From: Allacma fusca
Taxonomy: Eukaryota > Arthropoda > Collembola > Symphypleona > Sminthuridae
Assembly: GCA_947179485.1 (NCBI GenBank)
Contig: OX359245.1
Location: 50,703,067-50,767,066 of the forward strand
Length of the DNA stretch: 64,000 nucleotides
Direction of reading: 5' to 3'
The translations under genes and the position numbers were made by a program. The notes beneath the pieces are model-generated. The model did no database searches, had not been told where the DNA came from, and was given only the letters and a program-made list of their open reading frames with translations. The number at the start of each line of letters is the position of its first letter. Position 1 is the first letter of the stretch. This document shows positions 1 to 64,000 of the stretch, piece by piece.

Positions 1-547
1 TTCCCGCCGCACATTCGCCGTATTATTCGGCCAAATTAATGGCCAAAGGTCACAACTTACTTGATACTACGGATAGGTAAATAACTAAATTGTAAATAAT
101 TAGGATACTGATGGTGGATTGACATCCCTTCGAAATCTTATTACTTTCAATTTGTACTAGGTTCGGTTAAAAATGGAAAAGATTGATCACAGCCAGGTTA
201 ACATTTAGGTAGGAAGAAGGCACGATTTTTTAAAATTCCCCTTTGAATTTTTGTCTTTCGAGATCTGGCAGTTTTAGTTAATGGTTAAAGGATTCCGGGC
301 CTGTGTGAAAGTATAAAAATGGCGAGTGGTGTTATCAATCAAAATTTTAACCTGGCTGTGATCAATCTTTTCCATTTTTAACCTAACCTAGTACAAATTG
401 AAAGTAATAAGATTTCGAAGGGATGTCAATCAACCATCAGTATCCTAATTATTTACAATTTAGTTATTTACCTATCCGTAGTATCAAGTAAGTTGTGACC
501 TTTGGCCATTAATTTGGCCGAATAATACGGCGAATGTTCGGCGGGAA
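1..547. repeat. Foldback element with ~200-bp near-identical inverted arms
   Basis: Bases 1 to about 203 and about 347 to 547 are inverted copies of each other with only a few mismatches. The outer ends read TTCCCGCCG and CGGCGGGAA, and a unique spacer of about 140 bp lies between the arms. The near identity suggests a young insertion or gene conversion. The left end coincides with the window edge, so the element may extend further left. No transposase is visible. Transcription through it would give a long hairpin RNA. It is best called a foldback/MITE-like DNA element; its superfamily cannot be assigned. Confidence 0.85.
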
Positions 548-1104
548 TTTTGAAATTTAAGGTGGAAAAAGGTGGACAAAGTGTAAAAAGTGGAAAAAGT
601 GGAAAAGGGTGGAAAAAGTGGAAAAAAAAGGTGGAAAAGTGGAAACGGCCGGGATTGTAAAATCTAGCCTTCGCGAGATACTTAGTTACCCCCGAAAACG
701 ACCGAAAATTGTTCGTATGTCGGAGAAATATCATTGAATTTTAATGGCATGTGGACGTTACCGTACAGGTTTCCGAAAAACAAATGTAGATATCATAAAC
801 TGTTACTGGCAATTGTAAATCAACACGACAGAACTATTCCGTACAACTGCAGAACATTACGAAATTAAACCATTCAAAATTAAACCATTTTACATATAGT
901 GCAGCATATAGGTTTCTGTTAGAATTACGATTTACTTTATGATAAGTAATGACAAATTTTAGTCAATTTACCCCAAAATACTGAAAAGTAATGTTTTTGT
1001 CAGTTACTTTGAAATCAGGACTAATTTCGAGCTCATCAGGTCATCAGGTCACCCTAAGTCAAATCAGGACAGTCCTGATCAAATCAGGACTTCTGGGCAC
1101 CCTG
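548..1104. other. Non-coding stretch with GTGGAAAAAG simple repeats and a possible hAT-like terminus
   Basis: Bases 560-645 are a purine-rich run of GTGGAAAAAG-like units. At 1012-1104 ATCAGGAC and ATCAGGTC motifs recur, and the stretch ends with CTGGGCACCCTG. Its reverse complement, CAGGGTGCCCAG, resembles a hAT terminal inverted repeat. The HECT-like coding sequence begins immediately after it. No partner end was found upstream, so a truncated hAT-type MITE is only a suggestion. Confidence 0.35.
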
Positions 1105-2540
1105 GTGAGGAGTTGTACAATGCTATCTCAGAACTCTTTACGCAATCAAATGGTAAGAAATTCCCGGATTTAGTTTTAAATTGGACAATTGGTTATGTCC
1201 GCGGAAGAGGAAATATCAAGTTTACTTATTTTGACTCCGGTCCATCACCACTGAAGATAATCGGACTTAAGATCTCATGCCTATATGCTCGTCCGGATCG
1301 AAATTTGGTTGCAATTGATCATGTAATTATTAATATTAATAGGTGACTGTCACCTGTACTATAAGTGTTTATTATGTATTGTTAAATGTTTTTGATATTA
1401 TGAATATAGGAGCTGCAGACATTAGGTGGACCCTGTTGTGATATCCTCATCTGCTGATATTAATCATTCTGACAGTGCTGATTACACTGGTGAGTCTAGA
1501 GTAATATCATGCAGTATATTGGGACTCATTATACATGTCATTAAAACTTATTCCCAATATTGTTTTTAAAAAGTTTTATTCCCAATAGGTTTGACGCATG
1601 AAGCCTTTCAAGCTCGAATTAGACAAAACAATTTGGGCACTCAAATAATCCAGGTTTCACAGATTACTGATGAGCATATTTCATTGGAGTCTGAGCTAAG
1701 AAAATTCAGGACTGGAGAAATTCGCCCACACATGCTACCTCGAATACGAATGACACAAGTGGATAGTATGTCATCTTAAATTTGTATGTGTATATTTCTA
1801 GTCTGTATCTTACGTTTGATTTTAGCCATTGATGCTGGAGGACCACTTCGCGCATATATTTGGACTTTATTGAAGAAATCATTAATATCTAATGTTTTCA
1901 ACGGAGTCCCAATTTTTGAAGGTGAAATGAATCATCTTGTTCCTGTTCGCGATGTTTGTTTGTTGAATGATGAGGCTTTCTACGCTCTTGGAAAATTTCT
2001 TGGATTTAGCATCCTCAATGCCAGTGTCGGGTTTTTTGGCATAAGCCCCATTGTTTCAAATTTTCTGGTCTCAGAAACGGATGACTCGCTCCAGGAAAGT
2101 ATTACGGAGTTTAATATTTTGTATGCAGAATTCCGTGTAGCCGTAAATAAGGTCGGTTGCTATTATTGTTTTAATCGCAAAAACTGGGGATGATTAACAT
2201 GTCATTTGTTTGCATTCAGTTGGAGCACTGCTTTTTTAACGGAATGAAATTTGGTGAATGCTTTCATTCACCAAACTTTTTAATAATTATTCATAAAAAT
2301 TATTTAAATTGCGTTAATGTTGTTACATGTGCCAATCGTATGTACATTGTTTCAGATGACCAAAAAGTTGCAGATTTCATTCAAGCTATTACAGGATCAG
2401 TAATTCTAGGATATCACAAACTAATATTCCAAGAAGACTCAACAATCACAGAATTTCGTATTGATACATGCGAGTGTAGTCTATACGTGTCATTCCGTAT
2501 CTTTCACAAGAACAGTTTTATAACAAAATGGAGGCATTGA
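1105..2540 (+). CDS. HECT-type E3 ubiquitin ligase-like protein (5' end undefined, probably degenerate)
   Basis: Five putative exons join in phase: about 1105-1322, 1426-1489, 1589-1765, 1826-2155 and 2356-2540. The fourth resembles the HECT N-lobe (GGPLR near its start, then ALGKFLGFSI). The last resembles the C-lobe and carries DTCECSLYV, where the Cys of DTC matches the HECT catalytic cysteine, followed by a short tail and stop. The relatives are the G2E3-like HECT proteins that are multicopy in many invertebrates. HECT ligases accept ubiquitin from an E2 on this Cys and pass it to substrates. Roughly 100 residues expected between N-lobe and C-lobe are missing. The donor at 2155 is weak, and no convincing start codon was found because the reading begins at a possible transposon end. 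A pseudogene or an incompletely recovered gene is likely. Confidence 0.5.
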
Positions 2541-3826
2541 TGACGAACTCGGCCTTTGGATTTTCAAAAGCTTAGAAATCGGGCTTAGTTTTGTTATGAA
2601 TCGTGATTAATCATCCATTATTAGCCCCATAATTAATAAATTACATTGTTGTCTCAATTTAGGATTTTAATAATCGCGTTTGAGATCCATTGGGGAACAA
2701 ATGTTTATTCATATTGTGATTTTATTGTTTTCCTGAAACTACTTTGTCCTTAAGTTAGTTTCATACTTCAGTTGCTTTTATGACATGTATTGCCTTTCAC
2801 GTTAAAATTGTGATTACACGTAAGTGGGCATTAAAGTTTTTAGTTGCTAAGTTTTTGTTCAGGTATGAAAAAACGCAGGTACACAGTTTTGCTGTTATCT
2901 ATAGTTTCCAAATCATGAAATATATTTTTGCAATAAATCATTGCCATGCATTATTATTGTTGTCCAGCACTTTTTAAGGCTTAAGGTTAAAGGGGATCGC
3001 ATTAGATTTCCATCCAACTGTAACGATCAATTTTTTTATGTCAACTAACAATAAAGCTTATTGGTGTACCTAAATTACTATCAACTGAACCCGCAACCCA
3101 TACACCAAAATTACTTTATCTTCATTCCAAACATATGACAAAAAAGAAAGGAGAACTCATAAGTCATCTTTCCCTTCACACAAAACTTTTCCCGTATCAG
3201 AGTCCAGCAATTTCCAGTTCTATATACACAATTAATACAACGCCCCAACAACATTTACAATTTCCATACAATTACTAATAATAATAAATATAAAAATCAT
3301 AAAAATTGAAAGTCTTATTACCATACATTTTGAAATCCTTATGTCCCATAACAACTCCCTATCTTCGCTATTCTGTGTTTTATTCGAACACAGCTATTCT
3401 GTGCTATTCCTCTCATATCTCCAATTGGCCCATGAATTTTCAAGCTGTTCTGCGCGAAATTAAAGCACGTATGCACATGCAATGTAAATCTCGTCAAGGC
3501 AAGAAATTCAAACTCGATGGTTGACAGTGTTGACACTCCTTACGGTTAAAGTGTCAATCTATGGTTGACAAGCAACCGATGGTTGACAGTCACTCTATGG
3601 TTGGAAGTATATATAAGCCAATCGGCGATACAAGAGGCGTGCCTAACACGCCTGTCCTTAATTGGCCAGGTATCATTCCCATTTGCGTCGACAGTACAAT
3701 GACCGGGACTCGTAAACAGCACATGTAACGGCTGACTCAAGTTGAAGTTGACGAAAAGTCCTCACAATCAGCCACTTTTGAAGACGGAAGCTACAACAAT
3801 ATAGTGGTATTGAACTTTACTGCACT

Positions 3827-4758
3827 TAGGCACTGCTGCCCGCCAAGTTTTAATTCTATTCTATTCTATTCTATTTACAACTAAGTCTTGTATATTCAAG
3901 TCCTATTATATTCTGCTAAAGGTTTGTCGAGGCTATTCAAGTCTATTCCTATTCCAACAAAATTAGATAATTCCTATTCTATTCCTATTCAAATTCTATT
4001 CCTCAGCAATTAAAAACCGCGTGCTGAAAACTAGTGGATAAAGCGTGCTGTATAAATATAACTACATTTTCTTTCACAATTCCAATTTCCAGGTCCTTGA
4101 ATTATAACTTGCTGTTGACAATGATAATAAAATAACTGATATTTACCAAATTTACGAGTCACTTCCAGGCAGAAGAGAATTAAACGGGCGTATAAATAAT
4201 TACTTGTACTTAACAATTGGCAGTTAACAGACCTGTATTAATAAAGTAATGCCTACCCTCAAAATATATTTCTAGCTTTCAGGGTGACGCCAGCCCTTTA
4301 GTAAAAAAACCTTGTATGTACGTCCGTTTGTGTGTCCTTCCGCACGATATCTCAAAAACTGCTGCACCGATTTCAATGAAATTTATATAATTTTTTGAAA
4401 GAAATTCTGAAATTTAAAAAATAACTCAAAATTCGTCCTACTTCGCGGTACTGATGCCACCCTACTCGAAGCCTCAAATTATCGCGTACCGAGGATTTTT
4501 ACACATGAAATCAAAGGGCTTTAGTTAATTTTTTTTGTTTATGACATTCTCAGATGCTCAGATTTGAATAAGAATTTCACTGTTTTTACTATTCAATTCT
4601 AATCTTGGCATCAGGTGCATATTCTATTCTATTCTATTCTGGTTTCAAAAATCGAGCTATTCAATTCTATTCGATTTATTTCTGTATAAATTTCAGTAAT
4701 TCTATTCAAATTCCTATTTTCCTATTCAAGTCGGAATAGAATAGGGTAGCAGTGCTAC
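3827..4758. mobile_element. Possible MITE with TTCTA-rich ends
   Basis: The left end (GCACTGCTGCCC, about 3830) and the right end (GGGTAGCAGTGC, about 4744) are near-perfect inverted repeats. Just inside each lie runs of TTCTA or its complement. A clear target-site duplication was not found. It has no coding capacity. This is probably a non-autonomous DNA transposon, superfamily unknown. Confidence 0.4.
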
Positions 4759-5799
4759 TAGGTAAGTTTTTAAATTGTTGTCTTACGTAAAAAACAGAAA
4801 AAATAAAATAAAAATATATAGTTGTACTAGGAACTTTAAATGACTCCTGTATTGATTCACGTTTGTATTATTGCAGGTTTCAAAACTGAAGCGGAATGGT
4901 TCCTTGCTGGTTAATTTAAGGTAAGTTATTAAATTAATTTCAGATAATAGAAACTAGCTGTTAAATTCTACTAAATAAATATTTAATTACCTACAAATAT
5001 TGTTATCAACAATAGTTACGTCCCCTGGATTCCCGTTATAAATAGTCAACTGAAATGTGCTACATGTCGAATTTATTTCATGTTTCAAGTTAGCGTTTTA
5101 TTATTAATGTAACTAATAATTCAATTTTATTTCATTTCAATTCTTTCCATTTTTAGATGGTTAGTGGAGTACCCGACAAGATATTCCCACGCTCCTTCCC
5201 CCTTTGTGGAGCGTATAGTGAAGTTCGTATGTAAGTTTAGTGTAATTTTTGTTTTACTTGTACATAAAATATTGATAATAAAAGAAGTTTTAAATAATTC
5301 GAAATAGTTTGATTTCAACCTCTTATTTTGCTACAATTGTTTATAGTTTATAAGGCATATACTAATCATAAGTCCATATTTAACTACATGGGGAGCAGGG
5401 CCAATATTACATCCAGTTAGGAATGTTCTTATGGGAAAGGGCATATGGGAGAGGGTCGCATGGGCGCAGTCTTGCAGGACACTCGTTGGGATTTTCGATA
5501 AAAGGCCCAACGAATTTCCCATAGCACTATCCCTATATGCGTCCCATAGAAACACTTGCGCGGGTTACCCAATATTACGGGTATAAAATATTGTAGCCAA
5601 AAAGGACCCAAAATTATTGGGTCCAAAATACATGCACCCATATTGAACCTGAACCCAAATACCCGGGTGCCACTTGAACCCATGCGATGCACTACATCAC
5701 ATGAAAATGACAAAAACGCCAGGGAATTTTGGGCAGGCAGAAAGACAAAATTTTCAAGGCATTTTCAATTCCCCAAACCTGCGTACAACATTCATAATT

Positions 5800-6250
5800 A
5801 ACCCCCCATACAAATATAATCAAATTTTCTCCAAGGTAATCCCTCCTACATGGATATTAATGTTTTCCTCCGCAAAGAACACCTCTAGTATAGCTTGTTT
5901 ATCTCTGATGTGCATATGTACAGACTGCATAATTTCCTGCCCCAAAAAAATTTAATTAAATTTTCTGCAAATATAATCCCATAAGGGATTCATTGGGGAG
6001 AGGAGGGACATTTTAGAGGGATTAACGTTCGAGAAAATTTGACTATATTTGTGTGGGGGGCTATCTACGCAGGCTGCACATATGCACAAAACAGATAAAC
6101 AAGGTATGCTGGAGGAATTATTTGAGGGGTACTACAGTGCACTACATGTTGGGAAGATTACCTTCGAATAAAATTTGACGATTTTTATATGGGAGGCTAA
6201 TCATTAATGTTGGACACCTGTACATATATCCTAGGACAAAACTCAAGTTT
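5800..6250. repeat. Rearranged copies of a ~130-bp repeat
   Basis: The block at 5803-5850 (CCCCCCATACAAATATAATC and onward) recurs inverted at about 6018-6062 and again, more diverged, at about 6158-6202. The block at 5888-5935 (GCTTGTTTATCTCTGATG and onward) recurs inverted at about 6068-6110. The order is A-B-A'-B' rather than a simple hairpin, so this is a cluster of repeat copies in both orientations. Confidence 0.55.
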
Positions 6251-6659
6251 AGTTTATACGTATGTATAAGTTATTAAATATGGAGTGAATATATCATATC
6301 GACTACATACATACGGGTGTGTCATGGTGGGGGGATTACTTTTGGGTGGAATTTTGTTGCGGATATTTAAATGTGGACGTTAAAACTTGAATTTGCTTGA
6401 AATAGTAAACATCAAAATTTCATCGACTTTCAAAGCTTGAAAATCCTTATGGGATTTAACATTGAAATTTTCTAGCAAGACGACCCCCACCTGTGGTACC
6501 GTTTTAAATTTTGAAACTTTGATGACGTGTCCTAAGAGAACAGGGCAAAATGCACTCGAGTTACATGAGTTTTGAAACATACTAGGGTAGTACTAAAACA
6601 TGAGCCATGCTTTGTTTGAATCCGCGTGTACCGTCCCAAAATCTTACCTTGTTAGAGTG

Positions 6660-6750
6660 GTTTGGTACTGTACTCATGATCATAGTATGTCGGTATCATA
6701 TCAAAAGTTGATACCATCACTCTTTTTTAATTTTGATACCTTTAATACCT
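6660..6750 (+). repeat. GGTATCATA-rich interspersed repeat, copy 1
   Basis: This segment, containing GTATGTCGGTATCATATC and a TTTTTTAATTTTGATAC tract, matches the reverse complement of about 17680-17770 over some 70 bp with few differences. The similarity then fades into GATACC/GGTATC motifs. The two copies sit on either side of the zinc-protein gene, the hAT gene and Harbinger element 1. Confidence 0.7.
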
Positions 6751-7300
6751 TACAAAGGGACAGGCTAAAAACTGGTGGGAGGCAAGCACTACGGAACTGG
6801 TATGATACCAAGGTATCAGGAATTGATGCTTGTTCGCCCTTCAGATTTATGACTGGTATCAAAATTTGATGCATGAACGCACACAAACTGTAGAGCTTAA
6901 AAAACTAAAAAGCTGCTTCAATATAGTCCCCTCTTCTCAGGAGACTCCTGTAAAAGTTGTAAATTAGGAACTAACTGCAAGTAGTTACTCTAGTAAGAAA
7001 TACAAAAATATGTAATTACTCGTCTCAGCGTCAGTTCTCATTAGATTGCCATTGAAATGTTCGAATTCAACTATGGTAATTGTATGCAAATAAAAAACAA
7101 TGTGAACATTGCTTGGCAATATAGAAGCTGACGATGTCAGCCTGAAATCACATTACTGCTATTGAAAGTACACTTTGAAAGAACAAACCACAAAAACAAG
7201 TCAGTGGTAATTTTCAAATTTACATTTGTAGAACTGTGAATACACTTAAACTGAAAATAGAACTCGTTTGTGTTACATTATTTCGCAGTGGTTGTAAAAG

Positions 7301-7308
7301 TATAAAAA
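7301..7308 (+). promoter_or_regulatory. Probable TATA box of the zinc-protein gene
   Basis: TATAAAAA lies upstream of a good 5'-UTR donor (AAG|GTAAGT at 7491/7492). That donor pairs with the acceptor TTGATTGCAG at 7613, which precedes the ATG at 7634. Transcription would start near 7330. Confidence 0.5.
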
Positions 7309-7633
7309 GGCGGAATTCTTATCTGTTTCATCCAGTAGGCTCCAAATATAACTGTGATTATGATTGAATTTTCGGGCAGTATTTTTTAGTATAGCGTTAC
7401 GGTCCTATATTTTTATTTTGAAAGGTAACTCGTTCATTCAACAGTTAAACAGAGGTTGTGACGCTAAAAGAAATTGGTCATCTTCAAAAAGGTAAGTAAA
7501 GATACAAAGTTATAAAAAATTACATTTGACAAGGGAACGAGAATTCCCTATTACGAAATTCATATTTTTTAGACAGGATTCATGTAATGAAATAATTTAT
7601 AATTTGATTGCAGTTTTGTTGGCGTCTATAGAC

Positions 7634-10024
7634 ATGAATTCGCAGGCAAGTTCACACAACCTTGACGGCTGCCAGGACGACGTAATGTATATCTCCAGTA
7701 GCAGCGTTTCTGTGAATCAACCTGCGATTGTGAACAGATCAACCCTGCATTTGATCGGTCCGACGCAGGTTCATAGTCCCATCAGTACATCACAGTCCGT
7801 ATCTGAGGTGTCGCAGAATTTGCAGTGTTACGGGAATCTTAGCAACCCATATAAAAATACGGATACTGGAAAGACTTTCAAAATTGGTAAGTAAAAAATA
7901 TTGGGTGCATTCACGTTTACTTGGTTCAAATGGAAACATTGGAACAAACTCTTTAGTGATTATTTGCACCTTTTTGACAATAACCAAAGACTACAATAAA
8001 ACCACGGTAATTTTTTCAGAAAACCTAGCTGATGTGGTTACTCAACCCAATAATTTAAGCACAGTAATATTGCCGGCAGCGGAAGCGGAAAACGTCATGC
8101 AGATGCAAGTATTAACACTGCAAGTTTAGAAGCGTCTATCTCTGTGGAAGTACAGACCGAAGACTATCTTGTCACTAACTCCAAATCTCCGGATCCGACA
8201 ACAATTATTGGTGTCGACAAATTGCTCCGGACACCGTATTCAGTTGCCAACAACGCAGGAAATCCCGAGCTTTGTCCAATGGTAGATTTCCATTCGTTTT
8301 GTTTGTGCTGTTACGATTTCCCTGTCAAGCCGTACACTGCACTGGAATGGCCAACAACCCATGACGTGAACTTTGAATTGGCTCTGAAATTTAGGAATTC
8401 GTTCTTTAGTCTTGTTTCGGAAGCGGCTGAGAATCTACCAAGGTCAGGGACTGGGTTGGAATCTCCGGAGGCGTCCATAGTTACACATGAAGGTGATATA
8501 AATATTACAACTTAGCTTGCATTTACTGTGGTTATTATAATTACAGAATCGTTCAACGTAATCAGCATTGTGAGTGATGACTTAATTGTAGCTGTGTATT
8601 TCTTGCAGTTTTACCCTCGCTGCTTGGTCACGGACGATGCTTCTGCTGCTATAGTGCGGAGTACGTACATTTAGATCCTCTTTCATGGCCACCAAAGTCG
8701 ACACGTGCCGTGGCTTATAACCAAAATGATTCCGACAGCGAATCCATGCAATCAAACGGAACAAATTCAAGCATGACGTCAAATCGTAGTGAACATGACG
8801 AGAGCAGTGAACGTGATAGAGCAGAACAACCTCAAGCTGAAGTCTCAAAAATAGTAGCCGGAAACAACATTGCGTCAACTCAGGGTTTGCACAAGCCTAG
8901 CAGTGGTACTGCTAGAGATTTGCCTTTGGCTGATACGGACAGGTCATGGGATCCTGTATTATCGAAATTATTCAGTGAGTACCACCAACAGAAATGTTTT
9001 TAATTTACATCAGCTCAAACCTATAAACATTCTATGTAATTGTTCTGTGCTCAAAAGACATTTGTGACATTTTTTGCTACTTATAGGCAACCTTACTGGT
9101 TCTACGGACAGTGTCACCTCCGAAAGAAGTATTGTCGTTAGTAGGAGCCCATGTATAAATTACACTACTGCTGAATGTATTGACCCTCGACGGCCTCGAC
9201 TTGCGTCCTCGGCAAGTACGGACAAGGACATACCGCGCGTGGTTTTCGATGCAAATCGATTTATGGATGAACGTGCCAGCAAGGGCTACGTGTACAGTGC
9301 ACACCCTTTGCCTCCGTTGCACACAACCGTAAGCAATGGTGTGAACAGTACTGAGTCAAGTAAAACTGACATGGAAAGGCAACAATCTCAAGCTGCCATA
9401 ACTGAACCCAAAAGCAAACGACGAAAACTACAAGGTATCAATTCATGATGAATTGCCAATTATTTCGATTGCATTAGGTGTAAATTGAAACGAAAGTGCT
9501 TTCCAGGAGACCCATCTCCTCCGAAGCTAAGGCTAGCAGTGGAAAATTTGGGTCAACGTGAGACAGGAAACGTAGTAATGAAAGTTTCAACAGCCCCTGC
9601 CAATTTCAATGACGGCACGTCACCCAGTCCTTCAACGAAAAGGGTCCGATTTGAGATGATTGGGAACATGCGATTTTACAGCAATGGTAAACTGCAGGAT
9701 CTTTACTGTGACATGTGTGCCGGTTCTTACCCTACCGGAGCTTCGTTTAAACGTCATTTTCTGGACATTCACGTGCCCACTCGTTGCAAAGGTTCTACTA
9801 AGGTGAAGACTCCCTCCGAAAGGACAAATAGTTTTATGTGTGTTATTTCAGGGTGCTCGTACGAGAGCGAAAGTACAGCCAATCGACGGGCCCACATGAT
9901 AGACGTGCATGAGTGTCGCATGTCGCACAAAACCTTGAACGTTGTTACAGGTCATGTCGAGCCATGTCTTAAATCACAAGGCAGTCAGGGAAAATACTCC
10001 ACAAGATTAAATAAGAAAAAATAG
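7634..10024 (+). CDS. Novel zinc-binding nuclear-type protein with two C2H2 fingers and a duplicated CxCCY-WP motif
   Basis: Coding exons 7634-7886, 8103-8492, 8609-8974, 9087-9434 and 9507-10024 join in phase (every junction is phase 1) into 624 aa. A 5'-UTR exon ends at 7491. Two C2H2 fingers lie near the C-terminus: Cys520, Cys523, His536, His541 and Cys564, Cys569, His582, His587. Upstream there are two copies of C-x-C-C-Y-x11-W-P, at Cys151/153/154 with W167 and at Cys225/227/228 with W241, with identical spacing. A basic KSKRRKLQ stretch before exon 5 looks like a nuclear localisation signal, and Ser/Thr-rich linkers separate the modules. I recognise no family. Binding to DNA or chromatin is inferred from the fingers only. 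An upstream acceptor at 8019/8020 gives a short isoform. Confidence 0.8.
8020..8129 (+). CDS. Alternative, longer start of exon 2 giving a truncated isoform
   Basis: The acceptor TTTTTTCAG ending at 8019 is stronger by eye than the one ending at 8102, and it also matches the phase of exon 1. Reading on adds about 36 residues, ending at a stop at 8127-8129, so the product would be about 120 aa and lack all the Cys motifs. The two acceptors are 83 nt apart and lead into different frames. It could be a regulated isoform, a nonsense-mediated-decay switch, or a sign of an indel in this exon. Confidence 0.45.
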
Positions 10025-10349
10025 ATTCAAAATTTGTTGATTGTATGATTTTCATGTTTTTTAGACTTACCAATTCTGACAATGCATACACAATATGCAT
10101 GATTTAAGTAAATGTGTTAAACTTTATTATTTTTTGTGAAGTTTTAAACGATTTGCATTTTTTAAATACATAAACATTAATTTTCCGTTTGACAAAATAT
10201 TTTTGGTCTTGTCCTACTGCTTTTTTATTTCTCTATGTAGTATTATCTATGAATATTATAATACGACATGTGACCAATCATTCAAAATAGAGCATTGCTA
10301 TGGTGCGGTGCGGCTTTCATTTATGATCGATCCTAAAAATTAGCCTACA

Positions 10350-13300
10350 TTATAACATAACTACACGTTCCAGGGCTTCGCTTCCAACGAGTAGTACTGC
10401 ATCAAATGAATCATCAGATTCGCCAGCATCACAATCATTCTCACAGTCATCATCACCAACAGTCCATACGTCTTCAAACGGGTCAGGAGTGTCAGGACTC
10501 TCCCAGTCACTGATCTCTTCAGCGAGCGAAGTTGCACTGGTATCGTCAACATGACTGAGGCAGGTAGTGTTATGATACTGGCGCCATTGCAACACAGATT
10601 CGTCGTTGGTGTCACTATCTAGTAATGCTGTGTTTTCTGAAAGCAATAGCATTAAATGTAGCGTTCGCATTTTAATCCGATTTCTTCGTGGAGACAACCA
10701 GTAGCCCAACTTGCTAAAAGTTCGTTCCACGGTTGCGGTCGATATTTGGTTAACAAATACTTGTCGAACCGCCTGGTACATAAATGGGTATCGCATCTGG
10801 TTTGCAGTCCAGAACAGTTTGATAAATTCTGGATGATCTCGATCCTTGAAATCTTCCAAACCGTTTTCTAAAATATATTTAGTTAATTCATTACAGGCGC
10901 CAAAAGAGCGAGATAGCAGAAGGTTCTGAACACCAGAAACCCATCTTGCAGTTAAACTGGATTGGGAATGCGTTGCTTCTACAGTACTGAATTGTTCTGT
11001 ACACGAAGGAAACGCTCTGGTAAACATTTGAATAGCAACGTCGGCTGTTGGTAATGCGAACGGATTAGTGGGACATTCTGTAAAACACATACCAACGACG
11101 ATTGTTACGTGAGTTAAGATGTCGATAACATATTAGTAAAACTGATTAAATTACTAACTCTCATGATAGGAATCGAACCAATATTTGGTCCAAGTGGGGT
11201 TGAGGAAAACCATAAAAATGTAAGACTGATTCTTAAACAATGGAGTGTACTTTACGCATAAATTCAGGGTCAGGATATCCCGTAATTCCGCTAATGAACC
11301 ACTTAATTGCATCATAACCAGACCTGAAAGTACATGGCAGTAAGTGAGATAATTTGTATTTAACGTTGAAACAGTATAATTAAATCTTTTGATTAAGTTA
11401 ATTAACAAGGATTAATGAATGACACTTGCTATTGTGAACGCCCGTTATAATTGGAATTGCGTCACATGCTTTGAAAGAATCGCTCTGTAATACATCAGTA
11501 GCCATTGCTAATGGTTTCAGGATTTCCAGCACTTGTAATAAGTATTCACGATCTGTAGCTTCAAAAGGTTGAGGAGGCTGAGTCCGAACAGACTGCCGCG
11601 ACTCCATTCGAGAGTGCAAAGTGTAACATACCGCCGTAAATATGTTGACCTGTAAATCATAGATATCATCCACAAACTTATGTATACACAATCATTAGCG
11701 TAATACAAGCTCCTAAATTGGTTCGTTAACTTCATGCAAACTTCCAACTCAAATTGTAATGTATGGGAAATGTAACTTATTGCTGTATTTACCTTTGTAA
11801 ATGAAGCAAGAGCATCGTAGTAAGAATTCCACCGAGTATGTACAGGCTTAACAAGATTTTGGTTTCCACTTCGCTCCAGGAACAAATCATTTGCCAACGG
11901 CGATTTGCGAATATAATTAATTTGTTTACTCATCGTTTGCACATATTTCTCTACTTCTGGGACTGCTTTGATGGAATTCATAACAACTCCGTTCAGTACG
12001 TGAGCCAAACAAAAACTTTGCTCGTACTTATTTAATCCCGCCTTCTCGGCAAAATCGTTGCCAAATGCTTTGACCATGTTGCTGCCACCATCAGTAACCA
12101 CGTATCGAATCTACACTCCCAAACCTCATAATATTAACACACTTCGTAAAACACGATTAAGCATGCATATTTGGAAGACTTTTTGTATTATTGAACCTTG
12201 TGTAAAATTTCCAAGCTTTCCATCTCAGTTATGACTCTGTTACGGATGTTATCCCACGTATGGCGGCCTACTAACCGGATAACAGCTACAGTTCTCCTCT
12301 TTAGGGATAAATCCGAATCAAAATAGCAAACTTGAATACATAATACTGAGTCCAGGTATCGAGTGCTCCAGCAATCGAGAATTAGCGTGAGGTCAGTTAC
12401 GTCTTTGAGTGACCATCGTAAAAAGGGAACCACCTATGAAAAAAATATTATTTTGCTTGGCGTAAAACATACTAGAGACGCTATCATCTTCAAAGGTTAT
12501 CTATTAAGCACTAACATACCTTCTCATTACATGTCGTCTCAATCTTTTGTGCAAAGACTTTGTAGCTCAATGGCCGAACGGAAGGTTGCAGAATTTGTAA
12601 TGACCTTCTTAGAAATTTGTTGTTTAAAGATGCGAACGGAATCCCAGCAGTAATTATGAAATTTGTGAACGCATCATCAAACATTTGTTGTATGCGATGA
12701 CTACGTGGAAACTGGTTTCTAGTTTGAACGTTCCTTCCAATATCCACTTCAATATGATGATACTGTGTACATATGTAACCATCCGTTAGAAACCAGAATA
12801 AATATAATAGGATTTATTAAGTTATAAGTGTACAGGTTTGTAAAATGCATGTGCAGGCGAAATCAAATATAGTTTTTAAAACAACCTTTTTTAAATGTCC
12901 AGTTATTCTTGATGGGGCTGAATCATGACCACATACTTCAGTATCACAATATGTACACAACACCTTGTAAGGTCTTTTGTTACTCTTCCGGCTGTCTCCA
13001 TTTCGTGCTTCCGGGCTGGCATCATGCCCAAGATATTCGTAGTAATTTTCAAGGGCTGTCGGTAACTTAAAATTAGGTTTTTTTTTCTAATATGACTTCT
13101 ACTGGCTGTTTCTTGGTCCTTGTTGAAGAAACTGTAATATTGTTGTTTAAAATAACAAATATTGTTTCAAAACAAGAACTTTCAGATAGAACGGATTGAT
13201 TTGAAGAGGTACTTGAAGTCGACTGTCGTTTACGCTTCTGGATAAATCGGGGCCGTAACCTCATTCTTGACGTTGAAGTATTGTTTGCATCATTTTCCTC

Positions 13301-13456
13301 AGATTCACTAAAACCCTTGCTAGAGCCACTACAGCTTTCCTCAACATTATTAGCGGTCACGGCTGATTCAAAGTTGTTACCAAGAATATCTCGCAGATAT
13401 GCTTCACTAATACTTTCAATCTCTACACCTTGTGAATTCACGTCAACTGTGCTCAT
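10350..13456 (-). pseudogene. hAT-superfamily transposase gene, decayed or frameshifted
   Basis: Exons run right to left from an ATG at 13456. An acidic/Ser-rich N-terminus reads to 13073. A BED-type finger exon ends at 12886 (CTYCDTEVCGHD with HLKK). Core exons are 12520-12762, 12197-12433 (LILDCW) and 11793-12110 (VVTDGGSNM), which supply two catalytic Asp candidates. Exons around 11649 and 11326 follow. The last exon, ending at 10350, carries the hATC dimerisation motif (TATVERTFSKLG, SPRRNR) and an acidic tail. Splice phases fit from the finger onward. The N-terminal frame and the BED frame are separated by one base in a run of nine A near 13078-13086, so the gene is either broken there or the run is miscounted. 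hAT transposases act as cut-and-paste enzymes. The terminal inverted repeats were not identified. Confidence 0.8.
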
Positions 13457-13787
13457 TTTTTCGGTTTCAACAACCAGTCTTGTTGTACAATTGTATCAGT
13501 GGAAGTGAATGTTATTCTATAGCCTGGTGTATACTTTGCTGCTTCACGTACTCTTCCTATTAGATTCACTTCCTCTTCGCTTTGTCATCCTTTTTTGTGT
13601 TTACACTTTACAGTGAATATTGCGCGAAACTAAAAATCAAGCGTGCGTTAATTCTTGTCGTTCATACCTCGAACAAAGTATAAACGCACCAACGTGAAAC
13701 AATTGCATCCCGCGTTCACAAATATTTCTTCATTGCAGTTCATTCAAAGTAGTTATTTCATTCCAATTCATTAGCTGAATTGCAAAC

Positions 13788-15192
13788 ATGAATTTTGATA
13801 GCGATTTTTTAGAAAGAGTCATGCAGGTGTACTACTTGTATAAATGCAAAAACCGTAGAATTCGATCTATGTATATTCGTCCAATTTTTAAGAGAAGAAA
13901 TGTTCAAGGTGAGGCAAGTTTAGTTGACGAACTTGGTTCGCCCCAGGAAGAAAGGTACCATCACAAGTACTTCAGGTAAGAAAGCAAGAGATATATGATT
14001 ATATGTACAATATACATACAATGTTAATACAAAATACAATTGTAAATACAAATAAAAATGTATGAATAATTCATAGATTTTCTGTAATTATTACAGAATG
14101 GACAAAGATCAGTTTCATATTATCCTGGCCAAAATATCTACACTTGTGTATCACTCACCTACACATTTGCGTCCGATCTCTCTGCGCGACAGGTTGGCAA
14201 TTACGTTGAGGTAATTTACAATAAATTATTTACACATGTATTTATAGATTTAAAAATTTTAAATAAACAAATTGTGTTACAGATTTTTGGCTACTGGAAT
14301 GAAGCAACTATACTTGGCTATGAGTTACAGAATATCTCCATCCAGTGTCACCAAAATTTTACGCGAGATAATGACAGCAATCTGTCATGCATTTGAGGGT
14401 GAATACCTGCCGGAACCAAGCGCTCAAGAATGGCAACGAATCTCTCGAGAATTTTCGGAGAAGTGGAACTTCCCAAATGTTTGTGGTTCATTGGATGGGA
14501 AACATATACGGATAAAATGCCCACCAAAATCGGGATCGGTATACTACAATTACAAAGGTTATTACTCTATTGTATTGATGGCAGTTGCAGATGCCCATTA
14601 CAAGTTCACATTAGTGGATATCGGGGGATGTGGAGCAGTTTCCGATGGTGGAATTTTTCAAAACTCGAACATGCAAGTTTCACCCGAGTTTGTAGCACCG
14701 CCAGTATTTTTGGCTGATGATGCATTTCCACTGAGGCCTAACTTGATGAAACCTTTCCCGGGTCAAAAGAATTTGGGCTTACCTTTGGACAAACGAATAT
14801 ATAATTACCGTCATTCAAGGGCAAGAATGGTGGTTGAAAATACTTTTGGAATATTTCAGGCCAGGTTTAGAATTTTTGAAACTCCAATAGATGGACATTT
14901 GGATTTTATTAAGTTAGCGGTAAAAACTTGTGTTATTTTGCACAATTGTTTATGCAAGAAACAAGATTTGTTCGGTTTAACTGTTGATACTGAGGTGGAA
15001 GGAGAAATAACCGAAGGGAATTGGAGAGAAATAATTTCCAATGATACAGGAATAGGAGAAATCAGTCAACAGGGCAGTAATAATGCTACACAAACTGCTT
15101 TTAAAATAAGAGAAAGTTTAAAAAACTATTTTTCTACATCAGCCGGGGAATTGGAATGGCAAGTAAGGTCAGCTAGACGTGGTTATGAATAA
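13788..15192 (+). CDS. Harbinger 1 transposase (DDE superfamily nuclease)
   Basis: Exons 13788-13975, 14097-14210 and 14283-15192 join in phase into 403 aa with no stops. The third exon shows the HARBI1/DDE_Tnp_4 pattern: GSLDGKHI (first Asp), VDIGGCGAVSDGGIF (second Asp), LADDAFPL, then NYRHSRARMVVENTFG with the catalytic Glu. A helix-turn-helix-like segment (SYRISPSSVTKILRE) precedes the catalytic core. The enzyme excises and inserts the element in the nucleus, and in this family it normally needs the second, Myb- or MADF-like protein. The start is the first ATG of exon 1. Identification is firm; activity is inferred from the open frame. Confidence 0.92.
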
Positions 15193-15338
15193 TCCATATA
15201 CTATATTTATTTCCATAAATGTACTGATTCAATTGTGGTCACTGTAATCAAATATTAAACTGTCACATGGGTTATAAACTGAAATTTATTCTAAAACATT
15301 ATTACTGCAAAATGTATCTGAAATAGGCATTTTTGCAT

Positions 15339-16744
15339 TTATTCATACAGTACTTCAATTTCCTTCTCGCTTACCAAATTTTGAATTTGGTTTTGGAGAA
15401 GAACCGCGGCTTTCGGATCCTTTTGTGCAATCTTTGACAATTTTATGGAAATTGAATTGCAGAAATGTTGTATGTCCGTCATTTCCTTTCCCTTGACCAC
15501 TTTGAGCAATTCTTCGCCGAAAGGATCCAGTTTAGCTTTCTGACATAATACACATCAGAAATATGTATGCATATGCAGTTTATATTAGAATATAATATAT
15601 CACTAGTGCAGGGGTCGGAGTTTTGTAAATCTACGTCGAAGATCATTTCTGATTTTCCCTGCTAAATATTACCCCCTGCTGGGAGGTCCTCAACAATTTC
15701 AAAAATCCTTGCTGAAAAACGGTCGGCGATTTTCACAATCCGTTGGCAAAAACAAATCCCCTGCAAGACGTGAAATCCCTGGCAAATTAGGCCAATGAAT
15801 CTAAAAATCCCTGTTTGTCTAACAATTTCCCCTGAAACATGCCAACAAATTTGAAAATCCGTGTTCGTAAAAATAAACCACTTCACTTTGAGATTTTTCC
15901 TGCCAGAAAAATTATTTCCCTGGGAAGAATCTTCCCGTCTTCCCACGAAAATCCGACCCCTGCACATGAGTCGCCTTATTGGTTCTAGAAACTATTAAAT
16001 ATTTTAGAGTTTCTTACCTTCGTGGATTTGCAGTGCGGAACTGGTGATTCTGTACGTGAAGATGGAACTGGCATTTCTGTCTCATTATTGTAAGTGTCTA
16101 TCTCACGTTCATCATCCAAAGAGTCACTGCTTCCGGAAACGGTCACCGCATCGCCTAGACCTGTTATGTTGGAAATGGTGCTGTGCAAGAGATATGGAAA
16201 ATGAAAATTTAGTCAGCACTACAGAACTCTTTCTTTAAAACTCTCACAAGATTTAAATTTTACCCATTTAACCCTTCAGTTTCCACAGGGTCCTCACAAA
16301 ATCTCATTGATCTTTCATGACGAAAAAACGGCAGGCTTCCAGCTTCTTGTCCAGATTTAGTGTACACCTTACGTTTGTAGGCCAACCATTGATTTCGTAT
16401 TCGCTTCCAGTGATCCTTACAAGCAGTAGCTATATACAGAGTTAAGGAATAAAACCATGAATAAGTGCTTGTATTTCAAATATGATTGTTTTTATGAAAC
16501 TATTATTTTACTAAATCATTTAAATGCTAAAAATCAATGTGAACAATTAAAATTTAATATTAATCTTACCAGTGGTAGCAAATTTTGTTGGTTGGATTTG
16601 GTCGTAAACCCATTCCCAGCAGTTACTAACAAAAATTGCATTAGCATGATTTGGATCCGACTTTTTGAATATTGCTGGCTTTTGTTTTACATACTCTATT
16701 AATTTTTCCTCAAATTCATTCTTTTGGACAGATTGCCGACTCAT
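15339..16744 (-). CDS. Harbinger 1 accessory DNA-binding protein, MADF/BESS-like
   Basis: Exons 16744-16570, 16429-16264, 16180-16018 and 15539-15339 join in phase into 234 aa. Residues about 12-95 match the MADF pattern: KLIEYVKQKPAIF, then a Trp-containing helix (NCWEWVYDQI), then DHWKRIRNQWLAYKR. A Ser/Asp/Glu-rich linker follows. The C-terminus (DIQHFCNSISIKLSKIAQ, then KAAVLLQNQI) resembles a BESS-type interaction motif. In PIF/Harbinger elements this second protein binds subterminal DNA and brings the transposase to the nucleus. The usual partner is Myb/SANT-like; a MADF-type one is less common. A 354-bp MITE sits in the last intron without disturbing coding. Confidence 0.85.
15609..15962. 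mobile_element. hAT-type MITE nested in Harbinger 1
   Basis: The terminal inverted repeats are CAGGGGTCGGA at 15609 and TCCGACCCCTG ending at 15962. The flanking 8-mers CACTAGTG and CACATGAG are partly alike, consistent with a decayed 8-bp duplication. The interior consists of AAATCCCTG-like repeats. It lies wholly inside the last intron of the accessory gene, so it is removed by splicing. Confidence 0.75.
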
Positions 16745-17679
16745 GTTGACGATATGCACAGAAGTGATCAAAATAATAATTTATAATAATGTAAAAACAA
16801 ATTGATAAACTTCCAGTTTAATTTCACAGTCCACTTCCTCCCGACTTCACTCATGCAAAGTTGAAATCGTTCAACTTTACTAAAATGACGCATGAATGAC
16901 GGAGGAGTGGCGCAATTGAAACTATAAATGGCGCGAGCGACGGAGGAAAAAGGACGCGTGAAGCACGTAGCACGGTCACGTGATCTTCATGTCACGTGAC
17001 GGGTTACAATGAAAGTATAAATGTAAAAAGTGACGTATTTGCTTCATATTTTTAGTAAAGCACAGATGAAAAGCAAAGTATAGACCAGCCTTATAGTTGG
17101 AAATTGCAATCGATCGGTTGCTAAAGTTGCGGAAGTGCCTACTTATCAACTTCCCACAGAACAATGTACTACCTGTAATTATTCTTACTCTAAACTTGTC
17201 GCTCAAATATTTGCTTATTAGAACATATTCATTGCAAATCAAGCAACGTGTCCTTTAGTTTGTACCTATGTAGCCTCTATGACTGACAGTGCCAATTGCT
17301 CAGGTCATAGGCATAGGCATGTCATATGCATGCACGTGTCATTTTTGTGAACGAGCTGGCCTATGTACATTTCCACTGATATCTATCCAAAATATGTAAA
17401 TATGTATTCTGGTTCGAATGCATTATTTTTATTGACTACTTTCTGTACCTTGGATAACATTATAACAAAGTACTGCAATCGGTAAGTCACAAATTGTGAC
17501 TCACAATTGCATTAATTGTGTTTCACCGTAACAGCGAGCCGGCCCGACCAGGAGTACGCGAAGTTTGTAAACAGGTATCAAATTCTGCTGATTGTTACAG
17601 CACAAATGATACTATTTTACCTGGTATCATTTTTTGATACCACCTCCCAAACCTCGACCCCTTAAAGCCATTTGCTGAC

Positions 17680-17770
17680 CATTGATACGCGGTATCAAAA
17701 GTATCAAAATTAAAAAAGAGCGATGGTATCAACTTTTGATATGATACCGACATACTCTGCTCATGATATA
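17680..17770 (-). repeat. GGTATCATA-rich interspersed repeat, copy 2 (inverted)
   Basis: This is the inverted relative of 6660-6750. Shared elements include the GATACCGACATAC edge, the GATACCATC-like motif and the AAAATTAAAAAAGAG tract. Beyond the conserved core, both copies continue with different arrangements of GGTATC and GATACC words. Confidence 0.7.
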
Positions 17771-18224
17771 CTACATTGGTTAATAGTTTTTAAGTAATTT
17801 ATGGTACTGGTGTGGCGAATGCTAATTGTAATCATGTAAACATTATGATACGGTTTTAAGGAAAGTTTCTGTCTCTGAAAACATTGGAATCGTTTTGATT
17901 GCGGAATTAATTCCCGTCATTGTTCTGAATGCACAAACCATTGTTATTGTTCGGACAAAAAAAATTTCCCCCAAGATTCTGGCGCGGACTCTGCCTGTGC
18001 TGTTTGGCCCCCCTTCATTTTTGCGAACAGCAATCCCGACTGAATAAGTATTTGTTACGTCAAATTGCTTTCCTTCATCAAGGAGCAATGGACCCTTACA
18101 TCTATTTATAACACTAGCTTCATAAGAGGTTGTGAGTGATCCCAAAGGTGAAATTATTACTATTCTATGAAATAATGTGATTTTCGTAATATCTGGCAGT
18201 ATTAATGCATTCAGGTCGTGACAG

Positions 18225-18350
18225 ATGATTATGCGTTTAAACACCCTGTACTTACAGATGATTATACGTGTAGACGCCTTATACGTTTAGATGACTATGC
18301 GTATAACTCTATATGCGTTTAGAGGTTATGCGTTTTGCCACTTATGCGTT
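18225..18350. repeat. Short tandem array of TATGCGTTTA-like units
   Basis: The motif TATGCGTTTA and variants (TATACGTTTAGA, TATACGTGTAGA) recur about every 15-25 bp, with seven or so copies visible. There is no coding potential, and the function is unknown. Confidence 0.6.
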
Positions 18351-20676
18351 TACCTTTGATGCCAAAAATCCGAGCATTGTGTATGCTTCCACTAATTTGG
18401 GGAAAACGTTACCCCTCATATTAAAATTGGGCATGTGTGCTGGCTCGTGCGACATCTATCGGTCGATATGGGAAATAATTTAATGTAAGCAACAAATCTA
18501 ATAACTATTATTATATATGACGTAATCTGAACATCCCGGTTTTTATACACATGTACATATTTGCATGTGTTTATTTGCTACATCATTTAATTTTCTGATG
18601 CCAAACGGATGACCCATTACCCGATCTCCTACAAAAGCAATGGACTTTAACTAATAACCCTATAAAAAAATGAATTGCCGGGTGTCATTCGTTCGGGAAG
18701 TTATCGTGATGATCGACAAGCAGCCACCCCGACAAAAATCCAATAGGGTTTTCGCTTCCCTTCACCCTTACAAGGTGCAATAAACGTGGCAATTCCGACG
18801 TTTGTCTTGAAAAGGAACGTTACCCATTTGTGATTAAACTAGGAAAAAGTTTACGGTGCTGTCAAAAATGGTTTTACACATTGTAAATACCAAGAATTCT
18901 CCAAGAATCTACAGTAATTGTATATCGAACTTTTCCTTACCATAATATCGCAAAATAAGCAGTGAGTAGTGAGAATATAGAAATCCCTCATTCACTTGAC
19001 GTAACGAGAATGTCCAATTCGCCGATGGGTATTTCATTTAGTAATTGAATATCTTATGTGAGACTCGGGTTTCACAAATAAATATTTCAGATACCACTTT
19101 TCTCTGTCGAATCTTACTGATTAGCAATTGATTTGATAAATAATTATTATTAATTGCCTAACAGGATGACGCATCAGTTGACCATAGTTAGTTTAAACGA
19201 AGGGGCCGTACTTTAATAATTTCATGCAATTATGGATAGTTTTTTGACCCTGCTTCAACGCAAAAACCATGTTTTTGCCCGTCTCGTTTGTCTCGTGCGT
19301 TGCTTATATTACTTTTATTTGCGTCCCGTATATTACTTTTCCATATAACTCGTTGCGCTTTGCGAGTTAGGGATAGTCACTTATGATTGAGGATGCTGAA
19401 GTCGTTATTTGAACTTAAAATATGAATTCATTTGGGATTTTATGTGTGAGTAAAACAGAGTCACTGGATTATATAGGCGCAGAAAAATAATGTCATGTTA
19501 TGAAGAGGGGACTGACTGCTTACGACATGTTAAATATGAACTTACTCGCAATCAGGGATTTCGGCCATAAAACAGGGCAGGCTTGGCAAGAGCGAAGATC
19601 AAAATGTTTTGTTTTTTCTTTGTGAGGAAAGTGCTCTCATCTAGCCAGACCGGAGGGAAGGTGAAATTTCTTTTTGTGGGGAGGGTAGAAACGTTCATCC
19701 AGGCTGGAGGGTAGTTCTGTACAAGATTCAAAACGTTTAGGTCCCGGTAGGGGAAAAGTCTACAATATTCGAGGAATCTTTAAGAGTCAAAATTGGTCCA
19801 TTACTGCTTGTGGTGACTAGCCTAAATGCATAGTGAGATGAATATCCTTGTCTGCAAAATATCTAAATAATCGTGCAATTCACAATCACAAATGTTAAAT
19901 CATACTGAAGATACGTAATAAGATACTAAAGATTATTTTTGGCTCAAGAGTCAAATGTGAAATAAATTTAAGTACAAAACATTTCCAAAAATTGGGCTAA
20001 TAGATTACCAGGACATACTATTGATTTTTTTACGTCCACACCAATTTACACATACGAAATTACGACAATTTAAAAATCGTCATTACAAACACGGATCACG
20101 TCTTTACTGAAGCTCACATTTCATCACGAAAAGACATGATGGCTGTGAATATTTGAATGAAGAAATTCTGTTTTTGTTTTTGGCCGACACTCGAAATATA
20201 ACATTTTTATTTGTAATATCTTCATATAGCTCGTATAACACCTACATATATAACGTACACAATTAACATACATGCGCCTGTGTATAAGGATTTATATATA
20301 TTCACAACGTTCCCAGAATAAGAACATATAGGGCGGGTTATCTTTCCAATAATGTACTTACTCTATATATAATAATAATTGAACTTATCATATACACATA
20401 ATATTGAATGTGTGTCACATTCCCGTATGATTACAATTGCACAGAGACACTTACAACTAATACGCTAATATAATTAATTACAATAATAATTATTATTATT
20501 GAACAATAACATCAAAATACGTAGCGTTACTTTTATATTGAATATAGCAACAGTACACGGCTTCCAACAGGCAGTGGTATCATTTATACATATTTAGTGA
20601 AATAATCATTACAACGGTAATTCATATTGAATATTTTTGTTTCATAAATCCGTAATAATTATATAATTATTATATT

Positions 20677-23600
20677 TTACAGGTTCCTCCATTGGATCAC
20701 CCTCAGGATGAAGGACACAATAGCAACTGCCGGCTGACCCTCCTCATACTCACTCAGGACAAGGACGTTATTCTGTTTTGGACTCGTGACCACAACCCCG
20801 AATAATTTGCACAACTTCCCATGTATTGTAATGGACCGATTCAAGGGATCAATCCCGGCATGGATTATACTCGACAGAGCGTGATGGTTTCGGAAGAACC
20901 TTGAAATTGTCACAAGTAACCAGTCAATTGTAGTTAAGAAAATTAATACCCAGTGGATGTGTCCCATCATTAATTTTGAACCCAAAGATTTTAATTTGTA
21001 AATCATCAAGTTATTATAATCACAGGTGCTTATAAGGATGGAGTTAAAAATCACACTTACGATTCCCGCATGACGTCCGTAAGGACCAGGCCACTCTTGC
21101 TCAGTCGAAGATTCACAAGTGTGGGTCGATTTGTAATAAATTTGCTCACTGATCTCTGAATAGCCTCCGTCCCAGTCAGCATCTCCACATTATTCGACCC
21201 CAGGAAGAGCAATTGACAGGCAGCCCCTTGGCTCAGGAGCTTACTCGTTGTCGACTGACTCAAACTTGTGGGGATCAAATTGTCCTCCGAATGGAGCTTC
21301 AGCTTCACGGGCAAGGCTAGCGACTGAATTGTATGGGCATAGACGAGGGCACTCAAGGAACCTGGACAAAAATATAACGTAGGATATTTTTAATTATTTT
21401 AATTTTAAATCAGGATCGATCAAGTTCAAGGTTGGTCATAATAATTTTGTTGTAGTATTAATTACAAGTCAATTTTAAAATTACCAAAGACAGGCTCAAT
21501 AGCAGACCCACGGAGTCTCACCCCAGCCCTTGTGGGTTCAATGAGGAAGTGACGGACGTTGAAGTCATCGACTTTAATAGCAAGGCCGTAGGCACCCGGG
21601 AAGGAGTTGGAGTTTCGGATGATGAAAGTGCCAGGGGACCTGTGGGCGAGGGCACTGATGGCCTCCTCACGACTCGCATTCGGCTTGTACCAATTGCAAC
21701 TCGTGTCCACGGTAAATTTCAAATCATCCTCCTGCCGACGGTTGAACATTATCTTGGCAATCTCCTCCTCATCCTCCGTATCCTCATCCGTCACGTTCGC
21801 GGAGCGTGGGGAGAAGTTACTGAAGAGGAAACAAAATACTCAGTCCCTTTCCGACAACCCTAAGCCTTGTGAGCATTTACATTACATTTAATTACATACT
21901 TACAAATACATACAAGTAAATACCTCCCTGGCCTACTTACAACCAAGGAACTTTTCATGATATTTATTTACATGCGTGTGGGATATTTATGTGTCTTTCA
22001 GGTTGGATCGGATATTTGGCAAGGAGAGTTGGAATCGATTTGGGATAGATTGCTAATTTGAAGGAATTAGGTTAAAATGGAGAATTTTTAAGTGTGTGTA
22101 GTTAGTTATCCTGTTAGAATAATAATTATTAAAGACCTGTTTCAATTCCCTTCTGAAGGAAAGGAATGTTGAAATTATCAAGTTGCTTGATAAGTAATCT
22201 CGTGAGTTCTTGTTTACATTAGAGGAACAGGTGTAGGAGGAAAAACATTAGCATGTGTACGGATCGTTACAAAAATCTTGGTGCATAATTACAGAGAGGA
22301 TCTTTGACGAAGGAGATTTTTTTTTGTGGGAGCTTAAATTAAGCTTACTATGCTTTATTATGTAGACGACTACTTTCGCTCTTCCTCACGGCAGACTTGT
22401 TCATGTAAGGCGTGGGAGGACAGGCGGGAAATCTTGGGGTGGCTGCTATCGACTCGGCTTTGTTGCTTGAAGTCTCAATTCTTGGAGACATATTTGAAGA
22501 GATGCTGCTCGGCGTGCTGATCACTTCCACTGGGATTTCTTTGGCTATGGGACTCGTTGTAGTGTTTTTTATGGAAGAGTTCCTCTGCTTCAGTTCCATC
22601 AACCAAGCCGGGGTCGTTGAAGGGGAAGTTTCCGGTACTCGACCCGCAAAAGGATTTGTTTGCCTTTGAAATTAAATAATTTCAATAATTAATAATTAAT
22701 TCCTTAATTTAATTCCTTTTAATTTCTTAACACAGTTTTTAAAATTGCGAACTTAATTTGGGCTCAAATGTGAAAACGTTCAGTTAAAATATGACCAAAG
22801 TTTGGTTAAAGAAGTAAAAAAATGTTTTATAAAATGTTGATAAAAATTGTGATAAAATATTCAGCAAATTTTAGGGTTTTTAAGAATCTGTCAAATTTTT
22901 TGAGGAGGAAAATAAAATAATGGCATAAAATGTGGCAAAATTTCGAATGCTCGTAATTATTACTCTTTAAAATTTTGCAAAGTATTTGTAAATATACTGT
23001 GGGAATAAATTCTCTTGATTATCTAAACTAATTTTGAAAACCAAAAAACGTTAAACATGTTTTCCTTAACAAACTTTGAAATCCTACCTAATTGACCCCG
23101 ATCGTTTAACTTGTAACTTCGCCATTTGTTTCGCGAGCCACTCATCGGATCCCTGGTCACTGAAATTGTCAGCACTATAGCTCCGTGAATATTTGACAGG
23201 TTTCCTGGGCTGACGTCCTTCTGAGCGAATCCAGTCCTCAAGTTCCTTCTCCTTCTCCCTCACTTGATGGAAAACGTCCCAGTCCTTGGACGTGGAAGAG
23301 AATTCCCTGGACATTTGTGGCCCTTCCCATTGATCCCTCCTGGAAGCCCTCTCCTTGAGCACCGGCGGCTCAATATCATTCCCATAAATATTCATAGGAA
23401 TTGAGGTCCAGTTCTTAGGAGAGGGCTCATGCTCCACTGTCACTTTGCTCCAGCCCGAGTCCGGCACTGACAAATTCCCACCCGGCTCGGACCAATTCTT
23501 CGGCAAGTACTCCTCCGGCTCCTCCACTCTCACATTTGGCCAGGATGTCTTTAACTCACTGACTCGATTCAGGGATTTCGGAGTGGAGCTGAGAGGGGGT

Positions 23601-24897
23601 TGGAAGGAGGGTTTCTTCTGACGACTGACAATGTCATCCTCAGGGCAGTACCGGAAAGGCCCTCCGTCTGGCCGGGCATGGTAAGGGATGTCAGGGATTT
23701 GGGACGCCTCTTGAAGCAAGTCGCTCACTAAGCGGTCCAAATCCTTCATTTCCTCTTCTTTCTGTTGCCAAATCCCCATCCGAATTTTATTAAACCATTC
23801 ATATTTGAATTTCAACGCTTCATTTCCCCTTAACTAAGGAATTCCCAGGACACTTAAAACCAACGTAAAATTTTTTATTTCTATAAATTTTTATCCCCCA
23901 AAATAATTCGTTAAGAGATTGTCTCCCACAAAATTCCCCCTAAAATTTTCACCCACAAATTAAAAATCCAGTTTCTACTGAAAGTTTACAAAATTAATAC
24001 ATAAATTCCACATTTTTCTTCCCACACAAATTTTATTCACGCGCATAAAATTTACTGCCCCAAATATTCAAACCTTCAAATTTTTGTGAAATGTAAATAT
24101 TTTGTAGAATTTGCGTAACATAAATGCAGACATATTTTATAAATTAAAAAATATTAAAAATTTTTTGTTTATCTTTTGTTGGCAAAAATTTTGACAATTA
24201 ATTTAAAACCTCAAATTTATTTTCAAATTCATGTGCAAAAGGTCCACCCCAAAATATTTGACTGCCCCCAATTATGTTGCACAAAATCAAGTGGTTTTTT
24301 TCCAGCTGTTGACAAAATTTTAAAAATTTATGGGGATTTTTATGATTATTTGTCAAAATCTCACCCGGTCGTACTCCGCTGAGACTGCAGCCACAATCTC
24401 TTCAAAATTGTCAGATTTTTTTGACACAGGATCTAAAACAGGTTCTGTTGTTTTCAAGATCTGTACAAATTTATCCGTCTCTGGAATTTTGTCCTCCGTC
24501 CTCAACACCTCCTGTTGGTTCAATGGCCCGGATTGGGGTTCCTCTGCGGAAAAATACACAAACTTTCTCATTCAACACGCCCGAAAGTTATTTTTAAAAA
24601 TGTAGGATGTTTTTTTCCGTTTAATCTGGGGCTCTGCCAAAAAATTGTCCCTTGCGTAAATTTTTTTTGGGGGTTTCTCTCTTCTCTTTTCATATATACA
24701 AACACACACAGAGGAATGGGGAGTCAATCAAAAAGAAATTTCTTACCTGAGTTGTTTTGAACCGTATTTTTTTTGTCGAGAGTCTCCGCTGGCTCTTCCT
24801 CTATCTCGGGCAAACTAAATTCCGGGCTGCTTTTAGACAGGCTACTCAGATTTGCATAAATTATCCTGGAAACATCCCCGTAGCGGTCAAAGTGCAT
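20677..24897 (-). CDS. by: Tensin, short form with C-terminal SH2 and PTB domains
   Basis: Seven exons join in phase: 24897-24747, 24543-24365, 23833-23088, 22663-22349, 21819-21485, 21361-21061 and 20899-20677, giving 749 aa. The SH2 domain runs from about W507 (NWYKPNASREEA); its phosphotyrosine-binding Arg532 is in GTFIIRNSNSF, and it continues through RHFLIEPT and FGSLSALVY. The PTB domain fills the last ~130 residues (AACQLLFLGSNNVEMLTG, then EYEEGQPAVAIVSF). The N-terminal half is Pro/Ser-rich and probably disordered. Tensins link integrin beta tails to actin at adhesion sites. The PTP and C2 domains of vertebrate tensins are absent, as in Drosophila blistery. The first ATG follows a TTTTAAAAG box by about 90 bp. 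A longer form from an upstream promoter cannot be excluded. Confidence 0.9.
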
Positions 24898-25549
24898 CTT
24901 TTGCCAAGGATAATTTGTCTCTTACATCTGTCTTCTATGGAATTTAGCTCTACTGCTCACCGATCCCTATAGAATTACAGGAGCTGGCTTTTAAAAGGCC
25001 AGGAATAGACGGAGGTATAGAAAGAGAAAGGGGAGAGTTTAAATTTTCCTGCCCAATATCCTTGACTTACAGTAGGTGGAGGTTGGAGGTGTTCTTAATT
25101 CATGAGGGCTCGGGATTTCAATCAATGCTTCACAAATTTTCCTTGGGTGGAAGATCTGTTTGGGAAAAATTCTTATTAGAAGATTTGTTTTTAGATTTTA
25201 AGGGCCTTTGACGTTGGAAATTTCAAATGAGTGTGGATTTTAAATGGGGAAAATTAAGGGCGGTCAAAATTTCCTGAGAAATTCTTAAATGTATAGAAAT
25301 TTTAAGTGGGGTTTAAAATTTACATGAAATTTTGACGTTGACTCTGAAATTTGCACGTATTTTAAGGGGGTTTCCAAAATTGACAATATATTTTAGGGCT
25401 GTGGAAAATTTCCGCAAAAAATTTAGACAGTTTCGTAAATCTAGCAAAATTTGACGTGGGGTTTCAAAAATTTAGGCAACTTTGAGGTAATTTTTTGAAG
25501 ATGCATACAACTTGGAGGTAATTTTCTGAAGAGGCATAAAATTTTTAGG

Positions 25550-25860
25550 TAGTTCCAAAATTTAAGCAAGTTTTGAGGTAGTTTCAAAATTTTAAGCAAA
25601 TTTGGAGATAGTTTCAAAAATTTAAACAAATTTTGAGATAGTTTCAAAAATTTAAACAAATTTTGGGGTAGTTTCAACAATTTAGACAAATTTTGAGGTA
25701 GTTTCAAAAATTTAGACACATTTTGAGATACTTTCAAAAATTTTAACAAATTTTGGGGTAGTTTCAACAATTTAAACAAATTTTGAGGTAGTTTCAAAAA
25801 TTTAGACACATTTTGAGATACTTTCAAAAATTTTAACAAATTTTGACGAAACTTTGAAAA
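25550..25860. repeat. Tandem array, ~30-bp unit
   Basis: Units of the form TTTTGAGGTAGTTTCAAAAA plus about ten more bases repeat around ten times with point changes. Because the unit is exactly ten codons, one minus-strand frame stays open for 146 codons and reads as repeated LKLPQNL. This is a repeat artefact rather than a gene. Confidence 0.8.
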
Positions 25861-28702
25861 TTTTCTCAAAATTTGATACACTTTCCAAAATTTTCACTAA
25901 ATTTGGTGATTTTTTTCAACATTTTCCCACTTTGTTTGCGCTTACCAAAAGTTCCAAAAATTTAGGGTTGGTTTTTAAAATTTCCACAGATTTTGATGGA
26001 ATTTCCGCAATTTTGCACAAATGTTTTGAATAGTTACTGGCAATAACCAAAATTCTTTTTTGTTATTTGGATTAAATTCCAGAAATGTTTCTGAGTATCG
26101 AATTGCAGAGCAAATTTTCGAAAATCTTTCAAAATTTCAGTTATTTCGAAATTTATAATTGAATTGTTTCCTCAGTAGTTACTTACAAGCCCGAGAAGTT
26201 TCCTGCACAATTTCCGAACAATTATTTAAAATATATAAAATTTTTGTATTGTCACACAATTCTTGGCAGCAACTCTTTGGCTTAATTCCAAAAATATTTT
26301 TGCGGGAAGGATTTGAACTCGTAAATTTTCTATCGAGCCGGAAATTCTACCCCCTGGGAAATTTGACGTTACAAATTAATATTAAATATTTGTCTTCTAG
26401 AAAAACTGAAGATTTTATTAAAAATTGATCAAGGGAACAGAAAACCAATTAGCAAAAATATTTCTAGGTTCTAAAATTTGGGTCATTAAGCCTGTGGGAA
26501 AATACAGGGAAACTTTTATCTGAGTGATAAATTATTTTGAGTGACAAAACACCCTTAAAATTTGCAAGCTCGATTAATCCAATGCAGAGAGAGAGAGATA
26601 GAAAAGTGTGATGGTGTAAATTTAGCCCAAGTAATAAAAGCTCGTGCAAAGTTCTTAAGTTAATAGTTAAAAGTGTGAGGGAGAACTCTATCAAATATAA
26701 ACTCACATGGATGTAGAAATCAAACGGGAGGATTTTGAGTCTGGTTCATCTCAATAAAAATTATAAGGGAAAAAATATTTGAGGCTGGAAAAAAAAACTT
26801 TCTTGTCACACTGTCAGGGAGGAGATGTGATGGGAGACTAAATACAAGCTTAAATAAATTTTATAAAACTACGTGTGAGCAGGATTTGAGTTACATTTGA
26901 ACACCCACACCGTACATATATATACATTGGAATGTACATATTAAAATATGTACGTCTGGACGCAAATCATGGGAAATGTAAACAGCCCATTTAGAACCCA
27001 TACATTAAAATATGGTATATGGAAAAGTGCATCTGATAGGAACAAGGTTATGGCTTTTGTATGCTCCTTCCATGCAGTGTATGAGGATAGGGGCAAAGCC
27101 GTTAAAATATGGGCCAGTTGCTAAAACCCTTTGAATGGTAATTCGCTCAATGAAATTTTTTCCGAGCTCTGGGCAATACATTTCAGTCCTGAGTCTCTCA
27201 AATATTTGTCCCCTTCCCTCAACTTTGATTTATTTAAAAAACAAAAACATTTTGCAAATAATTCGGCCCCAAATTTTCCTTCAAAATTCAACCTTCCTTA
27301 CTCTTAACATTTTACAGCCTTATTTTTGAACGCGCGTTTTCCCCGTAAATATTTTCCCTCAAAAGTTCCAACTCCCAGGAAAATTTCATTAGAACGTTTT
27401 TTGTGGAAAATTTTATGGGCTTTCTGCCCACAAATTTTGAATTTGCTCCGTTGAAAATTTTGCGCGCAAAAAATTCTTTTAGCAAACATGGATTTTTCAA
27501 AAATATGCATGTCTAAGCAAATTTTAGTACAAACATTTGGGGCAGGTGTATAAAATATGGGCGTTTCTGTTAAAATTCATTTTTTTTAAATTTTGAGGAA
27601 AATATTTTATTTAAGGGGGTGTAAAATATTTCTGGGACTAACTTTTTGTATTTACAGGAGCTTATATATATATATATGAGAGTTTCACTCTTAATATGAT
27701 TTCTCACAAGCTCATCTTTAACATTTCATTTTTTTTCAATGATATGGGATTTGCATTGGGTGACTTGCTCTCCTGCAAACACGTACCCAAAAATGCAAGT
27801 GTATATAAGGATTGGGGCTGGGGTGAAATAAAGTTGGAAGGAAGATCCAGTTCCGTCCTATCCTTCAACTTTTTCATGCTCAATTGGAAGGAAGTGATCC
27901 CACGCGGCTGAGTTTCTTTTGGGCATGTCATATTTTTCCTTTTCATATTTTTGCATAGACTCAAACCCTCAAATTTACCATACAAAATATGCACTGCACC
28001 AAATATTTTTTACAGGAGTTGTATATGAAAGTCGCCCATAAATTTTATCGCAGTCTCTTTGAAACCCAACTAAAAATATTCCGCAGAATAAATTTTACAT
28101 AAAAACTCAAAAAATTCCAAAATTCTGCAAAACCCTGGAACAAAATATTGTACTTAAAAAAATGTATTCAAAAATTATTTCCCCCAAAAAATTCCCTGAT
28201 TTTTAATCCCCCAATTAGAAAATTTTTTCAATCTGCAGGCTTTATAAATTTTTGAAAGAATTTTCAAGCGCAAATTTTAGCCCCTAAATTTAGACCATAA
28301 TGTTGCGCTGATATTGGATAGTTTTTTTTCTGCTGGAAATTTACTACAAATTTAGGGTAAGAATTTTGCTAGAAAATTTTTAACAAATTTCAAAAAAGTT
28401 AATTATTTTAGGCTAAAAAATATAATTGTAGGATGTTTTGCATGGAATAAAAGGGCAGGTTGGAGATCCATTCTTTTTTGCATTTTTCACAGTGAATTTT
28501 CTTTAATACAATAATATCAGTCACAGATATTGTTGGTTGGCGTGTGTTTGCCATAATAATGAATATTTTTATGATAGGATGTAATTATTTGAGAAAAAAT
28601 AAAATTATAATGAAATCACATTAAAAACAGGTATAATAATTGTAATGTATCGAAAGGAATCACATTTAGCTCTTTTTCTTCTCTTTTTTCCCATAGAACA
28701 TT

Positions 28703-28708
<6 letters not shown>

Positions 28709-28754
<46 letters not shown>
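28709..28754. repeat. (TG)n microsatellite
   Basis: An uninterrupted run of TG dinucleotides lies downstream of the kinase stop codon. Confidence 0.9.
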
Positions 28755-28758
<4 letters not shown>

Positions 28759-28980
28759 GGACACTTTTTCCCACATGTTTTTTAACACATGTATAGTGAA
28801 CCCAATAGAGTATAATTAATATGCAAGTGGTTCAAGAATTGTTTAGGGATGAGTGTGACGACGCAATGGTTTCAAGTTTCCTCTCTGCCTTGAGTTTTTT
28901 TATGTCCAAAAAATTTTTGTTTTCTGGATTGAATTTTTTTTCTCTCCACCCTATTTAAATTTTTTAGACGACTACAACCC

Positions 28981-35942
<6,962 letters not shown>

Positions 35943-36499
35943 TGTTGTTGGAAGGGGGTAAAAAATTGGGGAAATTATGAATTGATATTTTTTTGTAAAA
36001 AAAGGGGAAATGAAAAAATGGGGATTTTTTTTGTACGAGCCCAGGAGAGACAGAGAGAGTTTGTGCGTAAAAAGAAAAAATAGATTTGAGGAAAATAAAT
36101 AGAAATTGTGTCTAAAGTTGGAGAACGGACAGAGTTGGAAAGGGGAATGAGATCAAGCCTGGAAAATTGCAAGGGAAATACATACAGTGAGTTTACGCAT
36201 GTACGGATCAATAGTAGGAATAGCTCCAGAGTTTGTCCCGAAAGAGAGAGACCCGTGTATTCGGGGGAAATTTGTGTTTACAGTTATAGCGTATATGTTT
36301 AAATGGGACAGTAGGAGTGGGTCTGTAGTTGTAGTGGGAATAGGAGAGGAGCTAGTGTCCTCCCTTTTAGGTCCAATTTATTGTGGCAAAAAAATTATAT
36401 TTTCTGCCCTTTCCATGCTTTAGCTTGTGAGAGCAGTTCAGCTTTCTCTGGTCGGAAGGGGTATGATCGGCTCAATGATGGTCAGATTCCCGACTTGAA

Positions 36500-37780
36500 A
36501 AACTCAAGTATGGGTTAGATTGTGGATGTTTATTTTATGAGTAGTAACTTTTGATGTTCAGGTTTGGGTCGAGTTCAAGTTTTGGCTTATTTGGGGTGTA
36601 AGTTTTGGGAGAGTTTGAGTTGGGTAGGTTTGAAGTATTAGCTTTTTGGGTTATTGTCAAATTTTGGTAAACTATGATTTCAAGTTTGGGTCAAGTTCAA
36701 GTTTTGGTAAACTTGGAGGTCAAGTGTGGGTCAAGTTCAAGGTTTCGGTAAACTTTGAGGTCAAGTGTGGGTCAAGTTCAAGGTTTTGGTAAACTTTGAG
36801 GTCAAGTGTGGGTCAAGTTCAAGGTTTTGGTAAACTTGGAGGACAACTCTGGGTCAAGTTCAAGTTTTGGTAAACTTGGACATCAACTTCAGGCCAAGTT
36901 CAAGTTTTGGTGAACTTGGAATTCAACTCTGGATCAAGTATTTGTTTGGGTCAAGTTCAAGTTTTGGTAAACTTGGAGGTCAAGTGTGGGTCAAGTTCAA
37001 GTTTTGGTAAACTTGGAGGTCAAGTGTGGGTCAAGTTCAAGTTTTAGCAAACTTGGAGGTCAACTCTGGGTCAAGTTCAAGTTTTGGTAAACTTGGACAT
37101 CAACTTCAGGCCAAGTTCTAGTTTTGGTGAACTTGGAATTCAACTCTGGATCAAGTATTTGTTTGGGCTAAGTTCAAGTTTTGGTAAACTTGGAGGGAAA
37201 GTCTGGGTCAAGTTCAAGTTTTGGTAAACTTGGAGGTCAAGTGTGGGTCAAGTTCAAGTTTTAGCAAACTTGGAGGTCAACTCTGGGTCAAGTTCAAGTT
37301 TTGGTAAACTTGGACATCAACTTCAGGCCAAGTTCAAGTTTTGGTGAACTTGGAATTCAACTCTCGATCAAGTATTTGTTTGGGCTAAGTTCAAGCTTTG
37401 GTAAACTTGGAGTTCAAGTTTGGGTCAAACTCAAATTTTTTATAAACTAGAGTTTCAACGCTGGATCAATTTATTTGTTTGGGTTGAGTCTGGTATAATT
37501 AAACTTTAAGTATAAGTACGAGCCGAGTTCAAGTTTCAAGATTCATTAAAGCTGAAGTTCTAGTATACTTTCAGTTTAAGTGTATGTCTGAGTCAAGTAG
37601 TATCACTTTAAGTTCAATTTTCGGTCAAGTACAAGTTTGGGTAGAGCTCGGATTTGGTAAATTAGGAGTTCGTGTTTGATTAAAGTTCAAGTTTGGTTAA
37701 GTATGGAGTTCAAGTTTGGTTAAGTATAGAGTTCAAGTTTGGTTATGTATGGAGTTCAAGTATTAGCACATTTTCAGTTT
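36500..37780. repeat. Tandem array of ~40-bp GGTCAAGTTCAAG units with a 217-bp higher-order period
   Basis: The basic unit is GGGTCAAGTTCAAGTTTTGG followed by TAAACTTGGAGGTCAAGTGT. The variant CATCAACTTCAGGCCAAG starts at 36881, 37098 and 37315, exactly 217 bp apart each time, showing recent amplification of a multi-unit block. The edges decay into single GTCAAGTTT words. Confidence 0.85.
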
Positions 37781-37919
37781 AAGTTTTAAACTCGAAGCAA
37801 AATATACACTTAAAGTCAAGTTTTACTTTAGTTAAAGGTCAAGTTTAACTCAAATTTAAGTCCACTTCCAGTTGGATCCGCAATTGAACTTGACCTTCCA
37901 AATTCCCAAACTCAGACTT

Positions 37920-38453
37920 AGTGGTCGGACCAATTCAATTCAGAATTGGAAATTTTCGATTCGATTCAATTCGATTCAATTCGATTCAGTAGTATTTCGA
38001 TTCGATTTGCAGAAAAACCAAATCGAATGATTCGATTTTGATATTGAACTGAATCGAATCATATCATGTGAATTGCAATTCAAACAATTCACCAATACCG
38101 CTTCGGCTGGGCACGTGTACCTTTTTTCCACATATTCAAAATCCAAATACTACGTGACGTAGTATTTGGATTTTGAATATGTGGAAAAAAGGTACCACAA
38201 CGTTTGTTATTTTAGCGTAGCTTGTACTATACCCTTTATAATATGTATATACTACATTGTATAGTAATACATATGACACTGCTTTCCTGTTTGAATCGTT
38301 TGATTTGTGATTCAATTCGATTCACTGAGTGAATCGAATCGAATTGAATTGCTTTGGGGCAAATTGAATCGAAAATCGGTTTTTCGATTCAATTCAAGCT
38401 TCAAATTGAATCAAATTGAAAAATTCGAATCAAATTGAATCGATCCGACCACT
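37920..38453. mobile_element. 534-bp foldback MITE with 10-bp target duplication
   Basis: The ends are AGTGGTCGGA at 37920 and TCCGACCACT ending at 38453, directly flanked by the duplicated 10-mer ACTCAGACTT (37910-37919 and 38454-38463). Both flanks inside the ends are GATTCGATTCAATT-like and complementary. At the centre, 38117-38155 and 38157-38195 form a perfect 39-bp inverted repeat with one base between. A duplication of 9-10 bp suggests Mutator-like mobilisation, but the superfamily is not certain. There are no genes inside. It sits within a related region of GTCAAGTT repeats. Confidence 0.88.
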
Positions 38454-40439
38454 ACTCAGACTTGACCTACAACCTCACCCCTCCTACACTTGACCCACAC
38501 TTAACCCCTCTATTTACTCCCCGTCTATTACTCCAGCCCAACCCCACCTCTATTTTCCTATGCAAGTCCTCCCCTTATAATTTGACAGATTCCGTCTACA
38601 TTGAGATAGTAATCTCAAGCTTATAAAATACCTTAAACTATCAACGTACGCCAAAAACTTGGAGAAACTAGCAAAATCTCCACCGTCCCTAAAAACATTT
38701 CCCTCTTTTCCCCCACACAATCAAAAATCCCAAAAATATTTCCCCTTTTCAGCTCTTGCCAAAAAAAACACTAAAAACATTTTCACCCTTTTTTGCGCTT
38801 TTTTTAAAAAAAAACATTTTCCCCGAAATTTCCCTACTTTTTATTCCCCAAAAAAACGTTTCCCGAATTTTTTTCCTCCCATCTCCAAAAATATTGACGC
38901 ATTCCATTTCAATTTAAAATTTGATAAAAATTCCCATAAATTCCCCCAAAATGTTTTCCCTCCAAAATATTTTCCACCCTTAGTTTTGCCCCCACAAAAT
39001 AGCCCCTTTTGCCTCCTATCCCCTGAATTTACTCCCAGATATTTTTTGCACCCCTCCAAAAGTTCCCCATTTAGTTGACGTTAAACCTGGAATTTCCTTG
39101 CAGTTGAAATGCAACGTTTCTATATTTCCCAGGTTGATTTACTACCTCTATACAAAACCCCTATAATAATTATACATAATTATACATATGGGCATACACA
39201 GGGAATTGATTTTAATAAGGTGATTCCTAAAATAGCAAAATTGGGTTTTAAAATCCTCCATAATTTTTCAATGGGGGGAATTAGCATTGTGGGAAATTAT
39301 CGAGCCTCTGTAATAATTATTTTTTCTCCTGAGAAAAAAATGCTCCTGGCACAGCCCGAGTTGACTTTAAACTCTAAACGACCTACAAATAGGAATTTTC
39401 CATTAGGAGGCATGCTTTTGGGAAAAAGGGGGCAAGTGCAAAAGCCTCCAGTAATTTTTAAGTTATTGTGTGTATTGAGTTCTGTCCATTTTTTTCCCTC
39501 TTTAAGTGTTTCTCCGAGCCTCACAATTTTTCCCTATCTTTTGTGATTTTTCCTTCCAATGCATTTTTCCCACCTTATTTATATGGGATTTATGACGCAG
39601 TATTTTTTTCTTAATTGTGTCCCCTGTCCCAACCTCTCACACACAATTTTTCCACTCTATTTTTCCCAGAATGTGACTAATGTGATTATTGGACTTGTAT
39701 GGGTGTAAAAAAAAATCAGTCTCAATTTGCCCCTAAAAGAGAGTAAATTTAACGTATACTCTTCAAATGTCTTTTTTTACTTTTTTCAGTTGTTCAGTTG
39801 TTTTAGCCTTTTTTCAATTTTTTTTTTTTTGCTGTACATTTTTTTATAAATATTTGACTGACTTGCATATTTTAAGGGTCTTTTGATAATTATTTAAATT
39901 TTTTTTACTGGGATATAAAATATGTGTAATTATTTAAGGAAAGTATATTTTTCAAGGGGCACAGGCCGTATGGAGTTAATTTTGAAAAGAAAAGTTGGAA
40001 GATAATGTGTTTTTTGCCTTGAGAATTTTTGTTGTGGGGAAGGTTATGTAAAAAGTAAAACATGGGGTTGGAAGGGAAGTTGGTGGGAATGAGCGGGAAA
40101 GGAAGGAGGGCGGAAATGCCCGTCAGGCGCTGGTGAAAGTTAGCAGGAGCGGGTAATAACCTATTGTGGAGACGGAGACCGGAAAAGAAACGGAAATTAC
40201 GGATCAAGTGACACTAACGTGTGCTTATGTATTCAACCGTTCCGTAAAATATTTCCTTTCAAGTTGTGTGTCAACATAATAATTACGTGTGAGTATGTAT
40301 GGGCATGGATGTGTCTGTAGAATGTATAAGTTGTGGCTTTATGAAGGAACGGTCATTGTCATGGGGCGCATGAAATCAATATTTTTTGGAGTGACAGCTT
40401 TTACAGTTGGGAATTTAAATCCAAGACGAAATTCAAGTT

Positions 40440-41560
40440 CATTAGAAATTTAAATTCGATTACAATTTCAAGTGCACTTCAAAATTTCAAGTACACTTCA
40501 AAATTTCAAGTGCACTTCAAAATTTCAAGGGCACTTCCAAATTCAAGTAAAATTCAGAATTCAAACGCACTTCAAAATTCAAGTGCACTTCAAAATTCAA
40601 GTACAATTCACAATTCAATTGCACTTTACAATTCAAGTGCACTTTACAATTCAAGTGCACTTCACAATTTAAGTGCAATTCACAATTTAATTGCAATTCA
40701 AAATTCAAGTGCAATTCAAAATTTCAAGTACGTTTCAAAATTTTAAGGGCACTTCGAAAAACAAGTCCAGTTCAGATTTCTAGTGCACTTCAGAATTCAA
40801 ATACATTTCAAAATTCTTGAAAAAAGTGCACTTCAAACAAAATTCAGGTACAATTCAAAATTCAAACGCTCTACGCAATTCAAACTAACTTCAAAATTTC
40901 AAGTGCACTTCAAAATTTCAAGTGCACTTCCAAATTCAAGTAAAATTCAGAATTCAAACGCACTTCAAAATTCAAGTGCACTTCAAAATTCAAGTACAAT
41001 TCACAATTCAATTGCACTTCACAATTCAAGTGCACTTTACAATTCAAGTGCACTTCACAATTTAAATAAAATTCAAAATTCAAGTGCAATTCAAAATTTC
41101 AAGTACGTTTCAAAATTTTAAGGGCACTTCGAAAATCAAGTCCAGTTCAGATTTCTAGTGCACTTCAGAATTCAAATACATTTCAAAATTCTTGAAAAAA
41201 GTGCACTTCAAACAAAATTCAGGTACAATTCAAAATTCAAACGCTCTACGCAATTCAAACTAACTTCAAAATTCAAGTGCAATTCAAAATTCAAACGCTC
41301 TTCGCAATTCAAACACCCTTCAAAATTCAAGTCCGCTTCAGATTTTTAGTGCACTTCAGAATTTCAATGTACTTCAAACAACATTCAGGTACAATTCATA
41401 ATTTGAAAGCACTTTGTAATTCAAACGCAGTTCAAAATTCAAGCGCATTTCAAAATTCAAGTACAATTCAAAATTCAAACGCACTCCGCAACTCAAACGC
41501 AGTTCAAAATTCAAGCGCACTTTAAAATTCTAATACACTCAAAAATTCAAATCGCCAAAT
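40440..41560. repeat. Tandem array of ~19-bp ATTCAAGTGCACTTCAAA units with a 375-bp higher-order period
   Basis: The units carry the palindromic word AAGTGCACTT. The marker TTCAGATTTCTAGTGCAC occurs at about 40771 and again 375 bp further on, and the marker AAGGGCACTTCGAA shows the same shift, so a block of about 375 bp was duplicated. The open frames reading as FKIQVHFKI or NSSALQNSS are repeat artefacts. Confidence 0.85.
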
Positions 41561-43213
41561 TGGAAATGCAAATCTGCTTATTGGAAATTCTAGTTCACAT
41601 GGAAATTCAAGTCAAGTTCAAATACAGAAACTCCACATAAAATCCAAAATTGACTTCAAGTCTTCTATTCCAATACACTTTAAATTTCCAATCGAAAATT
41701 CTCTTGAGAGTGACTTCAGTGGAAATATATATGTCATTCGCCAAGACATTAGCATTGGAAAAGTTTTACTTCCGACTCAATTATTTTTCAAGGGAAAACT
41801 GAGAGTGCGTTAAAATTCTGTGGCAAATAATGCACAAGTTCTATGGTTAATTTTTTTCACTTTTTTTTACACATCCACTAAAAAAAGGGAAACTCAAAGT
41901 CATAAGTCATGCAAAACGTTTGTGTGTATCTTTGGTGATTTTTCTTTTTAGCACGATCCTAATACATAGCTATACATAGGCTCTAGTGGTTTGTGGAAAT
42001 GTTCCACTTGAGCTCCGTTTCGTTTTGGCATATTCATTCCTTCTTGTTTTTTTTGACACTTTTTTTTTCTATACCGAATTCGTTTAGTTCCTTGATTCTG
42101 CGTTTTTGCTCTGGTTTTTTTCTCACCCTTTTATTTTCAAATCGTACCAATAAAATGCAATGATTTTAAAAGGCGTTTAATTCGTTTTTTCCCCTACCAT
42201 TAATCTAACATTAAGAGTGGGAAAATCAAGTTCTCACGTTGCCCCAAAATAAAACATTATCCCCATAAAAAATTTATATTTAAATTATCATTACTCTCAA
42301 GCTTGCAAAAATAATCCTAATAATTTAATTAATTACATTTTTATTTAAATCCAAAATCCCAACATTCTCAACTGTTTTTTTAACTGTAAAAATAATTCCC
42401 TCAAATATTGGTCCGTAAATAAATTCACCTCATAATTATTCTCAAACTGCCCCTAAAATCCTTCGAAACGTTAAAAGGCTCATTGAAAAAGATGACAAAC
42501 TAAAATATGAATCATTTCCTTAAAAAACAAAAACAACTCCTAGCGTTACAAAAATTATGTCTCAAAACCCCCCACAAAAGAATAACTGTACGTCCACCTT
42601 TTATATGCACTTTTTCTGACAATAATAAGCCCTATTTTGCCCATCCAGATATCAATCTTGCTCTTGAAATTGCCCTCACAGTAATTTATGTTCCGCTTTT
42701 ATTATTCCAATTAATTATATCTCAAAATCCTGTATTTGAATCCATGGAAGCATAAAAATCTACAGTTTTAAAAAACCCCTTCCGAATATTTATCTCCCAA
42801 TCATTTGCAAATGAAAGCGCATCAGCATATACAAGTATCTTGGGATTTTGACCCCTGTGGCCAGATACATTGACCTAGGTCAGTGAGGTAATTTTTGTAA
42901 AATTCAGAAAAAGATTCTCTTTAAAATGGGGGAATCAAATTTGTCAAATTTTAAAATTTGTTCCCTAGGAAAAATATTGAAATAAATGGTGAGGATTAAA
43001 ATAACTGTATGTAAGTAGTATGTATGTTTAACACATGGGAAATATACAGATCTTTATATTGACAGGATTTAGTACAGAGTGAGTTTTTATCAAATAGACT
43101 TTTGAGACAGGTTTATTATTATTGAGTTTTTTCTGCCGGTTTGTATGGGCTTAATTTTTTTTTATGGGAAACGGTGAATATATGGGAAGATTCAGTTGTG
43201 ATTAGATTGTTAC

Positions 43214-43324
43214 CTGAAGCATGCCCAGATAACATTCTTGGCACCCGCAGTCCATGGGTTTGTCATGATAGTAATTAGTGACATTGCTGCCAAGACTCCT
43301 TGTCGAAGACCAACGTTTCTTCAT
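43214..43324 (-). CDS. Candidate isolated coding exon, possibly an alternative first exon of the DYRK gene
   Basis: An ATG at 43324 opens a 37-codon frame (it begins MKKRWSSTRSLGSN and contains CGCQEC) that ends in the good donor CTTCAG|GTAAC. The exit phase is 0, which matches the acceptor of the second kinase exon at 34755. No family is recognised. It could also be a chance frame in the UBA1-DYRK intergenic region, or belong to another transcript. Confidence 0.3.
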
Positions 43325-45445
43325 GGTTGGATTCCTCCCCTCAAAACAACTATGTACTAGAATAGGTATGTATAGGAAGGGCTCCAGAGCTGCACACAAT
43401 TTGATAAAAGACCCATAAAAAATTTTAACTGCCCCTTATTTTCCCTTTTACATTTTTGAACAAAATTCAATAATAATTTCTCTATTGGGAAAAAAATTTA
43501 TGAGACAGTATATTTAATAATAATAAAATTTTTTATTGTCTGTAATTAATTAGGTGTAAGTACCTAAGGACGTTCTATATCTCAGCTTTGGATACAGAGC
43601 TCGTCAAAAAATTGTCGGAACGTTTTTTTCCTTCTTCTGAGGGAACTAATAGGATGTGCACAGAGACAAGATAAATATAATAAAAAGCTCTATTTATCCT
43701 TTGTTAATTAGACTCTAACGTGGCCATTTGGGTTAGTTCTCCTCAAGCACAGACAAATTTGCCAGATGCACCCTTTATCAATTTTATATGAGGAAACCAC
43801 TTTTTCCCCATGTTTTCACTCCTATATAAAAACCAATAAATGACTGCCCATTTATACACTCACATAAATATATATTTTTCTATACAGAGTATAGTAAGTA
43901 GTAGGAGCACTTGGATTTTTTTTTTCTTCTGAGGGGAGATACGGAATTTCAGGTATATAGAAACAAACGGCAGACTGAACGAACGAAGGAACGAAGGATG
44001 GAACGCGTGGTAAGCAGAACAGAAAAGTCACAGTGCGGAACAACACAATTATCAAGCCTTACTGCCAATCTGGCGAGAATTCCTAATCCGTATGCACATA
44101 ATTATAGATGGGCAGACAATTTGAGTAGTGTGAAGGTACATGTAGATATATATATAGGTATACAGTGCGTATATAATAAAAACACTGTATATAATGTATA
44201 ATTATGTCTATAAGTATATACAGCACGGGCAATAAAATACAATGCAAACACAACTTTTGAGGTAAAAACTTTGGGTAAATGTTAAAATACAAAAAAAAAT
44301 AAAGAAAGATAGACAGACAGACAGAGGGTGAAAAACTTAACGTTTACACCTCAAGACTCAAATAGATACTGACAAGTTCTTAACTATACAAGGTAAAAGG
44401 GACTTAAACTATCTTGTTTAAGGTGTCTGATTTGAGGTATAAACGTTTGGGTATATATTGTTATATCTAGAGAGACACAAGTAGTCAATTCCGAGATGTA
44501 AAGTCCCAAGGGAATTTCATTTCCTTTGCCCCCTGCGATCTCCTATACAGTTACGTTTTTACAAAGGGAAATACAATTTGTACAATAACTTAGGCGCATA
44601 GGGTTTCGCAAGGGCTTTCTAAATTTTTAGGAGATTATTTGAGTAAAAGACAGGTGTAGTGAATTACATATTACGGGATAGAGGACAACAGCGGGTGTGG
44701 ATATATTTTTGGTACAAATTTCTTGGGACTCTTGATACAAAATATAATTATTACTGGTAATTAAAAATTTCTTGAGCATTATATAACAATTTCTATAATC
44801 GATGAGATTTTAAATGTTGCTGCAACTTAGAGTAAGTTATGAGGTATTTATTAAATACAATTAATTTGGTATTTCTCGTGAGTAAGCAATTAAAAGTTTA
44901 AGTTTCAACGAAAAATTGAACAAGTTTATTCAAATGTGAAATTACATGGTTTGAATAAGTATATATATATAATATAGTGTAGTAGTGTGTTTGTTATACT
45001 TTAAATTGCTTTTAAATAGTGTGTTTTATTTAAATTACTATTTTTTTTTCAAATTTGGTAATTTGGATCAGTTACCTTTCCTCGAATTGTCCTAGTTCGG
45101 CTTTGAATATTGTGAATACATAGAAACCATTTTTAAATATATTCCAGCGAGCAAATCAATGTACAGTTGGCCAAGACAATTCCAATGTGTAATCAACCCC
45201 AAAAGCTATGTTGAGAAATGTATGATTATATAATTATTATAATATAATAATATTACAGCAATGTAGTAAAATGTGTTCACTCTGAACTCTGAAGCTGTTA
45301 ATTACTGGGCCACACAACACTTTTTTGTAGGGAAAAAAGTTAGTTCTTTTTGTGTAATTATTAGTTAATTTCAACGAAGCTGAATTTTTGATTTCTCCTC
45401 TCGTGATTTATCTGTTTTTTGGTATTATAATATGTGTATAATAAG
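43325..45445. other. AT-rich intergenic region, probably including the UBA1 3' UTR
   Basis: I see no supported gene. Short AT microsatellites and several minus-strand AATAAA words occur. The stretch nearest 45446 should be the UBA1 3' UTR. Confidence 0.5.
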
Positions 45446-48400
45446 TTATTGTTGACGTTGACTTGGAGGGATGACATAGCGAACGTATGGGATCTCCACA
45501 TCCGCCCCATCCTTATCATTACAGCACAATTCGAAGACCAGGGCCTTCACATGAGGATCAATCTTGCGGCGGGAGACGCGGCGGACAACCTGATCATTTA
45601 ATTACAACCATTTTGATTATACAAGAGTCGATTAAACCCAAAATTATTTTCATTAATTACTATTTAAAAACAATTATACGTATGATCCATTTTATGTAGT
45701 CAGGGTTAGGTCAAGGTCAAAGCAGATTAAATTAGAGTCGCAAAATTTATAATGCTTCAGTTTGCAAGGTTTAGGTTCAATCCAGATTATTCATTAAACT
45801 TTCAAATAATCAATTAATCAACCATTACTGAGATTATAGAAACGAACAAAATACAATAGCATACAGGGTTACAACTTTTATAACGGATCAAAATCGGTCA
45901 TCGCCAGAGTACCATTATATCAAAACTTGTCTCACAGTAGGAGAGGCAGTTTTCGTGACATTAAAAGAGAAGTGTAGTTATTAAAAAGGTTTTCGGATTG
46001 CGGGTATGGTTGAGCTAATTTAGTAATTATAAAATATGGGCTGGATCTAAGCGTCTACCGTTCTTGAGTTTTTTTTAAACGGAGTCAACTAACTATACGA
46101 GCGATGCTGGTTCCTGAACAAGTGCCAGGATATATATCTATGTACATCAAAGAATATATACCTCAGTGACAGGCAGGGCCAGTCGCTCCTTCCGGCGGTC
46201 CGGTGGCATAAAGAAAGAATACAGCATACACACTCCTTGACTCATCATGGTCACCTCGAGTTGGTGCTCCTTCGCGAAGAAGTCAAAGAAGTCCTGCAAC
46301 GTCATTTCACCTTCGACCTGAAGCACCAAAATACCATTTACTTAATTTCACAGTAGAAACGCGTTTGAAAACGTGTGGTTACATACATTAAAATATTATG
46401 TAATTTAATTACTTAAATCCATTAAATCATTATTGAATTTGAAAATATGAAAACACTTTTACATCAAATCGATCCCAAAGAGTCCATTGAACCTCATGAT
46501 ACTTATTCTTAGGACAGGCAATAGGTTCAGAGAAGGTGAACAAAGGAAGTGCCAAGTTGACAAAACCGTTCTTGTACTTTTCGATGCCCGCGTGTCCCTG
46601 GACAATCTTATACAGTTCCAGTCCAACAAGTCCAGCCACCACACTGGTCGTAGTTGCTATGGCGGGTATAATCTTCCCAGCAATCAGTTTACTTTTGAGC
46701 CGATCTGCGTGTTCAATGCTGTAGTTCGAAGCTCGGGAGTTAGAGCAGGCCACGATGAAATCAATGTGGAGATTCTTGTCGTCATCTTTCTCGAACTCCA
46801 ACGGATTTACTTTAATGCCCTTCAATAGAATAAATAAGACGTATTAAATAAACTTGAGACAAAAGTAACAAGGTCAGTGTTGCACTAATATCACATAAAA
46901 AATGTACTTCACATAAAGTGATATACCGAATAATCCAAGGCCCGAATGAGATCTACTAGTTCATCCACCCGACTTTGATCCAATGATCCTTGATTCGCCA
47001 AATTCTGAGCCTCAGCATCGGAAGTTGCAATCCTAACCCCGGACTTCGGAACGAATTCCGGTACCTCCACGGACGATACTTTTTGTTTCACTTCATCCCG
47101 ACTGATCCGCGGGATTTGGTACACATCAGCTCGCAAGTTGCCAGCAGTATAAACAAAATCAACAGCGAGGTCATCTTCCAAGTCAAATTTGAGAGCATGA
47201 GGACAACGTTTGGGGGCTTGCCAGAAAAGATTTCCGGATGAAGTTTTCATATCTCCAGGGAAATTGTATAAAAGTTGCTTGATTTGATTTCCAAAATTGT
47301 CTTCCCAAAGTAACCTAGCCCATTTCACACAGTCTTCAATATTCTCTGGGCGTTCCGCTACTAAGGCCTTATACAAAGACTCCAACGTGTCCAGCGGCTG
47401 AGAGCCAGGCAGGCGGAGCGCTTTTTCTAAAAATCTGTAAATAAAATAATTCATTAGCAGATCTTCCATTTTCGGAGAATTAAACTAATAAATTCGGATA
47501 AATTTTGTTATTGCAAATGATGCTTTTTACACATAGACTAAATCAAACATACCTTTGATCCTTCAAAAAGGAAGCTGCATTCTCCATGGGCTGTCGGAAC
47601 AGACCCTCAAATTGATCCCTAGCCCATTGCAAAGTATGCTCAATAGCGTTAGGGAAATTCTTCAAAGTACAAATGGGGATTTCTTTTTCCGGTGGGTCCT
47701 GTGAAGACCCATAGCTTTCCGTAACGAAAGGAATAACAACTTGTGTATTCCCCTTGGTGCCCAATGTTCCACTTTCCAACAGAGGTTTTCTGTAATAAAC
47801 ACATCTTCTGTCCATGTAAATCCTGGCGTCTACATTGTCCAATGCATTTGCCACTCCATTCAAACTCTCAAACAGGTCATCATCATAAACGTTCTCCGTT
47901 TCAGGCCCTACTCTGTTCTCATGAGCCTCAACTTTAATTCCAGGGTTCATCCTCCCAACAGCAGCTTTAGCCGTTACAGCCTTATTCTGGCCAACATTTT
48001 CTGGTCGGAATAAAAATTGTCGGTTTAAATTTGATCTCTCAATAAGATCCATATCTGTCACGACGACATTGCCTAAACCGATCATGGCGAAGTTTTTGAG
48101 AAGTTCACAGCCAATAGCCCCCGCTCCTACCACGAACCAACGCTGCTTCAGAAGTTTATCTTGGAAAGACTTCCCGAAGACGGAAATTTGACCTTCGTAC
48201 CGGTTCCCTTGAGAAATAAAGTCAGCATTACTTTCCGATGTAGACGGTAGGGGATCTGGGAGGCACTCGATCGCGTCGAAGTAGAGCCATTGTTTAATTG
48301 GATTAAATTTCCCGCTGCAAGCCTTCATTACTTCTTGGGCTACAACCCCGCCAATAAAACCATTGACCGGAGCGAGGTTCCCACTTGAGACAAAACTGAA

Positions 48401-50166
48401 GATTTTCAGAAGATCTGCTTTCAACTCTGCATCTTCAGGCTTGAGCTTTTCTGCGAGTTCTGACAGCAAAGTACTATCGGCCTCATTCCAAGGGGTGGGT
48501 CGTCGATTGTGTTCCTTAATGAATTCATCCAGCGCTGCATATGCAGCGTGAATGGTTATAGGGTGATCAAATTTACCAAAATCAGTGTAAACTACTTCTG
48601 GATCTTGAGTTGATTCTCTGAGGGATTTAAATGCTACCTTTTCTTGCATTTTTACTTGCGTCACTGTGCCGTTGCTCAAATATTCTCCAAAACCTGGAAT
48701 ATAGACGTCAAATTGCTTTTCAAATTCCAACACAAAACCTTTCTGTTCATAAAACGTCAGACATGAAAACGCGCGGGATAAATACTAGTACAATTCAACT
48801 AACAATAAATTCAAACTCAAAAATACGATCCACACTACGATTCACAAATTGTACTGGAAAGAGCGTAATAACACATTTTCACATAGAGGCCGCAAGTACG
48901 AACAGAACTTAATCATGGAGGAGCATAAAGGACGGGCATGTATGAAGCAAAATAAACACTCACCTGTGGTATCCAAATCCAGCCGGAAGGTGTAAGGCCC
49001 AGTGACAGTGATTTTGACTGGATCCAGTCCATTGATTGCAGTCATGCCTGTCACTTCACTAAAGCGAACGTAGTCTCCATCATTGAATCCATGTCTGTGC
49101 TCGTCCAAGCACGTAACCGTAGCTTGAGTTTCACTCGTGATACTGGCCACCAGCGCACTCAGAGGTTGCTCCCCATTGGAGTCCAACACAATAAACTCTT
49201 CTCCAAAGTCGCAGAAAATTCTTCCAAAAAGTCCAGTGGTTTGGGCCAGGATCAAGGCGATGTTGTTGGAGTGACAGAAATCTGCTAAGTCCAACAACTG
49301 GTCGCTCGACTCGTATTCGGTGAGCACCAACACATTGTATTTGGAGATCTCATCCGTTGTGAGGGGATCTGTGTTTACTTCCACAGTCACGTATGGATTT
49401 AGATTCGAAAGGTGATTAAGAGAAATTGTTGCACGGTTTGACCCAATATCAGCTTCCGTGAGGTAGTACTGGGAAGAGAGGTCACGCCACTCTGCTACTT
49501 TCGTGTCTTGTAGGGTTAGGGATTTCACACCGCCTGCGCAAGAAAATATTAATAGTTAACTTATAAACCTCACCAAATAAACTACCAACGTCTCATAACT
49601 GACTTGGAAAAAAAGAAATGGTTCTGTATTCAACCAATTACCCCAAATATAAAAGTCATGACAAGTTCAGGCTTTTGCTCTTCAAATGATTGAATATCCT
49701 GAAGCCTGACAATGGCTCAAACAAGAATTACCACGTACAAACTCAACTATACACCACAAAACAACTACCATCAACTCCAAATCTATAAAAAAAATATATA
49801 TATACCTAGAATGACATTCTTAGCCACTTCCACTCCCAACCCGCCAATCCCACAAATAAGAACCTTGGAGTTGGCCATGCGAGTCATGGCATCCTTGCCC
49901 AGGACATAGATCTGTCGGGAGTATAGGGATTCATCAATGACAGTATCCGGAGTAGTGTCCATCGCCCCACTTCCATTGCCATTAGCCGAGCCGTTTTGCT
50001 GTCCGACTGTCATATTGTCCGAATTAGTTGGCTGCTGACCCGAGTTCCCAGTAGAATTGCTATGCTGACTAATCCTCGCTTTCTTCGCTGGTGGTGACCT
50101 TATGACCGGTGACGAATTTGACGACTCAGCTGTCGGCGGCTCAGTTGTAAGTTCCGCCAAGGACAT
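45446..50166 (-). CDS. UBA1: Ubiquitin-activating enzyme E1 (UBA1)
   Basis: Seven exons join in phase: 50166-49806, 49533-48964, 48738-47553, 47434-46927, 46819-46463, 46317-46162 and 45589-45446, giving 1093 aa (human 1058). E1 adenylates ubiquitin with ATP, forms a thioester on its catalytic Cys and passes ubiquitin to E2s. The inactive adenylation half starts at [12 protein letters not shown], with [13 protein letters not shown]. The active half has [18 protein letters not shown]. The catalytic cysteine is at about residue 667 in [15 protein letters not shown]. The ubiquitin-fold domain ends near [12 protein letters not shown]. The N-terminal 70 residues are low-complexity Ser/Gly/Asn with a PPAKKARI basic patch that may be a nuclear signal. 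All key residues are present, and the gene looks fully functional. Confidence 0.97.
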
Positions 50167-51875
50167 TTAGAGACAACCAACGCCAAAGATGATGGGGGAA
50201 TGAAAAAGCCTTTACCAAGTTCCCAATTTTAAAGTATTCCTTATTTCTCGATTCCTTTTACGAAAATAACCGTGTCACTCCAAAACACGTCCCTACAACA
50301 CAAACCAAAACCAAACCTTACAATTAGTTCAAATACCCAATAAAACAAAACAAAACCCCACATGGCTCAACTCACATAACACCAACCAGTCAACATCAAA
50401 TTCTAATAATTAATTTATAAAACCCCTCAAATCGCAAGTTCAGATTTCCTTACTCTAAATTTGTTAAACTCCTTCACACATACAACTGACAATCTACTTC
50501 CCCTCCACACCTATTATAGCTCACATTATTTTTTAAAATTACAACTTAATTACACAAAATCCCATCTCAAACGCTACAACGCTGTCATATCCCTAACAAA
50601 CCGGTCTCCAGCAAATTGAACCCAAACATTCAATCCCAAATCCCAGTAATTAACAGTTGAAACTTCCCATCTCAAAACTCCCTGACCCTATCATTTCTAA
50701 CAACTACTCCACCAAATTAAAACTGACAACCAATTATTTTTTTCCTACACCAAATCCTCGCAACAAAACGTTTGGACTCTAATCTTCAATACTTCACCAT
50801 TCCATAATTAACTCCTTCCAAAAATCCACTATTTCCCTCCCCTCTCCTAATTACACTCAAGAATTCTACTCATTTCACAAAAATCCGAATCTCCACCCCC
50901 CCCCTAGAAGGTTCACTCCCCTTCAAAATTCAAGTTCGGATCTCACAATTACGTCCTAAATTCCTCCTTCCTCCAAAACGTATATCTTTCCATGAATCAT
51001 CACAGATTTCATGTCATTCACCCGCAAGGACGGAAACGTCTAGAAAATTCTATGAGAGTCAGGGAATAATAATTCTTGAACAAAAAAACAAAAAATATTA
51101 CAATGTTAGGGATTAAAAAAAAATGAGGGGGATATATTTAAAAAGAAATTACTTTTTCAGGAGTTCTGCCTTTTTTTTCTGCCTCTCCGCGGACGTATAA
51201 TGCTCAAGTATTGACTTCACCTCAGGACTCGAAGGAAATTGGAACAACTTGTGGGGAATCTGCTGAGAATTTTGATTTTATTCGTTGAAGATTTGAAGAG
51301 TTGATTCTGTGACTGACTTAGGCCTATACAGAGACGTACTCCTAAGGTGGGATTTTCCTGAAATTTTTGGCTTCTAATAATTTGAATTATTATTATTGGT
51401 TCTTATATAAAGAAGAAGGGAATTGACATGAGTCCGCCGTGCCGTATTAATAGTACAAAAGGAAGAGAGTCGAGGAGGAAACTAACACCGAGCACCAAAG
51501 TCACTCTGGACGTACATACTAAAAGCAAAGGCTCTGTCCTGTCGTCAGCCCCTCGTCCTGCTATAATGTGTGCTTTGAAATAAGCTTCCTCTCTCGTATG
51601 TAAACCTCACCATAGTAACTGTATATAGGATGAGCCAGCATGTTTTTATAAAGGGGAATAGTACTCTACTCAGACACGGTGTATAGTCTGTATAGGAAGG
51701 AGCTCCTTATTAAACAGTGTGACTTGAGCTTTGGGCTGTAGGAAGAGAGGAGTCCCCGTGCCCAATGAGCAAGTAGGAAACAAGTGAGACCGGGTTTCTT
51801 CAACTTTTAAATTGATCCATGATTCAATGGAAGTGCTGGCGTTAAAGCCCTGCTTGGCGGAGGAGCTATTAAGTT
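50167..51875. other. UBA1 upstream region
   Basis: No gene was found. It includes pyrimidine-rich sequence at 50280-50960 and unique sequence up to the CTG target duplication at 51876. The UBA1 promoter is expected here, but no clear TATA box was seen. Confidence 0.5.
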
Positions 51876-52133
51876 CTGGGGGGTTATTCTCGAAAGACTT
51901 ACGATCGTAACTTCAGTCGCAAATCTTGAGTTACGATAGTTGAGATTCTCCAAAAATTTTGAAAATCGCAAGCTCTCCGAAAATCGCAAAAGTTGTCGTA
52001 ACTTTACGACAACTAAGAAGCAGTCGTAAGTACTTACGATCAAGCATTCATTATATGGCGGGGTTCCTTTGAAAGCCGTTCTGTCATTACAAAATTATTT
52101 ACGTAGGCCTCAGTGGCAGGGTTCATTTTAACG

Positions 52134-53328
52134 ATGGAGTTATTAGCTGTACTGGAAGACGAAAATCGAAGAGCTTTTAGAAGACAAAGAGTTTTTCTTG
52201 ACCGCACTAATCCATTGGAAGTTTTTGATGACCAAGGATTAATTATGCGCTATAGATTTCCGAAAGTAGAAATTTTAAAATTGATAGAAATGTGTAGTGT
52301 TCAACTCCGGCGAGAAACTTTGAGGAGCAAAGCTCTGCCAGTATATATTCAAGTGCTGGCAGGTCTAAGGTATGTAATTTATTCTAAATGTGATAATGCT
52401 TCTAACAATTATTCCCATCAAATTACAATATGTGCACAACTATTATTGTAGTGAAGTTAATTAATTTTATCTCCGGCAAGCCTATGTAAACTAATTCCAA
52501 ATGTTTGTATACACTTTTAGATTTTTTGCGACCGGTTCTTACCAACAATGCACTTCCGACATTCTAGGCATATCACAACCATCACTGAGCCGTGCAATTA
52601 GCAATGTTACGCAAATAATTCTGGAGAATGCTAAAGTTTTCGTCAATTTTGGGAATTCAAATGACGGACGGAAATTCGATTTTTACAGTCTGGCTGGTTT
52701 TCCAAATGTTATAGGGGCAATCGATGGTACTCACATCAAAATTCAATCACCTGGAGGTATTTCAGAGTCGCTATTCATATGTCGAAAAGGAGGATATTCA
52801 GTCAACGTACAAATAGTTTGTGACGCAAAAATGAATATTCTCGATGCAGTCGTGAAGTGGCCAGGGTCAACACATGATTCATTCATTTGGAAAAATTCAT
52901 CACTGCGAGAAAAGTTTGTGAATAATCCCCCTAACGGATATTTAATTGGTGATTCCGGGTATTGTATTGAACCATGGTTACTAACACCTTTTCCATCTAC
53001 TCAAGCCTTAACTATACCTGAAGAAAATTATCAAAATTCCTTTGTCAAAACCCGAAGATTAGTGGAGAATACAATTGGACTGTGGAAAAGCATATTTAGA
53101 TGCCTTATTGACAACGTTCTTCTGTATAAGCCGAAAAAGGTGTGTCAATTAATTGCAGCTACAATTGTTTTGCATAATATCCGCCGCAAGCTACGATTAC
53201 ATGAGGATGACACATATGTGGAACCAAACGATTTTATGGACGATGACATCACTTGCATTGAAATGTCCGATACAACAAGATTGGGTTTTACAATGCGCAA
53301 AAACTTGGTGGATAATTTTTTTGTGTAA
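52134..53328 (+). CDS. Harbinger 2 transposase (DDE superfamily nuclease)
   Basis: Exons 52134-52369 and 52521-53328 join in phase into 347 aa without stops. The protein shows the HARBI1 pattern: a helix-turn-helix-like ILGISQPSLSRAISNV, GAIDGTHIKI (first Asp), VVKWPGSTHDSFIW (second Asp), GDSGY, then KTRRLVENTIGLWK with the catalytic Glu. It is shorter than the transposase of element 1 and differs strongly in sequence. The chosen ATG at 52134 is the first in frame. It should excise and insert the element together with the Myb-like partner encoded on the other strand. Confidence 0.92.
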
Positions 53329-53679
53329 AAAATAATAATACTGGTGTATTTAAATTTAATTGAATTTTCTACAAACTATTTGTACAAACTATTATTGGAA
53401 CACTACTAATTATTACAGTAGGGGTTATAATAATTATAATTATAATTTTATTATTTATAATTTAGCTGCTAACAGCGGAAGTACTTTTGTTGTATGAATT
53501 TTTTAATAAAAAGAATTTACCACTAGTGATATTAATAAAATTCAAAAAATCTAATTGGTACAAAAAATTAACTTTTGTTTTAAATAATTGCTGCCTAATA
53601 TTGAGAAAACTGAAACAAAAAATAAATCTGCGATGTAACAGTACCATTCTGACGAAATGGAAAAATAAAATTGCAGTAT

Positions 53680-53803
53680 AATCGACTCTCTCTATAACGA
53701 CTCCCCAGGGACATTTTTCTGACTTTAGAGAACGAATGTCGTTGTAAGCATGCAATATTTACTGGGATTATATTGCTTTAATAGTCGTTATAGAGTGAGT
53801 CGA
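53680..53803. mobile_element. Short pogo/Tc1-like MITE nested in Harbinger 2
   Basis: The arms at 53680-53702 (ATCGACTCTCTCTATAACGA) and 53782-53803 (TCGTTATAGAGTGAGTCGA) are inverted copies around an ~80-bp core, with TA next to the ends. It lies between the two genes of Harbinger 2. Family assignment rests on the CAGTCGACT-type end and the TA flank only. Confidence 0.55.
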
Positions 53804-53849
53804 CTGTACTCGACGTATACCTAATTACACACAACAATACTTTTGAATA

Positions 53850-55006
53850 TTACTGATGCTTCTGGAACATATAAGCTACATCAATTAACTTGACAAAGTT
53901 TTCATTCATAATACGAATTTCAGCTAAAATGCCTTCTTGAACCACAAGCATCCTTTCTGGAACTGCTTCAGATTTCTTCGGTTTTTCTTTACCTTTGACT
54001 TCATCTGTTTTTGTAGATGCTCCTGTCCCATCCAAACAACGTTCTTTGGGAAATTGATGTGTTGTATTTCCTGCCCCGTCAGGCTGCAGTATAAATTTAA
54101 CCATCGCATCAAAAAATTCCTAAAGGTTCAATTCAAAACGTTTATTTTGTTCTTCAGGAGATTGTCATAACAAAATTTGGTACCTCGGTTTCTTGAGAGA
54201 ATATTGGGACAAGTTCCTTGAGTTCGTTGGTATCAGAATCGACTGGAATGGATAGTTCAATTGACTAAAAACAAAATTAAATAAATAATCTGCATAAATT
54301 CACAAATTCACTTCGATTTAATTTGAAATTTGAATATGTTGCTCAAGGTTGCTACTGTAGATGCTTCAATTCGAGGCCTCTTAGAAGAACCGGCACTATC
54401 ATCTGTAGATGACTTATTGTCAGTCTCGGATGAAGAAAAGTCTATCCCATGTTCAATCCCAATAAATGCTTCATCGCCTATCATACGAACGATTTTTCTG
54501 GCCCAGTTTTCACACATAGCAATTTTCTCGAGTACTTGATCCATCATCTCGGACTCATTTCCCCCTCCTCCAGTTTTTCTAATGTTCTGATATATTTTAG
54601 CTGCTTGTTTTTTTGCATTCGATTTGAGGTCTATCCATTGTTTCTTGGTATTTGCCACGGACCTTTTGGAACCCTTGCTCTGTGCATTCACCTTTGAAAA
54701 TTATTATTACACAGTATTATACAAAACTACTATAATTTTTTTCAACACAACAATTGTAAGATATTTCAACTATGTAAATACAAAGAACTTTTAAATTTGT
54801 CATTAAAAATGAGTTATGCTTACCATATCGGTTATTGTAGCCCACAGTGCTTCCTTTGTCTGATGACTAATTAAATTTGAAAACTTTCCAAAAAGTTTCG
54901 AATAATTCGAAATTACACTGGTGACCAAAGCATCACGCTCTCCCTCACTCTAATTCGGTGAGCGTTTTGGCTGCTCTGAAAAAGTCGTTTTTATATTTTT
55001 TTCCAT
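53850..55006 (-). CDS. Harbinger 2 Myb/SANT-like accessory protein, with one in-frame stop
   Basis: The frame opens at an ATG at 55006. Exon 1 (55006-54824) carries KRSPN, an in-frame TAG at 54952-54950, then EGERDALVTSVISNYSKLFG. The next exon starts at 54691 and continues the Myb/SANT-like fold with KKQWIDLKSNAKK and TGGGG. Later exons are 54264-54184 and 54119-53850, the last ending in a likely coiled segment before the stop. The donor of exon 2 is uncertain (possibly inside ASTVATL, or the protein ends near 54308). Such proteins bind subterminal repeats and import the transposase. The stop near codon 19 would disable this copy unless translation begins elsewhere or the stop is read through. 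Confidence 0.75.
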
Positions 55007-55325
55007 TTTCACTCGTTACAATTAGTGGTAAATTGTTTTGTAGAGAAAGAAGTATAGTAAAACTGATTGAAAGGACAACTGGGATGAATTTTATGGCTTA
55101 TTGTATGGCTTCAGATTCAAAAATTTCAGACAGCCAATCACAGCGTTCGTTCCATGAGATTAAGGCGCTTACGATTCGTAAGTGTGATCGTAGCTACGAT
55201 ATACTTGCGATAGTTTTTTAGAATATTAAGATTCGAAAATCGTAGAGGCATCGTAAGACACCTGTCGTAAGTTCTTACGAAGTCGTAACTTGCGATATCG
55301 TAAATTCTGTTCGTGAATGACCCCC

Positions 55326-58300
55326 CTGGATTTTATTATGTTTAAAATTGAATTTTGGGGGGAGTTTGAAGTTAATTCTAGTTTTGTAGGGTGGGGGGTT
55401 GGGTTTGAGGGAAGTTTGAGTGAGAGTTGAACTTATTTTAAAGAGCGGGACTCTTGACACGGTGTGTTCTGGGGTGTAGGTGAAGTTTGAGTTTGGGTGC
55501 AGGTCGAGTTTGGGTTTGGTGTAGGTCAAGTTTGAGTTTGGGTGCAGGTCAAGTTTGAGTTTGGGTGCATGTTAAGTTTGAGTTTGGGCGTAGGCCAAGT
55601 TTGAGTTTGGTGAAGGTCAAGTTTGAGCTTGGATGCAGGTCAAGTTTGAGTTTGAGTGCAGGCCAAGTTTGAGTTTGGTGAATGCCAAGTTTGAGTTTGG
55701 TGAATGCCAAGTTTGAGTTTGGGCGAAGGTCAAGTTTGAGTTTGGGTGTAGGCCAAGTTTGAGTTTGGTGAAGGTCAAGTTTGAGCTTGGATGCAGGTCA
55801 AGTTTGAGTTTGAGTGCAGGCCAAGTTTGAGTTTGGTGAATGCCAAGTTTGAGTTTGGGCGCAGGTCAAGTTTGAGTTTGGGTGGAGGCCAAGTTTGAGT
55901 TTGGGTACAGAGTTTGGGTGCAGGCCAAGTTTGAGTTTGGGTGCAGGTGGAATTTGAATTTGTTTGTAGGTCAAGTTTGAGTGCAGGTCAAGTATGAAGA
56001 GGGAACAGATCGAGTTTGAGTAGGAGAACACGTACAGATTAATTTAGGGTAAAAGACCAGTTTGAGTTAGGGGTAAAAGTCAAGTTTGAGTTGAGGTAGA
56101 TATCAAAATTGATTAGAGCACAGGCCAAGTTTGAGTAGGGATACAGGTCAAGTTTGAGTTAGGGTATAGGCCAAGTTAAAAATAAGGTGTAGGTCGTAGG
56201 TCAGGTGTAAAAGCCAAGTTTGAGTTAGGGTATATGTCTGGGGTATAGGTCAAGTTTGAGTTGAGGTGGTTGTCTAATTTGATTTGGAGAATAGGTCATG
56301 TTTGAGTAAGAGAACTTGTCAAGTGTTAGTTGGAATACATGTCAAGTTGGTGTTAGATAACATGCCAAGGTTTAGTCAGGACAGAAGTCAAGTTGGAGTG
56401 GTAGTTTAGGTCAAGTTTAAGTGGAATTTGGGATCTATTGCAGGTCAAGTTTTGCTTAAATCCAGCCAAGGACCGCGTAAATTCCAAGTTTGAGTGTACA
56501 CTTAAGGAAATTTAAGGGTTAGGTCAGGGAAGGTCATGTAAAGTTTTAGATGTATTATCAACTTTTCTTACTTCCCATGAGCGGCATCTGCTTTACTACT
56601 AGCTAGCTCAAGATTAAAAGCTTTTAATATTTCATTTTGAGACATTTCTAGGGTCAAAGCGGAGCTGAAAGGCCTAGTAGTGATTATGGATGTCGCGGAG
56701 TTTGATTCTCTCCATGTCCGTGGACGCAATTGGTCATATTTTATGTTACAGAGTAGATAAAATGCAAGAAGATTATTGTTTTTGGAGGTGTACAGTTCAT
56801 CCGATTGATCTCAGAAAATTAATGGAGGTCACACATAAACAGATGAAAAATACATATACAAATAGACTTTGAGGTGCAGCATGTGCCACCTATCGTCTGA
56901 TTTTGGAATTCGACTGAAGTGGCTTTTGAAATAGCATTGACAGCCATTTTGTTCATAGTACCAGCTCCCGCTGTATATTTTACAAATATCGCTTCGCCCC
57001 TTGATGAATCAGCACCTTATAATGCATTTTTCCCCCATGATGTTTTAATTCGGGACTATGCTTTTGTAGTCCCAGATGAAGCCTCAACAAAGTTTGAGCT
57101 AAGAATAATAAATTATTTTTTACTCGACTTAGGCTCGAACTTGAAATTGAAATCAAGATTATTGAAAATGAGTAATTGAAATTGCGTAACTATTTTGGAA
57201 ACGGTTGTGACATTTATAATGAGCATTTTTAATATTCTGGGACATTTTAATTTTTTAACTTTCCACGCAATTGAACAGCAACTTCCTCCAAAAGTGTGGT
57301 GCTCGATATAATTAGTCCGCACTCGGATCAGACATGACTCGCCTAACTTGAGCTAAAATTGTTGCGAGTTAGGGTTGATTTGATTGACACTTAAGCCAGC
57401 TCCATGAATTTGTTTTGGGGAGCTACATATAATAACTTTTCAAGGAAAATTGGCCTGAATGTCGATCCAATGAGATCCCCGGGCATAATTGTAAAGCTCA
57501 TAATAAATGTGTATTGATTGATTAGGGTGCATTATATTGTGTAATGTATTGTAAGCGTACAAACGATTGACGTCATTTGTTTTCTCAAGACCTGCTACAT
57601 ATAGTCATAATTTATGCATGAACATTTGTTGTTACAAATAACATTATTTTCAGAGGGAATTCCATAATGGGATTGCAGAGTCAGTCAAATTAGGTCAAGG
57701 CCTTATTGCTACGTTTAATTTAATTACTTAATGTATGTAATACATACTATGTTTTTTTTACTCTTAAAAAGCGCACACATAACTTCTGCAAGCTAAAATC
57801 CTTTAGTATTGTTTACAATAATTCCACTAGTCATACAGTAAAGTGATAACGTTGAAACTTGCTTTATTTTTTTTTTGTCAACATGATTTTGAAATATGTT
57901 CACAAAACGGTATTATTCCATATTTCCTAATAATTATTATCATGAAATGCTGTTCATTATCAATTGCTGTTTTTTTGTTACGAACAATTTTTTTAACCTA
58001 CCTACAGAAAACATTCTCTCCGCACAAAAACAAATACCTCTCACAATACAGTACAAGCATGCTGTTCCTCCATATTCATATATACACATATATGTAGGTA
58101 TTTGCTCAGAGCTAAATATTAGGCAATAACTACGTTAACTAAGGTAATTATTACAATTTTTTTTATTTTGAGGAAACGAGGTCTATGGATATATAGGCCT
58201 AAATTCTTACAACCTCTAATGCATTTATAGCAGCGGGGAGCACTAAAGACACGGACCCCAGTGACACAAGTGTGGTACATAGAAGATAGAAAAAATTCTA

Positions 58301-58653
58301 TACAATTAATTACACTAACTAATATAAGACATTTAGATGACAATAATAATAATTATTATGATAATAAAAATGAATGAGTCAGGACCTGTTCTTAAAAAAT
58401 GCTCACAATTCTCCGAAGTTTTTCTATTACAATTATTAAACAGTACACATAAAAAATCCTTATCACACATACTCTACTTTTTTCGGAAGTAGTCCTATAA
58501 TAATTATTTACAGACCCCTACAACTTGTTGAAATTCCTGAATTTATGAAACAATTTATGAGTAAAAATCAGAAGGGAAATATATTTAGACAATAATTATT
58601 CGTGTGGAAGCAGTAATTAAGTTACTCCTACCACACAGTTTTAGGGTGATATA
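55326..58653. other. Intergenic region between Harbinger 2 and CARM1
   Basis: The left third is a tandem array (55480-56420). The remainder is AT-rich single-copy sequence without a supported gene. A plus-strand frame at 56919-57179 was considered but has no splice sites, homology or composition in its favour. The right edge probably holds the CARM1 3' UTR. Confidence 0.5.
55480..56420. repeat. Tandem array of ~24-bp AGGTCAAGTTTGAGTTTGG units with a 158-bp higher-order period
   Basis: The units read CAGGTCAAGTTTGAGTTTGG plus a short variable joint. The marker GAGCTTGGATGCAGG recurs 158 bp apart (about 55625 and 55783). The core matches the arrays at 29130-30170 (inverted) and 36500-37780. 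The array starts close to the right end of Harbinger 2. Confidence 0.82.
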
Positions 58654-61600
58654 CTAGTGTTGCCATTGTTGATTATTATTTGCAAGGATGATATTTGCAG
58701 GATGCACGGGTTGAGTGGCAGCTGCCCCGACCATGGCGGGAGTTGAGGCGAGTTGGAATTCCGTCAGTGGGATCGGAACAGCAGCGTATTGCAGATTATT
58801 CACACCCGACACTGTACCGGCGGGGTGGTGGGCCTGTACAGAAAGGTTTAAAGGACACTAAACTTTATATGAAGAGTTTCGGCTAGTCGGAGGAAAAAAC
58901 GAATAATTAAACTGATATTTATTTGAAAGTGAAACTTGGCAATATAAATGACAGCGAGCATGACTTACGGAGAAAATATTATTCATGTCAACAAGGCCCA
59001 CATCCACTCCATTGACTCCGTTCATTCTCTGAGTAGGCGTTTGTAAATTAGTTGCATCAATTGTAGTCCAGATGCTGTCCGACGGGGCTGTGGAGTGATG
59101 ACCTGGTGGAGGCTGAGGTTGCTGACCCGTATATCGGAAGTATGGATTTTTCAAATCCAAAGTATTTGAGGCCTTGATTCCATCAAGTTCTAAGTCTATT
59201 TGAACGTCGTAACTTTGTCTGGAATTAACCATACAAGTTTTTTGAAACATACCAGAATATTTAAGAATATGTGTTAAACTATGTTAGTTTGATTCAGTCA
59301 CAATACATTTAGTGCAGAACAAACTAAGATTATTATACCGCTAATTTTGAAAATCCTTCTACAGTAAGTAAAAACAATATACCTTTTGTTAGCTATGAGA
59401 AGAACCTGACCCTGCAGAACTTGTCCTTGCTTCACCAAAAGAGGAGTTTCAATTAAACAACGTACCTAAAACGACGAAAATATTTGAGGAATTAGTACAC
59501 AAAAACAAAGCTCTTCAAATAGTCAGTACAACAAAAGCAAACTGATACAATACCTACCTGATACCAATGAGTAAGTGGTTCTGTGGGGGAAGTGCTTAAC
59601 CACACAGTCTGTGATGAGCCTTCGAAGCAAACATCAAACCAAAATGCCAGTCCATGTATTGTGCCTGTCTCTAATATCTGAAATTCGAGTGGAATTTCAA
59701 TTCGATGTAGATCAAATTCTGAAGCTGTTTGGAAGTCCACAGTATATTTAACACTCTTGGCAAGACAAATGCGAACATCAAATGTATCCACGATGGGTTG
59801 TCGGAAGTACTCCTTCAAGGCTGCATTCCTGAGACAACTTAGGTCCACACCATGGAAGCAATTTTGCTGCCTACAAAATTCATTTACAAAATTAAACTTA
59901 ACAAGTCAAGGCTACCAATAGAAAAATTAAGAACATCAAACATATAATAGTAATTATAAAGAAATCTATTAACACGTACCAAAAATTAGCCTTATTACAT
60001 TGCTCGAGGAATAGGGAGTCATCAGTGAAAGGAGCAATGTGAAGATCTCCCTTTCCAGGGAACATTTTGCCTAAAAATATGTCAAAAGCACAAGCTATAT
60101 TTAGCTTGACCATACACTTAAATACACCAAAATATAAACGAACCTGAACTGTGACATGAATGTTAAGTTAAATGCTTAATAAATTTGATGTTGAAATAAA
60201 GTAACGAAAATTGATCGCTGCAGATAATAACGGTATTTTACATCACTAACTATTATACTCCACATTTCTCTACTACTACTATACATACACTACTATTTCT
60301 CCACATACCATTGGGCTTGAGCCACTTCTTCGCATGCAGGAAGGTCTCCAGCATCCGTTCATTAAATAACATGTAGCCCATCGGCTCAGAAATGATCGCA
60401 TCCACTTGTTCGGTTAACTCAATTTCTTCGATTTTACCCGGCAGAACTATCAACTTTCCTTTTAGCCCATTAGCGTGTGCTAGAGTCTACGCATAAGCCC
60501 AAACAAAAAACAATATAAATACCGTCAAACCATTAATTAGAACAACAAGAAGGGCAATATGAAGAAAATATTGTCCTTCTTAAAAAATAGTAAAGCAGAA
60601 AAATCTTCACAATGTTGATATAAAAAAATATACGATCAAGACTGTGATATATAGTACTAACCTCAGCATGCATAGCCATACTGGAAGCTTCCACAGCATA
60701 GACTCTCTTAGCCCCAGCCTGGACCGCGAAGAAACTTAAAATCCCGGAACCAGCCCCCACATCCAAAATCACTTTATCATTAAAATCTCGCAAGTTGGCT
60801 AAAATAGCTTTCTGGTAAGTGGCAGTTCTAATGTAATCCTGCATCATGTTCTGCTGCTGGCTCAAATAGCCGTAAAACTACAGAAAAAAAATCCAAACAT
60901 TTTAATCCCAAAAAGTAACACCATAATAATAATTTCCTAACTTCAGCACACACCGGCTGAATTTTACTTTCGCATCAGATTTCATTTACAACCCATCTGA
61001 CAGAGATAGTAGGCCGGTGGGTGACAGACAAGTCGTAGATGGTTGAGTGGTACGTACATGAAATCCAGCTCAAAAGTAAAAATCAGCCGTATAAACAACT
61101 CTTTACACAAATTGTACATCTAACCTGGAAATACTGAAGTGCGGAGGCGTCTTCTGTCCTTTCCGCAAAAACAGACGAGTCATGACCTTTAAGCGCTTTA
61201 GCTACTTGTATTTGAAACTTACTTGCATCTAAAAACCAGCACATAATAATTGACCAATTAGCACACATCCAATAAAATCTGAACCACCAAATCCAAACAC
61301 ACAATTCATTATCCCCCCCCCCCCAAAAAAAACAAACAAATAATAATATTACCACAATCTAACTAAACTACACACTACACACTAAACACCCCACATCACA
61401 ACACTACACTACAACATTCACAAAAACATCAAAACAACATCAACTTCCCCACCAACTCCAACGTCCCCCACTATTATTCAATCTTAACCAATCAAAAATC
61501 ATGTTACTCTCATCACTTGCCCAGTTCATTCTGAATTTTAATAAATAAGCTGCCCGCACTCTCCGTCCCGAACACAAATGAGCTCCGTCCGACCCGTAGT

Positions 61601-62223
61601 GGCGGACTGGATTTTTCTATTATACAGTCAAAATGTATTTTCTCTCCATCTGTAACAAAATCAAAGAACATTCTTTTAGAATCCCTCCTCACAATCATCC
61701 TCCACAACTGAGCGCATCCGTCAACAATCCACCAAACTCACTACATTTTAACAATCCCCCAAAACTAATCCACCACAACCACAACTTCCCACCCTCCAAT
61801 CCAATACATATCCCTCCATATAAAAAATTCCTCAACTCTCAAAATTTTTAACACAACCATTTCCCTCTAAACTCAATGACTTGCAACTGAATGGCAATGC
61901 CTCTTAAAAATCCCAGACCCGCATTTAACCCCCCAACTTGAAACTGAATGAAAAACTGAATGTCACCTATACACAAGCTCCAGAAATATTACAAACAACA
62001 GTTGTACAAACTCATGCGAAATGTTTATATATATAAAAAAAAATTAAATTCAATATTTTACATAAAATCCAAAATAAAACTTACTCCTTTTATGAAAGAG
62101 GAGATTGACTCCTTGAGGATGATATTCCAGCTTGAGGTTGACCGGTTCATTGAACTTGACTTCATTGACACCGGAATCCAGGACATTGAACACCTTCACA
62201 TCTTGAATGACAGAATTATTCAT
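58654..62223 (-). CDS. CARM1: Histone-arginine methyltransferase CARM1 (PRMT4)
   Basis: Ten exons join in phase: 62223-62085, 61649-61521, 61228-61125, 60877-60662, 60486-60309, 60070-59980, 59870-59558, 59465-59383, 59218-58981 and 58833-58654, giving 556 aa (human 608). CARM1 asymmetrically dimethylates arginines of histone H3, splicing factors and coactivators using S-adenosylmethionine. An N-terminal PH-like domain covers residues 1-110. Then come [18 protein letters not shown], the SAM motif ILDVGAGSG (about 160-169), E187 in AVEAS, and the double-E loop E230 and E239 ([12 protein letters not shown]). The THW loop is EPLTHWYQ. The C-terminal activation region is short and Gln/Ala-rich. 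The intron after 61521 appears to be GC-AG. All catalytic residues are present. Confidence 0.96.
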
Positions 62224-64000
62224 TTTGAAATAATGACTCCCTAAATTTCCACAACCTTCAAATAATTATCGGGATTTCGGGAAATTTATTTGATCCCGTC
62301 TTACACTTCCTTCACTTCACTCAAATCACACAACTTGTTCTTTTGTTAGGATCCCATGCCAGACTATAGACTCCCTATGGCCTATAGCTCCAGTCCTCTG
62401 ATACCTGTGTGTTATAGGTGCACACAAAAGTTCTTTTTTTAATAAATGCTTTCAGGGGCTGGGAGCTAAATGTTCTCAAGTTTGTCACTCCCGACTCCCA
62501 ATCAGTCCCAGAGAAGCGCTGTGGTGGAGGCGTCCTAGATGGCTGCAGTATAGCTTTATAATAGGCCGCTTATAACATGTAGACCATGTAGACAGTGTAT
62601 CCTTCACTTGCATATATGCACAGACGCAGAGAGGGAGCCAAGATTTAAAAATCAGTTAGCACGCGACGGGTTATTATGTTGTTGACGGATTTTTACGGCT
62701 CTGTCATGGATTTAAAATGTACAGTTTAATCTCCACTTTTATCGTCACTTTTAACACAGAAGGTGGTCATATTGGGTCTGGACAATGCGGGAGGAGTGTA
62801 AGTTCCTAATAATTTGTAAATAGAATTTACAAAAATTTAATGAGTATTAATTTTTAATAATTATTGATAATAAAAATCACTAGAATAGTTCTTGGGGCTG
62901 TTGATTCAAAGGGAGTAAAGTACAAACATTATTGGGACTTTGCTTAAATGTTAAATCCAACCGGACTTGGGATTGAATTCAGGCATAAAATTGTGTAATT
63001 TGAAATGTTTTGTTTTTTCATGTGGATTCCCTTGGGTAGACGTAATTACTTGGATGGAGCAAAAGCCTCAAAAGTCAAGGGTCACAGGAGAGCTGAGAGT
63101 GGACGAGTGACCTGAACTGTGGGGGTTAATGTGGGGAATGTTGATCATGATATGGATGGGATGTTGCTCCAGTTTTGGGATTTGAGGGGACATGTGCAGT
63201 TACAGATGGTTTGGGATAAGGTAGGTTGGGGAAGGAGTAGTTTAATTAAAAGGATTTTGTACGATGTTGCTATTGCTATTATGAATTATTTTCATTTGAC
63301 AGTACTATGGGGAATGTCATGCCGTCATGTATGTATGTATGTATGTGATTGAGTTTTTTTATGATCGAGAGGGGATTGAAAAATCGAGGGAAGCTTTTGG
63401 TTGGTACGGATTTGGTCGTGTTGAAGGAGTTTTTGTACATGTGTGAAAGGGACGGTTGTCTGTTGTGTTCAATAGGTTTTTATCAAATTGTCGAAATTTA
63501 TTAACATTTGGGGGGGATTTTAGCGGAAAGGGCTTATGAATTGGGAAGTGTTGGGTGTTGTGTGTACAGCAAAGGGGGTTGTTGTTAGGATTAGGTGAGT
63601 CAGGGTTAAGTACACTATTTTTTCGGAATATCCTCTGTGGTGTTAAATGTGGGTTGGTGTGGTGTCCCTCTGATATTAAGAATTCTAAGGGAGGCTACAA
63701 CAGAATTACCAGAACCACTTACCCATGTTAAGACTAAGACTACACTGTGTGCGTCTTGCTCACGATCGCAGTAAAAAGTTAACTGGGGAAGGCTTTTTGC
63801 TTTTGTTATTTTTTAAAATTATGATTAATTTCAGACGATTGGGGTTACATACTGTAAATTTACTAGCACCTCCAGTTTTATATGGAAGGTCGAGGTATTG
63901 AAATCTTGGAATATGGTTAATTACTTTACAGTGTACAATACACAAAGATAAGGTGCAGAATGAATTTTCCCAGGGTTCTGATCTCATCCTCAGACTTTCA
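62224..64000. other. CARM1 upstream region, no supported gene
   Basis: The CARM1 5' UTR and promoter should lie just right of 62223. An (ATGT)n run sits at 63329-63348. Open frames are short and unsupported on both strands. Confidence 0.5.

Follow-up and report, generated by a model that had tools for sequence, protein, structure and literature searches.

The gene at positions 7634-10024, which encodes a putative zinc protein of 624 amino acids, lies inside a single hAT-type DNA transposon (6681-17759 of the window, the window being the whole 64,000-nucleotide stretch of Allacma fusca DNA that was analysed), and it very probably belongs to that transposon. The best explanation, held with fairly good confidence, is a hAT element with two genes, the zinc protein being, on the tentatively preferred reading, an accessory factor that binds DNA; we infer the function of this protein, its zinc binding and its DNA target. 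The features of the element are as follows.

6673..6680, no strand: left 8-bp target-site duplication, CTCATGAT, identical to the 8-mer at 17760-17767
6681..6749, + strand: left terminal inverted repeat, 69 nt, starting CATAGTATGTCGGTATCA
6681..6930, no strand: left subterminal zone with six GGTATC/GATACC
7634..7886, + strand: zinc gene exon 1, with a phase-1 donor
8020..8492, + strand: zinc gene exon 2 (start probably at 8020; earlier placed at 8103), with an apparent one-base frameshift near 8109
8300..8353, + strand: motif 1, CLCCYDFPVKPYTALEWP, residues 151-168
8609..8974, + strand: zinc gene exon 3
8638..8691, + strand: motif 2, CFCCYSAEYVHLDPLSWP, residues 225-242
9087..9434, + strand: zinc gene exon 4, including 9194-9264
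9507..10024, + strand: zinc gene exon 5, which holds both C2H2-spaced stretches
10350..13456, - strand: hAT transposase gene, several exons, with an apparent frameshift near 13085 (by comparison with L056)
13521..17091, + strand: nested PIF/Harbinger transposon, target-site duplication TAT at 13518-13520 and 17092-17094
17509..17759, no strand: right subterminal zone with six GGTATC/GATACC
17691..17759, - strand: right terminal inverted repeat, 69 nt
17760..17767, no strand: right 8-bp target-site duplication, CTCATGAT, matching the left 8-mer

Two features of the hAT superfamily are present, the 8-bp target-site duplication and a transposase with the C-terminal dimerisation domain (PF05699 in 10350-11132, E 1.6e-11, 44.2 bits against a cut-off of 21.4). 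Exact 8-bp duplications flank four of the five hAT copies with inspected ends, i.e. the window element, L033, L034 and L039, the last three with duplications that differ in sequence from the window's; in the fifth, L035, the duplication agrees at 5 of 8 positions only. The inverted repeats between which the first-pass annotation had placed the gene are real: the arms at 6674-6749 and 17691-17766 are 76 nt long and 93% complementary, and they take in 7 flanking nt, the terminal repeat proper being 69 nt. The dimerisation domain, the 8-bp duplications and the occurrence of deletion derivatives that share the element ends are common to the window element and the hAT superfamily (Ac, hobo, Hermes, Tip100, BuT2). 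The usual size of a hAT element is 2.5-5 kb, with 10-25 bp inverted repeats (PMC3942097, in the part available), whereas the window element departs from these typical, non-defining dimensions, with about 7.5 kb without its nested insert, 69-nt repeats and a second gene. The transposase gene is oriented tail-to-tail with the zinc gene. It carries a C-x2-C...H...H stretch at 12817-13086 that appears BED-like by eye; the Pfam BED model does not match this stretch, and only PF25420 does (E 0.032).

The hAT element carries a nested insertion with the attributes of PIF/Harbinger elements: a DDE_Tnp_4 transposase (14263-15192, + strand; PF13359, E 8e-32), a partner DNA-binding protein (a MADF protein on the - strand, E 8e-10) and a 3-bp duplication. 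Judged by eye for their boundaries, the duplications of the Harbinger copies are TAT in the window, TAG at L058, TAA at L059 and TTA at L060. The insertion site is empty in five hAT-copy loci (L030, L033, L034, L039 and L056), which count as about three independent witnesses, since L033, L034 and L039 form one derivative family. The empty sites in these sister copies indicate that the Harbinger element landed later, and that the hAT element was previously a two-gene unit of about 7.5 kb. The Harbinger family has at least six near-complete copies elsewhere, 91-98% identical, and was apparently active recently. Within it, at 15606-15965, is an element of about 360 bp with 21-nt inverted ends, a very abundant short repeat that alone takes 33 of the 41 scored matches in the Harbinger genome search (the best 40 or so of 2612 candidates).

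How is the zinc gene distributed in the genome? The searches covered the species' own assembly of 392,743,791 bases in 91 contigs, and at E <= 0.01 the whole protein finds 7 matches at three places: the window (five exons), C1:31.64 Mb (68% identity) and C1:16.12 Mb (43%). Pieces of hAT transposase are present at all three, in the order and orientation seen in the window, so that zinc gene and transposase go together in three copies that have diverged from one another. At C1:31.64 Mb (L030/L031), the left end, exon 2, transposase pieces and the right end follow one another as in the window. At C1:16.12 Mb (L032), pieces of exons 3 and 4 are followed by a transposase piece at a similar distance, and no inverted repeats were detected within the 9.9 kb examined. 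A search with the transposase DNA gave 22 matches, mostly short derivatives; one further transposase copy, L056 (C1:74.57 Mb), ends at 11911, short of the zinc-gene region.

The inverted repeat is far more widespread, with at least 40 matches. The examination of 21 of these loci, three of which repeat others, left 18 further copies, and in 16 of the 18 the segment 9194-9264 of exon 4 is kept, whole or in part, between the left flank and the start of the transposase. Some of these remnants are only about 30 nt long and one has an E value of 0.009; the two copies that lack a remnant are L019 (= L034) and L038. The 16 copies are not independent, as most of them are built alike inside and go back to a single deletion. 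The exon 4 scrap, together with the hAT linkage of all three confident places, is the ground for assigning the zinc gene to the transposon. Many near-identical genomic copies had been proposed as the sign of a transposon gene, and taken literally this sign fails: the abundant copies of the element are deletion derivatives, which leaves the gene close to single-copy.

The 624-amino acid protein of the first-pass annotation is reproduced exactly by joining 7634-7886, 8103-8492, 8609-8974, 9087-9434 and 9507-10024. All four introns are GT-AG and all four are phase 1. The start of exon 2 at 8103 is doubtful. The acceptor there (gtcatgcag) is weak, with no pyrimidine tract, whereas an alternative acceptor ending at 8019 (ttttttcag) is pyrimidine-rich and looks stronger. 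When read from 8020, the window frame meets a stop at 8127-8129. In the C1:31.64 Mb copy, whose alignment to the window begins at 8015, the frame from the equivalent of the 8019 acceptor is open for 76 codons, beyond the disputed site. The two copies differ by one base near 8109 and, with the frame open in the other copy, the window gene is read as frameshifted. The clean 624-codon frame is probably reached, to judge from this comparison, through the weak acceptor at 8103, which skips the frameshift.

The most distinctive part of the protein is a repeated C-x-C-C-Y-x11-W-P motif. As first described, it is real: the pattern C.CCY.{11}WP matches twice in the 624-residue model. Only 1.3e-7 matches are expected from the protein's own composition, so the duplicated motif is not a chance occurrence, and the local alignment score of the two segments, 55, was reached in none of 2000 shuffles. 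Also borne out is the statement that the sequence differs outside the six shared residues, as the in-register similarity was equalled in 620 of 5000 shuffles. The suggested origin by exon duplication, on the other hand, finds no support. Motif 1 starts 280 nt inside exon 2 counted from 8020 (197 nt counted from 8103) and motif 2 starts 29 nt inside exon 3; these unequal depths (280 against 29 nt), with no likeness past the six shared residues, argue against duplication of a whole exon. The C-x-C-C is open to a second reading, CxxC plus an extra Cys, each unit then being a putative zinc knuckle. A ZAD-like arrangement (CxxC...CxxC) with one shared zinc site is what we took as a candidate for this region; no Pfam family matched the motif region.

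Exon 5 has two stretches that, read by eye, follow the C2H2 spacing C-x2-4-C-x12-H-x3-5-H, one at 9707-9772 (C-x2-C-x12-H-x4-H) and one at 9839-9910 (C-x4-C-x12-H-x4-H). Of the two C2H2 fingers originally proposed, the spacing is therefore present, but no curated Pfam finger model is reached: none matches exon 5 at its cut-off, the nearest being PF23223 (E 0.0034, 17.4 bits against 27) and then PF13894 (12.6 bits, under the cut-off of 27). The protein shares with C2H2 zinc-finger proteins the Cys-Cys-His-His spacing of exon 5, and differs from them in that exon 5 scores below the curated cut-offs and the CxCCY part has no Pfam family. Its description as unrecognised holds, with no known family above cut-off in Pfam, NCBIfam or solved structures. 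The NCBIfam search gave a single weak match (E 0.095); among solved structures the best match for exon 5 was uS11 (E 0.11), and the motif region had nothing up to E 10. The translation of exon 3 matched TEX19 (E 0.023, 15.1 bits against a cut-off of 27); the match lies below cut-off and vanishes with the motif pieces alone, and was judged due to chance. A scan of viral contigs for the motif pattern gave 10 matches, none of them a relative. Single-sequence structure models were uninformative (mean pLDDT 32.0 for exon 2 and 31.4 for exon 5).

Comparison with the divergent copies offers a hint as to which parts of the protein have been kept. Between the window and L032, motif 2 has the same residue in 15 of 18 codons, with 11 silent and 3 replacement changes; in L032 a Cys replaces the Tyr, and Phe-Pro at a shifted spacing replaces Trp-Pro. 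In motif 1, 14 of 18 codons specify the same residue in the window and at C1:31.64 Mb, where all Cys and the Tyr are unchanged; the four replaced codons include two stops, at the position of Glu-Trp. The Trp-Pro part is absent from both related copies. The Cys clusters thus appear, from these alignments, to be conserved units, and the Trp-Pro part does not. Codon counts across whole aligned exons give no clear selection. The exon 3 tail, window against L032, keeps the same residue in 22 of 53 codons (pN 0.30, pS 0.33), and exon 2 past the frameshift, window against C1:31.64 Mb, in 68 of 98 (pN 0.16, pS 0.20). The exon 3 tail and exon 2 as a whole look nearly neutral, as would be expected of decayed copies and also of a passenger.

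In the transposase, third-position changes are in excess in four of five segments compared between the window and L056, the exception being 12890-13060. A two-base difference in an A run near 13085, where the L056 frame reads on, may point to decay once more, or be an error in the homopolymer. Taken together, the sequence comparisons strongly suggest that the window copy is an inactivated relic.

What might the zinc protein do? Before the Harbinger insertion, the element of about 7.5 kb would have had the order inverted repeat, zinc gene (+), transposase (-), inverted repeat. The transposase would cut and paste the element, and the zinc protein would be a DNA-binding accessory factor that helps its synapsis or expression. 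The two CxxC knuckles may share a single zinc ion, or they may act in pairing, and the C2H2 fingers may recognise the GGTATC repeats at both ends. Each terminal 250 nt holds six GGTATC/GATACC, of which three lie outside the inverted repeat, against 4 in the 7005-nt middle of the element and 8 in the remainder of the window (52.8 kb); random 250-nt stretches of the window have at most one. Clustered subterminal repeats serve as protein-binding sites in hAT elements. The transposase could, however, equally be the binder. Accessory proteins of transposable elements are described as possibly improving integration and transfer or contributing to regulation (PMC6431247, in the part available). An accessory DNA-binding role is the mechanism that we tentatively prefer, short of calling it probable; it ranks ahead of a captured passenger and of an anti-silencing factor. 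What speaks against the two-gene reading itself is that a single copy, the window's, has the whole zinc gene, and this copy looks frameshifted.

A captured passenger is the strongest rival, a serious though less likely possibility: on a single occasion the transposon would have acquired a zinc-finger gene of the host, which then travelled with it and brought no advantage. The usual hAT length (PMC3942097, in the part available) makes the zinc gene look like an addition, clear constraint is lacking over most of the coding sequence that can be aligned, and derivative copies have spread despite the loss of nearly all of the gene. The passenger reading is opposed by the domination of silent changes in motif 2, and by the multi-intron gene having stayed linked to the transposase across copies that diverged to about 43% protein identity (L029 region). 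A host paralogue is also missing, as the search at E <= 0.01 of this assembly finds the three hAT-linked places and no other, and less stringent searches, up to E 10, with the motif region or exon 5 as query yield weak matches only (best others 0.31 and 0.36); the source of a captured gene could still lie beyond this assembly. The 0.31 match, L061 (C8:20064000-20068000, minus strand), has HGRCFCCY in common with motif 2 near 20065842-20065925; the sequence is non-open and the motif stretch alone matches (tblastx E 1e-4), and it is perhaps a very old relic.

An anti-silencing or regulatory factor of the element, akin to Arabidopsis VANC and not a helper of transposition, is improbable. Sequence-specific anti-silencing proteins coded by transposons exist (PMC10398659 and PMC5735166, in the parts available), and the finger-like spacing with clustered end repeats would suit such a role. 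VANC, as described in the parts of these sources available, is likewise a second, sequence-specific protein of a DNA transposon; the likeness is by description only, and VANC belongs to plant VANDAL elements, of another superfamily and another kingdom. In the parts of the anti-silencing literature available, no precedent was found.

The first-pass annotation had left the choice between a lineage-specific host gene and a domesticated transposon gene. A transposon gene is correct, as the hAT element around it is complete and has an 8-bp target duplication; host function or domestication is very improbable, and the gene appears decayed. The near single-copy state, the five exons with GT-AG junctions and the 624-codon frame would fit a gene functional in the animal. 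Such a gene should have an intact frame outside a mobile element; the zinc gene sits within exact target duplications, its frame depends on a weak acceptor by which an apparent frameshift is avoided, and the element has since been hit by the Harbinger insertion. That the zinc gene is part of a further transposon nested in the hAT element is scarcely credible: the Harbinger shows that this element did receive an insertion, but at E <= 0.01 no zinc-gene copy is found away from hAT sequence, and the order of zinc gene and hAT parts is constant in divergent copies.

The accessory-factor reading has a parallel in the nested element. The PIF/Harbinger two-gene plan, a DDE transposase with a Myb/MADF-like protein, resembles that of the hAT element, a transposase with a small, here putative, DNA-binding partner; the transposase superfamily is another, and by Pfam the zinc protein is not MADF/Myb-like. 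A bolder proposal, possible but rather doubtful, is a springtail lineage of two-gene hAT elements whose second protein combines a new paired-knuckle zinc module with C2H2-like stretches, binds GGTATC and is needed for, or protects, transposition. The zinc protein would then be the hAT counterpart of the Harbinger and VANDAL second proteins. Descriptions of hAT elements usually centre on a single gene, that of the transposase. The open literature, in the parts available, on hAT elements with a second or captured gene and on springtail hAT elements gave no precedent. Were a second, linked gene kept through several divergent hAT copies, it would mean that this superfamily, too, gave rise to accessory proteins, and the protein would add a possibly new zinc-binding module. 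The claim is a modest one, the evidence being one genome and relic copies. The gene is also a caution for the annotation of young genes, since what looks like an orphan gene, clean splice sites included, can turn out to be a transposon passenger in decay.

The window has other repeats. At its left edge (1-547) are two inverted arms, 1-206 and 342-547, that are 98% complementary, and tandem arrays whose repeat units measure about 40, 18, 23, 30 and 20-21 nt are found at 36600-37500, 40440-41620, 55440-56180, 25280-25995 and 33335-33725.
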